From Paramicrobacterium chengjingii (GTDB lineage: Bacteria > Actinomycetota > Actinomycetes > Actinomycetales > Microbacteriaceae), in the NCBI RefSeq assembly GCF_011751765.2, contig NZ_CP061169.1:1426001-1490000 (forward strand): a stretch of 64,000 bases of DNA, given 5' to 3'. Under the pieces are notes generated by a model that worked only from the letters and a program-made list of their open reading frames with translations, was not told where the DNA came from and made no database searches. The stretch's first letter is position 1. Every line of letters starts with the position of its first letter. The position numbers and the translations under genes were made by a program. Positions 1-64,000 of this stretch are shown one piece after another.

Positions 1-168
1 GCCCTTGTCGAAAGGCTTGAGCTGAAGCCGCGCATCGCGTATGGTCCGCTGCGCGTTGCGGTATCGGGCCGACGTGTCTCGCCTCCCTTGTTCGAATCCA
101 TGGAGATCCTGGGAAAGACCGATTCAATTGCTCGCATTGAGCGACTGGTGGCGCACCTGGGAGAGTGA
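1..168 (+). CDS. gltX: glutamate--tRNA ligase, C-terminal end (partial)
   Basis: Reading from base 1 in frame 1 gives 55 residues and a TGA stop. The stretch contains [19 protein letters not shown] followed by an arginine-rich helix, which is the typical end of the anticodon-binding domain of bacterial glutamyl-tRNA synthetase. The enzyme charges tRNA-Glu. In Actinobacteria, which generally lack GlnRS, it also misacylates tRNA-Gln, which the amidotransferase GatCAB then corrects. The catalytic domain lies outside the window. The stop overlaps the next start by one base (TGATG). A tRNA-Gln and a tRNA-Glu, both expected substrates, lie within 6.3 kb. Identification is by recall of family sequence. 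Confidence 0.85.
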
Positions 169-1094
169 TGACTCAGCACTACGATGTTGTCATTGTCGGA
201 GGAGGACCCGGGGGTCTCTCCGCCGCTCTTAACCTTGTGCGTGCGCGAATGCGTGTGCTCGTGCTCGATGCGAATCGCCCGCGCCACTCGGCAACGTTGT
301 TTGCTCACGGTTTCCTGACGCGCGACAACATATCGCCTCTTGAATTGCGCCGACTCGGGCGAGAAGACGTGTCGGCATATGAGAACGGCGAGGTGCAATT
401 CGCCACGGTCGACGCCGTGACCTCTCTTCCTGACGGCTTTCGGGTGATCGCCAGCGGTGTCAAGGGCGATCCTGATCGCGATGTGCACACGAAGCGCATC
501 GTCGTTGCAACGGGACTCGCTGAGATTCTGCCCGACATCGGCAATGCGCGCGCCTTCTACGGAACGTGTCTGCACAGCTGTCTCGAGTGCGATGGATGGG
601 AGAAACAGGATGCTCCGCTCGTGCTCATCGGCGAAAGCGATGACCTTGCCGAGCAGGCCTTCCGAGCCCTGCAATGGACGAATGATCTTCTCGTGCTCAC
701 CAACGGCAGTAGTGTCGTCGGCACCGACGAGGAACGCGAACTCGCGCAAGCGGGCATCGACGTTGAACGTTCACCGATCGCCGAGATTCAGGGAGCGCGC
801 GGGGTGATGACCGGCATCGAACTCGCCGATGGCCGAGTGCTTGACTACCGCGGGGGGTTCATTCGGCCGCGCTGGCATGCGCGGCTGGGCTTTCTCGATG
901 GGCTCGGTATTGATATCGATGCTGATGGGCTGCTTGTCGTCGACGATCGCGGACGCGGGTCGCGTGACGGCGTTTATGCCGCCGGCGACATCACTCCTCC
1001 GGGGCCGCAGCAGATTGCTGTTGCCGCGGGGCAGGGAGCCATGGTGTCTGCGACGATCGTCTCTGACGACGCGCGAGTACGGCGTGAATCCTAG
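168..1094 (+). CDS. NAD(P)/FAD-dependent oxidoreductase, thioredoxin-reductase-like
   Basis: A 308-residue pyridine nucleotide-disulphide oxidoreductase of the low-molecular-weight thioredoxin reductase fold. The N-terminal FAD-binding motif VIVGGGPGG is at residues 8-16. A CLEC redox pair (Cys138, Cys141) is followed by DGWE. The second flavin motif GVYAAGDIT lies near the C-terminus. The family includes thioredoxin reductases and related flavin oxidases; the substrate cannot be told from the sequence, and no thioredoxin gene is adjacent. ATG 168 overlaps the gltX stop, suggesting translational coupling; a GTG three bases upstream is the alternative start. A strong promoter for tRNA-Gln follows, so the transcript probably ends nearby. 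Confidence 0.85.
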   Translation: MTQHYDVVIVGGGPGGLSAALNLVRARMRVLVLDANRPRHSATLFAHGFLTRDNISPLELRRLGREDVSAYENGEVQFATVDAVTSLPDGFRVIASGVKGDPDRDVHTKRIVVATGLAEILPDIGNARAFYGTCLHSCLECDGWEKQDAPLVLIGESDDLAEQAFRALQWTNDLLVLTNGSSVVGTDEERELAQAGIDVERSPIAEIQGARGVMTGIELADGRVLDYRGGFIRPRWHARLGFLDGLGIDIDADGLLVVDDRGRGSRDGVYAAGDITPPGPQQIAVAAGQGAMVSATIVSDDARVRRES

Positions 1095-1115
1095 ACACGC
1101 CCGACTGATCCCGTT

Positions 1116-1144
1116 TTGGCGCTTGCCCCTTCGTCGGCTAAAGT
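1116..1144 (+). promoter_or_regulatory. promoter of tRNA-Gln
   Basis: TTGGCG (1116-1121), a 17-base spacer and TAAAGT (1139-1144) form a good sigma-70-type promoter. Transcription would begin about 25 bases before the mature tRNA. The same -35 hexamer recurs upstream of rplS. Confidence 0.6.
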
Positions 1145-1176
1145 TATCTCTTGGTTCGGCTACGCTGAACAGCCCT

Positions 1177-1248
1177 TGGGGTATGGTGTAATTGGCAACA
1201 CAGCGGTTTCTGGTACCGCCATTCTTGGTTCGAGTCCAGGTACCCCAG
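1177..1248 (+). tRNA. tRNA-Gln (anticodon CTG)
   Basis: A 72-base cloverleaf. The acceptor arms TGGGGTA and TACCCCA pair over seven bases with G as discriminator. The anticodon stem GCGGT/ACCGC holds loop TTCTGGT, giving anticodon CTG (reads CAG). The T arm carries TTCGAGT. The first base is T, as in other bacterial tRNA-Gln. The terminal CCA is not fully encoded (the sequence continues CA after the discriminator). In this lineage it is expected to be charged with Glu by GltX and then amidated by GatCAB. Confidence 0.95.
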
Positions 1249-1255
1249 CAATCAC

Positions 1256-1284
1256 ATCCTCGCGCAGTCGCGTGAGGATTTTTT
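1256..1284 (+). terminator. intrinsic terminator after tRNA-Gln
   Basis: ATCCTC pairs with GAGGAT, extended inward by GCG/CGC, followed by a run of six T (1279-1284). It sits eight bases after the tRNA and separates it from the gene converging from the other strand. Confidence 0.8.
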
Positions 1285-1325
1285 GTTTCCGGACAAAATC
1301 GACCGCGTCGACGCAGCGCGCGTGC

Positions 1326-2318
1326 CTAGCTGGTTGACGGTGACCGGAAAGTCAGAGCTGATGGGTGAACCGTTACCGTCACGCCCGTGACAAACCCATG
1401 GTCGTCACCATCGAGTTCTATGCGCTGTGGCTCGTCGAAACGGGCTTCCAACGTGCGTGCCTGCCGGTATTGGAGTGCCCGAAAATGCGGTGTCACGCGC
1501 AGCACTAACGTTCCGAACCTCGTACGGTGCAGCAGACGTGCCACGGCAAGACGCGACCCGATGCGCGCCCATTGCCAGAAGCCCTTCGGTCGAAAGACGA
1601 CGACATCGAGGCGGCCGTCGTCGGGCCTGGCATCGGGCAGCAGCAGGATACCGGCCGTCAACGTGCCGCAGTTTCCGACGATCACGGTGTGGGCATGAAC
1701 GTTTTCTTCGGGGGAGCCGTCCAGGCGATAACGCAGAAGAAACTGCTTGTTGCGTATAACCGATCTGCTGATCGAGTCGGTATAGGCGAGCCAACCGATC
1801 CTCTTCTTCAAGGCGTTCGTCGAATCGGCCGCCATGCTTGCGTCGAGGCCTATTCCGGTCATGACGAGAAACATATGCCGGGTGACGCGAGAATCCTCGT
1901 GCCGCATGTTGACGAAGCCCGCATCAATGAGTCGATCTGATCCGGTGAATGCGGTGCGCACGGCAGATTCGATGTCACTTTTCAGACCGAGGTTTCGTGC
2001 CAGCAAGTTGCCCGTCCCTGTCGGCACAATGGCGATTGGGATCGATGAGTCAGGTACCTGCTCGGAGACGGCTCGGATCGTGCCGTCTCCTCCCGCCACG
2101 ATGATGAGATCAGGATGCTGCAGGAGAGCTGCCGTCGCCACTGATTGGCCCGGGTCGTCGATCGTGGTCTCTAACCAGGCTGAGGGTAGCCACCCTTGCC
2201 GTTCTTCCTCGGCCGCAACGGCAGCACGAAGGCGACGACCATCCAATCTCGTCGGGTTGACAATGACCGTTGCGAAACGCGATTCCGACGATTTTCGATC
2301 TGTCGTCGTGTGGGTCAT
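1326..2318 (-). CDS. diacylglycerol kinase family lipid kinase
   Basis: A 330-residue member of the diacylglycerol/sphingosine-type lipid kinase family (DAGK catalytic domain). The nucleotide-binding motif GGDGT is at residues 76-80 and PTGTGN at 99-104. The N-terminus carries ATVIVNPTR, the usual opening strand. Members phosphorylate diacylglycerol or related lipids with ATP, recycling DAG to phosphatidate. The start is placed at ATG 2318, where the kinase fold begins about 15 residues later. An in-frame upstream start (2387) would add 23 unlikely residues. A second, divergent family member lies at 5236-6141. The lipid substrate is unknown. The gap to the MFS gene end (2319-2488) shows no further gene. 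Confidence 0.85.
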   Translation of the reverse strand: MTHTTTDRKSSESRFATVIVNPTRLDGRRLRAAVAAEEERQGWLPSAWLETTIDDPGQSVATAALLQHPDLIIVAGGDGTIRAVSEQVPDSSIPIAIVPTGTGNLLARNLGLKSDIESAVRTAFTGSDRLIDAGFVNMRHEDSRVTRHMFLVMTGIGLDASMAADSTNALKKRIGWLAYTDSISRSVIRNKQFLLRYRLDGSPEENVHAHTVIVGNCGTLTAGILLLPDARPDDGRLDVVVFRPKGFWQWARIGSRLAVARLLHRTRFGTLVLRVTPHFRALQYRQARTLEARFDEPQRIELDGDDHGFVTGVTVTVHPSALTFRSPSTS

Positions 2319-2488
2319 GGAGCACTTCTTCGAGGTGTAATGAGCGGTCAAGAAATCACGAATCGGCGACGGTTCTGGGCGCCTCACACGATGAGCGGGC
2401 CAGTCATGCGCGGTGTGCTCTCAACCATACGCGTGACCATCTGCCCGCTCCTTGGTGAACCTGTGGATCTCACAAGCGTTGCTCACGG

Positions 2489-3784
2489 CTACTGGGCAGT
2501 GGGCGACGAGAATTTTTCGGCATGTGTGGACCACTGCCTCTCAACGGGCAGGGCCCGCAGCCCGCGGTTGGTCACCGCGAGAATCACCGCGAGCGCGGTA
2601 AGCGCAGCGCAAACGACGAGCGTTCCCGTGCGGCCGACCAACGTGAGCCCGAAACCGGCGATCAGAGGGGCGAGCGGCATCGCTCCCATGGACATCAAAC
2701 GTGAGGCGCTATTGGCGCGCCCCAACAACTCGGTGGGAACAGCAACCATGAAGTACCCCATGAGTGCTGAATTGAGCGCTGGTACCAGGAACACAGCGAA
2801 CCCGATCACGATCATGATGGAGAGTACGGAATGTGCTAGCGGCAGCGCGACGGTGCCGAGAGTGCACAGCACGAGACTCGCGATGACGATCGCCCCGCCT
2901 CTAAAGCGCGGAACGAGCAGGGGCGCCACCAAGGCGCCAACGAGCATGACGGCGCCTAACACGGCCGAGATCGTGCCGATGACGACGGGGGAGTGGCCCG
3001 TCTGCTGCAGCGAGTACATGATCGTTGTCATTGCCGAGTTGAATCCCAGGTTAGCTAGCATTGCCACCCAGAGCGCTCCGCGCAGGTCGACGCGGGAGAA
3101 CAGCCACGCGAATCCCTCTCGAGCCTCGACGAGGGCGCTCTGGCGGAGGACTACAGTCGGGGTGGTCGAGGGTTGCGGTTCGGTCATCTTCGGGGCTTCG
3201 TCCCGACCCAGCATCCATGCGCCCACTGCTGAGATACCGTAGGAGGCCGCTGCAACCAGGGCGACCAACCAGCCACCGACGGCAAGAAGTGCACCACCGA
3301 GTGGTCCACCTGCCAGCTGGATTGCTGCACCGCGGCCTTGGTTGGCAGCTTGCGCCCGCCCCATGGCATCGTCGGGCACAACCTGTTTGAGAGCGGCTTC
3401 CCCGGCGACGTCAAACAGCCCGTCACGAGCGTTGATGAACACGTTCAGCACGAGCAAGACGCTGAAGCTGAGCGCGGACATGCCGTCGAGAATGGCGAAG
3501 CATCCCGCAATCGCGACACCAATGCTGGCTCCGAGCAACATGAGCGCGGGCCGACGATGCCGGTCAGCAAGGACGCCTCCACCGAGCGTGAACAGAAGCG
3601 CTGTCACGACGCCGACAGCCCCGATGGTTCCGGCTTGAGCAGGGCTGTCAGTGACCATGAGGGCAATGAGTGGGACGGCGAAATTCAACAGTGATGCCGC
3701 GAGCTCTTTCGTGGCATCGCTTGCGAACCAGGTCGGATATCGCTTGACGCGCCACAGACGGGTCGTGACTTCTGAAGTGGACAT
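2489..3784 (-). CDS. MFS transporter (probable efflux, MdtH/Bmr-like)
   Basis: A 431-residue protein with about twelve hydrophobic segments. It has the major facilitator pattern, with GGGVLADRHRRPALM matching the loop 2-3 motif of MFS drug exporters, and probably exports a small molecule with proton antiport. The start is ATG 3784 (MSTSEVTTRLWRVKRYP); a longer reading frame upstream would run through the operator and is rejected. It is transcribed divergently from an HTH regulator. Its own promoter (TTGCGC, 17 bases, TAATGT) has its -35 inside a palindrome, and its -10 ends seven bases before the ATG, so the mRNA is probably leaderless. The substrate is unknown. Confidence 0.88.
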   Translation of the reverse strand: MSTSEVTTRLWRVKRYPTWFASDATKELAASLLNFAVPLIALMVTDSPAQAGTIGAVGVVTALLFTLGGGVLADRHRRPALMLLGASIGVAIAGCFAILDGMSALSFSVLLVLNVFINARDGLFDVAGEAALKQVVPDDAMGRAQAANQGRGAAIQLAGGPLGGALLAVGGWLVALVAAASYGISAVGAWMLGRDEAPKMTEPQPSTTPTVVLRQSALVEAREGFAWLFSRVDLRGALWVAMLANLGFNSAMTTIMYSLQQTGHSPVVIGTISAVLGAVMLVGALVAPLLVPRFRGGAIVIASLVLCTLGTVALPLAHSVLSIMIVIGFAVFLVPALNSALMGYFMVAVPTELLGRANSASRLMSMGAMPLAPLIAGFGLTLVGRTGTLVVCAALTALAVILAVTNRGLRALPVERQWSTHAEKFSSPTAQ

Positions 3785-3791
3785 ACACCCG

Positions 3792-3837
3792 ACATTAGAC
3801 GCGCAATCAATATTGCGCAATATAGATTGCGCAATAT
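3792..3837. promoter_or_regulatory. divergent promoter with repeated palindromic operator
   Basis: ATATTGCGCAATAT (3810-3823) is a perfect 14-base palindrome. ATTGCGCAATAT recurs as a direct repeat at 3826-3837, and a half site GCGCAAT lies at 3801-3807. On the minus strand TTGCGC (3820-3815), a 17-base spacer and TAATGT (3797-3792) make a promoter for the MFS gene, so the palindrome covers its -35 and spacer. The HTH gene has TAATCT (3854-3859) ending six bases before its ATG. The layout fits repression of both genes by the HTH protein. Confidence 0.7.
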
Positions 3838-3865
3838 TGTCTGCGTAAGCGCCTAATCTAGAACT

Positions 3866-4507
3866 ATGGCACACGAGCGCGAGCGCACGGATAGACCCGG
3901 AGCAGATCCAGAAAACTCGGACGAGCGTGACAATCACACGTGGTTCGACGAATCAAGCGTGATGACCGACGCCATGCTCAAGGCGTTGACCCATCCGCTG
4001 CGCCGCCGCATTATGCGCCTTCTGGCCCAGCGCATGCACGCGCGAGCCGCCGACCTCGCGGGCGAGCTCGACGTCGCCCCGAATTCGGTGAGTTTTCACC
4101 TGCGCAGCCTGGCTGACGCCGGTTTGATCGAGGAAGCACCCGAGCGAGCACGAGACCGTCGAGACCGCGTTTGGACTCCCGTGAAAGGAAGCTTGAACGT
4201 CGGCACCCCCGAGCACCCGGTCGCCGATGAGATACTTGGGGATGCGTTGATGAGGGCAATGGTCGAGGACCACTACGAGCTCGTGCGTCGCGCGAGCTCG
4301 ACATGGATGGATTTCATCTCCGGACGGGACGACAGCCTGACGTCAAACTTCATGCACATGAACGTGCCCATGGATCACGAGACAGCCCGTGTGTTCTTTC
4401 GCACGATCAGCCAGATGGCAGCGGATGCTGCGGACCGATTTCACCCGGACGATCCTGGCGTGCATGTCTGGGAAATCGACGTGATCGCGGCAGACGACAC
4501 GGTGTGA
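3866..4507 (+). CDS. winged-helix transcriptional regulator (ArsR-like, HTH_20)
   Basis: A 213-residue protein. Residues about 35-100 form a winged helix of ArsR type (AMLKALTHPLRRRIMRLLAQ, then ADLAGELDVAPNSVSFHLRSLADAGLIEEA). The C-terminal half is acidic and resembles the ligand or dimerisation region of HTH_20 proteins. It is divergent from the MFS exporter, and the intervening DNA carries repeated palindromes, so it is most likely the local repressor and autoregulator. No clustered cysteines suggest a metal sensor. ATG 3866 follows TAATCT by six bases, so a leaderless transcript is likely. It converges with the metallo-hydrolase gene 30 bases downstream. Confidence 0.85.
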   Translation: MAHERERTDRPGADPENSDERDNHTWFDESSVMTDAMLKALTHPLRRRIMRLLAQRMHARAADLAGELDVAPNSVSFHLRSLADAGLIEEAPERARDRRDRVWTPVKGSLNVGTPEHPVADEILGDALMRAMVEDHYELVRRASSTWMDFISGRDDSLTSNFMHMNVPMDHETARVFFRTISQMAADAADRFHPDDPGVHVWEIDVIAADDTV

Positions 4508-4537
4508 ATGATCGGGAGAGCCCTCCCTCAGGAGAAG

Positions 4538-5176
4538 TCAGACCTCGATCGACTCGCCCGGCTCAAGGGGGAAGTGTTCGCCTCCGGCGGCTTCAACGAC
4601 GCTGGCGATGCGCTGATTCGACATATTCTTGCCAATGCGCGAGAGCACCATCTCATGGGTGGGAAAGCTGCGCTTCGGCGCAACAGCGCTCGCGAAGTCC
4701 ATGACCTCGCTGATCTTCAGCCACGGGGCCCCCGCGGGCACGGCCATCACGTCGACATCGACGCCCTCAGGGACGGTGAACGAGTCACCTCCGTAGTACA
4801 CGGAGCCGTTGATCAGAACTCCGACGTTGTCGACGACGGGAATCGACGGGTGAATCACAGCGTGCCTGCCTCCGTAGAAACGCAACGTGAACGGCGCTAC
4901 CTCGACCTCGTCGCCTGCCGCTACAACCTCAACGGCAAAGCCCTCGGCGGCAGCCGCAACGCCGGCGGGGCCGAAGATGCGCACGTTGGGGTTGATCGAT
5001 TGAATGCGCTGGAGCTGCTCGGGCGTCCAATGGTCGGGGTGCTCGTGTGTGATCACGACGGCGACAGTTCCGCCAGCATCCGTGATGGGTGTCGTGAAGG
5101 AACCGGGATCGACGATCAGTCGTGCCCCGGCATCATCAACGACGAACGCCGCGTGTTCGAGCTTTGTCAGGTTCAT
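4538..5176 (-). CDS. MBL-fold metallo-hydrolase
   Basis: A 212-residue metallo-beta-lactamase-fold protein. The zinc motif HEHPDH is at residues 44-49, with further metal ligands in YYGGDSF and near SFPTHE. It begins MNLTKLEHAAFVVDD and resembles the UPF0173/UlaG-like branch of small hydrolases. The reaction is unknown. ATG 5176 is preceded by GGGAGAG at a sensible ribosome-binding distance, and an upstream in-frame start (5233) would overlap the neighbour's promoter. It is divergent from the second lipid kinase. Confidence 0.85.
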   Translation of the reverse strand: MNLTKLEHAAFVVDDAGARLIVDPGSFTTPITDAGGTVAVVITHEHPDHWTPEQLQRIQSINPNVRIFGPAGVAAAAEGFAVEVVAAGDEVEVAPFTLRFYGGRHAVIHPSIPVVDNVGVLINGSVYYGGDSFTVPEGVDVDVMAVPAGAPWLKISEVMDFASAVAPKRSFPTHEMVLSRIGKNMSNQRIASVVEAAGGEHFPLEPGESIEV

Positions 5177-5235
5177 ATCGCCAGTCTCTCCCTGCCTCGC
5201 GACACCCGCAAGTTCGGTACTGCCATAATCCAAGA

Positions 5236-6141
5236 GTGACTCGTGAACACCCTCGCATCGCCGTCGCGATCAATCCCACGTCAAGCTTTGGCGCCCACTC
5301 AGCACAGGGAATGCGCGTTGTCGAGGCACTTGCGCAGCACGGTGTCGAAGTGACCACCCTCATTGAGGCAAGTGCTGACAAGTTGTTCAACGCAACCGTC
5401 AGGGCAGTGACCGATGCCCCCGATGCACTCGTCGCGGTCGGAGGTGACGGGCTGGTGAACCTGACCATTAATGCGCTCGCCGAGACTGACGTTCCGCTGG
5501 CAATCGTGCCGACGGGGACGGGAAACGATCTCGCCAGGGGGTTGGGAATCAGGAGGCAGAAATCGGATGCCGCAGCGCTGCGCATCGTGAGCGCGCTGCG
5601 TGCGGGCAGCATCCGGGCCGTCGACGTGGGCGTCGTGACGACATCTCTCGGGGAGCGACGATTCGGAGGCGTCGTTTCCGTGGGATTCGATGCCCGTGTG
5701 AATGCTCGTGCAAACGCGATGCGGTGGCCGCGCGGAGGAGCACGCTATGTTCTGGCGACGCTGCGTGAAGTCGTCTCGCTGCGAGATGAGAAGCTGACGA
5801 TGACCGATGGCCTAGAGACTCTGCAGTTCGATGGGACGTTCGTGTCGATTGCCAACAATCGGTTTATCGGCGGCGGCATGGCGATCGCACCGGAGGCAGA
5901 GCTTGACGACGGACTCTTTGACGTCGTTCGTGTTGACCCGGTCTCTCGGCTAGAGCTTCTGATGTTCTTTCCTCGGGTGTTCGCGGGAACGCATACGAAG
6001 CTCAATGTCGTGCACGTGCGTCGTCAGAGAGAGATCTCTCTGACTGGAGCTGGGATTGACCTGTACGCTGACGGTGAAAAGCTGGGAACGCTTCCCGCGA
6101 GCATCCGGATGCTTCCCGGAGAGCTGCGTGTGCTCGCATAA
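5236..6141 (+). CDS. diacylglycerol kinase (DagK-type)
   Basis: A 301-residue DAGK-family lipid kinase with INPTSSFG at the N-terminus, GGDG at residues 69-72 and PTGTGND at 92-98. The family phosphorylates diacylglycerol, feeding phosphatidate back to phospholipid synthesis together with PlsC and CdsA, which are encoded later in the window. The start is GTG 5236. The hexamer CATAAT (5224-5229) ends six bases before it, implying a leaderless mRNA, and the longer frame from 5122 would invade the divergent hydrolase. It is a paralogue of 1326-2318 with low overall similarity; which of the two is the housekeeping DagK cannot be decided here, but this one is closer in length and motif spacing to DgkB-type enzymes. 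Confidence 0.85.
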   Translation: MTREHPRIAVAINPTSSFGAHSAQGMRVVEALAQHGVEVTTLIEASADKLFNATVRAVTDAPDALVAVGGDGLVNLTINALAETDVPLAIVPTGTGNDLARGLGIRRQKSDAAALRIVSALRAGSIRAVDVGVVTTSLGERRFGGVVSVGFDARVNARANAMRWPRGGARYVLATLREVVSLRDEKLTMTDGLETLQFDGTFVSIANNRFIGGGMAIAPEAELDDGLFDVVRVDPVSRLELLMFFPRVFAGTHTKLNVVHVRRQREISLTGAGIDLYADGEKLGTLPASIRMLPGELRVLA

Positions 6142-6195
6142 GCGCGGCAACGCGGCCGACACGCCCGGAATTGTGCCTGGCGCGCCGGTGATTTG

Positions 6196-6222
6196 TTGCG
6201 CGGGGTCGTTTCGTGGCATACT
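6196..6222 (+). promoter_or_regulatory. promoter of tRNA-Glu
   Basis: TTGCGC (6196-6201) and CATACT (6217-6222), separated by 15 bases, lie 16 bases upstream of the tRNA. The spacer is short, so this is a tentative assignment. Confidence 0.45.
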
Positions 6223-6238
6223 CATGGAGTTGTTTTCC

Positions 6239-6311
6239 GGCCCCATCGTCTAGCGGCCTAGGACGTCGCCCTCTCACGGCGGTAACGCGGGTTCAAATCC
6301 CGCTGGGGTCA
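6239..6311 (+). tRNA. tRNA-Glu (anticodon CTC)
   Basis: A 73-base cloverleaf. The acceptor arms GGCCCCA/TGGGGTC pair over seven positions (one G-T), the anticodon loop CCTCTCA gives anticodon CTC (reads GAG), and the T loop is TTCAAAT. The discriminator is A and no CCA is encoded. It is a substrate of GltX, whose gene ends at base 168. Confidence 0.95.
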
Positions 6312-6319
6312 CAACGAGG

Positions 6320-6357
6320 AAAAGCCTTTCAAAGGAACACTTTTGAAAGGCTTTTTT
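6320..6357 (+). terminator. intrinsic terminator after tRNA-Glu
   Basis: A perfect 14-base stem (6320-6333 with 6342-6355), an eight-base loop GGAACACT, and a T run (6352-6357) right after the stem. It is the strongest terminator in the window. Confidence 0.92.
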
Positions 6358-6372
6358 GCTGTCGTCTCGCCT

Positions 6373-6465
6373 TGGCAACGTTTTCAGCAATTCTGCCCGA
6401 ATTGCCCTCCGACACGATTATGCTGATTTCACGTAGTACAGCAACGTTGCTGCGCACACGTGTGC
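6373..6465. promoter_or_regulatory. LacI-like palindromes around the peptide ABC promoter
   Basis: TGGCAACGTTTTCA (6373-6386) and CAGCAACGTTGCTG (6439-6452, a perfect 14-base palindrome) share the core GCAACGTT, with centres 66 bases apart. A second perfect palindrome, GCACACGTGTGC, follows at 6454-6465. A -10 candidate TATGCT (6419-6424) lies between the two core sites. CG-centred palindromes of this type are typical of LacI-family operators. No LacI gene is in the window. Confidence 0.5.
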
Positions 6466-6505
6466 CAGCGGCGTAACTCCCAACCAAGAAAGGGATGTAC
6501 CGACA

Positions 6506-8137
6506 ATGGCATCCGGAAAGTCCACAACCCGGCGCGTTGTGACGACGACTGCAGGTCTCGCAGTTGCCGCTCTCGCCCTCGCCGGCTGTTCAGGCAGTTC
6601 AGGCGACTCCGGCGGATCGGGAGGTGATGGCGGCGCGATCGTGATCGGTACGACCGACAAGATCACCACCATCGACCCGGCCGGTTCGTATGACAATGGT
6701 TCGTTCGCCGTGATGAACCAGATCTATCCGTTCCTCATGAACACTCCGTACGGCAGCCCCGACGTCGAACCAGATATCGCGGAGTCGGCGGAGTTCACGT
6801 CGCCGAAGGAATACACCGTCACGCTCAAGGACGGCCTCACCTTCGCGAACGGAAACGAACTCACGTCGTCTGACGTGAAATTCAGCTTCGATCGCACACT
6901 GAAGATCGCCGACCCGAACGGTCCGGCATCGCTTCTCAACAACCTCGAGAGCGTCGAGGCACCCGATGACACCACCGTCGTGTTCACCCTGAAGAGCGCG
7001 AACGACCAGACGTTCCCGCAGGTGCTCTCGAGCCCAGCAGGGCCGATCGTTGACGAAGATGTGTTCTCCGCTGACGAGCTGACGCCCGACAAGGAGATCG
7101 TCGACGGCAAGGCATTCGCCGGGCAGTACTCGATTGACAGCTACGACTTCAACAACCTGATTCAGTACAAGGCAAACCCCGACTACCAGGGTGTGCTTGG
7201 TGCCGCCGAGAATGAGGTAGTCAACGTCAAGTACTACTCGGAGTCGTCAAACCTCAAGCTCGCGGTTCAGGAGGGTGACATCGATGTTGCTTACCGTAGC
7301 CTTTCCGCGACCGACGTCGAGGACCTCAAGGGCAACGACAAGGTCAAGGTGACAAGCGGTCCCGGCGGTGAGATCCGCTACATCGTGTTCAACTTCGACA
7401 CGATGCCGTTCGGCGCCAAGGCCGACGGAGCAGACGAGACAAAGTCTCTCGCTGTGCGGCAGGCCATGGCCGATCTCATCGACCGTGAGCAGATCGCCGA
7501 GCAGGTGTACAAGGGCACGTATACGCCGCTGTACTCCTACATTCCTGAGGGCCTGACGGGTGCGAACGAGTCGCTCAAGGGTCTGTACGGCGACGGCGAC
7601 GGCGGTCCGGATGCTGACAAGGCGAAGCAGCGCCTCGAAGACGCCGGCATCGAGACGCCCGTGAAGCTCAGCATCCAGTACTCGAATGACCACTACGGTC
7701 CCTCGTCGGCCGATGAGTACGCGCTCATCAAGTCGCAGCTTGAGGCCGACGGCCTCTTCAGCGTCGACCTCCAGACGACGGAGTGGGTGCAGTACTCGAA
7801 GGACCGCACCGCAGATGTTTACCCGATGTACCAGCTGGGTTGGTTCCCCGACTACTCAGACGCGGCAAACTACCTGCAGCCGTTCTTCAGCAAGGACAAC
7901 TTCCTTGTGAACCATTACGACAATGCTGAGGTTCAGGATCTCATCAACCAGCAGCTGGTTGAGAGCGACCCTGATGCACGCGCCAAGCTCATTGAGCAGA
8001 TTCAGGACGTCGCAGCGCAGACCCTGCCCACCCTGCCGTACCTGCAGGGGGCGCAGATCGCGGTGTCGGGCGCGGACGTTGAGGGCATCACTCTCGACGC
8101 GTCGTTCAAGTTCCGATACGCACCCATTCACAAATAG
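6506..8137 (+). CDS. ABC transporter substrate-binding lipoprotein (SBP_bac_5, peptide/opine type)
   Basis: A 543-residue family 5 solute-binding protein. A lipoprotein signal peptide ends in LALAGC (Cys28), followed by a Ser/Gly-rich linker. The mature part shows the DppA/OppA pattern, for example YTVTLKDGLTFANG and VRQAMADLIDREQIAEQVY. It would be anchored outside the membrane and deliver ligand to the two permeases encoded downstream. Family members bind oligopeptides but also nickel, opines or oligosaccharides; the LacI-like sites at the promoter leave a sugar ligand possible. AAAGGGA precedes ATG 6506. It is separated from the permease gene by a strong hairpin, so it is probably made in excess over the membrane components. 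Confidence 0.92.
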   Translation: MASGKSTTRRVVTTTAGLAVAALALAGCSGSSGDSGGSGGDGGAIVIGTTDKITTIDPAGSYDNGSFAVMNQIYPFLMNTPYGSPDVEPDIAESAEFTSPKEYTVTLKDGLTFANGNELTSSDVKFSFDRTLKIADPNGPASLLNNLESVEAPDDTTVVFTLKSANDQTFPQVLSSPAGPIVDEDVFSADELTPDKEIVDGKAFAGQYSIDSYDFNNLIQYKANPDYQGVLGAAENEVVNVKYYSESSNLKLAVQEGDIDVAYRSLSATDVEDLKGNDKVKVTSGPGGEIRYIVFNFDTMPFGAKADGADETKSLAVRQAMADLIDREQIAEQVYKGTYTPLYSYIPEGLTGANESLKGLYGDGDGGPDADKAKQRLEDAGIETPVKLSIQYSNDHYGPSSADEYALIKSQLEADGLFSVDLQTTEWVQYSKDRTADVYPMYQLGWFPDYSDAANYLQPFFSKDNFLVNHYDNAEVQDLINQQLVESDPDARAKLIEQIQDVAAQTLPTLPYLQGAQIAVSGADVEGITLDASFKFRYAPIHK

Positions 8138-8145
8138 TCCACATC

Positions 8146-8178
8146 GAGGGGCGGATGCTGACCCAGCATCCGCCCCTC
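8146..8178 (+). terminator. strong hairpin between binding-protein and permease genes
   Basis: A perfect 15-base stem (8146-8160 with 8164-8178) and three-base loop, nine bases after the binding-protein stop. No T run follows (TTCGGG), and the operon continues. It may therefore act as a partial terminator or as a 3' barrier that stabilises the upstream message. Confidence 0.7.
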
Positions 8179-8318
8179 TTCGGGTAACACGCCCGTTCGT
8201 CCCCAGTTAGGCAGGTGGCACGCTGACTTCCCCCAGCGCACAACCCGGCGGCACAATTGCGCAGGCCGCGCCCTCCACGAAATCGAGCGGGGGAGGAAGC
8301 CTACTTCGATACGTCGTT

Positions 8319-9314
8319 GTGCGGTTTCTTCTGATCATCCCGACGATTTTCATTCTCGTCACTCTCGTGTTCTTCCTGATGCGCACGACAGGCGACCCCA
8401 TCACCGCGGCCCTCGGCGGACGGCTCACACCCGACCAGCTTGCCGAGCGTGTTCACGAGGCAGGATACGATCGCCCCGTTTTCGTGCAGTACATCGAATA
8501 TCTTGGCGGACTCTTCCGCGGTGACTTCGGCACGACGATCAGCGATCACCGCCCCGTCACGGAGATTCTTCTGACGTATGGCTCCGCCACTCTCGAGCTT
8601 GCTCTCTACGGTCTGATCGTGGCATTCATCGTCGGCATTCCGCTCGGCATGTGGGCGGCATATCGCCGCGACAAGGCATCTGACGCTGTGCTCCGAGTTC
8701 TGGCGATCCTGTTCTATGCGACGCCCGTGTTCTTCGCCGGAATGCTGCTTAAACTCGTCTTCTCCGTGGGGTTGGGGCTCCTTCCGGTCTCCGGTCGAGC
8801 GAGTACGAGAACCGAACTCAGCATTCAACTGCTCGACGATCCCACCGGCATCCATCTGATCGACTCATTCAGGCTCGGCAACCCCGATGCGATCGGAGAT
8901 GTGCTCAGTCATGCGGCCTTGCCCGCCATCGCTCTCGGCCTTCTGACGGCCGGAGTGTTCCTTCGCCTCGTACGCACCAACATGATCGGAACACTGACGA
9001 AGGATTATGTGGATGCTGCTCGTTCCCGTGGCGTCAGCGAATTTCGGCTTGTGCGTAAGCACGCATACCGACCAGCGCTCATTCCCATCATCACGGTGAT
9101 GGGAATGCAAATCGCTCTGATGCTCGCCGGCGCCGTGCTGACTGAGACCACATTCGAATGGAAGGGGCTCGGGTTCATGCTCGTGCAGTACCTCCAGTCG
9201 CGTGACTTCGTCGCGGTGCAGGGCATTGTCGTGCTGCTCGCCATCATTGTCGCCATCACCAACTTCATCGTCGATATCATTGCGGCGCTCATCGACCCGA
9301 GAGTGAGGTACTGA
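8319..9314 (+). CDS. ABC transporter permease (DppB/OppB type)
   Basis: An inner-membrane permease with six predicted transmembrane segments and the BPD_transp_1 domain; the EAA-type loop is near DYVDAARSRGVSEFRLVRKH. It pairs with the next gene as the channel. The listed GTG is the only standard in-frame start and gives 331 residues, but it removes LLRYVV, which aligns with the conserved N-terminus of this family. The frame stays open upstream to a TAG at 8208. A CTG at 8223, preceded by AGGCAGGTGG, would give a 363-residue protein beginning TSPSAQPG and is probably the true start. Internal ATGs are too late. Confidence 0.9.
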   Translation: MRFLLIIPTIFILVTLVFFLMRTTGDPITAALGGRLTPDQLAERVHEAGYDRPVFVQYIEYLGGLFRGDFGTTISDHRPVTEILLTYGSATLELALYGLIVAFIVGIPLGMWAAYRRDKASDAVLRVLAILFYATPVFFAGMLLKLVFSVGLGLLPVSGRASTRTELSIQLLDDPTGIHLIDSFRLGNPDAIGDVLSHAALPAIALGLLTAGVFLRLVRTNMIGTLTKDYVDAARSRGVSEFRLVRKHAYRPALIPIITVMGMQIALMLAGAVLTETTFEWKGLGFMLVQYLQSRDFVAVQGIVVLLAIIVAITNFIVDIIAALIDPRVRY

Positions 9315-9315
9315 C

Positions 9316-10359
9316 ATGACCGCACAAACGGGAACCCCACGGCGTTCGATCCTTGATCGGCTGCCCATTCTTCGCCAACTGAGGCAGAGCTACGGAATTC
9401 AACGCGGCATGCTTGTCGCAGGACTGATTCTCACTGGTGTCTTTCTGCTCGTGGCCGTTCTGGCTCCCTGGATTGCACCGTATGGATACGCGCAGCTCAG
9501 CGATGACAATGGCGGATTCGGCGCCCAGCAGCCGCCGAGCGCTGAACATCTCTTCGGCACGACAGTCGGCGGGTTCGATGTTCTGTCTCGCGTGATCTGG
9601 GGCGCCCAGACAGCGGCTCTCGTCGTGATCGTCGCGGTGATCCTGTCGATATTCATCGGTGTGATTCTCGGCCTGCTGTCTGGCTACTTCGGCGGCTGGA
9701 TTGATCGCGTCCTTGTCGTGATCTGCGACGCCATCTACGCGTTCCCTTCCCTTCTGCTCGCGATCGTGATCTCGATTGCGATCTCGGGAGGGCGGTCGAA
9801 CCTCATCGGCGGAATTCTCACAGCGGCGATGTCAATCACTGTTGTGTTCATTCCGCAGTATTTCCGCGTGATCCGTGCCGAGACCGTTCGCATCAAAGCC
9901 GAAGCATTCGTGGAATCGGCAAAGGTGCTGGGTGCGAGCAACGTGCGCATCATGAGCAGGCACGTCTTCCGCAACGCGACGCGCACACTGCCGCTGATCT
10001 TTACCCTCAATGCGTCCGAGGCGATCCTCACCCTCGCAGGGCTGGGCTTTCTCGGGTTCGGCATTGAGCCGACGGCGGCATCGGAATGGGGGTACGACCT
10101 CAATAAGGCACTTTCTGACGTCTCGAGCGGTATTTGGTGGACGTCGATCGGGCCGGGCCTCGGGATCGTGCTTGCCGTGCTCGGCATGACTCTCGTGGGA
10201 GAAAGCCTCAATGACCTCAACGATCCTCGACTGCGCGGGCGACGCGGTGTTGCCGCTGACTCGGGCGAAATGGTCGAGACCAGTGTGGTTCCCGTCGTCG
10301 GAGTGCAAGAAACGGCCGCCATCGACGGCGAAGACACAGGCGAAGGAGACCGGACATGA
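9316..10359 (+). CDS. ABC transporter permease (DppC/OppC type)
   Basis: A 347-residue second permease with an extended cytoplasmic N-terminus before the first membrane helix (MLVAGLILTGVFLLVAVLAP). The BPD_transp_1 core follows, with the loop AFVESAKVLGASNVRIMSRH as coupling helix region. A polar C-terminal tail of about 40 residues (GVAADSGEMVETSVVPVVG) extends beyond the last helix and is longer than usual. It starts one base after the upstream stop and overlaps the ATPase gene by ATGA, so the three genes are translationally coupled. Confidence 0.93.
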   Translation: MTAQTGTPRRSILDRLPILRQLRQSYGIQRGMLVAGLILTGVFLLVAVLAPWIAPYGYAQLSDDNGGFGAQQPPSAEHLFGTTVGGFDVLSRVIWGAQTAALVVIVAVILSIFIGVILGLLSGYFGGWIDRVLVVICDAIYAFPSLLLAIVISIAISGGRSNLIGGILTAAMSITVVFIPQYFRVIRAETVRIKAEAFVESAKVLGASNVRIMSRHVFRNATRTLPLIFTLNASEAILTLAGLGFLGFGIEPTAASEWGYDLNKALSDVSSGIWWTSIGPGLGIVLAVLGMTLVGESLNDLNDPRLRGRRGVAADSGEMVETSVVPVVGVQETAAIDGEDTGEGDRT

Positions 10360-12041
10360 GCGATGATATTCTGCAGATCACAGACCTGAACGTCGCATTC
10401 TCATCGGATGCTGGGGCGGTTCGCGCTGTCGATGGTGTCTCGCTCACCGTCGGCCCGCGTGAAGTTGTGGCGATCGTCGGCGAGTCCGGCAGCGGCAAGA
10501 CGGTCACAGCGAAGACGATTCTTGGTCTGCTTCCCGAGACCGCAACCAGCTCTGGTGCCGTTGTGGTTCGCAGCCGGGATGGCCAGCGCACGGGCGATGT
10601 CATCTCGGTCTCCAAGCATCGCCTGCGCGAGATGCGCGGTGACGACGTGTCAATGGTGTTCCAGGAGCCCTCGACAGCTCTGAACCCCGTCTATACGGTC
10701 GGGTGGCAGATTGCGGAGGGGCTGAGGGCGCACAACTCCAAGCTCAGCCGCAAGGCGGCCAGAGAACTGTCGATCGACATTCTGAAACGCGTGGGAATCC
10801 CCGATCCCCAGACCCGTGTCGACTACTATCCTCACCAGTTCTCGGGCGGTCAGAAGCAGCGCGTCGTCATCGCGATGGCCCTGGTGCTCGACCCGGGATT
10901 GATCGTCGCCGATGAGCCGACGACGGCACTCGATGTCACCGTTCAAGCTGAGATTCTCGACCTGCTCCGGCGGTGTCGAGATGAGTTCGACACGTCAATC
11001 GTCCTGATCACCCACAACATGGGCGTGGTTGCCGATCTCGCGGATCGTGTCGTTGTGATGTACCAGGGACAGATCGTCGAGGAGAACGACGCCCGCACGC
11101 TCTTCGCGTCGCCCAAACACGATTACACGAAGAAGCTTCTTGGCGCGGTTCCGCGAATCGGGCAGAGAATCGCCGCAGACGATCGCACGGAACCGGGTCG
11201 TAGCGCGTCGCCGATTGTCGAGGCGAAAGATCTTCGCGTTCAATACCCAGGACGTCTCGGCAAACCGGGATTCATGGCAGTTGACGGCGTCTCCTTCCAG
11301 ATCGCCCCGGGTGAAGTCGTGGGGCTGGTCGGGGAATCGGGCTCGGGGAAGACGACAATCGGGCGGGCGATCGCTGGACTCAATCGAGTCACGGGCGGAT
11401 CGCTGCATGTGCTGGATGCCGAGATGAACGGCGTCAAGGAGCGCAACTTCAAGAAGCTGCGTTCCCGCATCGGCTTCGTCTTTCAAGATCCGGCATCGAG
11501 CTTCAACCCTTTGCTGTCCATTGAAGAGTGCGTCGCCGAGCCATTCCGAGTTCACAGACCCGACATGTCCGACGCGCAGATCGAAACCAAGGTGGCTGAG
11601 CTTCTCGAAGCCGTGCAGCTTCCGCGTGCCTATGCCAAGAGGTTTCCCCACGAGCTGTCTGGCGGGCAACGACAGCGAGCGAGTCTCGCTCGAGGACTGG
11701 CGCTTGACCCAGAGCTCCTCATCGCAGACGAACCGACGAGCGCTCTCGACGTGTCGGTGCAGGAGCGCGTTCTTGAGCTGTTTGCCGAGTTGCAGGCCGA
11801 GCTGGGCTTCGCTGCGCTGTTCATCAGCCATGACCTGGCTGTCGTCGATATTCTGTCGGACCGAATCGCCGTGATGTACCACGGTCGGCTTGTCGAAGAG
11901 GGAACAGGGGCAGAGGTGCTGGGAAACCCGAAGGATCCGTACACGCAGCGTCTGCTGGCATCCCTGCCGGTGCCCGATCCCGTTGAGCAGGAGGAGCGCA
12001 GAAACGCTCTTGCCGCGATCATTGCGGCCGAGCGCGCCTGA
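10356..12041 (+). CDS. ABC transporter ATP-binding protein, fused double ATPase (DppD-DppF type)
   Basis: 561 residues carrying two complete nucleotide-binding domains. Each has Walker A GESGSGKT (about residues 46-53 and 324-331), an ABC signature (SGGQKQR and SGGQRQR) and Walker B ending in ADEPTTALD or ADEPTSALD. It energises the importer formed with the two permeases. The separate DppD and DppF subunits of proteobacteria are here one polypeptide, as is common in Actinobacteria. Its start overlaps the permease stop (ATGA), and a GC-rich hairpin follows 12 bases after its stop. Confidence 0.94.
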   Translation: MSDDILQITDLNVAFSSDAGAVRAVDGVSLTVGPREVVAIVGESGSGKTVTAKTILGLLPETATSSGAVVVRSRDGQRTGDVISVSKHRLREMRGDDVSMVFQEPSTALNPVYTVGWQIAEGLRAHNSKLSRKAARELSIDILKRVGIPDPQTRVDYYPHQFSGGQKQRVVIAMALVLDPGLIVADEPTTALDVTVQAEILDLLRRCRDEFDTSIVLITHNMGVVADLADRVVVMYQGQIVEENDARTLFASPKHDYTKKLLGAVPRIGQRIAADDRTEPGRSASPIVEAKDLRVQYPGRLGKPGFMAVDGVSFQIAPGEVVGLVGESGSGKTTIGRAIAGLNRVTGGSLHVLDAEMNGVKERNFKKLRSRIGFVFQDPASSFNPLLSIEECVAEPFRVHRPDMSDAQIETKVAELLEAVQLPRAYAKRFPHELSGGQRQRASLARGLALDPELLIADEPTSALDVSVQERVLELFAELQAELGFAALFISHDLAVVDILSDRIAVMYHGRLVEEGTGAEVLGNPKDPYTQRLLASLPVPDPVEQEERRNALAAIIAAERA

Positions 12042-12053
12042 CGATAGACGCGC

Positions 12054-12090
12054 GGCGCCCGGTTCCCAGCAGTCGTCGGAACCGGGCGCC
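12054..12090 (+). terminator. GC-rich terminator-like hairpin after the ABC operon
   Basis: A perfect 13-base stem (12054-12066 with 12078-12090) and an 11-base loop. It is followed by GTTGTC rather than a T run, so efficiency is uncertain, but the position right after the last operon gene fits a terminator. Confidence 0.6.
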
Positions 12091-12126
12091 GTTGTCGCGC
12101 CGTGAGATATCCGCGACAGCATCCGT

Positions 12127-12241
12127 TAGAGTATTCAGCAGCGAAGGGGAGTATCCCGTCTCGCAGCGTCCGTCAGGACGGATCATGATGATGTGGTCCC
12201 GGATGCTGCGCCGACACCGTCGGGGGAGAGACTTTCGGCGA
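12127..12241 (+). promoter_or_regulatory. probable yybP-ykoY (manganese) riboswitch upstream of the TerC gene
   Basis: The two conserved blocks of the yybP-ykoY aptamer appear in order: AAGGGGAGTA (12144-12153) and GGAGAGACTTTCGGC (12224-12238), separated by a GC-rich hairpin region (CGTCCGTCAGGACGG). The flanking bases GCGAA and TTCGGC can close the P1 stem with one bulge. A -10 candidate TAGAGT (12127-12132) would start the RNA just before the aptamer. The family senses Mn2+ and commonly controls TerC and MntP-type membrane proteins. GAAAGG (12258-12263) is the likely ribosome-binding site, so control is probably translational. A covariance search was not possible. Confidence 0.7.
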
Positions 12242-12272
12242 TCATCGCACCCTTCCTGAAAGGCATCAACGT

Positions 12273-13271
12273 ATGCACCCAGAGCTACCGCTTGCGTTCG
12301 AGATCGGCTCATATGTCGTTCTCGTGCTCGTACTTCTCTTTGATCTGCTTCTTGTCGTCAAGAGACCCCATATTCCGTCGATGAAGGAATCCGCGCTCTG
12401 GGTTGCGTTCTATGTGACGCTTGCACTGGTGTTCGCCGGCCTCATGCTGGTATTCGCCGGTGGCGACTTCGCCGGGGAGTTCCTTGCCGGCTGGCTCACC
12501 GAATACAGTCTCTCGATCGACAACCTTTTCGTCTTCGTCATCATCATGGCGAAGTTTGCCGTTCCCAAGAAGCTGCAGCAGGAAGTTCTGATGGTGGGAA
12601 TCATCATCGCGCTTGTCTTCCGCGGCATCTTCATCATTGTCGGGGCGGCCCTCATCGAGAACTTCAGCTTCGTGTTCTTCATCTTCGGCGCATTCTTGCT
12701 CTACACCGCGTGGAAGCAGGCCTTCGGCAACGATGACGACGATGACGGAGAGTCATGGTTCACGCGCTTCATGCGCAAGCGGATGAAGGTTGCGCCCGAG
12801 TTTGACGGATCGAAGCTTCGCACCGTGGTAGAGGGGCGCTCGATGTGGACGCCCATGGTGATGGTATTTCTCGCCATCGGTGTCACCGATGTCATGTTCG
12901 CCATCGATTCGATTCCCGCGATCTTCGGCATCACGCAGAGTCCGTTCATCGTGTTCACGGCGAATATCTTCGCACTCATGGGGCTTCGCCAGCTGTACTT
13001 CATGCTCGGCGGACTGCTCGAGAGACTCGAGTATCTGCACTACGGCATCGCTTTCATTCTCGCTTTCATCGGAGTGAAGCTCGTGTTCCATGCTCTTCAC
13101 GTCAACGAGCTCCCGTTCATCAACGGCGGTGAGAACGTACTCTGGGTTCCCGAGATCAACACGTGGGTGTCGCTCGGCGTGATCATCGGGTCCATGGCGA
13201 TTGCAACGATCGTCAGCCTCATTGCATCGCGTCGCAAAGACAAAAAGGAACAGCAGATCTCGGGCGAGTGA
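12273..13271 (+). CDS. TerC family integral membrane protein
   Basis: 332 residues with about nine hydrophobic segments and the TerC signature: acidic intramembrane residues in SLSIDNLFVFVIIMAKF and VTDVMFAIDSIPAIFGIT. An acidic loop GNDDDDDGE separates the halves. TerC proteins were named for tellurite resistance, but several are Mn2+ exporters that protect secreted metalloenzymes or prevent Mn toxicity. The probable Mn riboswitch directly upstream supports a manganese role here. ATG 12273 has GAAAGG nine bases upstream. Confidence 0.9.
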   Translation: MHPELPLAFEIGSYVVLVLVLLFDLLLVVKRPHIPSMKESALWVAFYVTLALVFAGLMLVFAGGDFAGEFLAGWLTEYSLSIDNLFVFVIIMAKFAVPKKLQQEVLMVGIIIALVFRGIFIIVGAALIENFSFVFFIFGAFLLYTAWKQAFGNDDDDDGESWFTRFMRKRMKVAPEFDGSKLRTVVEGRSMWTPMVMVFLAIGVTDVMFAIDSIPAIFGITQSPFIVFTANIFALMGLRQLYFMLGGLLERLEYLHYGIAFILAFIGVKLVFHALHVNELPFINGGENVLWVPEINTWVSLGVIIGSMAIATIVSLIASRRKDKKEQQISGE

Positions 13272-13283
13272 TATCCTTACCAC

Positions 13284-13325
13284 GTGCTGTTCGGTCTGCT
13301 TCTTAGCTGCCGCGGCGAGGCCTAG
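13284..13325 (+). CDS. putative leucine-rich leader peptide of leuCD (13 codons)
   Basis: GTG followed by codons for LFGLLLSCRGEA and TAG: four Leu codons (CTG, CTG, CTT, CTT) in twelve positions. The hexamer TATCCT (13272-13277) ends six bases before the GTG, the same spacing as many starts in this window, so the leader would begin at the transcript's first base. An 11-base-pair hairpin (13310-13347) overlaps the stop codon. A ribosome stalled on the Leu codons would cover the hairpin's left arm. The location 67 bases before leuC makes leucine-responsive attenuation the natural reading. This is inference: I cannot show expression. Confidence 0.6.
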   Translation: MLFGLLLSCRGEA

Positions 13326-13347
13326 TCTTCAGGCATCCTCGTCGCGG
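13310..13347 (+). promoter_or_regulatory. attenuator-like hairpin before leuC
   Basis: CCGCGGCGAGG (13310-13320) pairs with CCTCGTCGCGG (13337-13347) over 11 positions with one G-T pair. The 16-base loop contains the leader stop codon. No T run follows, so if it attenuates it may do so through Rho, or by folding that affects the leuC ribosome-binding site (AAGGAAG, 13378-13384). Confidence 0.55.
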
Positions 13348-13391
13348 AGTCTGGTGACGCCTGTTCAACTTCACCCCAAGGAAGCACATTC

Positions 13392-14825
13392 ATGCAGCAG
13401 AACGTCGAAAACCCGAACGTCCCTCGCACACTCGCCGAGAAGGTGTGGGCCGATCACCTTGTCACAAAAGGCGAAGACGGCACCCCCGACCTCATCTACA
13501 TCGACTTGCACCTCGTTCATGAGGTAACGAGTCCGCAGGCCTTCGACGGCCTGCGCATGGCGGGTCGTCCAGTGCGGCGTCCCGACCTCACCATCGCGAC
13601 GGAAGACCACAACACACCGACGCTTGCCATCGACAAGCCGATCGCTGACCTCACGAGCCGCACGCAGATTCAGACCTTGCGCACGAACGCCGAGGATTTC
13701 GGCATCCGGTTACATTCGCTCGGTGATGTCGAGCAGGGGATCGTGCATGTCGTCGGCCCACAACTCGGTCTGACGATGCCGGGAATCACCGTCGTGTGCG
13801 GAGACTCGCACACATCGACGCACGGGGCATTCGGTGCGATGGCCTTCGGAATCGGCACGAGCGAGGTCGAGCATGTCATGGCGACACAAACGCTTCCGCT
13901 GAAGCCCTTCAAGACAATGGCCATCAACGTCGAGGGAACGCTGAAGCCCGGAGTGACGGCAAAAGACATCATTCTTGCGGTGATTGCCAAGATCGGCACG
14001 GGTGGCGGGCAAGGCTATGTGCTCGAGTACCGTGGCAGCGCCATTCGCGCGCTGTCAATGGAAGGTCGCATGACGATCTGCAACATGTCGATCGAAGCCG
14101 GAGCTCGCGCAGGCATGGTCGCGCCCGACCAGACGACGTACGACTACCTTGAGGGACGCCCACACGCGCCAGAGGGGTCAGACTGGGCTGAGGCAGTCGC
14201 CTACTGGGACACGCTCGCCACAGACGACGGTGCAACGTTCGATGCCGAGGTGTACCTCGATGCCGATGAGCTGGAGCCGTTCGTCACCTGGGGAACCAAC
14301 CCGGGCCAGGGCGTGTCCTTGAGCGGTCAGGTGCCGAGCCCCGAGCAGTTCGACGACCCGACAGACCGGTCGTCGGCCGAGCGAGCACTCGAGTACATGG
14401 ATCTCACGCCGGGCACGAAGCTCAAGGAGATCCCCGTCGACGCCGTCTTCATGGGCTCCTGTACGAATAGTCGCATTGAAGATCTTCGCTCCTTCGCGTC
14501 GATCATCAAGGGAAAGAAGAAGGCAGACGGCGTTCGCGTCATGGTCGTTCCGGGTTCGGCCCGAGTGCGTCTGGAAGCAGAGGCTGAGGGCATCGACACG
14601 ATCGTTGAGGAGTTTGGTGCCGAATGGCGTTTTGCCGGCTGCTCCATGTGCCTTGGCATGAACCCGGATCAGCTGTCACCCGGCGAACGTTGCGCATCGA
14701 CGAGCAACCGAAATTTTGAGGGGCGCCAGGGCAAGGGCGGACGCACTCACCTTGTCTCACCGGTTGTCGCCGCAGCGACAGCCGTGCGCGGCACACTGTC
14801 AAGCCCCTCTGACCTGGAGAACTGA
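13392..14825 (+). CDS. leuC: 3-isopropylmalate dehydratase large subunit
   Basis: 477 residues, aconitase superfamily. With LeuD it isomerises 2-isopropylmalate to 3-isopropylmalate in leucine synthesis. Ligands of the [4Fe-4S] cluster are visible: Cys357 in GSCTNSR, and Cys417 and Cys420 in AGCSMCLGM. The catalytic-region motif [13 protein letters not shown] is intact. AAGGAAG upstream of ATG 13392 is the ribosome-binding site. It is co-transcribed with leuD and preceded by the leucine-rich leader. Confidence 0.97.
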
Positions 14826-14830
14826 GCAGC

Positions 14831-15427
14831 ATGGAGAAATTCACAACGGTAACGGGAATCGCGGCGCCGCTGAAGCGCTCGAACGTCGACACCGACCAGA
14901 TCATCCCCGCCGTCTATCTGAAGCGCGTCACCAAGACGGGCTTCGAGGACGCGCTTTTCGCCGGGTGGCGTCAATCCGATGACTTCGTGCTGAACCAGCC
15001 GGAGTTTGCTGGCGCCAGCATCCTCGTCGCCGGTCCCGACTTTGGCACAGGCTCGTCTCGTGAACACGCCGTCTGGGCATTGCGCGACTTTGGTTTCACG
15101 GTTGTTCTGAGCACGCGTTTCGGCGATATCTTCCGCGGCAACTCGGGTAAACAGGGCTTGCTTGCAGCGCAGATCACTGAGAACGACCTCGAGCGACTCT
15201 GGGCCGTGATCGATGAAAATCCCGGCGTCGAATTCACCGTGAGCCTCGACGCCAAAATGGTGACTGTTGGAGACATTCAGGTGCCATTCGACATCGATGA
15301 TTACACTAGGTGGCGTTTGCTCGAAGGGCTCGATGACATTGCTCTGACGCTTCGAAATGAAGAGGCGATCACGCAATTTGAGTCCACGCGGGCACGTTGG
15401 CGGCCGCAGACCTTGCCCGCCAAATAG
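14831..15427 (+). CDS. leuD: 3-isopropylmalate dehydratase small subunit
   Basis: 198 residues, the swivel domain that completes the LeuCD active site. [15 protein letters not shown] near the N-terminus and [13 protein letters not shown] are the conserved substrate-binding motifs. It begins five bases after the leuC stop. The downstream gene murA starts 20 bases later, so leucine synthesis genes and an envelope operon may share a transcript, an arrangement I recall from other Microbacteriaceae. Confidence 0.96.
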
Positions 15428-15447
15428 TCGAATATCAGGGGCACGTA

Positions 15448-16818
15448 TTGAAGACTCTTCTTGAGGACGCTATGGGGGCAGGCGCACGCGTGGGACTGCA
15501 TGCAGACACAATCACCGTTCGCGGTGGACGTCCTCTTAACGGGCGGATCGAGCTCAAGGGCGCAAAGAACCTCGTCACGAAGGCGATGGTTGCCTCGCTC
15601 CTCGGTGACACTCCGAGCGTTTTGAAAGACGTTCCCGATATCAGTGACGTGCGCGTCGTGCGCGGGCTGCTCGACGTTCACGGCGTTAAAATCAGCGACG
15701 GCGAAGAAGACGGCGAGCTTCATCTCGACCCGTCTGCCGTCGAGACCGCTCACATGGCAGATATCGACGCTCACGCAGGCTCGAGTCGAATCCCGATTCT
15801 GTTCTGCGGACCGCTTTTGCACAAGTTGGGTGAGGCGTTCATTCCCGACCTCGGCGGATGCCGGATCGGTGACCGTCCCATTGACTACCACCTGGACGTT
15901 TTGCGCACGTTCGGTGCCGTTGTCGAGAAGCTTCCCAGCGGCATCAGGCTCTCTGCTCCGACGGGACTGCGCGGGGCGAAGATTGAACTGCCGTACCCGA
16001 GTGTCGGCGCGACGGAGCAGGTGCTTCTGACGGCCGTGCGGTCCGAGGGCATCACGGAGCTCCGCGGCGCCGCGATCGAGCCCGAGATCATGGATCTCAT
16101 CAACATCCTCCAGAAGATGGGCGCGATCATTTCGGTTGACACCGACCGCGTCATTCGCATTGAAGGCGTTGCGTCGCTGACCGGATACTCGCACCGTGCG
16201 CTTTTCGACCGTAATGAAGCAGCCAGCTGGGCTGCCGCGGCTCTCGCAACCGAGGGAGACATCTTCGTCGGTGGCGCGCGTCAGTCCGAGATGCTCACGT
16301 TCTTGAACGTCTACCGCAAGGTCGGCGGCGGGTTCGAGATCCATGAAGACGGCATCCGGTTCTTCCACCCGGGCACCGAGCTGAACCCCGTGATTATCGA
16401 GACCGACGTTCACCCTGGCTTCATGACCGACTGGCAGCAGCCGCTTGTTGTGGCTCTCACCAAGGCACGCGGCGTGTCGATTGTTCACGAGACCGTCTAC
16501 GAGAAGCGATTCGGATTCGTCGATGCGCTTGTGGAGATGGGCGCAACGATTCAGATTCACCGTGAGTGCCTCGGCGGTCAAGCGTGCCGATTCGGCCAGC
16601 GCAACTTCAACCACTCTGCGGTGATTTCCGGGCCGAGCAAGCTACACGGCGCCAATATCGTTGTTCCTGACCTGCGCGGCGGGTTCTCTCACCTGATCGC
16701 GGCGCTGAGCGCCGAAGGCGAGTCACGGGTTTCAAACGTTGGAATCATCAGTCGCGGCTACGAGCGTTTCCTGCAGAAGCTTGAGCTGCTCGGTGCCGAC
16801 TTCACTGCTGAAGGATAA
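15448..16818 (+). CDS. murA: UDP-N-acetylglucosamine 1-carboxyvinyltransferase
   Basis: 456 residues, EPSP-synthase fold. It transfers enolpyruvate from PEP to UDP-GlcNAc, the first committed step of peptidoglycan synthesis, in the cytoplasm. The substrate-binding KGAKN near the N-terminus and the catalytic cysteine (Cys138 in GGCRIGDRP) are present, so the fosfomycin target residue is retained. TTG 15448 (KTLLEDA follows) is chosen because homologues start with a similar segment; ATG 15472, eight codons later and with GAGG at good spacing, is the alternative. A frame opening at 15397 would overlap leuD and is unlikely. Confidence 0.94.
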   Translation: MKTLLEDAMGAGARVGLHADTITVRGGRPLNGRIELKGAKNLVTKAMVASLLGDTPSVLKDVPDISDVRVVRGLLDVHGVKISDGEEDGELHLDPSAVETAHMADIDAHAGSSRIPILFCGPLLHKLGEAFIPDLGGCRIGDRPIDYHLDVLRTFGAVVEKLPSGIRLSAPTGLRGAKIELPYPSVGATEQVLLTAVRSEGITELRGAAIEPEIMDLINILQKMGAIISVDTDRVIRIEGVASLTGYSHRALFDRNEAASWAAAALATEGDIFVGGARQSEMLTFLNVYRKVGGGFEIHEDGIRFFHPGTELNPVIIETDVHPGFMTDWQQPLVVALTKARGVSIVHETVYEKRFGFVDALVEMGATIQIHRECLGGQACRFGQRNFNHSAVISGPSKLHGANIVVPDLRGGFSHLIAALSAEGESRVSNVGIISRGYERFLQKLELLGADFTAEG

Positions 16819-16825
16819 TGGGGGA

Positions 16826-17608
16826 GTGTCAGACACTCCAGATTCTCTGCCATCGAAGCCAGTGAACCGAAGAACGGATCGGTCACGTCCGTCGATCTTC
16901 TGGCTGCTCGCTTCGTTGGTGCTTCCTCTTGCGCGCGTGATGATGAAAATTACGATCGTCGACGCGCATAAGCTGCCGAAGACGGGCCCGTTTATTCTCG
17001 CGCCGAACCACTTCAGTGAGATCGACCCGATCGTTATCGGAATCGCAACGTGGAAGATCGGACGTTTTCCCCGTTTCATGGCGAAAGCATCGCTGTTTCG
17101 CATTCCGATCGTCGGCCGGCTTCTGCGAGCGTCTGGGCAGATTCCGGTTGAACGTGAGGGCTCGTTACGCGGCAAAGGGCCAATTGAGGCGGCAGGAGAT
17201 CTTGTCACAACGGGAAGCGGAGTGATCGTCTACCCCGAGGGAACATTGACGAGAGACCCCGAGATGTGGCCCATGCGCGGAAAGACGGGGGCTGCCCGGA
17301 TGGCGCTCACACATGGCCTTCCGGTGATTCCCGTTGCCCACTGGGGAACCCAGCACGTCATGGCGCGCTACGCGAAGAAGGTGAGCTTCTTTCCGCCAAA
17401 GAAGATCACTATCAAGGTCGGCGACGTCGTCGACCTTTCGGAGCTTGATGGTCACGCTCCTGATTCCGCTGCGCTTACCCGGGCAACCAGCCTGATCATG
17501 GACGCAATCACTCGAGAACTTGAAGACATTCGGCACGAAAAGGCACCAACCGAACGGTGGGACCCGACGAAGCACAACCAGAAGGAGACGGGACGCTTTG
17601 AGTCGTAA
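16826..17608 (+). CDS. plsC: 1-acyl-sn-glycerol-3-phosphate acyltransferase
   Basis: 260 residues with the acyltransferase motifs NHFSEID (His62, Asp67) and YPEGTLTRDP. It adds the second acyl chain to make phosphatidate at the membrane; FWLLASLVLPLARVMM is the hydrophobic anchor. GTG 16826 is seven bases after the murA stop, with AAGGA upstream. The frame overlaps the gpsA start by 11 bases, so the acceptor-making and acylating steps of phospholipid synthesis are coupled. Confidence 0.92.
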   Translation: MSDTPDSLPSKPVNRRTDRSRPSIFWLLASLVLPLARVMMKITIVDAHKLPKTGPFILAPNHFSEIDPIVIGIATWKIGRFPRFMAKASLFRIPIVGRLLRASGQIPVEREGSLRGKGPIEAAGDLVTTGSGVIVYPEGTLTRDPEMWPMRGKTGAARMALTHGLPVIPVAHWGTQHVMARYAKKVSFFPPKKITIKVGDVVDLSELDGHAPDSAALTRATSLIMDAITRELEDIRHEKAPTERWDPTKHNQKETGRFES

Positions 17609-18722
17609 GACGACGTCAGCGCGTGTGGCCGTAATCGGCTCGGGCAGCTGGGGCACGACCTTCGGCAAGATCCTCGCCGACGGCGGCAGCGATGTGACCA
17701 TGTGGGCACGCCGCACTGAGGTTGCCCGCGACATCGCCAAGAACCACAGAAATCAGGACTACCTGCCTGGAATCGAGCTTCCGTCACGCATGACGGCGGT
17801 GACGGGGATCGCCGATGCCGTCGCGGGAGCGCAGCACGTTTTCGTTGCTGTGCCGAGCCAGTCGCTTCGTGACAACCTCGTCGAGCTTCGACCGCACCTT
17901 CAAACGGGTACGAGCGTCGTGTCGCTCATGAAGGGAGTCGAGCGCAGCTCGGGACTGCGCATGAGCCAGGTGATCGAGCAGACCCTCGACTGGGATCCGG
18001 CACGCGTCGCCGCGGCATCCGGCCCGAACCTCGCTCTCGAGATCGCCAAAGAACAGCCGACCGCAGCTGTCGTCTCCTCACAGAGCATGGAAACGGCGCA
18101 GGCAATCGCGCTTCTCGCGCGTAATTCATACTTTCGAACCTTCGTCAACACCGACGTGATCGGTACGGAATTCGGCGGCGTACTGAAAAACCTTATTGCT
18201 GTGGCGATCGGCATTGTCGACGGCGTCGGCTACGGCGAAAACACCAAGGCATCGATTATTACGCGCGGCCTCGTCGAGATGACGGATTTTGCCGTTGCAC
18301 TGGGCGCACAACCCGAGACGCTCTCGGGGCTCGCGGGGCTCGGAGACCTGATCGCAACGTGCCAGTCTCCGCTTTCTCGCAACAACACGGCCGGACGGCT
18401 GCTCGGTCAAGGGTATAGTTTCTCCTCGGTCGTCAAGCAGATGCAACAGACCGCCGAAGGGCTCGCCTCGGTTGGGCCGATACTTGACATGGCAGAGTCA
18501 GTCGGAGTGAGCATGCCGATTGTGCAGCAGGTTAAGCAGGTGCTTGAGGGCACGCTCGACCCGAAGGGCATTGCCCCGCACCTGACTACTGATTCTGACG
18601 AGCCACAGGGGGAGAGGACTACTGATGACGCGGAAGCTGCGGGTGGCGGTGCTGTTTGGGGGGCTCTCAAGCGAGCATTCGATCAGCTGCGCAACGGCGG
18701 GGGGAGTACTGGGAGCGATTGA
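17598..18722 (+). CDS. gpsA: glycerol-3-phosphate dehydrogenase [NAD(P)+], with C-terminal extension
   Basis: 374 residues. It reduces dihydroxyacetone phosphate to sn-glycerol 3-phosphate for phospholipids. The Rossmann motif IGSGSWGTTFG is at residues 13-23; catalytic-domain motifs AAASGPNLALEIA and GLAGLGDLIATC are intact. TTG 17598 is preceded by GAAGGAG and overlaps plsC. The normal domain ends near APHLTTD. About 45 further residues (ending LRNGGGSTGSD) run 98 bases into ddl in another frame, which is unusually long. The tail may be a stop-loss extension or a real feature of the lineage. Confidence 0.94.
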   Translation: MSRKTTSARVAVIGSGSWGTTFGKILADGGSDVTMWARRTEVARDIAKNHRNQDYLPGIELPSRMTAVTGIADAVAGAQHVFVAVPSQSLRDNLVELRPHLQTGTSVVSLMKGVERSSGLRMSQVIEQTLDWDPARVAAASGPNLALEIAKEQPTAAVVSSQSMETAQAIALLARNSYFRTFVNTDVIGTEFGGVLKNLIAVAIGIVDGVGYGENTKASIITRGLVEMTDFAVALGAQPETLSGLAGLGDLIATCQSPLSRNNTAGRLLGQGYSFSSVVKQMQQTAEGLASVGPILDMAESVGVSMPIVQQVKQVLEGTLDPKGIAPHLTTDSDEPQGERTTDDAEAAGGGAVWGALKRAFDQLRNGGGSTGSD

Positions 18723-19722
18723 TCGCGACAGGTTCGACGTGATTCCGATCGGAATCACTCGAACTGGCCAGTACGTTCTCGAGGAGGATGACCCTCGAAC
18801 CTTCACGCTCGACGGCGATGTGCTCCCCGAGGTGGCCGACAATGGCACTCGAGTGCGCTGGCCAGACGATGTGACAAGCCGCGAGCTGACACTCGAGCAG
18901 GGCGGTGTGACTCGATCGCTCGGCACGATCGACGTGGTCTTCCCGATTCTGCACGGAACCTACGGGGAAGACGGCACTATTCAGGGCCTTCTTGAGCTTG
19001 CTGGCCTTCCATACGTCGGCTCCGGAGTGCTTGCGTCGGCGCTCGGAATGGACAAGCACTTCACCAAGTCGGTTCTGCAGCACGCGGGTATCTCTGTCGC
19101 CCCATGGAAGCGCCTTCGCAGGGCAGAATGGCAGAAAGACCCGGATGTGGCAGACGGCATTCTCGACGGTCTGTCGCTTCCCGTGTTCGTCAAACCGGCT
19201 CGTGCCGGATCGAGTGTTGGCGTCAGCCGCGTTTCGCAATCGCACGAGGTTGCCGAGGCGCTGCGAATCGCCTTCGACGAAGACGACTCCGTACTCGTCG
19301 AACAGGGTGTGGACGGGCGCGAGGTAGAGATCGCCGTTCTTGGCGGACGAACAGGAGACGCGCCGCGCACGTCAGACGTCGCTGGAGAGATTGTGGTCTC
19401 GGGCCGCGACTTCTACGACTTCGACGCGAAGTACCGTGGCGCGGCCGGAATCGACCTGGTATGTCCTGCGGACCTGAGTGACGCCGAGCTCGACGAGATG
19501 AAGAGCATTGCGCTTCGCGCTTTCGACGCCGTTGGAGCCGAAGGGCTCGCTCGTGTCGACTTCTTCCTGTCTGCCGACGGTTTCGTGCTCAACGAAGTGA
19601 ACACGATGCCTGGGTTTACTCCCATTTCGATGTTTCCGACGTGCTGGATCGCTTCGGGCGTCAGCTATGCCGAACTGATCACCGAACTCATCGAGATCGC
19701 CGTCGAACGCGGGGTGCGCTAA
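18625..19722 (+). CDS. ddl: D-alanine--D-alanine ligase
   Basis: 365 residues, ATP-grasp fold. It joins two D-alanines for the peptidoglycan stem. The opening VAVLFGGLSSEHSIS, the middle FVKPARAGSSVGVSRV (ATP binding) and the end NEVNTMPGFTPISMFP (metal and substrate binding) are all present. ATG 18625 is fixed by the conserved N-terminal strand; GGGGGAGAGG lies just upstream, inside gpsA. It shares the four bases CTAA at its stop with the converging DUF3515 gene. Confidence 0.96.
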   Translation: MTRKLRVAVLFGGLSSEHSISCATAGGVLGAIDRDRFDVIPIGITRTGQYVLEEDDPRTFTLDGDVLPEVADNGTRVRWPDDVTSRELTLEQGGVTRSLGTIDVVFPILHGTYGEDGTIQGLLELAGLPYVGSGVLASALGMDKHFTKSVLQHAGISVAPWKRLRRAEWQKDPDVADGILDGLSLPVFVKPARAGSSVGVSRVSQSHEVAEALRIAFDEDDSVLVEQGVDGREVEIAVLGGRTGDAPRTSDVAGEIVVSGRDFYDFDAKYRGAAGIDLVCPADLSDAELDEMKSIALRAFDAVGAEGLARVDFFLSADGFVLNEVNTMPGFTPISMFPTCWIASGVSYAELITELIEIAVERGVR

Positions 19723-20192
19723 CTCGTCACATCTTCGGCGTTGAGGCACGACTTCGTCGGGTCGATCACGCTGACGGCGGCTGAGAGATCGAGCAGCGCA
19801 GAGCCCGACGCTTCTCTATTGTCGATGACGACTTCGACGGCGGGAGTGCGCCCATAGGTCGTGAAGCGAAAGATGGGTGATTCGCTGTCATCGCGCACCC
19901 AATCAACGCCGTTGACCGTGAAGCATGGCATCGTCGTCGGTCCGATCGGCTCGACCCCGCAGTGCAGGAGGATTGCCGCGGGATCGCCCCACGCACCTGT
20001 CGCCTGGGCCGTTGTCTCACGTTTGTCGAGATCGCTGATCGTATTGGGAAGCCGCACAGTGACGGCAGCGCAGGACGGATCATTCGAATCGGGCGCCGGG
20101 CTCATGGCGACGGCCCCGGAGCACGCCGTGAGCGAGAGCGCCGCGGCGCACAGGAGAGCCACCGCAGAAACGGCACGGGCAAGGGAATGCAT
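19719..20192 (-). CDS. DUF3515 family lipoprotein
   Basis: 157 residues, a small exported protein of actinobacterial family DUF3515. The signal peptide ends in a lipobox SLTAC. The mature part has four conserved-looking cysteines (PSCAAV, LHCGVEP, PCFTV, SCLNA) and a central WVRDD. The function is unknown. The start at ATG 20192 puts the signal peptide at the N-terminus, and TAGCCT on the minus strand ends seven bases before it. It is divergent from thiL across only 24 bases. Confidence 0.8.
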   Translation of the reverse strand: MHSLARAVSAVALLCAAALSLTACSGAVAMSPAPDSNDPSCAAVTVRLPNTISDLDKRETTAQATGAWGDPAAILLHCGVEPIGPTTMPCFTVNGVDWVRDDSESPIFRFTTYGRTPAVEVVIDNREASGSALLDLSAAVSVIDPTKSCLNAEDVTS

Positions 20193-20199
20193 CGAGTTC

Positions 20200-20209
20200 A
20201 GGCTACCGT
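20200..20209. promoter_or_regulatory. bidirectional -10 shared by thiL and the DUF3515 gene
   Basis: Within AGGCTACCGT the plus strand reads TACCGT (20204-20209), ending seven bases before thiL ATG 20217. The minus strand reads TAGCCT (20205-20200), ending seven bases before ATG 20192. The two hexamers share the central TA. Both mRNAs would be leaderless. Confidence 0.5.
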
Positions 20210-20216
20210 TGATGGC

Positions 20217-21218
20217 ATGGGGTTCACTGACAATCACGACGGGTCAAGCGTCGCCGATGCGACGGAGGGCGCTGTGCTGGCACGCATCTTCCCCCGACTT
20301 CCCGCTTCCGACGCCGCGATTGTCGGGCCGGGAGATGACAGCGCGGTGATGTCGGCACCCGACACCCGGTACGTGGTGACAACAGACATGATGGTGCACG
20401 GTCCGGACTTTCGCTGGGCGTGGTCGACACCGTGGCAGCTCGGCTGGAAGGCTGCGGCGACGAATCTCTCAGACGTTGCAGCGATGGGCGCCCGTCCGAC
20501 CGGCCTCGTCGTTGCCCTGGCCGTTCCTGAGTCAACACCGGTCACTGTGCTCGAAGAGTTTTCTGACGGGCTCCGAGAGGCCTGTGTGTCGCTTGCTCCC
20601 GGGTGCGGAGTGGTTGGAGGGGACCTCTCCGTTTCAGCAACATTCACAATTGCCATCACGGCCTTCGGCGATCTCGAGGAGCGTCAGCCCGTGCTGCGTT
20701 CAGGCGCGAGGCCGGGCGACGTCGTTGCGGTCTCCGGACGTCTCGGAATGGCATCCCTCGGTCTCGATCTACTGTTCTCGCGTGGAGTCGACGCCAACGG
20801 CGTGCCCGATGCGTCGCGAGCGCGTAGCGTCGGTGAGCAGCATCCGGAGCTTGTCGGCGCCCAGCTGACACCGCAGCCGCCGATTGGCGACGGGCCTCTT
20901 GCCGCCGTCGCCGGAGCCACCGCGATGATGGACATCTCAGATGGGCTTGCTCTTGACGCCTCGCGAATGGCGCGGGCCAGCCACGTGACTCTCGCCTTCG
21001 AGTCGTTGCTTCTGGGGGACGACGTCGACGCTGCTCTGCGCGGGAGCGAAGACCATGGACTGCTCGCGTGCTTTCCCGCCGGTGTCGAACTGCCGGGCGG
21101 TTTTGAGCGAATCGGAATGGTGAGCGAGCGTGGCACCGACGATGTTACCTGCGATGGTGATGCTCTGATCGTGAAGGGATGGGACCCTTACACCGAGTGG
21201 GACGGCGCGGCCGGTTGA
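20217..21218 (+). CDS. thiL: thiamine-phosphate kinase
   Basis: 333 residues, PurM/AIR-synthase fold. It phosphorylates thiamine monophosphate to the active cofactor thiamine diphosphate. PGDDSAV near the N-terminus and AMMDISDGLALD in the C-terminal half are the Mg-ATP-binding signatures. ATG 20217 agrees with the leaderless promoter seven bases upstream; longer in-frame starts would overlap the divergent lipoprotein gene. Its 3' end overlaps the converging rsmD by 31 bases. Confidence 0.93.
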   Translation: MGFTDNHDGSSVADATEGAVLARIFPRLPASDAAIVGPGDDSAVMSAPDTRYVVTTDMMVHGPDFRWAWSTPWQLGWKAAATNLSDVAAMGARPTGLVVALAVPESTPVTVLEEFSDGLREACVSLAPGCGVVGGDLSVSATFTIAITAFGDLEERQPVLRSGARPGDVVAVSGRLGMASLGLDLLFSRGVDANGVPDASRARSVGEQHPELVGAQLTPQPPIGDGPLAAVAGATAMMDISDGLALDASRMARASHVTLAFESLLLGDDVDAALRGSEDHGLLACFPAGVELPGGFERIGMVSERGTDDVTCDGDALIVKGWDPYTEWDGAAG

Positions 21219-21787
21219 TCGGCGTCGCGCTCTGCCCACCACACGACCGTCTCACCGTACCGACGAGACCGCACACACGCGATGCCGCGCGGCCACTGAG
21301 GTTGTGGAGACCGTGAGCTGCGCTCAACGACGATCGTCGCATCGTCATCGAGGTGCGCTACGAGCGAGGCAAGGTTCGAGGCGAGATGCTCTTCGGACAG
21401 GTCGTAGGGAGGGTCGAGAAAGACGAGTGTGTACCGGATGCTGTCTGCCGACCGTTCGAGCCAGGTTTGGACCGCGGCGACAACGGTGTCGACGTGCAGT
21501 GAACGCTCCGCTGCGCGCGTGACCGTCGAGGCATTAGCGCGGCAGATCGCTCCCGCGCGCGGCGAACTGTCGACGAGCGTGACAGAGGCAGCACCGCGGC
21601 TCGCCGCTTCAAGGCCTTGCGCTCCCGAGCCCGCGTAGAGGTCGGCAACGCGGGCGCCGCGCAGAGCATCCCGGGACTCGAGAGCGGAGAAGATCGCCTC
21701 TCGCACGCGATCGCTTGTGGGGCGCGTCCCCTGGGGAGGCACCTTGAGAGCGAGCGAGCCGGCGTCTCCGCCAATGATTCTGGTCAT
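21188..21787 (-). CDS. rsmD: 16S rRNA (guanine(966)-N(2))-methyltransferase
   Basis: 199 residues, SAM-dependent Rossmann methyltransferase. SGTRPTSDR-like GTRPTSDRVREAIFSAL, the SAM loop DLYAGSGAQGLEA and the catalytic LDPPYDL identify RsmD, which methylates G966 of 16S rRNA during 30S assembly. MTRIIGG at ATG 21787 matches the usual family start; an ATG two codons upstream (21793) is possible. The minus-strand hexamer TATTGT ends eight bases before 21787. It is divergent from recG across 48 bases. Confidence 0.92.
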   Translation of the reverse strand: MTRIIGGDAGSLALKVPPQGTRPTSDRVREAIFSALESRDALRGARVADLYAGSGAQGLEAASRGAASVTLVDSSPRAGAICRANASTVTRAAERSLHVDTVVAAVQTWLERSADSIRYTLVFLDPPYDLSEEHLASNLASLVAHLDDDATIVVERSSRSPQPQWPRGIACVRSRRYGETVVWWAERDADQPAAPSHSV

Positions 21788-21835
21788 TGTCATCGACAAT
21801 ATCGTGTGTCGGCCGCTCCGCGTAGAATCGAACAC

Positions 21836-24010
21836 ATGAACGGGTCGGGGTTGCACGAAAGACTCTCTGGTCCGCTTGGAGGGCGCACGGCAGCAGCGTT
21901 CGATCGGGCGTTCGGGTACAAGACAGTCGGCGACCTCCTCTCCCATTACCCTCGCCGTTATGCCCACCACGGAGAACTCACCCAACTCGGCACTCTGCCG
22001 GTGGGTGAGAATGTTGCTCTCGTGGCCGATGTCGTTCGGGCTTCGTCGAGAAAGATGAACAAGCGCAAGGGCACCATCTTCGAGGCGGTCATTTCTGACG
22101 GCCGAGGAATTCTGACGCTGACGTTCTTCAATCAGAACTGGCGCAAAGAAGAGCTCGTGCCCGGAGCCCGCGGGGTATTCTCCGGAAAGATCTCGTCCTA
22201 CCGCGGCGCCATGCAGCTGACACACCCCGATTACAAGCTGTTCGACAGGGCGGAGATGTCTGAAAGCGACGCTCAGGCGTGGGCGGAAAAGCCGATCCCC
22301 ATCTATCCCGCGACCAGCACTCTCCAGACGTGGTCGATCGAGAAATCGGTGAAGATCGCGCTCGAGCACATCGGACTCGGCGTCGTTGACCCAGTGCCGG
22401 CGGCGGTTCGCGATGCCGAAAGACTGCTTGATTACGGAACGGCGCTCGAGCGCATCCATCGACCGCGCACAGATAATGACTGGAAGCGAGCACGGCGCAG
22501 CCTGCGTTTTCACGAGGCATTCGTGCTGCAGGCGGCTCTTGTCGAAAGCAGGGCGCTCGCGAGGGAGCAGATGGCCATGCCTCGCACTGCGAAGCTCGGT
22601 GGCCCGCTTGAACGCTTTGACGCTCAGTTGCCCTTCACTCTGACGGGGGACCAGAGCGTTGTCGGAGCTGCGATCACGGAGGATCTGGCTCAGCACAACC
22701 CTATGAACCGACTGGTCCAGGGCGAAGTCGGCTCGGGCAAGACTCTTGTTGCACTGCGTGCCATGCTTGCGGTAGCTCAAGACGGCGGTCAGACGGCATT
22801 GCTCGCCCCGACGGAGGTTCTCGCGGCACAGCATCTTCGGTCGATCGTCGCGTCGCTGGGGCCGGATCTGGCCGCAGACATGTCGCCGGTTCTCCTGACC
22901 GGGCGCATGCCGACGGCCGATCGCAAACGGGCGCTCCTGAGAATCATCGGCGGACAGTCAAAGATCGTCGTCGGAACCCACGCGCTGCTCAGCGACATTG
23001 TCGAGTTCTACGATCTCGGGCTCATTGTGATCGACGAGCAGCATCGCTTCGGCGTCGACCAACGCGACACGCTCCGGCGCAAGAGCGCGGCGCACCCCCA
23101 CACTCTCGTGCTGACGGCCACACCCATACCGCGTACGGTCGCGATGACCGTCTTCGGCGACCTCGACGTCAGCACCATCACAGAGCTTCCTGTGGGGCGC
23201 AAGGGCATCGAGACGTTCGTTGTTCCGCTCGCCGTCAAACCCAACTGGATGCCGCGGGTATGGACGCGCATGCGCGAAGAGATCGACCTCGGGCGCCAGG
23301 CTTTCGTGGTGTGCCCGGCGATCGACCCCGACCGAGGGGGAGAACCCGAGACTGACGTCGAAGGCGAGAGCGATACCGACGGCGATGCCAAGCGCCCGCC
23401 CGCAACAGTGCTCGAGACAGCTGCCGTGCTTCGCGCGGAACCGTCGCTTCAGGGCCTGACGATTGAGATCATTCACGGTCGGCTCTCGCCCGACGAGAAA
23501 GACGACGTGATGACTCGGTTCGCCTCGGGAAGCATCGATGTGCTCGTGACGACCACGGTGATTGAGGTCGGCGTCGATGTGCCGAATGCGTCAACGATGA
23601 TTGTGCTGGATGCCGACCGATTTGGCGTGTCGCAGCTGCACCAGCTCCGCGGGAGAGTAGGCCGAGGTTCAGTGCCTGGGCTGTGCCTTCTCGTCACACA
23701 CGCTTTCCCAGAATCGACATCGCTGGAGCGTGTCGAGGCTGTTGCCGCGACGAACGATGGCTTCGAGTTGGCGCAGCGCGACCTCGAATTACGTCGTGAA
23801 GGGGATGTTCTGGGCGGTGCGCAGTCGGGAGGTCGCTCGTCGCTTCGGCTCCTGAGAGTAGCAACGGACGGTGACGTCATCGTGCGGGCACGAGGGGCTG
23901 CCGAGGCTCTGCGCGCTGACGACCCTGGTTTCGCCCAGCATCCGGAGCTTCGTGAGGCAATCGATCGACGGCTCGACGAGGGCGAGCGCGAGGCGATGTC
24001 GAAGTCGTGA
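21836..24010 (+). CDS. recG: ATP-dependent DNA helicase RecG
   Basis: 724 residues. The wedge/OB domain is N-terminal (motif GDLLSHYPRRY), followed by superfamily 2 helicase motifs: GEVGSGKT, IDEQHRFGVDQR, LTATPIPRT, and QLRGRVGRG near the end. It remodels stalled forks and branched DNA. An acidic, probably disordered insertion sits inside the helicase core at about residues 500-521 (EPETDVEGESDTDGDAK). TAGAAT (21823-21828) ends seven bases before ATG 21836, so the mRNA is probably leaderless; the longer frame from 21617 crosses rsmD and is rejected. Confidence 0.95.
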   Translation: MNGSGLHERLSGPLGGRTAAAFDRAFGYKTVGDLLSHYPRRYAHHGELTQLGTLPVGENVALVADVVRASSRKMNKRKGTIFEAVISDGRGILTLTFFNQNWRKEELVPGARGVFSGKISSYRGAMQLTHPDYKLFDRAEMSESDAQAWAEKPIPIYPATSTLQTWSIEKSVKIALEHIGLGVVDPVPAAVRDAERLLDYGTALERIHRPRTDNDWKRARRSLRFHEAFVLQAALVESRALAREQMAMPRTAKLGGPLERFDAQLPFTLTGDQSVVGAAITEDLAQHNPMNRLVQGEVGSGKTLVALRAMLAVAQDGGQTALLAPTEVLAAQHLRSIVASLGPDLAADMSPVLLTGRMPTADRKRALLRIIGGQSKIVVGTHALLSDIVEFYDLGLIVIDEQHRFGVDQRDTLRRKSAAHPHTLVLTATPIPRTVAMTVFGDLDVSTITELPVGRKGIETFVVPLAVKPNWMPRVWTRMREEIDLGRQAFVVCPAIDPDRGGEPETDVEGESDTDGDAKRPPATVLETAAVLRAEPSLQGLTIEIIHGRLSPDEKDDVMTRFASGSIDVLVTTTVIEVGVDVPNASTMIVLDADRFGVSQLHQLRGRVGRGSVPGLCLLVTHAFPESTSLERVEAVAATNDGFELAQRDLELRREGDVLGGAQSGGRSSLRLLRVATDGDVIVRARGAAEALRADDPGFAQHPELREAIDRRLDEGEREAMSKS

Positions 24011-24055
24011 TAGCCCCCGTCGCACAGAAGGGGGACCGCCGGGTAGGCTTGACGC

Positions 24056-24538
24056 ATGAGCAGGATCGCCGTCGTTCCCGGATCTTTTGACCCCGTCACT
24101 CTCGGTCACCTCGATGTGATCGAGAGAGCAGCTCCGCTGTACGACGAATTGCATGTCGTGGTGGTGCACAATCCGGGCAAGGCAGCGCTTCTGCCGATCG
24201 CGCAACGTGTGGCGCTTCTCGAGGAGGCGATCTCGGAGGCCGGACTTTCCGGCAATATCGTCGTATCGTCATGGAGTGTCGGACTGCTCGTCGACTACTG
24301 CACTGACGTCGGAGCCTCAGTGCTCATCAAGGGGATCCGTTCGCAGATTGATGTGGCCTACGAGACTCCCATGGCGATCGTCAACCGAGACCTCGCGGCC
24401 GTCGAGACCATGTTCATGCTTCCGAACCCCGCGCATGCGCACGTCTCCAGTTCGCTTGTTCGCCAAGTCGCAGCCCTCGGTGGTGACGTCACGCCTTATG
24501 TACCGAACGCCGTCGCATCGTTTCTGAGGACCACATGA
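24056..24538 (+). CDS. coaD: pantetheine-phosphate adenylyltransferase
   Basis: 160 residues, nucleotidyltransferase fold. It adenylates 4'-phosphopantetheine in coenzyme A synthesis. [13 protein letters not shown] at residues 8-20 holds the TxxH-like ATP site, and [11 protein letters not shown] near the end holds the ISSTxxR-type motif. TAGGCT (24044-24049) ends six bases before ATG 24056, suggesting a leaderless start. The stop overlaps the moxR ATG by four bases. Confidence 0.96.
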
Positions 24539-25557
24539 GCGAGTCGGCGGCAGCGGAGCGCGACCGCACCGCGCCATCGCCGATGACCGACATGACTCTG
24601 TCTGTCACCGAGGTGCGCTCATTGTCGGCGCAGATCGTCAGCGCTATCGAGAACGTCATCGACGGAAAGCACGAGGCTGTTCGCACGGCACTGACTGTGC
24701 TGCTCGCCGAGGGTCATCTGCTCATCGAAGATGTTCCCGGTGTGGGAAAGACGATGCTTGCTCGTGCGCTTGCTGCGACTGTCGGGGGAGTCGTCAGTCG
24801 CATTCAGTTCACGCCCGACCTTCTGCCCAGTGATGTCACGGGCGTCGCTGTTTTTGATCAGCGAGAAGGCCGCTTCGAGTTCAAACCCGGCCCCGTGTTC
24901 GCACATATCGTCATCGGCGACGAGATCAATAGGGCGTCGCCGAAGACGCAGTCCGCGCTGCTGGAATGCATGGCAGAACGCCAAGTAACGGCTGATGGAA
25001 CAACATATGAATTGAGTCGCCCGTTCACGGTGTTTGCCACCCAAAACCCGATTGAAATGGAAGGCACCTATCCTCTGCCCGAGGCGCAGCGAGACAGGTT
25101 TACCGCTCGGTTGTCCATGGGGTACCCCGATACGGATGCTGAGATCGCAATGCTCACCAGCCGAGACCGAGGTGACCCGCTGAGCGAGGTTGAGCCCGTT
25201 GTGACGCTCCGTGAGCTCGTGGCGATGATCGAAGCCGTTCATCGTGTCTTCGCCTCTCCGGCGGTGAAGGCCTACGCCGTGGCACTCACCACGGCAACCC
25301 GCGAGCATCCTCAGCTGAGACTCGGTGCAAGCCCGCGGGCAACGCTTCAGCTTCTGAATGCCGCTCGGGCCCGAGCCGCGGTCGACGGGCACGAGTTCGT
25401 GCTTCCCGACCATGTGGCGGCGCTCGCCGAATCAGTTCTCGCCCACAGGCTGGTCCCGGTGCCACGGGTGGGGGAGCGCACCAGAGACACGGGATCGGCG
25501 CTTGCCGATATCGTTGCGGAGATCGTCGACTCCACTCCTGTTCCGGACATACGTTAG
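24535..25557 (+). CDS. MoxR family AAA+ ATPase
   Basis: 340 residues. Walker A VPGVGKT (about residues 70-76), Walker [20 protein letters not shown], and the MoxR hallmark [17 protein letters not shown] are present. MoxR ATPases act as chaperones for metal or complex insertion, often into DUF58/VWA partners. Here the next two genes encode DUF58 and a transglutaminase-like membrane protein, the widespread moxR-DUF58-tgpA cassette. Its start overlaps coaD (ATGA). Confidence 0.93.
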
Positions 25558-25565
25558 GACGCGTC

Positions 25566-26738
25566 ATGTCGGTGCGCACGATTCGCCTCACGGCGCGTGG
25601 ATGGGCACTCGTCTGGACATCGTTCGTCTGCGTGGCGCTTGCAACGCTTCTCAACCGTCGCGAGGGGCTCTTTGTCGCAGTGTTTCTGATGATCGTCGTC
25701 GTGCTGTGCGGCGTGTCTGTCGCGAGCCAGAAAGCGAAAATGCGCGTCGTACGACGCATTCCCGGTGATGGCCATTGCGGTGAGACGCTCAAAATCGTAT
25801 GTGAGATTCAGTCCGTCGGGTCAACGGCCGGTGTCAGCGGCTGGACGGATTCTGTGCCGCGCACGTTCGGACGCGCACCCACGGGAGTTCTCCCTCCACG
25901 GCGCATGATGAGCGGGGGACGCGCTGCGGTTCGCTACAGTGTCGTTCCGTCCGTTCGCGGATGGTACGACATTGGTCCATTTCGTATCACCCTCTCGGAC
26001 CCACTCGGCGTCTGCGAAACGTCCCGGTCCGTTGGAGAGACGACGGGAATTCTCATTCTTCCCCGCGTGAGCGCGCTCGCTGCCGGTGATCTCATTCCGC
26101 CGGCAGGAGAGGGGCGTCAATATGACAGGACCCGCCCAACCGCACCACGTGCCGATGAGCTCATCGCCCGGGATTACCGGCCGGGAGATCCGCTGAGACG
26201 AGTGCACTGGCGTGCGACGGCTCGGCATGGTCAGCTCATGGTTCGTCAAGAAGAGCCGCAGGCAGACCCCGAAGCACTGATTCTGCTCGACGTCGCCGCG
26301 GGGCAGGTGCGAGCCGACGCGCTCGTCGACCTGGCTGCCTCGATTACCGTGCACCTGTCGAACGAGGGTTTTAGGGTGACGTTCGCAGAATCCGAGACTC
26401 TATGGATTGATGCGCCCCCCAAAGATCCGCATGAGATTCTTACAGCGCTCGCCGTCTGGCCGGGCAGAATGCTTGGCGCGCCGCACGACGTAGCGCAGCG
26501 CATCGAGCGACGGTTCTCCGACCGCATCCCCATTTTTGTTCTCACGTCCGACGCGGATCGCCTCGATGACCTCGTCAGCGTCGCCGTGAACGCTGCGCCG
26601 GCCGTCGCCTTCGTCGCGTCGGGGTCCGGACTGTCGCGGGCAGGTGTTCCCGCGCCATGGCTTGCTGCGGGTCTTGCTGATCGCGTCGATGTTGCGGCGA
26701 GCTGGGATCGCCTGCAAAGGAGGCTCGTTCATGGCTGA
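25566..26738 (+). CDS. DUF58 domain-containing membrane protein
   Basis: 390 residues. Two hydrophobic segments lie near the N-terminus (GWALVWTSFVCVALATLL and GLFVAVFLMIVVVLCGVSV). A cytoplasmic DUF58 domain follows, marked by ARDYRPGDPLRRVHWRATAR and then a von Willebrand A-like ALILLDV. It is the usual partner of MoxR; the molecular role is unknown. It starts eight bases after moxR and overlaps the transglutaminase gene by eight bases. Confidence 0.9.
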   Translation: MSVRTIRLTARGWALVWTSFVCVALATLLNRREGLFVAVFLMIVVVLCGVSVASQKAKMRVVRRIPGDGHCGETLKIVCEIQSVGSTAGVSGWTDSVPRTFGRAPTGVLPPRRMMSGGRAAVRYSVVPSVRGWYDIGPFRITLSDPLGVCETSRSVGETTGILILPRVSALAAGDLIPPAGEGRQYDRTRPTAPRADELIARDYRPGDPLRRVHWRATARHGQLMVRQEEPQADPEALILLDVAAGQVRADALVDLAASITVHLSNEGFRVTFAESETLWIDAPPKDPHEILTALAVWPGRMLGAPHDVAQRIERRFSDRIPIFVLTSDADRLDDLVSVAVNAAPAVAFVASGSGLSRAGVPAPWLAAGLADRVDVAASWDRLQRRLVHG

Positions 26739-28977
26739 CGAACGGCGCGTGATTCGCCGCGGTGCGCGCGCGGACGGCCGCAGGCACGTTCCCCTGAGCG
26801 TCGCCCTCGCGCTTCTGATCGTCGCTTCACTCTCGGCGTTTCTCCCCGTCATCGACGGGACCGGGTGGTGGCTCGGGTGCATTCTCGTTGTGATTGCTGT
26901 CAACGGGGCAGCGGCCGTCGCCCGCGTGGCCGGTCTCTCGCGACTTCTCGGAAGTTTCGTCGGAGCTGTCACAGGCGTGTTCGGCATCACGGCCGTGTGC
27001 GGGGGAGGTACGGCTCTGATCGGCCTGGTTCCCACGCCGGCCACCATTGGGCACTTCGTCGAACTTTCGCAGTCCGCGGGTGAGTCAATCTATCGGCAGT
27101 CGATTCCCGCGCAGGCTGATGCCGGCATCACATTTCTGCTGATCTTCGCAAGTCTGATGGCATCAGTAACTCTTGATTTGATGGCGGCAGCGGCCGGCAC
27201 AGCCGCCCCCGTCGGGCTCGTGGCGCTGGCGATCGTTGTTCCGCCGTCGATTCTGCTCGATGAGGTTCCTCTCATTCCCTTCGCGGCGACGGCAATCGCG
27301 TATCTCTTCGTGCTGTGGGCAGATCGAGCGCGCGAGCGGGCGAGAGGGGGTCTCACCCGGATGCTGGCGGTCGGCGTCGTCGCGGCATCCGTTGCGGGAA
27401 TTGGAGCTGCAGCCGTGCCGGGGTTCTACGGGACGAATCCGTTCATCGTCTCTGCAGCGTCATCAACGCTCGCCTCGGGGGTCTCGCCGCTTCTGCACCT
27501 GGGGGAGGACCTCCAGCGCACCGGTAACTCGGTTCAGTTTCGATACACCACCTCAGCAGAGGATCCCGAACGATTTCGACTCATGACGCTCGAGTCGTTC
27601 GACGGAACGACGTGGGCCTCGGCGGGGGAGCGTTCGGGGCTCTTCACCGTGAACCAGGGGACCAGTCTCGTGCGCAGCGACACGTCGGATTCGCTACGAG
27701 GAACGCTCATTTCGACAACCGTGAAGATCGCCGGACTCAGGGATCGAGTGCTCCCGATTCCTGATGGCGCGATCGAGATTCACGGTGTAGAGGGTACGTG
27801 GCTGTGGGACCCGGCCGATGAGACGATGAGAAGTCGGTCCGACAGTACCGTCGGCCTCAATTACTCGGTGTCATCAATTCGTGCGCTGCCGACTGCGGAG
27901 CAGCTGCGGGCCGCTGGCATTCCTGACCGCGGAATCTTCGCCGCCGAGCGGGAACTTCCTGACGACATTCCCGCCACCATCACGCGAACCCTCGACAAGG
28001 TCATCGACGGAATCGAGAATCCGTACGAGAGGGCGTACGCGATCCAGTCGTTTCTGCGCGACGGCGACTTCGCATACTCGCTGTCCGCACCCGTTTCTCA
28101 GGGGTATGACGGCGACAGCCTCGGTGTAATCGCGACCTTCCTCGAGCGACGGGCCGGATACTGTGTGCATTTCGCGGCAACGATGGCAACAATGGCGCGC
28201 ATGATCGACCTTCCGTCACGCATCGTCCTCGGTTTTCTGCCTGGAGAAGACGATGCCGATGGAACGCATACCGTGCGCTCCGATGACCTGCATGCGTGGC
28301 CAGAACTGTATTTCGAAGGAGTCGGCTGGGTTCCCTTCGAACCGACACCAGGTCGAGGGGGCACTCCGAGCTATGCTCCGGAGGCGACGTCGACGGCCGA
28401 TGCAGCCGGACCCGACGATCTCGATCCCCGAACCGTCGAGAGATCTTCTGCTCCGGACGCGTCGGAAACTCCTGACGCCGAAGCCGCAGCTCCAACCCAG
28501 CGTGAGGAGCCCGAGCCGAATCTGGCGCCGGCCGGCATCACATTCTTGGTGTTGATCGCACTGCTTTCCATTCCCGCGCTGGTGCGCAGGCTGAGGCGCA
28601 TACGGCGGCTTCGTCGAGCGAGATCACGAACAGACAGCGTCACGGACGCGTGGGCAGAGATCGCCGACACTGCGCGCGACTTGGGCTGGGAGCATCCGAT
28701 CGGCGATACCCCGCGGATGCTGTCAGAGAGAATCCGGTCCCGTGTTGGTGGCGATGGGGAAGTCGGCGACGCGATCGATCGCCTTGTGCGTCATGTTGAG
28801 CGTGCGAGGTTCGGCCCGCAGCGCGACACGGAGTCGCTGGAGGCAGACGCGGATGCGCGAATCATCATCGCAGCCATCGAATCCGCGGCATCCCGCTTCG
28901 AGAGGGTGAAGAAAACGATCTGGCCGGCCTCAGTGCTTTCGCGCGGCGTCCAGCCGACAGCCAACCTTGCCCGGTAA
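26731..28977 (+). CDS. transglutaminase-like membrane protein (TgpA/DUF3488 type)
   Basis: 748 residues. The first 220 or so contain about six membrane helices (DUF3488). An exported transglutaminase-like core follows, with the Cys in RAGYCVHFAATMA (near residue 477) and His/Asp in DDLHAWPELYFEGVGW (near 520). A Pro/Glu/Ala linker, one more membrane helix (ITFLVLIALLSIPALV, about 602-617) and a DUF4129-like cytoplasmic tail complete it. The catalytic residues are intact, so it is likely a peptidase or amide-transferring enzyme at the cell surface. AAAGGAGG, an ideal ribosome-binding site, fixes ATG 26731. Confidence 0.92.
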   Translation: MADERRVIRRGARADGRRHVPLSVALALLIVASLSAFLPVIDGTGWWLGCILVVIAVNGAAAVARVAGLSRLLGSFVGAVTGVFGITAVCGGGTALIGLVPTPATIGHFVELSQSAGESIYRQSIPAQADAGITFLLIFASLMASVTLDLMAAAAGTAAPVGLVALAIVVPPSILLDEVPLIPFAATAIAYLFVLWADRARERARGGLTRMLAVGVVAASVAGIGAAAVPGFYGTNPFIVSAASSTLASGVSPLLHLGEDLQRTGNSVQFRYTTSAEDPERFRLMTLESFDGTTWASAGERSGLFTVNQGTSLVRSDTSDSLRGTLISTTVKIAGLRDRVLPIPDGAIEIHGVEGTWLWDPADETMRSRSDSTVGLNYSVSSIRALPTAEQLRAAGIPDRGIFAAERELPDDIPATITRTLDKVIDGIENPYERAYAIQSFLRDGDFAYSLSAPVSQGYDGDSLGVIATFLERRAGYCVHFAATMATMARMIDLPSRIVLGFLPGEDDADGTHTVRSDDLHAWPELYFEGVGWVPFEPTPGRGGTPSYAPEATSTADAAGPDDLDPRTVERSSAPDASETPDAEAAAPTQREEPEPNLAPAGITFLVLIALLSIPALVRRLRRIRRLRRARSRTDSVTDAWAEIADTARDLGWEHPIGDTPRMLSERIRSRVGGDGEVGDAIDRLVRHVERARFGPQRDTESLEADADARIIIAAIESAASRFERVKKTIWPASVLSRGVQPTANLAR

Positions 28978-28988
28978 GCTTGACCCCT

Positions 28989-29549
28989 GTGAGTGGAAGC
29001 AAGAAGAGCCCGTTTGCGATCGGTGTTCACGATCTTCTCGGTCGCCCAGGGCATATGCGTGAGCACGAGCTGACCGTTGTGGTACCTGAGCAGCTTGGCG
29101 AGGGTCTGATCTCTGTTAAACAAGGCTCAGAGATTACCGAAGACGTCCGACTCGAGTCGGTTCACGAGGGAATCCTGGTCACGGCAGATGTCACGGCAAC
29201 GGCGACGGGACAGTGCGGTCGATGCCTGACAGACATAGCTCAAACCGTTGAAGTCGAGATTCAGGAACTTTTCGCGTATTCTACTGAGGAAGCTTCTGAG
29301 CAAGCGGTTCACAATGACCACGTGGATCTTGAACCTCTTGTCAGAGACGCAGTGGTTTTATCACTGCCGTTTCAGCCGGTATGCCGGCCTGATTGCCCCG
29401 GACTCGACCCCGAGTCTGGCGTGCGTTTGGCCGATCACCCGGAGAAAGAACCTCGTGAGCTGTTGGATCCCCGATGGGAAGCACTCGCCCGGTTCTCCTC
29501 AATCCCAGGCACCGAAGATTCGAGTGCGACAGACAGAGAAGAGAGATAA
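28989..29549 (+). CDS. yceD: YceD/DUF177 family protein (rRNA accumulation protein)
   Basis: 186 residues of family DUF177. Paired cysteines in CGRCLTD and CRPDCPG probably bind zinc. YceD affects 23S rRNA accumulation in other bacteria and is nearly always next to rpmF, as here. GTG 28989 is the likely start: TAAGCT (28975-28980) ends eight bases before it. The TTG at 28980 overlaps that hexamer and is rejected. Confidence 0.9.
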
Positions 29550-29551
29550 CC

Positions 29552-29755
29552 ATGGCTGTTCCCAAGCGAAAGAAGTCACGGGCAAACACCCACGCCCGTC
29601 GTTCGCAGTGGAAGGCTAGCGCTCCTGCGCTGGTGAAGACCGTTGAAAACGGCCAGGTCACCTACAGCCTCCCGCACCGCGCGAAGGTCGTCACCGACTC
29701 AGCCGGAACTGAGCTGTTCCTTGAGTACAAGGGACGCAAGGTCGCCGACGTCTAA
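29552..29755 (+). CDS. rpmF: 50S ribosomal protein L32
   Basis: 67 residues beginning [20 protein letters not shown], the standard L32 opening. The protein lacks the CxxC zinc ribbon found in many bacteria, so it is the zinc-independent form (known for Actinobacteria). It starts two bases after the yceD stop. Confidence 0.96.
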
Positions 29756-29756
29756 G

Positions 29757-30479
29757 GTGCGGCACGCCGCATCCGCTCGTCGAGAGCGCGAAACTATCGA
29801 CCGAGGACCGCTTTTGGCGGTCCTCGGTGTTTCGCTTGACGCAGACCTTCTCGAGCTCGCGCTGACGCATCGTTCGTACGCGTATGAGCACGGTGCCTCG
29901 CCGCATAACGAACGCCTTGAGTTTCTCGGCGATTCTGTTCTGGGGCTCGCCATCACAACGGCGCTGTACCGCGACAACCCCACGCTTTCTGAGGGCGACC
30001 TCGCGAAGATGAGGGCGGCGGTCGTATCGACAGTCGCACTTGCAGAGGTGGCGACCACCATTGGGCTCGGGAAATACATCTTGCTCGGCAACGGCGAAGT
30101 TCTCACGGGCGGACGCGAGAAGTCGTCGATTCTCGCTGACACCATGGAGGCCCTATTCGGTGCTGTCTACCTTGACAAGGGCCAGGATGCCGCGACAGCG
30201 ACGGTCATGCGCCTCATCGGTCCGTTGCTGCACGACACTGCGCGCTTCGGCGCAGCGATGGACCCGAAGACGCACCTGCAGGAGGCAGCGAATGAGCGCG
30301 GTGCGCCGTCTCCTGATTATTCCGTAGAGAGCACCGGCCCCGATCACGACCGTCGTTTCACAGCGACGGTGACGGTTGGCGATCTCGTTGCCGCAACGGG
30401 CACAGGAACGAGCAAGAAGCAGGCAGAAATGGCCGCAGCGCTCACCGCCTGGACCGAACTCAATGCCCGAACTTCCTGA
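29757..30479 (+). CDS. rnc: ribonuclease III
   Basis: 240 residues. The catalytic domain motif NERLEFLGDSVLGLA (about residues 51-65) and the acidic ADTMEALFGAVYLD are intact; a double-stranded-RNA-binding domain follows, with GTGTSKKQAEMAAA. It processes rRNA precursors and structured mRNAs. GTG 29757 lies directly after the rpmF stop and implies translational coupling; a TTG at 29814 is an alternative. A perfect 12-base-pair hairpin sits in its first codons (29800-29828), a candidate self-cleavage or terminator site. It overlaps mutM by 17 bases. Confidence 0.93.
   Translation: MRHAASARRERETIDRGPLLAVLGVSLDADLLELALTHRSYAYEHGASPHNERLEFLGDSVLGLAITTALYRDNPTLSEGDLAKMRAAVVSTVALAEVATTIGLGKYILLGNGEVLTGGREKSSILADTMEALFGAVYLDKGQDAATATVMRLIGPLLHDTARFGAAMDPKTHLQEAANERGAPSPDYSVESTGPDHDRRFTATVTVGDLVAATGTGTSKKQAEMAAALTAWTELNARTS
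29800..29828 (+). other. perfect hairpin inside the 5' end of rnc
   Basis: ACCGAGGACCGC pairs exactly with GCGGTCCTCGGT around loop TTTTG, and GTTTC follows. It lies 45 bases after the rpmF stop. It could terminate or attenuate the rpmF transcript, or be an RNase III site for autoregulation. Confidence 0.6.
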
Positions 30480-31359
30480 AGTTGAAGTCGTCAGGCGAGG
30501 CCTCGAACCCGCCTTGACGGGCGCAACGATCACGTCCGTCGACGTGCGTGATGAGCGTTCTCTGAGACGTCATGACTCAGTTCGCGGCTCATTTGCCGAC
30601 GGTCTCACCGGTCGACGTATCGACAGCGCCGTGCGGCGCGGCAAGTTCCTCTGGTTTCCCCTTGACTCGGGCGAAGCTCTCGTGACACACCTCGGAATGA
30701 GCGGACAGGTGCTGCTGCGCGAACCAGGGGTCGACGACCGCCACACGCGCATCGTTTTCACGATTGAGCATCCGCGGCACGGGGAGCTGCGCGTCAACTT
30801 TGCTGACCAGCGCATCTTCGGCGGCATGGCCATTGACGCGCTCGTCCCGACAGAAGACGGGTATGCGGGCGGCTACGCCGGCATGACGACGGCGCTGCCG
30901 ACAATCCCCACTCAGGTGGCGCACATTGCCCGCGACATTCTGGACCCCGCGTTCGACGTGCCCCGCGTAATCGATCGAATTCGCCTCCGCCGTTCCGTAA
31001 TCAAACGCGCCCTTCTCGACCAGACGCTCATCAGCGGCATTGGCAACATCTATGCGGACGAAGCGCTGTGGGCCGCTGGCGTGCACGGAGAGCAAACAGC
31101 ATCCCGCATGTCTCGAACGCGCATCGCGGCAGTGCTCGACGCGGTTGCTTCCGTGCTGGACAAGGCCCTCGCCGAAGGCGGAACGAGCTTCGATGCTCAG
31201 TACGTGAATGTCAACGGCGAGTCGGGCTACTTCGCGCATTCGCTTAACGCATACGGTCAGGCCGGGCGCCCGTGCCCGCGGTGCGGGTCACCGATCGTGC
31301 GCGCCGCATTCATGAACCGCTCCAGCCATTTCTGCCCGGTCTGCCAACGCCGGCACTGA
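30463..31359 (+). CDS. mutM: formamidopyrimidine-DNA glycosylase
   Basis: 298 residues. The N-terminal PELPEVE supplies the catalytic Pro and Glu, and the C-terminal zinc finger is complete (CPRCGSPIVRAAF then CPVCQ). ISGIGNIYADEALW is the helix-two-turn-helix. It removes 8-oxoguanine and formamidopyrimidines from DNA. ATG 30463 is set by the requirement for Pro at residue 2. It follows rnc with overlap. The gap to smc (31360-31600) has a weak 7-base-pair hairpin (31419-31439) and no convincing gene. Confidence 0.96.
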   Translation: MPELPEVEVVRRGLEPALTGATITSVDVRDERSLRRHDSVRGSFADGLTGRRIDSAVRRGKFLWFPLDSGEALVTHLGMSGQVLLREPGVDDRHTRIVFTIEHPRHGELRVNFADQRIFGGMAIDALVPTEDGYAGGYAGMTTALPTIPTQVAHIARDILDPAFDVPRVIDRIRLRRSVIKRALLDQTLISGIGNIYADEALWAAGVHGEQTASRMSRTRIAAVLDAVASVLDKALAEGGTSFDAQYVNVNGESGYFAHSLNAYGQAGRPCPRCGSPIVRAAFMNRSSHFCPVCQRRH

Positions 31360-31418
31360 CTTCCGAGAACCATTATCCACGAAGGGCGGCATTGAGGCGC
31401 GGCATGTCGAGATGGTAC

Positions 31419-31439
31419 CGAGCCGTAATAGTCGGCTCG
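31419..31439 (+). terminator. weak hairpin between mutM and smc
   Basis: CGAGCCG pairs with CGGCTCG across loop TAATAGT; only scattered T residues follow. Possibly a weak terminator after mutM. Confidence 0.3.
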
Positions 31440-31600
31440 AATCTTGTCAACGTGGGAAGGTGCCATGTGCCTGACTTTATTGTGACGGTCGCGTGCGCCG
31501 GCGATGTTCTCGGGCGACGAGCCCGTCACGTCCCCGGAATCGCGAAGGTAATCCGTTAGCGTAGAGCCACAGAGATCTCGGTCGGCGAAAGGCCAGCGCG

Positions 31601-34600
31601 TTGTATTTGAAGAGCCTCACCCTCAAGGGCTTCAAGTCGTTCGCTCAGTCGACCTCTTTTGCATTCGAACCAGGCGTGACGTGTGTCGTCGGACCCAACG
31701 GATCGGGAAAGTCGAATGTCGTCGACGCTCTCGCCTGGGTGATGGGCGAGCAGGGCGTCAAGAACCTGCGCGGTGGCAAGATGGAAGACGTCATCTTCGC
31801 GGGAACGTCCACGCGCGGACCGCTTGGTCGTGCCGAAGTCACGCTCACAATCGACAACTCCGACGGCGCTCTGCCGATTGAGTATTCTGAGGTGACAATC
31901 AGTCGCACCCTCTTTCGCAATGGCGGCAGCGAGTATGCGATCAACGGCGAGGGATGCCGTCTGCTCGACGTGCAGGAGTTGCTCAGCGACTCGGGGCTGG
32001 GTCGTGAAATGCACGTCATCGTGGGGCAAGGTCGCCTCGACACAGTGCTGCACGCAAGCCCAGAAGAACGCCGAGGCTTCATCGAGGAAGCAGCGGGAAT
32101 TCTCAAGCACCGCAGACGCAAAGAGAAAACCGTGCGCAAGCTCGAGGCGATGGAGACGAACCTCACACGCTTGAGCGACCTCGCGGGCGAGATCCGCCGG
32201 CAACTCAAACCCCTCGGCCGGCAGGCGGAGATTGCGCGGGAGGCACAGACAATCGCCGCCGTCGTGCGCGATGCCCGTGCGCGAATACTTGCAGACGACG
32301 TCGTGACGCTGCGCACGACGCTCGATTCTTTTGGCCGTTCCGAGAGCGAGAGGCACACGGAGCGCATCGTGCTGCAGGAGCAGCTTGAGCAGAAGCAGCT
32401 GCGGATTGCTCACATCGAGAAGGCGCAGCTGGGTGATTCCGTGGATGAGGCTCGTCGCATCTCGTATGGCCTCGATTCCGTGCAGCAGCGGTTGCGCAAC
32501 CTCCACACTCTGACGGGACAGCGCATAGCGCTGCTTGACGCGCAGACGGAGCAGACGGAGTCATCGTCGACCGTGTCGGAGCAGATGATCGCCGATGCCG
32601 AGAGCGAACTCACGCAGCTGCGTGATGACATCGCCACAGCGGAGCAGCGTTCAGAGGCCGCGCGTGCCCACACGGCACAAACGCGTGAACGGCTTGATGC
32701 GGTCGACCAAGAGATCCAGGCGCAAAGTGATTTGGTTTCACAGCATGACCTCGACATTGCCAAGCTGTCTGGGCAGGTAGAAACCGCTGCATCGAAACTC
32801 GCTGCCGTTCGCGGTGAGAAGCTGCGACAGCAAAATTCATTGGATGCCGCGGTGCAGCGCCGTGACGAGGCACAGCACCGCTTCGACGAGATCGAAAGCA
32901 CATCGAGCGAGAGCAGCGTGAACGAGTCGGGGCTCGACGAGGCATACGAGCTCGCGCAGTCGCGGGTCTTCGACGCCGAGGCAGAGATCGACCGTCTTCG
33001 CGATGTGCTGCACGGGCACGAGCGCGAACGCGATGCCCTCGCGGCGAAGACGAGTGCGCTCTCCCGAGCGCTCGACATTCGTGACGGAGCCGCAGATATG
33101 GTGGCGGCGAAGCTCGACGGTGTTACGGGAATCGTCGCAGACAGTGTGCAGGTGACGCCTGGCTACGAGGCTGCAGTCACCGCGGGTCTCGGCACTCTGG
33201 CCGACGCGGTTCTCGCGGTTGGCTCAATCGAGGCCGAACACGCACTCTCGTATGCCAAGCAAAACGACCTCGGACGCGTTGAAGTCGTCCTCGCCGACGG
33301 GCCACGTCGCGAGATTGAGTGGCCGAACACGTCAGTCGTGTCGGCGGCATCCGTCGTTACGGCGCCTGACGGTGTTCTGGGGCTCCTTGACTACATCGGC
33401 ATCGTCGCCAACATCGGCGCGGCTCGTACGGTGAGGAAAGCTCTCGGAGAGGCGGCTCGCCAGGTCACGTTCGTCACCGAGGGCGGCGACGTGATCACCG
33501 AGCACGTGCTGCGCGGAGGCTCGGGTGGCACGCAGGGCAGAATCGAGCTTCTGGCCGAGCGGGATGCCGCCGATGAACGTCACACTGAGGTCGTGAGTAT
33601 CATCGAGCGCTCGCGTTTCGAGCTTGACGAGCAGCGTGTCGAGCATAAGGCGGCAAAGGAACAGTCTCAGCTCGCGCTGCAGTCGCTGAGAGAGCTCGAT
33701 GCCCAGCTTGCAGCCGAAACGGAAGCCCTCAACAAGGCGAAGGTGCAGTATGAGGCCTCCGTCGCCGAATGCGATCGCCTTACAGAGTCACTCGCCGAGT
33801 CTGACGCTGCGGTGGTGGAGGCAGAGAGAGCGAGCGAGACGGCGAAGGCATCGCTTGCGACGGCACAGAGTCGCCCGAGGCCGATTCTCGATGTCTCGGC
33901 ACGCGATGAGCTTGCCGCCGAAAGAGAGCGGGCGCGCGAATCCGAGGTGGAAGCGAGATTCCACGTCGAGACCGCTCGCGAAAGAGTCTCGGCGCAGCAG
34001 GAGCAGGTTCGAGCGCTGACGCAGCGTCGTGAGCGCGAGAGGCAGGCAGCGGAAGCCGCAGCGCGCAGAGCCGTCATCAGACGCAGACAGCTGGATGCGG
34101 CAACGCGAGTGTCTGACGCGCTGCCCGACGTGCTCGCGTCCATTGACCGCTCCGTGCGCGAAGCATCCGTGACGCTCGCGAAAGCCGAAGAGCAGCGTGC
34201 AAGCCAGAACCAGGAACTCACCACACTTCGGCAAGAGGAGTCGGCGCTTCGCCAGCGATTGCAGGCGGTAACGGAAGATGTGCATGGGCTTGAGCTGCAG
34301 ATCTATGAGAAGAAGCTGCAACTGTCGAGCTTTCTCGAGCGCGCCGGAAGCGAGCTGGGGCTTGTTGAAGACGTTCTGGTCGCCGAGTACGGCCCAGACG
34401 TGCCCGTCCCCGTCGATGTTGCCGATGCTCCAGAGTTGCCCGAGCCGACGGACAACGACGCGGAGAGTGTCGTGCCGACAGATGACGACGAGGCGGCAGA
34501 CGACGTCGGTGTACGTGCTCTCGCGGAAGGGGCTGCGCAGGTGCCGCACGATGCACCTGCAGCTGACGAGCCCGAACCCGAATTTGAAACGGTTCCGTAC

Positions 34601-35272
34601 GACCGAGCAGGGCAGCAGCGGCGTCTGGAGAAGGCGGAGCGCCAGTTGCAGAAGCTGGGCCGAGTGAACCCGTTGGCGCTCGAAGAGTTCGCTGCGCTCG
34701 AGCAGAGGCATAAATTTCTCACAGAACAGCTCACCGACCTCACGAACACGCGTAAGGATCTGCTCACGATCATCGACGAACTCGACGATAAGATGCAGAC
34801 GATCTTCCGCGACGCCTTCGACGACACGAAACGTGCATTCAGCGATGTGTTCCCTATCCTGTTCCCCGGAGGAACAGGAAGCATCGCTCTGACGAACCCG
34901 GATGACATGCTCAACACGGGCATTGATGTCGCCGTGCGCCCCGCGGGCAAGAAGATCGAGCGACTCTCGCTGCTGTCGGGAGGTGAGCGTTCACTTGCGG
35001 CTGTCGCGCTGCTCATCGCCATCTTCAAGGCGCGCCCCAGCCCGTTCTACATCATGGACGAGGTGGAGGCGGCGCTCGACGACGCCAACCTCGGTCGCCT
35101 GCTTACGATCTTCGAATCGCTGCGTGAGGCATCACAGCTCATCGTCATCACTCACCAGAAGCGCACGATGGAGATCGCCGACGCCCTCTACGGCGTTTCG
35201 ATGCGTCAGGATGGCGTGTCGGCCGTGGTCGGACAGCGGCTCGCAGAGGAGAGGGAACGCGCGAGCGCGTGA
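31601..35272 (+). CDS. smc: chromosome segregation protein SMC
   Basis: 1223 residues. The N-terminal head has VGPNGSGKSNVVDALAWVMG. Two long coiled-coil arms flank a hinge at about residues 497-650, and the C-terminal head has LSGGERSLAAVALL (about 1124) and the Walker B FYIMDEVEAALDDA. It organises the chromosome with ScpAB. The distal arm is interrupted at about 927-1000 by a Pro/Asp/Glu-rich segment (for example PELPEPTDNDAESVVPTDDD) that cannot be coiled coil and lengthens the protein beyond the usual size of about 1170-1190. TTG 31601 gives the canonical YLKSLTLKGFKSFA start, with AAAGG upstream. Confidence 0.96.
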   Translation: MYLKSLTLKGFKSFAQSTSFAFEPGVTCVVGPNGSGKSNVVDALAWVMGEQGVKNLRGGKMEDVIFAGTSTRGPLGRAEVTLTIDNSDGALPIEYSEVTISRTLFRNGGSEYAINGEGCRLLDVQELLSDSGLGREMHVIVGQGRLDTVLHASPEERRGFIEEAAGILKHRRRKEKTVRKLEAMETNLTRLSDLAGEIRRQLKPLGRQAEIAREAQTIAAVVRDARARILADDVVTLRTTLDSFGRSESERHTERIVLQEQLEQKQLRIAHIEKAQLGDSVDEARRISYGLDSVQQRLRNLHTLTGQRIALLDAQTEQTESSSTVSEQMIADAESELTQLRDDIATAEQRSEAARAHTAQTRERLDAVDQEIQAQSDLVSQHDLDIAKLSGQVETAASKLAAVRGEKLRQQNSLDAAVQRRDEAQHRFDEIESTSSESSVNESGLDEAYELAQSRVFDAEAEIDRLRDVLHGHERERDALAAKTSALSRALDIRDGAADMVAAKLDGVTGIVADSVQVTPGYEAAVTAGLGTLADAVLAVGSIEAEHALSYAKQNDLGRVEVVLADGPRREIEWPNTSVVSAASVVTAPDGVLGLLDYIGIVANIGAARTVRKALGEAARQVTFVTEGGDVITEHVLRGGSGGTQGRIELLAERDAADERHTEVVSIIERSRFELDEQRVEHKAAKEQSQLALQSLRELDAQLAAETEALNKAKVQYEASVAECDRLTESLAESDAAVVEAERASETAKASLATAQSRPRPILDVSARDELAAERERARESEVEARFHVETARERVSAQQEQVRALTQRRERERQAAEAAARRAVIRRRQLDAATRVSDALPDVLASIDRSVREASVTLAKAEEQRASQNQELTTLRQEESALRQRLQAVTEDVHGLELQIYEKKLQLSSFLERAGSELGLVEDVLVAEYGPDVPVPVDVADAPELPEPTDNDAESVVPTDDDEAADDVGVRALAEGAAQVPHDAPAADEPEPEFETVPYDRAGQQRRLEKAERQLQKLGRVNPLALEEFAALEQRHKFLTEQLTDLTNTRKDLLTIIDELDDKMQTIFRDAFDDTKRAFSDVFPILFPGGTGSIALTNPDDMLNTGIDVAVRPAGKKIERLSLLSGGERSLAAVALLIAIFKARPSPFYIMDEVEAALDDANLGRLLTIFESLREASQLIVITHQKRTMEIADALYGVSMRQDGVSAVVGQRLAEERERASA

Positions 35273-35298
35273 CGCACTTCGGCGGCTACGCTTGAACC

Positions 35299-36177
35299 AT
35301 GGCAGAAAGCACCCCGTGGTCACTTTCCGGGGCCCTGAGGGGCATGTTCCACCGGCCGACTATTGACGAATCGACCTGGGACGATCTCGAATACGCGCTC
35401 ATCACCGCCGATTTCGGCTCCGATATCGCTGAGGCGATTATCGATGAGCTTCGGGCGAACGTCGACAGGTATCACACCACCGACCCACGCGACCTTCAGC
35501 GGATGCTGCGCGAAACCGTCGATGAACGGCTGTCACGCTTTGATCCGACACTGATGTTGAGCGAACGCCCCGCTGTCGTGCTGATGGTCGGTGTGAACGG
35601 AGTAGGCAAGACGACAACCATCGGCAAGCTTGCCCGATTCATCAGCAATGCAGGGCGCAGCGTGGTCGTCGGAGCCGCAGACACCTTTCGGGCGGCCGCT
35701 GTCGAACAGCTCGGAACCTGGGCAGAGCGAGCGGGCGTGGCTATCGTCAAACCGCAGCATCCGGGTCAGGACCCAGCATCGGTCGCCTACCAGACAGTCG
35801 AGCACGCCCTCAGCACGGGAACAGAGATTGTGCTCATCGACACGGCTGGACGCCTGCACACAAAGGGCGGGCTTATGGACGAACTGTCGAAGATTCGCCG
35901 CGTCGTCGAAAAGCAGACGCCGATTGCCGAGGTGCTGCTTGTTCTCGACGCGACGACGGGTCAGAACGGCGTACAGCAGGCACAGGCCTTCATCGAGCAT
36001 GCTGGCGTCACGGGGCTTGTGCTCACCAAGCTCGACGGCTCTGCAAAGGGTGGTTTCGTGCTCGCCGTTCAAGAACGAACGGGCCTGCCTATCAAACTCA
36101 TCGGCCAAGGCGAGGGCATCGGCGACATCACCGGTTTCACCCCTCACGTCTTCGCCCAGAACCTCGTGGGAGCGTAA
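35299..36177 (+). CDS. ftsY: signal recognition particle receptor FtsY
   Basis: 292 residues, NG domain only, with a very short N-terminal A region. G motifs: GVNGVGKTTTIGKLA, DTAGRLHTKGGLMDEL and TKLDGSAKGG. It docks SRP-ribosome complexes at the membrane; its partner Ffh is encoded 2.3 kb downstream. TACGCT (35287-35292) ends six bases before ATG 35299, suggesting its own leaderless transcript even though smc lies just upstream. The next gene starts at the base after its stop. Confidence 0.96.
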   Translation: MAESTPWSLSGALRGMFHRPTIDESTWDDLEYALITADFGSDIAEAIIDELRANVDRYHTTDPRDLQRMLRETVDERLSRFDPTLMLSERPAVVLMVGVNGVGKTTTIGKLARFISNAGRSVVVGAADTFRAAAVEQLGTWAERAGVAIVKPQHPGQDPASVAYQTVEHALSTGTEIVLIDTAGRLHTKGGLMDELSKIRRVVEKQTPIAEVLLVLDATTGQNGVQQAQAFIEHAGVTGLVLTKLDGSAKGGFVLAVQERTGLPIKLIGQGEGIGDITGFTPHVFAQNLVGA

Positions 36178-36678
36178 ATGGGAATCGAGCACGATTATTT
36201 CGGAGTCATTGAATCGGATGCCTCGGGCGCGCTCTACTGGTCGGAGAGCGTCGAGGCGGGCGATCAGGCCGTCGATGTCTCGCTCAGCGCACCCCCTCAG
36301 GTGACGGTGAGTGACGAGGCTCTCGAGGTTGCACAGGCCATGATCGCCACCCTCGAGGGGCTCGATTTGCGTGCGCGAGAATCTCTCGTCGCAGATCTTG
36401 GCACCCCGGCATCCGATGTCGCTGCTTTTCTGCTCGAGATCGAAGAACGATTCGGAGCAGAGCTCAGCGATTTCATTACACGGGAGTCCGGAGATCTCGG
36501 CATTGACGTGATTCGCTCGCTCGAGCTGCTTCGTGTGGCATTTCACCCGCACCAGACCGGCGAAGGAGACACTTTCGTCTCTTTGGAGTTCGCCCTGGCA
36601 CCCGATGAAAACGATCTCGCTCTCCTCGTGCATCTGAGCATGGGAGGCGAGCCCGTCTCCACCGACTTTCTCGACTGA
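36178..36678 (+). CDS. DUF2004 domain-containing protein
   Basis: 166 residues, acidic, soluble, without signal peptide or membrane segment. It matches my recollection of family DUF2004 (start IEHDYFGVIE, then WSESVEAGDQAVDVSLSA). The function is unknown. It begins immediately after the ftsY stop (TAAATG), so it is translated from the ftsY mRNA. It converges with lipA, with five bases between the stops. Confidence 0.75.
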   Translation: MGIEHDYFGVIESDASGALYWSESVEAGDQAVDVSLSAPPQVTVSDEALEVAQAMIATLEGLDLRARESLVADLGTPASDVAAFLLEIEERFGAELSDFITRESGDLGIDVIRSLELLRVAFHPHQTGEGDTFVSLEFALAPDENDLALLVHLSMGGEPVSTDFLD

Positions 36679-36683
36679 TTCCC

Positions 36684-37706
36684 TCAGACCGCCTGGGCGA
36701 AAGGCCGCGTATCGTCGGCAAGGTGTCGCAGTTCGTCGGGGATGGGGCGCTCCGACGCCACCATCGACTGCGCCCAGAGGCGTCCCGCTCGGTACGATGA
36801 GCGCACGAGAGGCCCGGCGAGTACGCCGAGAAACCCCATTCGTTCCGCCGCCTCTTTGTGCTCGATAAACTCCTGAGGCTTGACCCACCGCGCGATCGGA
36901 AGATGCCGCGGGGACGGCCGCAGATACTGCGTCAACGTGATGATGTCGGTGCCTGCCTCACGGAGATCATGCAGCGCGGTGAGCACCTCCTCGGGCTCTT
37001 CGCCCATTCCGAGGATGAGATTCGACTTGGTGATGAGCCCAGCGTCATGCGCCTGCGTGAGAACGCCGAGCGAGCGCTCATAGCGAAACGCGGGACGGAT
37101 GCGCTTGAAGAGCCGGGGGACCGTTTCGACATTGTGGGCAAATACCTCGGGGCGTGCATCGAAGATCTCGCCCAGAAACGCGGGATCGCCGTTGTGCTCA
37201 TTGGCGAGAAGTTCGACGCCGGTATTCGGATTGTGCGCTCGTATCTGACGTACAGTCTCGGCATTCAGCCAGGCACCGGTGTCGGGAAGGTCATCTCGGG
37301 CAACGCTCGTTATCGTCGCATAACGCAGACCCATGCGCGCAACGCTCTCGGCGACTCGGCGCGGCTCATCCGTGTCGTACGCTGCGGGCTTTCCTGTATC
37401 GATCTGGCAGAAGTCACAGCGCCGCGTGCATTGGGATCCGCCGATCAAGAACGTCGCCTCGCGGTCTTCCCAACATTCGTAGATGTTCGGGCAGCCCGCC
37501 TCCTGGCAGACGGTATGCAGATTCTCATCCTTGACGAGTGCGCTGAGTTGAGTGAATTCGGGACCCATGCGTGCTCGCGTCTTGATCCACTCGGGCTTAC
37601 GTTCGATGGGCGTCTGTGCGTTCCTCACCTCAAGTCGCAGAAGCTGCCTCCCTTTGGGAGCCGTCGCCGCAACCTGATTTCCGCTTGCAACCCCGCATCC
37701 GCTCAT
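36684..37706 (-). CDS. lipA: lipoyl synthase
   Basis: 340 residues, radical SAM enzyme. The auxiliary cluster motif [12 protein letters not shown] and the radical SAM motif CTRRCDFC are both complete, and the C-terminal RSSYRAGR supplies the serine ligand. It inserts two sulfurs into protein-bound octanoate to make lipoate. The start ATG overlaps the lipB stop by four bases, so the two steps of lipoate synthesis are coupled. Confidence 0.96.
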
Positions 37707-38347
37707 GCGACAACCTCAGCGCTGTCGAAAGCGCCGGCAATCGCGTGAGAGACAGAATCTGCGATGTCAGCGGGGGAGACGCGCTGCCCAAGCTGTTCGC
37801 TGATGCTTGTGACACCAGCATCCCGGATGCCGCACGGAACGATGCGGTCGAATGCGCCGAGCTCGTTGTCGCAGTTGAGTGCGAAGCCGTGCATCGTGAC
37901 ACCTTCCGCGACGCGAACACCGATCGCCGCGATCTTCGCGTCGCGATCGATGCCATGCACCCACACGCCCGAGCGACCGCGAACCTGAACGGCATCGATG
38001 CCGAGGCCAGCAAGAACGTCGATGAGCGTGGTCTCGAGCGTGCGCACATAGGCAACGACGTCGATCGGGTCGGGAAGCCGCACGATCGGGTACCCAACGA
38101 GCTGCCCCGGGCCGTGCCAGGTGATCTTCCCACCGCGATCGACGTCGATCACAGGGGTGCCATCGTCGGGGCGCTCGCTGTCTTCTGTGCGTTTGCCCGC
38201 CGTGTAGACGGCCTCATGCTCGAGAAGCAGCAGCGTCTCGGGACCCGTGCGGTCGGCGACGCGGCGATGCGTGGCGCGTTGCAGGTTCCACGCGTCGATG
38301 TAGGGGACAAATTCGGGGGCGAACCCGATGATCGATGTTGTCAGCAT
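37703..38347 (-). CDS. lipB: octanoyltransferase
   Basis: 214 residues. It transfers octanoate from acyl-carrier protein to lipoyl domains. The catalytic Cys is in [13 protein letters not shown] and the Lys in [25 protein letters not shown] is the substrate-binding signature. On the minus strand TACGGT ends six bases before ATG 38347; the intervening GAGGGA could also serve as ribosome-binding site. It is divergent from ffh. Confidence 0.95.
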
Positions 38348-38450
38348 TCCCTCACCGTAGCGTTAATGTACTGCGTCTATAAAACATTTTCGCGACGTGT
38401 CGCCCTCGTGGCGCACTCGTCCAGCGAAACCCAGTAGAATCTGTGTCCAA

Positions 38451-40004
38451 ATGGCTACATTCGGAACCCTCTCAGACCGCCTCGCAGAGACCTTCAAGAA
38501 TCTTCGCAAGAAGGGCACGCTCTCGGCCTCGGACATCGATGGCACCGTTCGGGAGATCCGGCGTGCGCTCATCGATGCCGACGTCGCTTTTGATGTTGTG
38601 AAAGAGTTCACGTCGCGAATTCGTGAACGTGCGCTCGGTGACGAGGTGAGCAAGGCGCTGAACCCGGCACAGCAGGTTGTTCAGATCGTCAACGACGAGC
38701 TCATCAGCATTCTCGGAGGCGAGCAGCGTCGGCTCGAGTTTGCCAAGACGCCGCCGACGGTGATCATGCTCGCTGGCCTCCAGGGCGCCGGAAAGACGAC
38801 GCTTGCCGGAAAGCTCGCGCAGTGGCTTGCGAAAGACGGCCACACACCGCTTCTCGTCGCCTGTGACCTGCAGCGACCCAACGCCGTCACACAGCTGAGC
38901 GTGGTGGCCGAGCAGGCCGGAGCGAGCATCTTCGCCCCCGAGCCGGGCAACGGCGTCGGCGACCCGGTGCGCGTGGCGAAAGACTCCATCAAGCACGCGC
39001 GCGACAAGCAGTACGACACGGTCATCATCGACACCGCCGGTCGACTCGGCGTCGACGCCGAGCTCATGAAGCAGGCCGCGAACATTCGCAAGGCCGTCGA
39101 CCCCGACGAGGTGCTGTTCGTCATCGACGCCATGATCGGTCAGGATGCCGTGGCCACCGCGAAGGCCTTCCAAGACGGAGTCGACTTCACCGGAGTCGTG
39201 CTGTCCAAGCTGGACGGCGACGCGCGCGGTGGTGCTGCGCTTTCTGTCGCGTCGGTGACCGGCCGACCGATTATGTTCGCCTCGACAGGGGAGGGGCTCG
39301 GTGATTTTGAGCCGTTTCATCCTGACCGCATGGCGAGCCGCATTCTTGACCTCGGTGACATTCTCACCCTGATTGAGCAGGCTCAGCAGGCGTTTGACGA
39401 AGAGGAGGCGCGTCAGGTCGCAGAGAAGTTTGCGACGGACACGTTCACGCTCGACGACTTTCTCAAGCAGATGCAGCAACTGCGCAATATGGGCTCCATC
39501 AAGAAGATGATGGGGATGCTGCCCGGCATGGCGCAGCAGCGCGATCAGCTCGACAACTTCGATGAGAAGGAAATTGTCCGCACCGAGGCGATCATCCAGT
39601 CGATGACGCGAGCAGAGCGCACGAACCCGAAGGTGCTCAACGGCTCTCGGAGGCTGCGCATTGCACGAGGCTCGGGGTCGACGGTGACCGACGTGAACCA
39701 GCTCGTCAATCGCTTCGAGCAGGCCGCGAAAATGATGAAGACCGTCGCCAAGGGCGGAATGCCCCAGATTCCCGGCATGGGGCCGGTTCCCGGAGCCCAC
39801 GGTGGCGGGGGAGCGCGCAAGGCGAAGAAGGGCAAGAAGAAGGGCTCACGCTCGGGCAACCCGGCAAAGCGGGCAGCTGAGAACGCCGGCATGAGCGAAC
39901 CGACGACAGCACCGGCAGGAAACGGGTTCGGCCTTGGCGCGGGCGGTACGCCTGAGCCGAGCGAAGAGGAGCTCGCTTCGCTGCAGAAGTTTCTCGGTCG
40001 CTAA
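38451..40004 (+). CDS. ffh: signal recognition particle protein Ffh
   Basis: 517 residues. NG GTPase domain (GLQGAGKTTLAGKLA, DTAGRLGVDAEL, SKLDGDARGG), then the M domain with methionine-rich KKMMGMLPGMAQQ and the RNA-binding region SRRLRIARGSG. A Lys/Gly-rich tail (ARKAKKGKKKGSRSG) follows. It binds signal sequences with 4.5S RNA and delivers ribosomes to FtsY. TAGAAT (38435-38440) lies ten bases before ATG 38451, so the leader is only a few bases long. The stop shares CTAA with the converging ybdK-like gene. Confidence 0.97.
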   Translation: MATFGTLSDRLAETFKNLRKKGTLSASDIDGTVREIRRALIDADVAFDVVKEFTSRIRERALGDEVSKALNPAQQVVQIVNDELISILGGEQRRLEFAKTPPTVIMLAGLQGAGKTTLAGKLAQWLAKDGHTPLLVACDLQRPNAVTQLSVVAEQAGASIFAPEPGNGVGDPVRVAKDSIKHARDKQYDTVIIDTAGRLGVDAELMKQAANIRKAVDPDEVLFVIDAMIGQDAVATAKAFQDGVDFTGVVLSKLDGDARGGAALSVASVTGRPIMFASTGEGLGDFEPFHPDRMASRILDLGDILTLIEQAQQAFDEEEARQVAEKFATDTFTLDDFLKQMQQLRNMGSIKKMMGMLPGMAQQRDQLDNFDEKEIVRTEAIIQSMTRAERTNPKVLNGSRRLRIARGSGSTVTDVNQLVNRFEQAAKMMKTVAKGGMPQIPGMGPVPGAHGGGGARKAKKGKKKGSRSGNPAKRAAENAGMSEPTTAPAGNGFGLGAGGTPEPSEEELASLQKFLGR

Positions 40005-41131
40005 CTCGCATCGAGCTCGCGAGCGAGCTGCGCAACGACAGCCGTGAGGTCACCGTGAGCCCCTGCAGCTGCGTTTCGCTGTCTGGTGCTGCTTCCCCCG
40101 TGCGCAATGATGTCACGCAGCGAGTGCAGCTCCGCGGCGCACTCGAGGCGAGTGGCTACGGGCTCAAGGCGTGAGATGAGCGTTGCGATGTCGTCTGCGA
40201 CCGGGCGCTGACGACCGGCTCTATCGACGATGATCGTTGCGTCGAGCCCGTACCGTGCTGCTCGCCACTTGTTCTCGCGCACGAACCACGGTTGCAGATC
40301 TTCAAGGTGTTTCCCCTCATCGAGCCTCTGGGCGAGATCATCGACGAGGCAGTGCACGAGGGCAGCGATGCCGGCAAGTTCTGCTGCGGTCGATGTGCTG
40401 TCGCAGAACCGCACCTCCACGGTTCCCCAGGTTGCCGACGGACGGACGTCCCAGCGCACCTCCGTCTGATCCTCGATGATTCCTGTCGCGAGTTCATCGT
40501 TGACGTAGCGCTCGTAGTCGCCCCACGTTCGAATCTGCTCGTACGGAATTCCCGCAGTCGGTAGCTGCTGAAACATCAATGAGCGGTTCGACGCGTACCC
40601 CGTGTCGACGCCGCCCCAGAAAGGGCTCGACGCCGACAGCGCGAGCAGGTGCGGAAAATACTGCAGCATGCCCGAGACGATCGGCAGCGCCTTGTCGACG
40701 TCATCGAGCCCCACGTGCACGTGAACTCCCCAGATGAGCATGTTTCGACCCCACCACTGCGTGCGCTCGATGAGCTTGTGGTACCGCTCCTTATCGGTGA
40801 CCGGCTGATCAAACCACTGACCGAATGGGTGCGTTCCTGCGGCGATCGGAACAACATTGCGTGCCGCGGCGACGGCACGCACCTCGTTGAGAAGGGTAGA
40901 CAGCTCTTCGACAGCATCCGACACTCGCGTATGCACACCGCTGACCAGCTCGACGGTGTTCTGAAGAAGTTCGGAGACGATCTGCGGATGATCGCGGCCA
41001 TCTGACTGACGCAGATCATCGAGTACGTCGCCGGCCGCGTTGGCGAGATCGCCCGTCTTCTGATTGACGAGCGCCAGCTCCCACTCGATGCCGATCGACG
41101 ATCTGGCTGACTTCGCGAACTCGATCGTCAT
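40001..41131 (-). CDS. YbdK family carboxylate-amine ligase (glutamate-cysteine ligase 2-like)
   Basis: 376 residues, GCS2 family. The opening SIGIEWELALV and GVHVHVGLDDVDKAL are the active-site strands. Family members form gamma-glutamyl amides from glutamate and an amine; weak glutamate-cysteine ligase activity is known for YbdK. In mycothiol-using Actinobacteria true glutathione synthesis is not expected, so the natural product is open. ATG 41131 is the only good start. The 240-base gap to rpsP holds that gene's promoter and leader. Confidence 0.88.
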   Translation of the reverse strand: MTIEFAKSARSSIGIEWELALVNQKTGDLANAAGDVLDDLRQSDGRDHPQIVSELLQNTVELVSGVHTRVSDAVEELSTLLNEVRAVAAARNVVPIAAGTHPFGQWFDQPVTDKERYHKLIERTQWWGRNMLIWGVHVHVGLDDVDKALPIVSGMLQYFPHLLALSASSPFWGGVDTGYASNRSLMFQQLPTAGIPYEQIRTWGDYERYVNDELATGIIEDQTEVRWDVRPSATWGTVEVRFCDSTSTAAELAGIAALVHCLVDDLAQRLDEGKHLEDLQPWFVRENKWRAARYGLDATIIVDRAGRQRPVADDIATLISRLEPVATRLECAAELHSLRDIIAHGGSSTRQRNAAAGAHGDLTAVVAQLARELDAS

Positions 41132-41214
41132 GCCCTGCGACCTTCCTCTGCCCGGGACACTATCCTCACACGCGGGAAGCGCGTGATGACGCGACGGGCC
41201 GTGTAAATCATCAA

Positions 41215-41244
41215 TTAGCGGTCGGCCCCGTAATCTGGCAGAAT
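41215..41244 (+). promoter_or_regulatory. promoter of the rpsP operon
   Basis: TTAGCG (41215-41220), 18-base spacer, CAGAAT (41239-41244). The layout matches the rplS promoter (TTGGCG, 18 bases, CAGAAT). The transcript would have a leader of about 120 bases, including TGGTTGC/GCAACCA (41260-41288), which can form a seven-base-pair hairpin. Confidence 0.5.
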
Positions 41245-41371
41245 ATATCGCTGAAGCTGTGGTTGCTCGACCCTCTATCCGGCAACCATCGCCTACCACT
41301 AGTTTTCGTGCCGTCTGTGTACCCCACCGGTCGGGCCGAGCACACCAACCAACAGACATCTCAGGAGAATT

Positions 41372-41800
41372 GTGGCTGTCAAGATTCGTTTGAAGCGCTT
41401 CGGAAAAATCCGTTCGCCCTATTACCGTATCGTTGTCGCTGACTCGCGCACCAAGCGTGACGGTCGGGTCATCGAGGAGATCGGCAAGTACCACCCGACC
41501 GAAGAGCCGTCGCTCATTCAGGTCGACTCCGACCGTGCTCAGTACTGGCTCTCGGTTGGCGCTCAGCCTACCGAGCAGGTGCTCGCGCTTCTCAAGCTCA
41601 CGGGCGACTGGGGAACGTTCAAGGGTGACAAGGATGCCGTCTCGACGGTGAAGCTGCGCGAGGCCAAGGCCGAGTTCGTCGCAGACGAGAAGAAGAAGCC
41701 CGTGCTCAAGCCCAAGGCAGAGAAGCCTGCCGATAAGGCAGCAGAGAAGCCCGCTGACAATGCCGAGGCCGCTGACGCTCCGGCCGAAGAGCAGGCCTAG
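41372..41800 (+). CDS. rpsP: 30S ribosomal protein S16
   Basis: 142 residues. The first 85 or so are standard S16 ([20 protein letters not shown]). The rest is a Lys/Ala/Glu/Pro-rich tail (for example [19 protein letters not shown]), a common actinobacterial extension of low complexity. GTG 41372 has AGGAGA upstream. It heads the operon rpsP-khpA-rimM-trmD. Confidence 0.96.
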
Positions 41801-41802
41801 TC

Positions 41803-42039
41803 TTGCTCGCACCGGCTCTAGAGCACCTCGTCAAGGGAATCGTCGAAAACCCTGACGACGTGAATGTTCTTGCCAAGACCACGTCTCGTGGTGAGGTCCT
41901 CGAGGTTCGCGTGAACCCCGAGGACCTCGGCCGGGTCATCGGCCGTTCCGGCCGCACGGCAAAGGCTCTGCGCACCGTTGTCGGTGCGCTTGCTGACGGC
42001 TCGCGCGTTCGTGTCGACGTGGTCGACACTGACGACTGA
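41803..42039 (+). CDS. khpA: KH domain RNA-binding protein (KhpA)
   Basis: 78 residues, a single KH domain with the GxxG loop in GRVIGRSGRTAKALR. KhpA binds RNA, usually with KhpB/Jag, and influences cell size and translation in other Gram-positives. TTG 41803 is two bases after the rpsP stop. It is placed, as usual, between rpsP and rimM. Confidence 0.92.
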   Translation: MLAPALEHLVKGIVENPDDVNVLAKTTSRGEVLEVRVNPEDLGRVIGRSGRTAKALRTVVGALADGSRVRVDVVDTDD

Positions 42040-42040
42040 C

Positions 42041-42631
42041 GTGGCACAGCAGGACCCGCACCGTACGTCGCTCCGCGTGGGGCGGCTCTCGAAGGCCCAT
42101 GGCCTCAAGGGTGCACTCAAACTCGAGCTGTTCACGGACGATCCCGATCGACGGTTTGTTCCCGGAGCTGCGTTCAGCCTTCAGGTTCCACCGTCGTCAC
42201 CCTGGCACGGCTCGTCGATCGTGCTCTCTGAGTTGCGGTGGTACAACGGATCGCCCGTCGCGTTCTTCGAAGGTGTCGCCGATCGCACGGCCGCTGAGAC
42301 GCTCGTCAAGGCAATTCTGTGGACGGACGATACAGACCAGTCAGCGGAAGAGAACGCCTGGTACGATCACCAGCTCGTCGGTCTGCGCGTGAAGCGTGAC
42401 GGCGTTGACGTCGGCACAGTGAGCCGCGTCGACCACTTTCCGTCTCAAGACCTGCTGATCGTCGCCACGGACAATGGCGACGTCATGGTTCCATTCGTTG
42501 CCGCAATCGTTCCGCTCGTCGACATCGATGCCGGCACGGTCACGGTGACCCCACCCTATGGGCTCTTTGAAGAGACACCGGATGACGGTCACGAGACCGG
42601 CGCGAAGCCAGCATCCGACCCCACCGAGTAG
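42041..42631 (+). CDS. rimM: ribosome maturation factor RimM
   Basis: 196 residues. The N-terminal RimM domain begins [25 protein letters not shown], and a PRC-barrel-like C-terminal domain carries [17 protein letters not shown]. It helps the 3' head of 16S rRNA mature with S19. GTG 42041 starts one base after the khpA stop, and the longer frame from 41978 would overlap khpA. Confidence 0.94.
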
Positions 42632-42665
42632 CGCTGCGCAGTCACGGCGATGGGAGACTGGGGAA

Positions 42666-43352
42666 ATGCGCTTTGACATCGTCACGATCTTTCCCGAGTT
42701 TTTCGGCGTCCTCGACATTTCGTTGCTCGGGCGGGCGCGTCAAAGCGGAGTAATTGAGCTCGGCATCCATAACCTGCGCGACTACACGCATGACCGGCAT
42801 CGAACCGTCGATGACACGCCCTACGGCGGGGGCGCGGGCATGGTAATGAAACCGGAGCCATGGGGAGAGGCCCTCGACGACGTGATCGAGAGCGCTGATG
42901 ACCCGCTGGTGATCTTTCCGTCGCCCGCCGGCGAGGTCTTTACCCAACGTATGGCTCGAGAGCTGGCAGACGAGTCTCACCTCGTGTTCGGCTGTGGGCG
43001 CTATGAGGGCATCGACCAGAGGGTCTTCGATCACACGCAAACGCGAGCGCGCATGAAGCTCGTGAGCCTCGGGGACTACGTGCTCAACGGGGGAGAGGTG
43101 GCAGTGATGGCCATGATCGAGGCGATCGGACGCCTCGTGCCCGGCGTCGTCGGCAACCCGGAAAGCCTTGTTCAGGAGTCGCATGAAGACGGACTGCTCG
43201 AGTACCCCAGTTACACGAAACCCTCTGTCTGGCGCGGACACGACGTGCCGCCCGTGCTGCTGAGCGGCAACCACGGAGCGGTCGACGCGTGGCGGCGCGA
43301 ACAGCAGATCGAACGCACGCGACGGGTGCGCCCCGATCTTCTGCCCGAGTAG
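42666..43352 (+). CDS. trmD: tRNA (guanine-N(1)-)-methyltransferase
   Basis: 228 residues, SPOUT-fold knot methyltransferase. It methylates G37 of tRNAs, preventing frameshifting. [12 protein letters not shown] opens the protein, [13 protein letters not shown] and the knot [20 protein letters not shown] are intact. ATG 42666 follows GGAGACTGGGG. It converges with map with three bases between the stops. Confidence 0.96.
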
Positions 43353-43355
43353 ACC

Positions 43356-44120
43356 TCAGCGCTTCGTGAGCACGACAGGGCCGTCGTCTGTGATCGCGAT
43401 GGTGTGCTCCATGTGTGCCCCACGCGATCCGTCGGCGCTGCGGAGCGTCCAGCCATCGGCATCCGTCACCAGCTTGTCTGTGGTCAAAAGGAACCACGGC
43501 TCGATCGCGATGACGAGCCCGGCGCGCAGCGGATAGCCACGGCCCGCACGCCCATCGTTGGGCACATGGGGTTCGCCGTGCATCGTGCGGCCCACACCGT
43601 GCCCACCGAAGTCGGTGTTGATCGAGTACCCTGCGGCGTGCGCGATCTCGGCGATGGCGGCAGAGATGTCGCCGATCTTTCCACCGGTTTGCGCCGCCGC
43701 GATTCCTGCGTCGAGGGCACGAGTCGTCACGTCGATAAGCTGAACATCTTCGTCACGCGGCGTTCCCACAATGACGCTGAGCGCAGAATCAGAGACCCAG
43801 CCGTCGACGGATGCTGCAAAGTCGACGCTCAGCAGATCACCGTCGCGAAGACGATAGTCACGAGGGAGCCCGTGGAGAACCGCGTCGTTCACCGACGTGC
43901 ACAGCACCTTTCCAAACGGCATGGCGCCGAATGAGGGGTGATAGTCGATGTAGCAGGACTCGGCGCCTGCCGCGCGAATGCGGTCGTGGGCGAGCCTGTC
44001 GAGGTCGAGCAGATTCACGCCAACGTCAGCGGCATCGGCCAGCGCGCTCAGGGTGTCGGCAACGAAGCGTCCAGCCGGCCGCATCCGCTCAATTTCTTCG
44101 GGCGTCTTTAATTCGATCAT
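43356..44120 (-). CDS. map: type I methionine aminopeptidase
   Basis: 254 residues, pita-bread fold. It removes the initiator Met from nascent proteins. Metal ligands are seen in DLLSVDFAASVDGWVSD, in GGHGVGRTMHGEPHVP and in VIAIEPWF. ATG 44120 is preceded by GGAGGAACC, a perfect ribosome-binding site; an ATG six codons upstream is less well placed. Confidence 0.95.
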   Translation of the reverse strand: MIELKTPEEIERMRPAGRFVADTLSALADAADVGVNLLDLDRLAHDRIRAAGAESCYIDYHPSFGAMPFGKVLCTSVNDAVLHGLPRDYRLRDGDLLSVDFAASVDGWVSDSALSVIVGTPRDEDVQLIDVTTRALDAGIAAAQTGGKIGDISAAIAEIAHAAGYSINTDFGGHGVGRTMHGEPHVPNDGRAGRGYPLRAGLVIAIEPWFLLTTDKLVTDADGWTLRSADGSRGAHMEHTIAITDDGPVVLTKR

Positions 44121-44205
44121 TGGTTCCTCCGCGTCCATTCTTTCAGCCAGCGAGTACGCAGTGGGCGTGGGTGGTTCTCTCAGTTTGCCGACCTAGCATA
44201 AGGCT

Positions 44206-44724
44206 ATGTTTCTTCGCAGGGCCGTCTACTACTGGCAACTCGCCGCGGTGCTGCTTCTTCCCCTCTGGCTTTTCGTCGGTTGGGGTATCTGGGGCGGAAG
44301 CGCGTGGACGTTCTTCGGCGTCGTTGTCGCTGCGCCAATCCTCTTTGTTGCGCTGCTGATCGTCACTCTCGTGATTTACGGTCGTACCGAAGTGCGCGAG
44401 CACAATGCGCTCTCGTGGATCGACGTGGGCATTCTGGCCGTGTGGCATGCAAGCATCATCGGGTTCGGATGCTTCGGATCCACAGCGTCCCTTTTCGCCG
44501 TGCTCACCGCTGTGTTCGGACTCACAGCATTCTGGGTGGCACTGTGGGAGCTGGTGCGCAGCGTCACCCGCAAAGCACGCGCAACGTTAAAAGAGTTTGA
44601 GTCGATGACCGGAGCCGGAACGCACTACAGCACAGTGACTCCGCCGCGCGATCGAGACGAGCGCACGAATCCTGATGACGACGTCTTCGTCATCTACGAA
44701 GGACGTCACGACAAGAGCGTCTGA
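44206..44724 (+). CDS. hypothetical protein with four membrane segments
   Basis: 172 residues. Four hydrophobic stretches (LAAVLLLPLWLFVGWGI, FFGVVVAAPILFVALLIVTLVI, DVGILAVWHASIIGFGCFG, SLFAVLTAVFGLTAFWVALWELV) are followed by a polar tail of about 50 residues ending YEGRHDKSV. I do not recognise a named family. TAGCAT (44194-44199) ends six bases before ATG 44206, so it has its own, probably leaderless, transcript. It lies between map and rplS. Confidence 0.75.
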   Translation: MFLRRAVYYWQLAAVLLLPLWLFVGWGIWGGSAWTFFGVVVAAPILFVALLIVTLVIYGRTEVREHNALSWIDVGILAVWHASIIGFGCFGSTASLFAVLTAVFGLTAFWVALWELVRSVTRKARATLKEFESMTGAGTHYSTVTPPRDRDERTNPDDDVFVIYEGRHDKSV

Positions 44725-44728
44725 TCGA

Positions 44729-44758
44729 TTGGCGCCCGAGCCACAATCGTGGCAGAAT
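44729..44758 (+). promoter_or_regulatory. promoter of rplS
   Basis: TTGGCG (44729-44734), 18-base spacer, CAGAAT (44753-44758). The leader to the rplS ATG would be about 126 bases; I saw no convincing autoregulatory fold in it. Confidence 0.55.
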
Positions 44759-44890
44759 TGACGTTCGTGCCTTGGCTCAGTTCTGCCTCAGGGGAACTTA
44801 TGCGCACCGGAGAGATCCGAAACAGGCATGCACCTTCAACTTCCTAATGATTCGCGCTCGACCTGTGGCGGGCGCAGAGAGCGAACAATC

Positions 44891-45238
44891 ATGCACATCC
44901 TCGACAGCGTCGATGCAGCATCACTCAAGTCCGACGTCCCCGACTTCCGCCCCGGCGACACCGTCAAGGTTCACGTGAACATCATCGAGGGAACTCGTTC
45001 ACGTGTGCAGGTTTTCCAGGGTGCCGTCATTGCCCGTCAGGGCCACGGCGTGCGTGAGACCTTCACGGTTCGCAAGGTGAGCTTCCAGGTGGGTGTCGAG
45101 CGTACGTTCCCCGTTCACTCGCCGGTCATCGAGAAGATCGAGCTCGTGTCGCGCGGTGACGTGCGTCGCGCGAAGATCTATTACCTGCGCAATCTGCACG
45201 GCAAGAAGGCAAAGATTCGCGAGAAGCGCGCAAACTGA
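44891..45238 (+). CDS. rplS: 50S ribosomal protein L19
   Basis: 115 residues. [18 protein letters not shown] and [16 protein letters not shown] are the L19 signatures, and the basic end KKAKIREKR is intact. It sits at the 30S-50S interface. ATG 44891 is chosen because the L19 fold begins within ten residues. A hairpin follows 19 bases after the stop, ahead of lepB. Confidence 0.96.
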
Positions 45239-45257
45239 CCCGCGCCGTTGGCAGAAC

Positions 45258-45296
45258 GTCCCGAGCTCCCCACCTAGACTGGTGGGGAGCTCGGAC
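45258..45296 (+). terminator. hairpin between rplS and lepB
   Basis: CGAGCTCCCCACC (45262-45274) pairs perfectly with GGTGGGGAGCTCG (45281-45293), and the stem can extend outward with a bulge. The loop is TAGACT and no T run follows. It may partly terminate rplS messages; the loop hexamer could also be a -10 for lepB. Confidence 0.55.
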
Positions 45297-45302
45297 GGTT
45301 TA

Positions 45303-46037
45303 ATGACAGAAGAATCAATGACGGCGGAGAATCCCGCAGACAAGCGGCGGCGCGGAGCGCTCGCATTCCTTCGCGACCTGGTGATCATTGTGATCGTGGC
45401 GCTTCTTGTGTCATTTCTCGTCAAGACGTTTCTCGTTCGCTCGTTCTACATCCCCTCGGGATCGATGGAGAACACGCTGCAGATCGACGACCGCATCATT
45501 GTCAATGAGCTCGTGCCCGATATCGTCGATCTCCAGCGCGGCGACGTTGTCGTATTCACAGACCCGGGCGGATGGTTGAACTCACCTCCTCCTGACGCCG
45601 ACGTTCCGTGGATTGTCAGTGCGTGGGACGGGCTGCTGAATTCGGTGGGTCTTTCCGTGAGTGACAGCAATGACCACCTCATCAAACGCGTGATCGGGTT
45701 GCCGGGCGACCATGTGACCTGCTGCAATGCGCTCGGGCAGATGAGCGTCAACGGCGTGCCGCTCAACGAGACGTATCTGCTGCTTCCCCAGTCGGCGCAG
45801 GCAGTCTCAGCGACATCGTTCGACGTGACAGTGCCCGATGACTCGCTTTGGGTGATGGGGGACAACCGCTACAACTCCAAGGACTCCCGCTACAACGGCA
45901 ACACCCCGGGCAAGGGCTACGTGCCGATCGACAACGTCGTCGGCCGAGCCTTTGTGATCAGCTGGCCGATTGCGCGGTGGCAGTGGCTTGGCGACTATCC
46001 TGAGACGTTTGCAGGAATTCCGGATGCGGGAAGCTAA
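45303..46037 (+). CDS. lepB: signal peptidase I
   Basis: 244 residues. One N-terminal membrane helix (LVIIVIVALLVSFLVKTFLV), then the catalytic Ser in PSGSMENTL, the Lys in HLIKRVIGLPGD, and the conserved MGDNRYNSKDSR box. It cleaves signal peptides of exported proteins outside the membrane. ATG 45303 is taken; an ATG five codons later is possible. Confidence 0.95.
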   Translation: MTEESMTAENPADKRRRGALAFLRDLVIIVIVALLVSFLVKTFLVRSFYIPSGSMENTLQIDDRIIVNELVPDIVDLQRGDVVVFTDPGGWLNSPPPDADVPWIVSAWDGLLNSVGLSVSDSNDHLIKRVIGLPGDHVTCCNALGQMSVNGVPLNETYLLLPQSAQAVSATSFDVTVPDDSLWVMGDNRYNSKDSRYNGNTPGKGYVPIDNVVGRAFVISWPIARWQWLGDYPETFAGIPDAGS

Positions 46038-46048
46038 GCGAGTCGTGC

Positions 46049-46696
46049 ATGGTCGTCTGTGATCCGACGCTTGACGTTGAGTCTGAGCTGCTCACTGGAG
46101 GGGCGCCGTTTGTGATCGGCTGCGATGAAGTCGGTCGCGGAGCTGTCGCCGGGCCCGTCGCCGTAGGAATGGCCGTCGTCGATGCGACGCACGTGATCAT
46201 CCCCGATGGCCTGCGCGATTCAAAGATGCTCAGCGAGAAGAAGCGCACTGCACTCGCACCCATCGTGCAGTCCTGGGCTTTGCATTCTGCCGTGGGGCTG
46301 GCCAGCGCTGGCGAAGTGGACGAGATCGGCATCATCGCTGCCCTCGGGCTGGCAGCCAAGCGCGCCCTCGGCGTTCTTCATGAGCAGGGCCTCGCGGTCG
46401 CCTCAGGCATCATCCTTCTCGATGGCAACCACGACTACCTGTCACCGATGCTGAACCACCCTCTCGACGTGCGCACGCGGGTGAAGGGCGACCGTGACTG
46501 TGCGTCGATCTCGGGGGCATCCGTTGTCGCGAAGGTGCACAGAGACACCATCATGATCGCTGAGCATGCGCGGCATCCGGAATATGGATGGCAGGCGAAT
46601 AAGGGATACGGATCGACTGTGCACATGGAAGCGATCAGGCTGAACGGGCCAACGCCGGTACACCGCCGAAGTTGGCTCACCAACCACGTAGGATGA
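46049..46696 (+). CDS. rnhB: ribonuclease HII
   Basis: 215 residues. GCDEVGRGAVAGPV carries the catalytic Asp-Glu pair, and DGLRDSKMLSEKKR and DGNHDYL complete the site. It removes ribonucleotides embedded in DNA. ATG 46049 lies 11 bases after lepB in the same transcript, the usual actinobacterial order. Confidence 0.95.
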   Translation: MVVCDPTLDVESELLTGGAPFVIGCDEVGRGAVAGPVAVGMAVVDATHVIIPDGLRDSKMLSEKKRTALAPIVQSWALHSAVGLASAGEVDEIGIIAALGLAAKRALGVLHEQGLAVASGIILLDGNHDYLSPMLNHPLDVRTRVKGDRDCASISGASVVAKVHRDTIMIAEHARHPEYGWQANKGYGSTVHMEAIRLNGPTPVHRRSWLTNHVG

Positions 46697-46703
46697 GACG
46701 ACA

Positions 46704-47027
46704 ATGGATGAAGAGGATTTCGAGGACTACGACCGTGAGGTCGAGCTTGCACTATTTCGTGAGTACCGTGACGTTGTCGGCCAATTCGGCTATGTGATTG
46801 AGACCGAACGCCGGTTTTACCTGGCGAACGACGTCGAGCTGGTACGCCGCGACACGGAGCACGATTTCTACTTCGAGATCACGATGAAAGACGTCTGGGT
46901 GTGGGATATCTACCGCTCGGACCGCTTCGTGAAATCGGTGCGGGTGCTCACGTTCAAGGACGTCAATATCGAGGAGCTTCAGAGCCGCGAGTTCGAGCTT
47001 CCCAAGGATCTCGCTCTCGACGAGTAG
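46704..47027 (+). CDS. DUF2469 domain-containing protein
   Basis: 107 residues, highly acidic at the N-terminus (DEEDFEDYDREVELALFREY), with VWVWDIYRSDRFVKSVRV. It is an actinobacterial family (DUF2469) of unknown function, nearly always between rnhB and yraN as here. It starts seven bases after rnhB. Confidence 0.9.
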   Translation: MDEEDFEDYDREVELALFREYRDVVGQFGYVIETERRFYLANDVELVRRDTEHDFYFEITMKDVWVWDIYRSDRFVKSVRVLTFKDVNIEELQSREFELPKDLALDE

Positions 47028-47170
47028 TCGCAGTCCGGATGCCGCGGGACGCCGTCATGCACACATTGCTGCACGCGAATCGTCGTCCACAGTTTGCGTG
47101 GTGATCCGGCGCGCTCACAACTGAGCACGATGCCCTCGCGCGTGAGGCGTTGCAGCGCCACGATGGTCGC

Positions 47171-47530
47171 ATGCACGAGTCAACGATCGAATTCGGCGCA
47201 CGCGGCGAAGACGCAGCCTGCGCACACCTGGAGCGAGCAGGCTACGAGATACTCGAGCGCAATTGGCGCCATACACTTGGCGAAATCGACATTATTGCCC
47301 GAACGGGTGAGACCGTTGTCTTCGTCGAGGTCAAGACGCGCTCCGGAATCGGCTACGGGCATCCGTTCGAGGCGATAACGCGCGACAAATCTCTTCGTCT
47401 TCGGCGGCTTGCGCATCAATGGGTCGCCGATGCGAGCACGGTTCCACGCCGCATCCGTATCGACGCTATAGCTGTTCTTTGGCCCCGTGATGGCCGGCCA
47501 TCCATCGAACACCTTGAGCAGGTGTGCTGA
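47171..47530 (+). CDS. YraN/UPF0102 family endonuclease-like protein
   Basis: 119 residues. The PD-(D/E)XK nuclease pattern is visible: GARGEDAACAHLE, GEIDIIART and VFVEVKTR. The cellular role is unsettled, but it is linked to comM and dprA in many genomes, and its TGA overlaps the comM-like ATG here. ATG 47171 is chosen; a TTG seven codons upstream is possible. The 143-base gap before it has no recognisable feature. Confidence 0.88.
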   Translation: MHESTIEFGARGEDAACAHLERAGYEILERNWRHTLGEIDIIARTGETVVFVEVKTRSGIGYGHPFEAITRDKSLRLRRLAHQWVADASTVPRRIRIDAIAVLWPRDGRPSIEHLEQVC

Positions 47531-49062
47531 TGACCGTTGCACGTACCTGGGCCGTTGCCCTGATCGGCCTTGACGGCACACTCATCGAGGTCGAGGCCGA
47601 CATCTCCGCACAGCTTCCGGCATTTGTGATCATCGGTCTCGGAGACCGATCACTTCGTGAAGCCGAGGGTCGTGTCCGACAAGCGGCGAGCAATTCGGGA
47701 TGCCGACTGGCACCGCGGCACATCACCGTCAACCTGTCTCCGGCGAGCCTTCCCAAGCACGGTGCGACGTTTGACCTGGCAATTGCTCTCGCGTGTCTTG
47801 CCGCGGACGGGATGGTGGACCGCACATCGGTGGACCGCGTGGTTCACATCGGGGAACTGGGGCTTGACGGCCGACTGAGACCCACCCCTGGCGTGCTTCC
47901 CGCTGTCCGCTCCGCGGTTCGAGAGGGCCGAGCTATCGTGATGGTTCCGACGGCGAACGCCGAGGAGGCACGGCTCGTTCCCGGAGCCACCGTCGTGCCC
48001 GTTGGATCACTTCGCGATGCGGCGATTCATCATGGCGCCGACCTGGACGCCCGAGCCACCGAGCCGATACAGGCAGCGCCGCACGGTGACGTGCCTGTCG
48101 ATGATCTCGACATCGGCGACGTCGTCGGGCAATCGGAGGCCGTTGATGCCCTCGAGACCGCCGCGGCCGGCGGGCATCACGTGATGATGCTGGGTCCGCC
48201 TGGGGCGGGAAAGACGATGCTTGCTGAACGTCTGCCGGGCATTTTGCCCGACCTCAGCATCGATGAGGCTCTCGAGACGGCAAGCGTTCGCTCGCTTGCG
48301 GGGGAGCCGATCGATGGCACCCTCTGCGTGCGGCCAGGCTACGAGGCACCGCATCACACGGCGACGGCTGCCGCGATCGTCGGGGGTGGGAGTGGAATGA
48401 TCCGCCCTGGTGCGGCGGCTCGGGCAGTCAACGGGGTGCTCTTTCTCGATGAAGCACCGGAGTTTCCTCGTACGGTCCTCGATGCACTCCGACAGCCGCT
48501 TGAAAGCGGCGTCATCACCATTCATCGGGCGAATTCTGTCGCACGATTTCCCGGTCGATTCCAGCTTGTCATCGCAGCGAATCCGTGCCCGTGCGGTCAG
48601 TACGGATCAGCAGACGGTGCCTGCACGTGCCCGCCTGCAGCGATTCGTCGATACCTGGGGAGGCTCTCGGGGCCATTGCGCGATCGGGTCGATATTCATT
48701 TGAATATCCCGCGTGTTTCCGCGGCACATTTGCGGGCGGCGCGCGCGTCTTCGGCGCTCCACTCGAGCGACGTGCGAGAGCGAGTCGCGGCCGCGCGAGC
48801 ACGCGCCGCGGAGCGTCTGAAAGAAACACCGTGGACGCGGAATTCGGAGGTGACCGGCGCGTGGTTGCGCGGTGACGGTGCCCTTTCGCGCGGCGTCACG
48901 GCAGTCATCGATCGCGCGTTGGAACGTGGCGGTCTCACCATGCGCGGTTACGACAGGGTTCTGCGAGTTGCGTGGAGCGTAAGTGACCTTGCTGAATCGT
49001 CGAGGCCGACGGCAGAGCATGTGGGCAAGGCGTTGTATTTGAGAAAGGGAATAGCGACGTGA
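47530..49062 (+). CDS. YifB/ComM family Mg-chelatase-like AAA ATPase
   Basis: 510 residues. An N-terminal Lon-protease-like ChlI domain (GLGDRSLREAEGRVRQA), Walker A GPPGAGKTMLAERLPG, Walker B FLDEAPEF, and a cysteine-bearing stretch (NPCPCGQYGSADGACTCPP). ComM is a DNA helicase that promotes branch migration in natural transformation. It overlaps yraN (ATGA) and overlaps dprA by four bases, a DNA-uptake type gene trio. Confidence 0.92.
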   Translation: MTVARTWAVALIGLDGTLIEVEADISAQLPAFVIIGLGDRSLREAEGRVRQAASNSGCRLAPRHITVNLSPASLPKHGATFDLAIALACLAADGMVDRTSVDRVVHIGELGLDGRLRPTPGVLPAVRSAVREGRAIVMVPTANAEEARLVPGATVVPVGSLRDAAIHHGADLDARATEPIQAAPHGDVPVDDLDIGDVVGQSEAVDALETAAAGGHHVMMLGPPGAGKTMLAERLPGILPDLSIDEALETASVRSLAGEPIDGTLCVRPGYEAPHHTATAAAIVGGGSGMIRPGAAARAVNGVLFLDEAPEFPRTVLDALRQPLESGVITIHRANSVARFPGRFQLVIAANPCPCGQYGSADGACTCPPAAIRRYLGRLSGPLRDRVDIHLNIPRVSAAHLRAARASSALHSSDVRERVAAARARAAERLKETPWTRNSEVTGAWLRGDGALSRGVTAVIDRALERGGLTMRGYDRVLRVAWSVSDLAESSRPTAEHVGKALYLRKGIAT

Positions 49063-50252
49063 CGACTCCAGACAACAGAGGGAAAAATGCATGTGCAGGC
49101 GAGAAACTTCGTGATGATGATGCAGAGCGGGTTGCGCGAGAGCAGTGGCTCGGCATCGCCGAGCCGGGAGACAGCACGGCGCATTCTCTGATCGGCGCAC
49201 TCGGTGCGTCTTCTGCACTCGACCTCGTGTCGAGCGGAGCGTCGGCCCGGGACATCGTCGATGTTCTCGTGAAGCACGTTGATGCCGGGGCAGAGCTCAT
49301 CGACGATCTCGTTGCCCTCGTCGGCGATGGTCTTAAGCGCTGGTCAGGGCGAATTGGAGTCACCGACGTCGATGCGGCTCGTCGTTCTGCCGCCGCGTGC
49401 GACGCGCGATTTCTCATGCCAGGCGATTCAGAATGGCCCGGTTCGTTCGACGATTTGGGGGAGCACGCGCCACTTGGACTCTGGGTGCGAGGCCAGCTTG
49501 GAACCTTTCCCGAGAGATCGGTGGCTCTCGTGGGGTCTCGCAATTCAACCGGGTACGGGGAGCACATCACCGTCGAAATCGCATCTGGTCTCGTGTCGCG
49601 CGGGTTGGGGGTTGTTTCCGGCGCCGCATATGGAATTGACGGAAATGCACATCGTGCGGCCCTGGCGTCGAATGGGGAGACCATTGCGATACTCGCCGGG
49701 GGAGTCGATCGGCCATACCCGGCCGGTCACAGTGAGTTGATCGAGCGCATAGCAGCACGCGGTGCCCTCATCAGCGAGGTGCCCTGCGGCACGCCGCCGA
49801 CGAAGTGGCGTTTTCTGCAGCGCAACAGGCTCATCAGCGCATTGGCTACAGCGACAGTCGTGGTCGAAGCGGGGTGGCGCAGCGGCTCGCTCAACACAGC
49901 CGCGCATGCGGCGACGCTTGGGCGTCCGCTCGGGGCCGTGCCTGGGCCCGTGACGAGTGCCACATCGGCTGGGTGTCACCGTCTTCTGCGTGACAGCGGC
50001 GCGACCTGCGTCACCACGGCAGACAACGTTGCAGAGCTCGCGGGCGTCGGGGCCGACAACGACATTCTTCAGCCTCTTCGAGACTGGACTCAGACCCGAG
50101 TTCTCGACGCGATGACGTCTCGCAGGCCGCGAAGCGTTGATGAGATCGCCGCGCTGAGCGGACTCGACCATGACAGCGTGCGTGCGTGCCTCGGTGCCCT
50201 TGACGTTCTCGGCGACGTGCGTCACACCGCCAACGGATGGCTCATGTCGTGA
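49059..50252 (+). CDS. dprA: DNA-processing protein DprA
   Basis: 397 residues. The Rossmann core has VGSRNSTGYGEHIT, GAAYGIDGNAHRAAL and GGVDRPYPAGHSELIERIA; KWRFLQRNRLISALA binds single-stranded DNA. A C-terminal winged helix (SVDEIAALSGLDHDSVRACL) matches the DprA DML1 domain. It loads RecA on incoming single-stranded DNA in transformation. GTG 49059 overlaps the comM stop. Confidence 0.94.
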   Translation: MTTPDNRGKNACAGEKLRDDDAERVAREQWLGIAEPGDSTAHSLIGALGASSALDLVSSGASARDIVDVLVKHVDAGAELIDDLVALVGDGLKRWSGRIGVTDVDAARRSAAACDARFLMPGDSEWPGSFDDLGEHAPLGLWVRGQLGTFPERSVALVGSRNSTGYGEHITVEIASGLVSRGLGVVSGAAYGIDGNAHRAALASNGETIAILAGGVDRPYPAGHSELIERIAARGALISEVPCGTPPTKWRFLQRNRLISALATATVVVEAGWRSGSLNTAAHAATLGRPLGAVPGPVTSATSAGCHRLLRDSGATCVTTADNVAELAGVGADNDILQPLRDWTQTRVLDAMTSRRPRSVDEIAALSGLDHDSVRACLGALDVLGDVRHTANGWLMS

Positions 50253-50336
50253 GTCGGGCTCACTCTTCACCACGGGGTGGCGAGCTCTGCGGAGTGCCGC
50301 ACGTGAAATCCCGCAGCGTCACCGGATACTGAAACC

Positions 50337-51260
50337 ATGGACATTGCCGCGGCTCGAGAGGAGTTCATCGACTATGTGCGCGTCGAGCGGAACTTCTCGC
50401 CGCAGACCGCGCGTGCTTATGCCTCAGACCTGAGCGCATTTCTGGAATGGTCGGCCACACAGACCGTCACCGACACGCGTCATCTTAACCTCGATCACTA
50501 TCGAGATTGGCTCTGGAAGATGTCGAACGACGGACTCGCGCAAACCACCATCGCACGGCGCTCGGCGACGCTCCGAAGCTGGTCGGCATGGATGTGGCGC
50601 GAAGGAGCGACAGAGACCGACACGGCTGCGCGACTGCGCTCGCCGAAGACGGGACGGCATCTGCCGAAGGTTGTGCCGCGCGACGCCATGGATTCACTAC
50701 TTCACGGGCTGGGCGTCGCCGCCGCTGACGGCAGCCCAAGCGATGTGCGCGATCGCGCGATCGTTGAGCTGCTTTATGCATCAGGACTTCGCGTCTCTGA
50801 ATTGTGTGGACTCGATATCGATGATGTTGATCTTGACCGGCTCACCGTGCGCGTGACGGGAAAGGGGTCAAAGCAGCGAATTGTGCCCTTTGGGGTTCCA
50901 GCTCAGTCGGCGATCGTGGATTATCTTCGCGACGCCCGTGCCCTTTTGCTTCGCCAGAATTCGTCTCCGACTGCGGGAGACACGTCTGCGGTTTTCCTGG
51001 GAACTCGAGGATCGAGACTGAGCACTCGTTCGGCATACACCGTGATCTCACGCATCCTCTCCCAGGTGCCGGCGGCGAGCGGGGTCGGACCGCACACTCT
51101 GAGGCACACAGCCGCAACGCATCTTCTCGACGGCGGTGCGGATCTTCGTGCCGTGCAGGAACTCCTGGGTCACTCGAGCCTCGGGACGACACAGATCTAT
51201 ACGCACGTGTCTGCTGACCGACTCAGAGAGAGCTATCGACTGGCCCACCCTCGCGCGTAG
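50337..51260 (+). CDS. xerC: tyrosine recombinase XerC
   Basis: 307 residues. The N-terminal SAM-like DNA-binding domain is complete. The catalytic set includes Arg in YASGLRVSELCGLD, HTLRHTAATHLL (His, Arg), the final His in LGHSSLGTT, and the nucleophile Tyr in IYTHV. It resolves chromosome dimers at dif with XerD. The hexamer GATACT (50325-50330) ends six bases before ATG 50337. Its 3' end overlaps the converging M23 gene by 38 bases. The location before rpsB is the usual one for xerC. Confidence 0.92.
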   Translation: MDIAAAREEFIDYVRVERNFSPQTARAYASDLSAFLEWSATQTVTDTRHLNLDHYRDWLWKMSNDGLAQTTIARRSATLRSWSAWMWREGATETDTAARLRSPKTGRHLPKVVPRDAMDSLLHGLGVAAADGSPSDVRDRAIVELLYASGLRVSELCGLDIDDVDLDRLTVRVTGKGSKQRIVPFGVPAQSAIVDYLRDARALLLRQNSSPTAGDTSAVFLGTRGSRLSTRSAYTVISRILSQVPAASGVGPHTLRHTAATHLLDGGADLRAVQELLGHSSLGTTQIYTHVSADRLRESYRLAHPRA

Positions 51261-51804
51261 CCGCCGAGACGAACGGGAGAAGCACAGCCCTCTCGATCCC
51301 GCCGAAGAAGATGAGCGGGTTGACGTATTCGCCGTGAACACGAACGCCGATGTGCAGACAATCCGAACCGCAGTGCGGTCCCGTCGTGATTGTTCCGATC
51401 ACCTGGCCGCGTTTCACGCTCTCACCCTCTGAGACAAGCGGAGTCACCGCCTCGAAGCTGCTGAGCACGTCACCAATGTGCTCGATCGTGATCACCGGCC
51501 TGTTGACAACAACACCGGCGAAGAAAACTGTTCCCTCCGCTGGTGCGTGAACCTCCTGATTCTCGTTCGCGGCAGCATCGATTCCTCTGTGCCCCTTTCC
51601 CCAGGGGTCAGTCGGCGCCTCGAATGCCCGGGTTACACGTCGATTGCCGTCCAACGGCCATTGCCAGGATGTGTTGGCGGCAGAATCTGCGGGGGAGTGC
51701 ACAGCCGCAGCGGGAGCATCGGTAAACACCACTGACAGCCCGAGAACCACGGCGGTGACGGCAATGACGCCGCGCATTCGGCGTCGAGAGGAATGGATGC
51801 CCAT
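51223..51804 (-). CDS. M23 family metallopeptidase (secreted)
   Basis: 193 residues. A signal peptide (RRRMRGVIAVTAVVLGLSVVFTDAPAAA) is followed by a LytM/peptidase M23 domain with zinc ligands in HRGID and in CLHIGVRV. It probably cuts peptidoglycan cross-bridges. LHIG replaces the more usual HLHF-type motif, and the first His of that pair is Cys in GSDCLHIG, so activity should not be assumed. ATG 51804 puts the signal peptide at the N-terminus; GTG 51852 is an alternative. Confidence 0.85.
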   Translation of the reverse strand: MGIHSSRRRMRGVIAVTAVVLGLSVVFTDAPAAAVHSPADSAANTSWQWPLDGNRRVTRAFEAPTDPWGKGHRGIDAAANENQEVHAPAEGTVFFAGVVVNRPVITIEHIGDVLSSFEAVTPLVSEGESVKRGQVIGTITTGPHCGSDCLHIGVRVHGEYVNPLIFFGGIERAVLLPFVSAATREGGPVDSSL

Positions 51805-51913
51805 TCCCCGATTGTTGTCTGTGACGAGGGGTCCGCCTGAAACTTCAGCCACGATGTGAATGTCGATGCCTCATCGTTGGGCTGTGGACGACAACGCACG
51901 TCGCGTCGGATGC

Positions 51914-51946
51914 TAGAATGGCCGGAGCATCCCGTGTGTCGGGATG
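51914..51946 (+). promoter_or_regulatory. rpsB promoter -10 and 5' leader hairpin
   Basis: TAGAAT (51914-51919) is followed, near the expected first base, by a hairpin CATCCCG/CGGGATG (51928-51946, five-base loop). The remaining leader to rpsB is about 145 bases and can fold further. It may stabilise or autoregulate the S2 message. Confidence 0.5.
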
Positions 51947-52092
51947 ACTACGCGTGCCCAATCGGCCTCCTCACCCAACGGTCTTCGCTCTGTGAGCGTT
52001 GTGGGTGTGTGCCGGGCACCAGGGAGTGCGGTCACCAGATCGCACCATCAACCGCAGAGACGCCGCACGGCGTCAGAGAAGGAGACACGGCC

Positions 52093-53076
52093 ATGGCCGT
52101 CGTAACGATTCGCCAGCTGCTTGACAGCGGCGTGCACTTCGGGCACCAGACCCGTCGTTGGAACCCCAAGATGAAGCGCTTCATCTTCACGGAGCGTTCC
52201 GGCATCTACATCATTGACCTTCAGCAGTCGCTCGCGTACATCGACCGCGCGTACGACTTCGTCAAGGAGACCGTCGCCCACGGCGGCAGCGTGCTCTTCG
52301 TCGGAACGAAGAAGCAGGCTCAGGAATCCATCGCCGAGCAGGCGACGCGCGTGGGTCAGCCCTACGTCAACCAGCGTTGGCTTGGTGGACTCCTCACGAA
52401 CTTCCAGACGGTTTCGAAGCGACTTGCGCGCATGAAGGAGCTCGAGGAGCTCGACTACGAGGATGCCTCGAAGTCTGCCTTCACAAAGAAGGAACTTCTG
52501 ATCAAGAAGCGCGAGCTCGACAAGCTTCACAAGTCGCTTGGCGGAATTCGCAACCTCACGAAGACCCCGTCTGCACTGTGGATCGTCGACACGAAGAAGG
52601 AGCACCTCGCCGTTGACGAGGCGAAGAAGCTCGGGATTCCCGTCGTCGCCATTCTCGACACCAACTGCGACCCCGACGAGGTCAACTACCCGATTCCGGG
52701 GAACGACGACGCGATCCGTTCCGTGAGCCTGCTCACACGCATCGTTGCCGACGCCGCCGCCGAGGGTCTCATCCAGCGCCACCAGAAGCCTGCCGAGGGT
52801 TCTGAGCAGGCCGAGCCGCTGGCCGAGTGGGAGAAAGAACTTCTGACCGCTGAGCAGGGCGAGTCCACGACCGAGCCGGCCGACGAACCAGCTGAGAAGT
52901 CTGATGCTCCTGCTGTCGACGCAGCCGAGGCTCCGGCAACAGACGAGGCTCCGGCTGCCGAAGAGGCACCCGCCGCTGAGACAGCCGAAGCTCCCGCTGA
53001 GGAAACTGCCGAAGAGGCAACCGAGGCTCCTGCTGCTGAGGCCGACGAAGCCACTGCAGCCGACGACGCAAAGTAA
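52093..53076 (+). CDS. rpsB: 30S ribosomal protein S2
   Basis: 327 residues. The S2 core ([20 protein letters not shown] to about residue 235) is followed by a tail of about 85 residues of Ala/Glu/Pro (motif [19 protein letters not shown]). The tail is repetitive and probably disordered, like that of S16. ATG 52093 has GAAGGAGA upstream. It heads the classic rpsB-tsf-pyrH-frr-cdsA region. Confidence 0.96.
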
Positions 53077-53102
53077 CTTTCGACTACAAGGAGTTCCATA
53101 CA

Positions 53103-53930
53103 ATGGCAAACTTCAGCATTGCCGATCTGAAGACGCTGCGTGAGCAGCTTGGCACGGGCATGGCCGACACAAAGGCCGCGCTCGTCGAAGCTGACGGTGA
53201 CATCGAGAAGGCGACGGAGATTCTTCGTCTGAAGGGTGCAAAGGGCAACGCAAAGCGCGCTGACCGTTCGACGAGCGAGGGACTGATCCTCTCGCGCGAG
53301 TCCGACGGTTCAACGACGCTTGTCGAGCTGGCCTGCGAGACTGACTTCGTCGCAAAGAACGAGAAGTTCGGCGACCTGGCAAACACGGTTGCCGACGCGG
53401 TAGTCGCGGCTGGCGCGTCGTCGGTCGATGAAGGTCTCGCTGCCGTCAGCGATGGCAAGACCGTCGCCGACGTCATCGGCGAGCAGGCAGCGACCATCGG
53501 CGAGAAGATCGAACTCCGTCGTGTTGTGCGCGTCGAGGGTACGAACTTCGCTGTCTATCTGCACCGCACGTCGAAGGACCTGCCGCCCCAGATCGGAGTC
53601 GTCGTTTCCTACCAGGGCGACGACGCAGAGACGGCCCGTGCCATCGCGCAGCACATCGCAATGTTCGACCCGGCCTACCTGGGCGTCGACGACGTTCCGG
53701 CAGACGTGCTCGATAAAGAGCGTGAGATCGTCACCGAGATCTCGCGCAACGAGGGCAAGCCAGAGGCCGCGCTCCCGAAGATCATCGAGGGCCGCGTGAA
53801 TGCCTTCCTCAAGCAGGTTGTGCTTGTGGAGCAGGCGTACGCCCGCGACAGCAAGGTTCAGGTGAAGAAGGTTCTCGCCGACTCTGGCCTGACCATCACC
53901 GGTTTTGCTCGCCTGAAGGTCGGCGCGTAA
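53103..53930 (+). CDS. tsf: translation elongation factor Ts
   Basis: 275 residues. The N-terminal UBA-like domain (DLKTLREQLGTGMADTKAAL) and the EF-Tu contact CETDFVAKNEKF are intact. It exchanges GDP for GTP on EF-Tu. AAGGAG precedes ATG 53103. A terminator follows 12 bases after the stop. Confidence 0.97.
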   Translation: MANFSIADLKTLREQLGTGMADTKAALVEADGDIEKATEILRLKGAKGNAKRADRSTSEGLILSRESDGSTTLVELACETDFVAKNEKFGDLANTVADAVVAAGASSVDEGLAAVSDGKTVADVIGEQAATIGEKIELRRVVRVEGTNFAVYLHRTSKDLPPQIGVVVSYQGDDAETARAIAQHIAMFDPAYLGVDDVPADVLDKEREIVTEISRNEGKPEAALPKIIEGRVNAFLKQVVLVEQAYARDSKVQVKKVLADSGLTITGFARLKVGA

Positions 53931-53942
53931 AGATACGAGAGG

Positions 53943-53977
53943 AGTCCGGGTTGCGAATTGAGCAGCCCGGACTTCTT
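53943..53977 (+). terminator. terminator after tsf
   Basis: AGTCCGGGTTGC pairs with GCAGCCCGGACT (one G-T) across a seven-base loop and is followed by TCTTT. It separates rpsB-tsf from pyrH. Confidence 0.7.
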
Positions 53978-54043
53978 TGTGTGTGCACGCATGCACGACA
54001 CCCAGTAGTTTGAAGAGCACACGATCGGAAGGATGTCATCTGC

Positions 54044-54754
54044 ATGTCGGAGAAGAAGCGCAGAGTACTGCTGAAGCTGTCAGGTGAAGCGTTCGGTGGA
54101 GGCCAGCTCGGGGTGAACCCCGACGTTGTCGGTAACATCGCCCGGGAAATTGCAGAAGCCGCCAGCGACGTCGAGATTGCCGTCGTCGTGGGAGGCGGCA
54201 ACTTTTTTCGCGGAGCTGAACTCTCAGAGCGCGGCATGGAACGCGGCCGCGCCGACTATATGGGCATGCTCGGCACCGTTATGAATGCCCTTGCATTGCA
54301 AGACTTCCTCGAGCAGGCCGGCGCAACGACGCGCGTTCAGTCTGCAATCGAGATGACTCAGGTGGCGGAGCCGTACATTCCGCGTCGAGCTGAACGGCAC
54401 CTCGAGAAGGGGCGTGTCGTCATCTTCGGTGCCGGAGCAGGCCTTCCCTATTTCTCGACTGACACCGTGTCGGCCCAGCGTGCGCTTGAAATCGGCGCCG
54501 ATGTTGTGCTCGTTGCGAAGAACGGTGTGGACGGCGTTTACACGGCCGACCCTCGCATCGACACGAGCGCAACTCTCATCGACAACATCACGTATCAGGA
54601 GGCGCTGCAGAAGGGCCTCAAGGTTGTCGATTCCACGGCATTCAGCCTGTGCATGGATAACCATATGCCGATGCAGGTGTTCGGAATGGAGCCATCGGGC
54701 AACGTCACGGCTGCGCTGCGCGGCAGTGAGATGGGAACCTTCGTCAGCAACTAG
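54044..54754 (+). CDS. pyrH: UMP kinase
   Basis: 236 residues, amino-acid-kinase fold hexamer. It phosphorylates UMP to [25 protein letters not shown] and [14 protein letters not shown] are the nucleotide-binding motifs. GGAAGGA lies upstream of ATG 54044. It is followed by frr after 35 bases. Confidence 0.97.
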
Positions 54755-54789
54755 ACTGGATCAAGGCCAACGACGAGAAGGAGCGACGA

Positions 54790-55344
54790 GTGATCGCCGA
54801 TGTATTGACTGAAACGTCATCAAAGATGGACAAAGCCGTTGAGGTGGCCAAGGACGACTTCGCTACCGTGCGGTCGGGGCGAGCGAACCCGCAACTCTTT
54901 CAGCGCATTCTCGTTGACTATTACGGTTCGCCGACACCGCTGGAGCAGCTCGCGTCGATCAACAACACTGATGCCCGCTCGATCGTGATCTCGCCGTACG
55001 ACAAGACGGCGTTGAAGGACATCGAACAGGGAATACGTGATGCCCCGAACCTTGGCGTCAACCCGACGAACGACGGCACGATTATACGGGTGACGATGCC
55101 AGAGCTCACGGAAGAACGTCGCAAAGAATACGTCAAGCTTGTGCGCGGAAAAGGTGAAGACGCGCGAGTCGCCGTTCGCAACATCCGCCGCAAGGGAAAA
55201 GATGATCTTGATGCGTTGAAAGGTGATGTCGGAGACGATGAGGTTGCGCGAGGCGAGAAAGAACTCGAGCAGATCACCAAGTCGCATACTGACGCCATTG
55301 ACGAGGCTCTCAAGCGCAAAGAGGCCGAGCTTCTCGAGGTGTGA
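54790..55344 (+). CDS. frr: ribosome recycling factor
   Basis: 184 residues. The three-helix-bundle motifs [17 protein letters not shown] and the C-terminal [15 protein letters not shown] are present. With EF-G it splits post-termination ribosomes. GTG 54790 follows GAAGGAGCGACGA. Length equals the family norm. Confidence 0.97.
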
Positions 55345-55371
55345 CATCCGTGATCACAATCGAGGAATTCT

Positions 55372-56352
55372 GTGAACGCTGATGACGAGCACTCGTCACG
55401 GCGAGAGAGCGGCCGCCGGCGCCGATCGGACCTGCACGCGCAGCTGCGCGAGACGAGAGATGACATCGAACGCCAGGTTCGCGACGGCCGGGTGCGTTTC
55501 GACCAGGTGAATGAGCGGATTGAGGCCAGAACGGGCCGAAATCTGATTCTCGCGATCGTGATCGGGGTCGTTCTCGGCATCGGCCTCGTGGCGAGTCTGA
55601 TCTTTGTGAAGGTCGTCTTTGCGATCTTCGCGACGATCATCGTAGGCTTCACGGCCTTTGAACTCGCGAATGCCCTGCGTCGAACGGGACGGGCCGTTGA
55701 CCCGATCGCCGCGGTGATCTCGGCTGTGCTCATCATCGGCACGGCATATTTCATCGACGCCCCCTCCCGCGGCATGGTGTTCGCAGGCGGCATCGCGTTC
55801 GTCATCGTCTACCGGCTTGTCGCTCAGATGGCGTCGGGGCAATCACGAAATGTGAAACAGACGGTGAGTGACCTGGCAACAGCGGCGTTCATTCAGGTTT
55901 ACGTTCCCTGGCTGGCCAGTTTCGCCGTCGTACTCGTTTCACAAGAGAACGGTGAATGGTGGACACTAGCGTTCATTGCGTTGGTCGTGAGTGTTGACGT
56001 CGGCGCCTATGCCGCGGGCCTGTCCTTCGGAAAACACCCTATGGCCCCGAACATCAGCCCGAAGAAGACGTGGGAAGGTTTCGCCGGCGCTGTCGTCTGC
56101 AGCATCCTCGCTGGCATTCTGCTGGCGCTCTTCATGATCGGTCAGCCGTGGTGGGTCGGCGTTATTCTCGGCCTACTCATTCTGGGGAGTGCGACGGTCG
56201 GAGACCTTGTCGAGTCAATGATCAAACGCGACATGGGCATTAAAGACATGAGCTCGTGGCTGCCGGGGCACGGCGGTTTTCTCGACAGACTCGATTCGAT
56301 TCTTCCCTCGGCGGCCGTCATGTTTGCGGTCTACACGGTTGCGGTTCACTGA
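55372..56352 (+). CDS. cdsA: phosphatidate cytidylyltransferase
   Basis: 326 residues with about eight membrane helices after a charged, probably helical N-terminus of 55 residues. The CDS signature KRDMGIKDMSSWLPGHGGFLDRLDS and SPKKTWEGFAGAV are intact. It makes CDP-diacylglycerol from phosphatidate, following PlsC in the pathway. GTG 55372 is the start. Confidence 0.94.
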   Translation: MNADDEHSSRRESGRRRRSDLHAQLRETRDDIERQVRDGRVRFDQVNERIEARTGRNLILAIVIGVVLGIGLVASLIFVKVVFAIFATIIVGFTAFELANALRRTGRAVDPIAAVISAVLIIGTAYFIDAPSRGMVFAGGIAFVIVYRLVAQMASGQSRNVKQTVSDLATAAFIQVYVPWLASFAVVLVSQENGEWWTLAFIALVVSVDVGAYAAGLSFGKHPMAPNISPKKTWEGFAGAVVCSILAGILLALFMIGQPWWVGVILGLLILGSATVGDLVESMIKRDMGIKDMSSWLPGHGGFLDRLDSILPSAAVMFAVYTVAVH

Positions 56353-56388
56353 GGGTGTTTTCAGCAGCGTGTGAGAGACAATAAGAAC

Positions 56389-56931
56389 GTGACATCACAT
56401 TTTCCGTTGGTCAAGCACGGCAAAGGGTACGCGGTTGACGAAGTCGAGGCGTTCCTTGAGCGTGCCCGTGAGGCGTACAACGAGTCCGACTCCGCGCAGA
56501 TGACCGCCTCCGATTTGCGCTCGGCGTCGTTCAGTATGAAGCGCAAGGGGTACTCGCCCGTTCATGTTGATGCTGCTCTGGAGCGCCTTGAGGATGCCTT
56601 TGCTCGGCGTGAACGCGAGAATGCGTACGACGAGAGGGGGCGCGACAGCTGGATCGAAGACGCAACGACGACGGCTCAAGTCGTTCTCAATCGCCTCGCA
56701 CGCCCGGATCGTGAAAGATTTCGCCGCGTCAATATCCTGACGCAGGGCTACCGACGCGACGATGTAGATAAGTTCGCCCGGAAGATCGAGGACTACTTCA
56801 CCGACGGCGCGCCCATCAGCATCGACAGGGTCCGCACTGTTGTTTTCTCAAGCGAACGCGGCGGCTACGACGAAGCGCAGGTGGATGCTGTGCTTGACAC
56901 GGTTGTGAGCGTGATGCTGGCCGTTCGCTGA
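56389..56931 (+). CDS. DivIVA-domain repeat protein
   Basis: 180 residues built from four short DivIVA N-terminal-type units, at about residues 5-23 (FPLVKHGKGYAVDEVEAFL), 48-68 (FSMKRKGYSPVHVDAALERLE), 113-137 and 152-176, each with the pattern GYxxxxVDxxL. There is no long coiled coil, unlike classical DivIVA/Wag31. A membrane-curvature or polar-scaffold role is plausible but unproven. GTG 56389 (TSHFPLVK follows) is preferred; GTG 56371 adds six residues. Confidence 0.82.
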   Translation: MTSHFPLVKHGKGYAVDEVEAFLERAREAYNESDSAQMTASDLRSASFSMKRKGYSPVHVDAALERLEDAFARRERENAYDERGRDSWIEDATTTAQVVLNRLARPDRERFRRVNILTQGYRRDDVDKFARKIEDYFTDGAPISIDRVRTVVFSSERGGYDEAQVDAVLDTVVSVMLAVR

Positions 56932-56976
56932 TGGTCGATGCGTGGCACTGGAACCCCAGCGCGCGACTCGTGTAAC

Positions 56977-57669
56977 ATGACCGTTATCGTGGGTAAGCAT
57001 GTTGCAGAGATCATTCCGGCCATTCCGAGCGTGAAGGCGCAACGTCAGCGACCGCGTACACGCCGCACAATCGTGCTTGGGCTGTTCTCCTTTATCGCTG
57101 CTTTCGCATTTCTCGCCGTCAACGTCGTTGATCCGTACTCCGGCGCCACAGCCTCACCGTACTTTCAAGTGGCCCAAACCGATCGCACCGCCGACGCACA
57201 GTCGATGGTCGTCGCGGGCGCTTACGAGACGGCCGTCGATCGCGACGGATACGACGTGTACATCAAACCTAAGCCCAAGCCGAAGCCGGATCCTGTCGAA
57301 GAGAAGTCGACCGACGACGATGATTCGTCCGGAGGCTCAGGTGCTCCGCCTGCGGGTACGCCCGATCCGGGTTCAGCGAAGGCGATAGCCCACGATATGG
57401 TCACATCGCGCGGCTGGGGCGAAGACCAATACAGTTGCCTCGTTGCGCTCTGGGATCGCGAATCAGGCTGGAACGTCTACGCCCACAACGCGTCATCGGG
57501 GGCCTACGGAATTCCGCAGGCTCTGCCGGGGAGCAAAATGGCCTCGGCTGGTGCCGACTGGCAGACGAACGCCGCAACACAGATCTCGTGGGGTCTCGGG
57601 TACATTTCCGGGCGATACGGTTCCCCCTGTGGGGCATGGTCCCATTCGCAGGCAAAAGGTTTTTACTGA
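56977..57669 (+). CDS. membrane-anchored lytic transglycosylase-like protein
   Basis: 230 residues. One N-terminal membrane helix (IVLGLFSFIAAFAFLAVNVV), an extracytoplasmic linker with KPKPKPKPDP and an acidic stretch, then a compact goose-lysozyme-like domain of about 85 residues. The catalytic Glu lies in ALWDRESGWNVYAHN, followed by SGAYGIPQALPG and the ending CGAWSHSQAKGFY. It likely cleaves glycan strands at the cell surface. ATG 56977 is chosen because the helix follows a basic stretch; GTG 56989 is an alternative. Confidence 0.88.
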   Translation: MTVIVGKHVAEIIPAIPSVKAQRQRPRTRRTIVLGLFSFIAAFAFLAVNVVDPYSGATASPYFQVAQTDRTADAQSMVVAGAYETAVDRDGYDVYIKPKPKPKPDPVEEKSTDDDDSSGGSGAPPAGTPDPGSAKAIAHDMVTSRGWGEDQYSCLVALWDRESGWNVYAHNASSGAYGIPQALPGSKMASAGADWQTNAATQISWGLGYISGRYGSPCGAWSHSQAKGFY

Positions 57670-57692
57670 CCCCGTCGCACTCCGTGGAGTTC

Positions 57693-57992
57693 ATGATGCC
57701 GCGCAGCAATCGGCCGCGTCGACGACGCCCTGCCGTTCAGAACGATGAGGATGACCTCAGCCATCTGCTTTCCGGCTGGAAGCGGACGGAAGTGCGTCAC
57801 GGCGTTTCATGGAACGTTCAGCCGGTGTCTGCTGCCCGAGCGTTGAAGGAATACAGTTGCCCCGGCTGTGGTGGGGTCGTCGTGACAGGCGTGTCGCATT
57901 TGGTCACGTGGAGGGCGGATGGCGTGCTCGGTGACTCCTCAGATCTCGCAGCTCGGCGCCATTGGCACTCTCACTGCTGGAGTATCTCATGA
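57693..57992 (+). CDS. small Cys/His-rich conserved protein (putative zinc ribbon)
   Basis: 99 residues. A basic N-terminus (RSNRPRRRRP) leads into HLLSGWKRTEVRHGVSWNVQ and a potential zinc site: CPGCGG, then HLVTW and HWHSHCW. I recall close relatives in Microbacteriaceae labelled ATP/GTP-binding protein, but no P-loop is present. The function is unknown. ATG 57693 or 57696 (GGAG six bases before the latter) starts it. The stop overlaps the hydrolase ATG (ATGA). Confidence 0.75.
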   Translation: MMPRSNRPRRRRPAVQNDEDDLSHLLSGWKRTEVRHGVSWNVQPVSAARALKEYSCPGCGGVVVTGVSHLVTWRADGVLGDSSDLAARRHWHSHCWSIS

Positions 57993-58714
57993 CCATCGAG
58001 ATCAAAGGAGGGGTCGAGCTTCCTGCACAGCGTGAGAACATCACACTGCACACCGAAGACGGGCTGGAGCTCGTGGGAGAACTCGCGACTCCCACAACAC
58101 GCACGCCGGTGGCGACGCTGGTCACGCTGCATCCTTTGCCCACGGCGGGCGGGTTCATGGACTCTCATATACTCAAGAAGGCGGCCGCTCGGTTTCCTGC
58201 CATCGCTGATCTTGCTGTTCTGCGTTTCAACACTCGCGGCACGACATCACTACGCGGAACGAGCGACGGGCGTTTTGGCGACGGCATCGATGAAGAAGCC
58301 GACGTTGCGGCAGCGATGGCATTCGTAGGCGAACGCGGCCTGCCAAACCCCTGGCTCCTCGGGTGGTCGTTCGGAACAGAGCTCGCAATGAAGTACGGTC
58401 GCGCGCATCCCGTCTCCGGTGCGATCCTGCTTTCTCCTCCATTGCACCGCACGACTGATGCAGAGCTGGGCGCTTGGGCCGGTGATTCGCGACGGCTCAT
58501 TGCCGTGATTCCCGAGTTGGATGATTATCTTCGCCCAGCTGAGGCGGAAGAGCGTTTTGCCGTTGTTCCCGAGGCAACTGTGGTTCCCGTAGAGAACGGC
58601 CGGCACCTGTGGGTCGGCGAGAAGCAGACTCGCCGTGTACTGACCGAGATTCTCGCCGTTGTCAACCCCGAGGCGCTGCCCCTCGCTGTGGAGTGGGACG
58701 GCCCCCTCGGCTAG
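57989..58714 (+). CDS. alpha/beta hydrolase family protein
   Basis: 241 residues. VTLHPLPTAGGFMDSHI provides the oxyanion region, LLGWSFGTELAMKYG is the nucleophile elbow (Ser in GWSFG), and the late His lies in NGRHLWVG. It resembles small soluble hydrolases of the YfbR/DLH-like type; the substrate is unknown. It is coupled to the preceding small protein by ATGA and shares CTAG at its stop with the converging permease gene. Confidence 0.87.
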   Translation: MTIEIKGGVELPAQRENITLHTEDGLELVGELATPTTRTPVATLVTLHPLPTAGGFMDSHILKKAAARFPAIADLAVLRFNTRGTTSLRGTSDGRFGDGIDEEADVAAAMAFVGERGLPNPWLLGWSFGTELAMKYGRAHPVSGAILLSPPLHRTTDAELGAWAGDSRRLIAVIPELDDYLRPAEAEERFAVVPEATVVPVENGRHLWVGEKQTRRVLTEILAVVNPEALPLAVEWDGPLG

Positions 58715-59763
58715 AGCTCGTTCTGCCGCGGGATGACCACCTGTTTGATGATCAAAAGGATCGCCGCGGCCGTGGGAATTGCCACAAGTGCTCCCAGCAG
58801 CCCCAGAAGCGAGCCTCCGGCAAGAGCAGCAATGACCACGACAGCGCCCGGAACCGAAACGGCTCGCCGCATGATGTTCGGGCTGATCACGTACGCCTCA
58901 ATTTGCATATACACGAGGTAGTAGATGCCAGCGACAAGCGCGGTGAATGGCGAGCCAAGGCCAGGAATTAAGCAGGCGAGCGTGATGATGATGGAACCAG
59001 ACAGCGTTCCGACCAGTGGAATCATCGAGGCGACGAAAGCTATGACGGCAAGCACTGGTGGAAACGGCGCCTGGATGATCGACAGGAAGATGAACGACAG
59101 GATGCCGTTGCAGGCAGCGATGCTTGCCTGTCCGATCACATAGTGCCCGATCGAGTCTGTGATCTGCTCGCTGAGATCGGCGAACCGTTCCCTCTTCGAT
59201 GCCGGGACAAGCAGGTACATGCCGCGGCGCATCGTGGGCAGCGAGGCTGTGAAATACAGGGTAAGGATCAAAATAATCAGCGCACCGAAGAAAAACGAGC
59301 CGATCGAGAGGGCGACGCTGAGAATTCCGCTCGAGAGATTCGACACGTTGCTCGCGTCGGTGAGCCAACCCGCGGCGCTGTCGATGAGCTCGTCAAACGG
59401 AATAAACGGAAACTGCTGCTCGAGAAACTGCAGCAGCGTGAGGTCGCCGATCTGGCGTTGGATCTGCGGAACGAGAGCGACGAGTTTTCCCACCTGATCC
59501 ACGATGATCGGAACAACCATCCAGATCACGCCAGTGAAAAGTGCAAGCACGCACAGCATCACCGTGATGAGCGCGGCCCAGCGGGGAAAGCTCTTCTTTT
59601 CCAGCCAGGTGACGATCGGGTCGAGGCCGAGCGCAATAAACAGCGCTGCGCCAATGTAGATGATGATTGTCGACAGCGACACGACCGAGTTGATGATGAG
59701 GAGGCCGATGCCGACGCCGAGGGTGCCGACGAGTCCGACCCGGAACGCGTTCTGGATTTTCAC
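58711..59763 (-). CDS. AI-2E family transporter (PerM-like)
   Basis: 350 residues with about eight membrane helices and the family motif RRAVSVPGAVVVIAALAGGSLLGLLGALVAIP near the end. Members export autoinducer-2-like or other small molecules or act as Na+/H+ antiporters; the substrate is unknown. GTG 59763 (KIQNAFRVGLVG follows) has AAGGGGG six bases upstream; ATG 59793 adds ten residues. It is divergent from the 613-residue gene across about 200 bases (59764-59959) in which I see no other gene. Confidence 0.88.
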   Translation of the reverse strand: MKIQNAFRVGLVGTLGVGIGLLIINSVVSLSTIIIYIGAALFIALGLDPIVTWLEKKSFPRWAALITVMLCVLALFTGVIWMVVPIIVDQVGKLVALVPQIQRQIGDLTLLQFLEQQFPFIPFDELIDSAAGWLTDASNVSNLSSGILSVALSIGSFFFGALIILILTLYFTASLPTMRRGMYLLVPASKRERFADLSEQITDSIGHYVIGQASIAACNGILSFIFLSIIQAPFPPVLAVIAFVASMIPLVGTLSGSIIITLACLIPGLGSPFTALVAGIYYLVYMQIEAYVISPNIMRRAVSVPGAVVVIAALAGGSLLGLLGALVAIPTAAAILLIIKQVVIPRQNEL

Positions 59764-59959
59764 TCGAGCCCCCTTGAATTGCGTGCCCCTCATCCTAAAC
59801 GCCCACGGCAGTCGCCATCGGCATATCCAGGGCCGAGTCGCCGAGCGGGTTTTCAGACAAATGGGCTAATCTGTAGCGTCTGTATTCGTCACCGTCGTTG
59901 CTCTCGACCCGAAATTCGGATGCTTCGACTAATCCGCGGTGGCGCTGGAGGAGAAACTC

Positions 59960-61801
59960 GTGCGATTCGTCTTGGCTATAGCCGCGTTTGTCGTTGCGGC
60001 TGCCATGATCGTCCTCGGAATTGCCCAAAGGACGGTCTTTCTTCCGCCGGCAGCGGTTTCCTATGAGGTCAGCATCGACAACGATCTGGCGTTCACCGTC
60101 ATCGATGGCGAGACCATGACCGCTCTTCCCGGCAAACAGTCCGTGACAGCAACCGGATCAGACACTGTCTTCGTGGCCTACGCGCGCACGGGAGATATCA
60201 AGGCCTGGTTGGGCGACGAGCCGTACAACACGATCTCGTTCAACAAAGACACGACAAGACTTGTCTCGAAGACGCACGAGGCTCAAGCGACAGATACGGA
60301 TCCTCAGGCGACCGAAACTCCTGCTCCGGATGCGCCAGACGACGAGACAGACGCAGCCGAGAAGGAGGGCGACGAAGAGACGACTGCCCCGAACCCTGCC
60401 GGTTCTGACCTCTGGCTGATGGAGAATATCGAGAAGGATGCCGTTATCGCGCCGATGAACATTCCAGAGGGCGTGAGCGTTCTCGTCGCATCGGACGGCG
60501 CGCAAGCAGCTCCCTCGCACCTCAAGCTCACGTGGCCAAGCGACAACTCGACGCCATGGGCAGGTCCGCTGATCGTTGGCGGAATCATCATGATTATCGT
60601 TGGTCTCGTGCTCTATCTTCTGGGAATCAATCATCTGCGTCGTTCGCGAGGGCCGCGCCGAAAGGGAATCGACGACGGGCGCAAGAAGCGCTTCCTCGGT
60701 CGAGGGGCGCGCCCGCGGGCACTCACTGGCTCACAGAAGTCTGGTCGAGGTCGGCTGCGCATGATCGCGGTGCCGATTGTTCTGGTTGGTGCCATCAGCC
60801 TCAGTGGTTGTTCACAGGCATTCTGGCCTGATTTCACTCCCGATCCGAGCCTCGAAACGTCTGCGACGCCGACGGCAACTCCGGAAACTGGCGAAGAATT
60901 GCCCGAACCCGCGGTCTCCATTCCGCAGCTTGAGCGCATTATGGCGCAGGTCTCCGCCGTCGCCACGGAGGCTGACAGCGCTCGAGACTCAGATCTTGCC
61001 GCGACGCGCTTTGCCGGGGCCGCGCTCACCGAGCGCCAAACCAACTACGACATCCGCGAGAAAATCTCCGATTACGCTGCGCCCGCGCCGATTCCCGCGT
61101 CGCCACTGACGATCAGCCTTCCCAAGGCAACAGATACCTGGCCGCGAACCGTGATCACGATGGTGAAAGACGAAGATCCCACTGTCGCGCCAACGTCCGT
61201 CGTGCTCGAGCAGGAGACACCGCGCGACAACTACAAAGTCGTCTATACGCAACGTCTCGAACCGGATGCTGTTGTGCCGCAACTCGCGCCAGCGAGCGTT
61301 GGGGCTGCAGGCATCCCCGCCGATTCCGCCTGGCTGACCATGCCTCCCCAAGACATCGCTGCTGCCTACGCCGATGTCGTGGCTAAGGGGGAGGAGAGCG
61401 AATTTGCTTCGAAGTTCGACGTCAGTAATGACACGCTCATTGATGCCATCGCGTCCGATCGCGACACGAAGAAGTCGGAGCTGCCCGATACCGCGACCAT
61501 CTCGTTTGCTACGAAAGCCGGTGAGTCCGAACCGGTGTCACTCGCCACGCTGAACTCGGGGGCAATTGTTTCCGTCAGCATGCTTGAGGTCGAAACGGTG
61601 AAGCCTAAGCAAGAGGGCGCGCTCATCAAGATCGAAGGAACGACGATGGCCGCTCTCGCAGGACTCGACGAGACTGCAAAGGGCATCGAATCCACGTATT
61701 CTGATCAATTGCTGTTCTACGTTCCGCCCGCTGATTCCGAAGGCAAGATCACACTTCTGGGCTTCAGTCAGGGGCTTCTGAGTGCCACGGAGTTGAAATG
61801 A
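59960..61801 (+). CDS. large membrane protein with an internal lipoprotein-like signal (unknown function)
   Basis: 613 residues. Layout: membrane helix at 2-22; extracytoplasmic part with an Asp/Glu/Thr/Pro linker (near 115-145); helix at about 200-222; a very basic stretch (LRRSRGPRRKGIDDGRKKRF); then MIAVPIVLVGAISLSGC (268-284), which reads as a complete lipoprotein signal with lipobox LSGC. About 330 exported residues follow, without a family I recognise. It looks like two genes fused in frame. An internal start at ATG 60761, with GAGG ten bases upstream, could make the second half alone. GGAGGAG six bases before GTG 59960 fixes the main start. Confidence 0.85.
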   Translation: MRFVLAIAAFVVAAAMIVLGIAQRTVFLPPAAVSYEVSIDNDLAFTVIDGETMTALPGKQSVTATGSDTVFVAYARTGDIKAWLGDEPYNTISFNKDTTRLVSKTHEAQATDTDPQATETPAPDAPDDETDAAEKEGDEETTAPNPAGSDLWLMENIEKDAVIAPMNIPEGVSVLVASDGAQAAPSHLKLTWPSDNSTPWAGPLIVGGIIMIIVGLVLYLLGINHLRRSRGPRRKGIDDGRKKRFLGRGARPRALTGSQKSGRGRLRMIAVPIVLVGAISLSGCSQAFWPDFTPDPSLETSATPTATPETGEELPEPAVSIPQLERIMAQVSAVATEADSARDSDLAATRFAGAALTERQTNYDIREKISDYAAPAPIPASPLTISLPKATDTWPRTVITMVKDEDPTVAPTSVVLEQETPRDNYKVVYTQRLEPDAVVPQLAPASVGAAGIPADSAWLTMPPQDIAAAYADVVAKGEESEFASKFDVSNDTLIDAIASDRDTKKSELPDTATISFATKAGESEPVSLATLNSGAIVSVSMLEVETVKPKQEGALIKIEGTTMAALAGLDETAKGIESTYSDQLLFYVPPADSEGKITLLGFSQGLLSATELK

Positions 61802-62766
61802 GTGATATGCCTTTTGACGGAGCATCCATACGCGGTGCAGTCGACCTGTCGAGCCTCGTCAACAGGGGTGCCCCGCCCACGCAGCAGGGTGCGCCTGGGC
61901 AGGCGCAGGATGCGCAGCCGAACAGCGGTCCCGTCGTTGTCGACGGACTCGTGCTGGACGGCACAGACCAGACCGTCGAGACGTTCGTCGAGCTCTCGAT
62001 GCAGGTTCCTGTTCTCGTCGACCTCTGGGCCGAGTGGTGTGGCCCATGCAAACAGCTCACGCCGGTTCTCGAGAAGGTCGTTGCCGAATACGCTGGCAAG
62101 ATCTTGCTGATGAAGGTGGACGTCGACACCAACCCGCAACTTGCGCAGGTTTTTCAGGCACAGTCGATTCCCACGGTCGGTGTGCTGCTCGGCGGACGCC
62201 CGATGCAGGTGTTCCAAGGTGCCGTTCCCGAAGCGCAGGTGCGCGAGGTCATCGAGCAAGTGCTGCAGATTGCGGCGCAGAACGGGGTCACTGGTACAGC
62301 GACGGTGTCGGAAGGCACCCTCGAGTCGGAGGAGAAGGATCCCGAACCGGAGCCGCTCCCACCTCTGCACCAGGAAGCTCTGGACGCCATTGAACGCGGG
62401 GACTTCGATGCTGCCGTCGCCGCGTATGACAAGGCAATTGCGCAGAACCCCAAGGACGATGAGGCGAAGGCCGGGCGTGCACAGGTGCGCCTGCTTGTTC
62501 GTGTGAACGGAGCGTCACTCGACGAGGCGCGCAGTGCCGCAGCATCCGCCCCTTTCGATGTTGACGCACAGCTGGCCGTCGCCGATCTCGACGTGTCTGG
62601 TGGTCATATCGACGACGCTTTTGACCGGCTTCTCACACTGTTTCCTCACGTGGACGACGACGGCAAGACGACGGTGCGCGAGCGACTACTTGAACTCTTC
62701 GAGATTGTCGGTGCAGACCCGCGTGTAACCAAGGCGCGTGCTCGGCTGGCGGGCCTGCTGTTCTGA
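61798..62766 (+). CDS. thioredoxin-domain tetratricopeptide protein (YbbN/CnoX-like)
   Basis: 322 residues. A 60-residue flexible N-terminus precedes a thioredoxin domain with the active site WCGPCK, and a C-terminal TPR-like helical region follows (ALDAIERGDFDAAVAAYDKAI and similar). CnoX/YbbN chaperones unfolded proteins and hands them to GroEL or DnaK; unlike E. coli CnoX, the CxxC pair is intact here. ATG 61798 overlaps the preceding stop by four bases. Confidence 0.92.
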   Translation: MSDMPFDGASIRGAVDLSSLVNRGAPPTQQGAPGQAQDAQPNSGPVVVDGLVLDGTDQTVETFVELSMQVPVLVDLWAEWCGPCKQLTPVLEKVVAEYAGKILLMKVDVDTNPQLAQVFQAQSIPTVGVLLGGRPMQVFQGAVPEAQVREVIEQVLQIAAQNGVTGTATVSEGTLESEEKDPEPEPLPPLHQEALDAIERGDFDAAVAAYDKAIAQNPKDDEAKAGRAQVRLLVRVNGASLDEARSAAASAPFDVDAQLAVADLDVSGGHIDDAFDRLLTLFPHVDDDGKTTVRERLLELFEIVGADPRVTKARARLAGLLF

Positions 62767-62769
62767 GCG

Positions 62770-63267
62770 CTACCTGGAGATCAGGGGCGCCGTCGTGCCG
62801 CGCGTGAGCGCAAGGAGATCGGCAGGAGAAATCTCGATATCGAGACCACGCCGTCCACCCGAGACAAACACGGTGGGGTGTTCGAGAGACGAATCGTCGA
62901 TGACTGTCGGCAGGAGTGACTTCTGTGCGAGTGGGCTGATACCTCCCACGACGTAGCCTGTTTTCCGTTGTGCGACCGCGGGGTCGGCAAGCCGCACCCG
63001 CTTGACGCCGAGACATGAGGCCACGGCGGAGAGTCGCATGCGCGAATTCACAGGAACTATGGCGACGGCAAGCCGATCGCCAGCATCGACGACGAGGGTC
63101 TTGTAGATGCGCTCTGCAGCAACATTGAGCATTCTCGCTGCCTCCGCGCCAAAATCGGTCACCGTCGAATCGTGACGGTATCTGTGCAACGTGAACGGCA
63201 CGTTGCTCGCCGTGAGCAAGCGTGTCGCCGGGGTTCCACCCGTTGCCGGTGTGCCCGGTTTCGACAT
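62770..63267 (-). CDS. ybaK: Cys-tRNA(Pro) deacylase
   Basis: 165 residues, YbaK/EbsC fold. YKTLVVDAGDRLAVAIVPVNSR contains the catalytic Lys, and GYVVGGISPLAQKSLLPTVID is the GxxP-type loop. It hydrolyses Cys mischarged on tRNA-Pro. ATG 63267 has GGAGAG upstream. It converges with the YbbN-like gene (three bases between stops) and is divergent from the cysteine desulfurase gene. Confidence 0.93.
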   Translation of the reverse strand: MSKPGTPATGGTPATRLLTASNVPFTLHRYRHDSTVTDFGAEAARMLNVAAERIYKTLVVDAGDRLAVAIVPVNSRMRLSAVASCLGVKRVRLADPAVAQRKTGYVVGGISPLAQKSLLPTVIDDSSLEHPTVFVSGGRRGLDIEISPADLLALTRGTTAPLISR

Positions 63268-63377
63268 GAACTCTCCGATCGTGCTCGCGACGCTCGAGTG
63301 CCGATACCTCGCTTGACGGATCTAGAGTAGTGAATGCAGCGCGATTCGGCATTGCACACACCGGCGAAAGGCATCAC

Positions 63378-64000
63378 GTGAGCGTGTATCTCGATCATGC
63401 CGCCACGACTCCCATGCGTGCGGAGTCACGCGCGGCGTACACTGACGCGCTCGATATCGTCGGCAACCCGGCATCAATTCACGGAGTCGGGCAGAGGGCA
63501 AAGCAGCTTCTCGAAGAGTCGCGAGAGACTATCGCGCGCTCGATCGGCTGCGACTCGATCGAAGTGATTCTCACCTCGGGCGGAACAGAAGCGATCAACC
63601 TCGCGCTTAAGGGACTGTTCTGGTCGCGCAATGCCGAGGGAACGCGTCCGATCATTCTCGCGCCGGGAGGCGAACATCACGCGACGATCGACACGCTCGA
63701 TTGGCTTGCCGCACACGACCACGCGGACGTTCGATGGCTTCCGCTCGACGCCGAGGGAACTTTGCAGCCGGGCGTGCTCGACGCGGCACTGACCGAGGCG
63801 CACGGGAGTTGCGCCGTTGCCACAGTCATCTACGCGAACAACGAGGTCGGCACTGTTCAACCGATTGTCGAACTCGGCCGGGTTGCTGCACGGCATGGGG
63901 TTCCGCTTCACGCCGATGCGGTGGCGGCATACGGTCACGTCCCCATCGACATCGCGGACCTGCGTGCGACGAGCGGGGCGTCGGAAGCATCCGGACTTGT
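63378..64000 (+). CDS. cysteine desulfurase family protein (N-terminal part, runs off the window)
   Basis: 207 codons are open to the window edge. YLDHAATTPM at the start, TSGGTEAINLAL, GGEHHATIDT (cofactor-stacking His) and VIYANNEVGTVQPI are the class V PLP-enzyme motifs; the HADAV stretch precedes the region of the PLP lysine, which is outside the window. It provides sulfur for Fe-S clusters or tRNA thiolation; in Actinobacteria a gene of this type is often followed by mnmA. GTG 63378 is the likely start; a second GTG lies two codons on. Confidence 0.92.
   Translation, partial: MSVYLDHAATTPMRAESRAAYTDALDIVGNPASIHGVGQRAKQLLEESRETIARSIGCDSIEVILTSGGTEAINLALKGLFWSRNAEGTRPIILAPGGEHHATIDTLDWLAAHDHADVRWLPLDAEGTLQPGVLDAALTEAHGSCAVATVIYANNEVGTVQPIVELGRVAARHGVPLHADAVAAYGHVPIDIADLRATSGASEASGL

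Follow-up and report, generated by a model that had tools for sequence, protein, structure and literature searches.

The window, a 64,000 nt stretch of the Paramicrobacterium chengjingii genome, carries leuC and leuD, whose identities were confirmed by Pfam and NCBIfam, behind a short leader (Table 1). The gene upstream of the leader belongs to the TerC family (Pfam). Its stop codon abuts the -10 hexamer (13269-13277), and thus the leuCD promoter must sit within the end of that gene. The original prediction had placed a leucine attenuator here, consisting of TATCCT, a GTG start codon six bases further on, a 13-codon ORF with four Leu codons and an 11 bp hairpin containing the stop codon (13310-13347), and direct reading of the sequence bore out each of these elements. 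The Leu codons are CTG, CTG, CTT and CTT, and the hairpin, hereafter P1, includes one G-U pair and holds the stop codon between its arms. The 67 bases given as the distance to leuC are the difference between positions; the actual gap between TAG and the leuC ATG at 13392 is 66 bases. Transcription probably starts at or next to the GTG, which would make translation of the ORF leaderless.

Table 1. Features of the leuCD leader in the window and of LEU-like scaffolds upstream of leuB at other loci
Feature	Sequence	Position	Strand	Basis or remark
-10 hexamer TATCCT	window	13272..13277	+	read in sequence; directly 3′ of terC stop codon
Leader peptide ORF VLFGLLLSCRGEA, start GTG, stop TAG (13323-13325)	window	13284..13325	+	read in sequence
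Base stem P0, 5′ strand TGCTTCTT, within Leu codons	window	13297..13304	+	own fold; own-vs-crossed test; shuffle p 0.04 (single leader)
Hairpin P1, 5′ arm CCGCGGCGAGG	window	13310..13320	+	read in sequence; compensatory changes in relatives
Pseudoknot 5′ strand CAGGC, in P1 loop	window	13330..13334	+	shuffle p 0.10 (single leader); own-vs-crossed test
Hairpin P1, 3′ arm CCTCGTCGCGG	window	13337..13347	+	read in sequence; compensatory changes in relatives
Pseudoknot 3′ strand GCCTG, 11 bases 3′ of hairpin	window	13359..13363	+	own-vs-crossed test over leaders
leuC Shine-Dalgarno AAGGAAG	window	13378..13384	+	read in sequence
Base stem P0, 3′ strand AGGAAGCA, overlaps leuC Shine-Dalgarno	window	13379..13386	+	own fold; own-vs-crossed test
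leuC, 3-isopropylmalate dehydratase large subunit	window	13392..14825	+	TIGR00170, 730.8 bits (cut-off 560.25)
leuD, 3-isopropylmalate dehydratase small subunit	window	14831..15427	+	TIGR00171, 185.8 bits (cut-off 116.25)
LEU-like scaffold upstream of leuB, leader MRNQVVSIACRGRAS, no Leu codon	L224	183-307		leuB by NCBIfam PRK03437
LEU-like scaffold upstream of leuB, leader MRKQLVLIACRGRTS	L225	135-260		leuB by resemblance
LEU-like scaffold upstream of leuB, leader MRHIFVLRCRGGAR	L229	158-286		leuB by resemblance
LEU-like scaffold upstream of leuB, leader MRFVLILRCRDGA	L237	135-253		leuB by NCBIfam PRK03437

The leader RNA of the window is more stable than its shuffled versions (z = -2.66; 2 of 200 shuffles were equally good), and an unconstrained fold also finds P0, the pairing of the Leu codons with the leuC Shine-Dalgarno sequence. 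The original prediction had overlooked this pairing, the pseudoknot and a twin of the leader at leuA. In the same fold, the start region of the leader (13284-13290) pairs with the first leuC codons (13393-13399) as well. As predicted, there is no T run, and no terminator-like site was found on the + strand between 13150 and 13500. For lack of an intrinsic terminator between the leader ORF and leuC, a classical attenuator of the leu or ilvB type was rejected. Likewise, the window leader matched no Rfam family at the gathering score or at E-values up to 10, and a riboswitch, a T-box or another catalogued RNA family was rejected on this basis.

The leuA copy and the LEU element

When the genome was searched at the DNA level with the leader, a single other place was found, which lies before leuA and matches at 76% over query bases 147-214 (E = 3.5e-6). 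This leader, in front of a gene whose identity as LeuA is supported by Pfam and NCBIfam, likewise consists of TATCCT, six bases, GTG, the peptide VFSTALLLSCRDEA, a stop codon and the same hairpin. From 22 leuC leaders and the leuA leader of the same genome, we built a covariance model, R1, the matches of which to these 23 rows are given by construction. The leuA twin and the R1 matches before leuC across Microbacteriaceae rule out that the leader is a chance ORF.

Seliverstov et al., 2005 named the LEU element of leuA in Actinobacteria, which is composed of a leader with Leu codons, a hairpin with the stop codon of this leader, a pseudoknot, and a helix between the Leu codons and the Shine-Dalgarno sequence (PMC1262725). 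The leuC leader has an upstream ORF that includes a Leu run, the base stem between this run and the Shine-Dalgarno sequence (found in its own fold and by the z of the own-vs-crossed test described below) and a pseudoknot, the support for which is weaker than that for P0. It is also homologous to the leuA copies, both by the DNA match and by R1, which finds both and includes the leuA leader among its 23 rows. It does not precede leuA, as the other copy in the genome does. We did not take this position as defining, because PMC1262725, where the named sites are leuA operons plus one transposase gene, applies the name to the copy inside the transposase gene. The feature before leuCD is probably a LEU element homologous to the leuA copy, for which we propose ribosome-read translational control of leuCD. 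The kind, i.e. the LEU element of leuA, is already known. According to the original prediction, no such leader is known to have been described at leuCD in Microbacteriaceae, and this agrees with our literature search as far as leuC is concerned: no description of a LEU element at leuC was found in the sources searched, among which subscription papers are thinly represented. What appears to be new is a family-wide second target, leuCD, along with an apparent exchange of a protein regulator for an RNA element.

To compare the leaders, 102 distinct sequences were entered and 96 analyzed; L189-L192 and L169 (P1 pattern unfit) and L151 (no ORF) were dropped, and L189 and L192 were restored only in a separate leuC/leuA pairing test. 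L141, a row marked unknown, is a leuC locus. A TAnnnT motif is present in 96/96 leaders, and its distance from the start codon (ATG or GTG) is six bases in 74 and seven in 16 of them; this conservation is partly selected for because R1 spans the -10 columns. The consensus peptide in relatives is close to (V/M)LFGLLLLSCRDE(S/A). The last Leu codon lies seven codons before the stop codon in 69/96 leaders. Counted from the first base of P1, the stop codon follows after 13 bases in 71 leaders and after 19 bases in 22 of the 96. CTT makes up 186 of the 337 Leu codons in the Leu run versus 21 of the 611 in leuC coding sequences (17 loci). This over-use may reflect a rare and hence sensitive codon, the pairing of CTT/CTC with the purine-rich Shine-Dalgarno sequence, or both.

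P1 is paired in 99.6% of the cells over 83 distinct rows of an alignment that was itself fitted to the model. Both sides have changed in four of its ten pairs, the other six are invariant, and its covariation score was reached by 0/500 shuffles. In the leuA leaders L189-L192, two adjacent P1 pairs are both exchanged, i.e. a compensated double change. P1 and its 3′ flank (GCGGAGTCYGT type; 13310-13363 in the window) are also conserved in sequence between leuA and leuC beyond the needs of pairing, possibly as a contact for a protein or the ribosome.

For P0 and the pseudoknot, each leader's own strands were compared with strands swapped between leaders (own-vs-crossed test) in sets of 80 leaders (under 90% alike), 49 leaders, and the 22 least related leaders. 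P0 scored z = -5.1, -3.2 and -2.8 in the three sets, and the pseudoknot -2.1, -2.3 and -3.2; by gene, the pseudoknot scored -2.4 in leuC leaders alone and a weak -1.0 in leuA leaders alone. Three control pairings ranged from -1.4 to +1.4. The fourth control, the start region against the Shine-Dalgarno sequence, gave -2.9, -1.9 and -1.2 and thus also scored, indicating that relatedness was not wholly removed. A helix of at least 4 bp starts 7-14 bases after P1 in 95/96 leaders, only 4 bp long in 38 of them, a count made without a null model. Shuffle tests of single leaders are weak, many P0 and pseudoknot helices not being significant on their own. The Shine-Dalgarno region forms its best helix without the Leu codons in L009 and L016.

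Distribution and the IclR-type gene beside leuC

At E-values below 1e-8, R1 matched 19 of 80 leuC loci from named records (L003-L082), and in every case the match immediately precedes leuC. The 19 loci all belong to the 27 (L003-L029) assigned to Microbacteriaceae, in part by record title; 17 of them had been used to build R1, and L025 and L027 had not. Conservation of the short ORF and its Leu codons had been proposed as the check on the predicted attenuator, and both are kept in these relatives. The other eight Microbacteriaceae loci lack the element at leuC as judged by R1. In the 53 leuC loci outside the family, there was no match at E below 1e-8 (best E 0.46).

A search of 150 Microbacteriaceae genomes found R1 matches in 144, with one match in 46, two in 91, three in seven, and none in six. 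Among the 150 matches listed, which leave out weaker ones, 95 precede LeuA, 54 precede LeuC and one, at a contig end, stayed unassigned. This assignment used 65 LeuC places out of the 150 listed and 95 of the listed LeuA places, chosen as those expected near matches. At least 68 of these 150 genomes (54 + 9 + 5) have the element before leuC, the last five being G088, G059, G051, G036 and G100, of which the G100 match is weak and, by our ORF script, devoid of a leader ORF. Within the best-scoring LeuC loci (L135-L160), 24/26 match R1. The third copy in seven genomes (L177, L178, L182, L183, L184, L185 and L186; leaders such as MLSAVLLLRRHDGA) precedes a second LeuA-like gene, which is 53-56% identical to the LeuA of P. 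chengjingii.

Class-wide, 177 of 296 genomes match R1: 14/14 of those from Microbacteriaceae, each with two or more matches, and 163/282 of the others, 15 of them twice. The 16 best loci outside the family (L199-L214) lie before LeuA in 15 cases, and the remaining one is truncated at the end of its contig. For the genomes outside the family with two matches, 17 stretches were taken from 13 of the 15 (G198 and G273 left out); 13 stretches precede LeuA-like genes and four do not (see below). A tree of 95 leaders, aimed at whether the leuC copies have a single origin and built on only 92 columns, left 45 of its 90 inner branches open and showed 12 label changes, only two of which are forced by starred branches.

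A LEU-like scaffold is also located upstream of leuB at four loci from other actinobacterial families (Table 1), where the leaders are rich in Val/Ile/Leu. This suggests that the leader codons may set which amino acid is sensed. Between the element and leuB, there is a tiny, conserved-looking ORF of 28-37 codons.

The neighborhood of leuC differs between the families. A divergent IclR-family gene (IclR_C and HTH_IclR, Pfam) lies beside leuC in 52 of the 53 loci outside Microbacteriaceae and in none of the 27 inside the family. The one exception outside it, L043, comes from an unclassified MAG and has 1659 bases of upstream sequence. In Streptomyces, NdgR and its orthologues are encoded next to leuCD, which they regulate, and C. 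glutamicum has LtbR as the counterpart (PMC4340878). No protein of the NdgR/LtbR type was found in any of the 150 Microbacteriaceae genomes at E 1e-30, and the best IclR-family protein of the P. chengjingii genome reached only E 7.9e-17 with 34% identity. In a control search of 15 genomes from other families, 14 gave a protein of this type with an E-value of 1e-62 or lower, the miss being the draft genome G384. Ancestrally, leuCD was presumably controlled by the IclR gene. Microbacteriaceae seem to have lost the NdgR/LtbR-type regulator, and in many members a copy of the leuA switch apparently stands in for it at leuCD. The eight Microbacteriaceae loci devoid of the leuC element also have no adjoining IclR gene; thus, the protein may have gone first, or the element may have been lost again there.

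We hold the evidence to be evenly balanced on a wider scenario, in which the LEU element replaced the IclR regulator of leuCD, the first two leucine-specific steps have a ribosome-sensing pseudoknot in common, and the scaffold works as a module that takes its specificity from its codons. The last part is proposed because Val/Ile/Leu codons are present in the leuB copies of other families. The leader at leuC extends an RNA element of one gene to a second step of the leucine pathway across a bacterial family, and leuCD offers a natural case of an operon at which a duplicated RNA element appears to have taken the place of a transcription factor gene.

Proposed ribosome reading of the leader and known systems

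We propose that a ribosome starts the leader peptide at the GTG without a Shine-Dalgarno sequence, the transcript presumably beginning at or beside this codon. When leucine is plentiful, the ribosome would move past the Leu codons and finish at the TAG, in the loop of the hairpin. The Leu codons, no longer covered, would then pair with the leuC Shine-Dalgarno sequence; P0 would enclose both P1 and the pseudoknot, and leuC would be translated at a low level. When charged Leu-tRNA is scarce, a ribosome on the Leu codons would cover the 5′ strand of P0, leave the Shine-Dalgarno sequence free and allow leuCD to be translated. Of this scheme, we observed the ORF, the leuA twin, the absence of a terminator and helices that are conserved as pairing potential; the transcription start, the stalling, the direction of regulation and the translational output are what the model would add. 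The predicted attenuator is retained as a conserved, leaderless-type Leu-rich leader, the likeliest role of which is to couple leucine supply to leuCD, and the hairpin is only one part of it. The predicted switch by hairpin opening is not retained in that form, because the Shine-Dalgarno sequence can be paired by the Leu codons directly, around the hairpin and the pseudoknot. As to the output, which had been left as Rho-dependent or translational, this pairing favors translational control.

The direction was examined by masked folding with an assumed ribosome footprint of 28 bases, the pseudoknot lying outside the model. The mean unpaired probability of the Shine-Dalgarno sequence in 61 leuC leaders was 0.30 free, 0.45 with the ribosome stalled on the Leu codons and 0.34 at the stop codon; for 33 leuA leaders, the values were 0.29, 0.43 and 0.26. 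This probability was higher in the stalled than in the stop state, with a difference above 0.1, in 25/61 leuC and 26/33 leuA leaders, and the reverse was seen in seven and two, respectively. The leuC leader of the window, when cut at the ATG, showed a small effect (0.43 free, 0.51 stalled, 0.48 at the stop codon), and with 40 bases of leuC the values were 0.21, 0.45-0.56 and 0.33. In these models, the direction fits translational attenuation and the size of the effect is moderate.

If leader translation instead decided the release of RNA polymerase within the leader, Rho would probably be involved, as we assume because there is no T run. Such transcriptional attenuation would follow classical leader-peptide logic, Rho needs no terminator, and Rho was considered for the cys leaders in PMC1262725. 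However, the match of the Leu codons to the Shine-Dalgarno sequence of their own gene would be unneeded under Rho, and the leader is short, with a high degree of folding predicted. We regard this explanation as unlikely, slightly more so than that of a protein site.

The latter reading takes the LEU element as the binding site of a regulatory protein rather than a sensor read by the ribosome. The authors of PMC1262725 doubted ribosome reading and proposed the ML1624 helicase family as the regulator. As they report, mutants of the S. coelicolor leader (Craster et al., 1999) were inconsistent with classical attenuation, and these mutants count against the ribosome-read model and for a protein site. 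The sequence conservation of P1 and its 3′ flank beyond pairing, with six of ten pairs invariant over 83 rows, also speaks for such a site. Against it stand the ORF, its frame, the Leu run and the stop position, all of which are kept, the enrichment of rare CTT codons, and the four leuB loci, where the codons are altered yet the scaffold is kept; we therefore consider it improbable. That the leuC copy is a silent relic, or acts on re-initiation or mRNA stability with no response to leucine, would agree with the 8/27 Microbacteriaceae leuC loci devoid of the element. The ORF, Leu codons, helices and promoter spacing are nevertheless conserved at leuC in many genomes, and we give this explanation very little credence. 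Ribosome reading, doubted in PMC1262725, is reopened by the CTT over-use, the Leu codons fitted to the Shine-Dalgarno sequence and the codon-changed leuB copies. These three features make the ribosome-reading model directly testable with reporters.

Among known systems, the leu leader of the enterobacterial leuABCD operon (Rfam leu_leader) has Leu codons in a leader peptide and works through a terminator and an antiterminator. The window leader likewise places a Leu-codon leader peptide before leucine genes, but has neither the classical terminator/antiterminator nor an Rfam match. Poly-Cys leaderless attenuators of mycobacteria were reportedly described by Canestrari et al. in 2020; judged by description, they resemble the leuC leader as leaderless short ORFs with regulatory codons. 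For mycobacterial cys leaders, too, no intrinsic terminator is described in PMC1262725, but the amino acid is cysteine, not leucine. The ilvB attenuator of Corynebacterium, Mycobacterium and Streptomyces resembles the leuC leader in having branched-chain codons in an actinobacterial leader peptide, but it ends in an intrinsic terminator and differs in peptide and structure (PMC1262725; PMC13236596). At leuA of C. glutamicum, a presumed leader with four consecutive Leu codons is given in PMC4046766. Closer is LeuL1 of Streptomyces lividans leuA, MRFGLLLLSCRGEGL, which is nearly the same peptide as that of the window and, according to PMC8079986, is leaderless by RNA-seq and has no typical Rho-independent terminator; it belongs to leuA and to the genus Streptomyces, whereas the window copy belongs to leuC and Microbacteriaceae. 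Finally, the LEU element (PMC1262725) shares with the window leader the ORF with a Leu run, the pairing of Leu codons with the Shine-Dalgarno sequence, the pseudoknot and the absence of a terminator; it is located at leuA, whereas the window copy presumably regulates leuCD.
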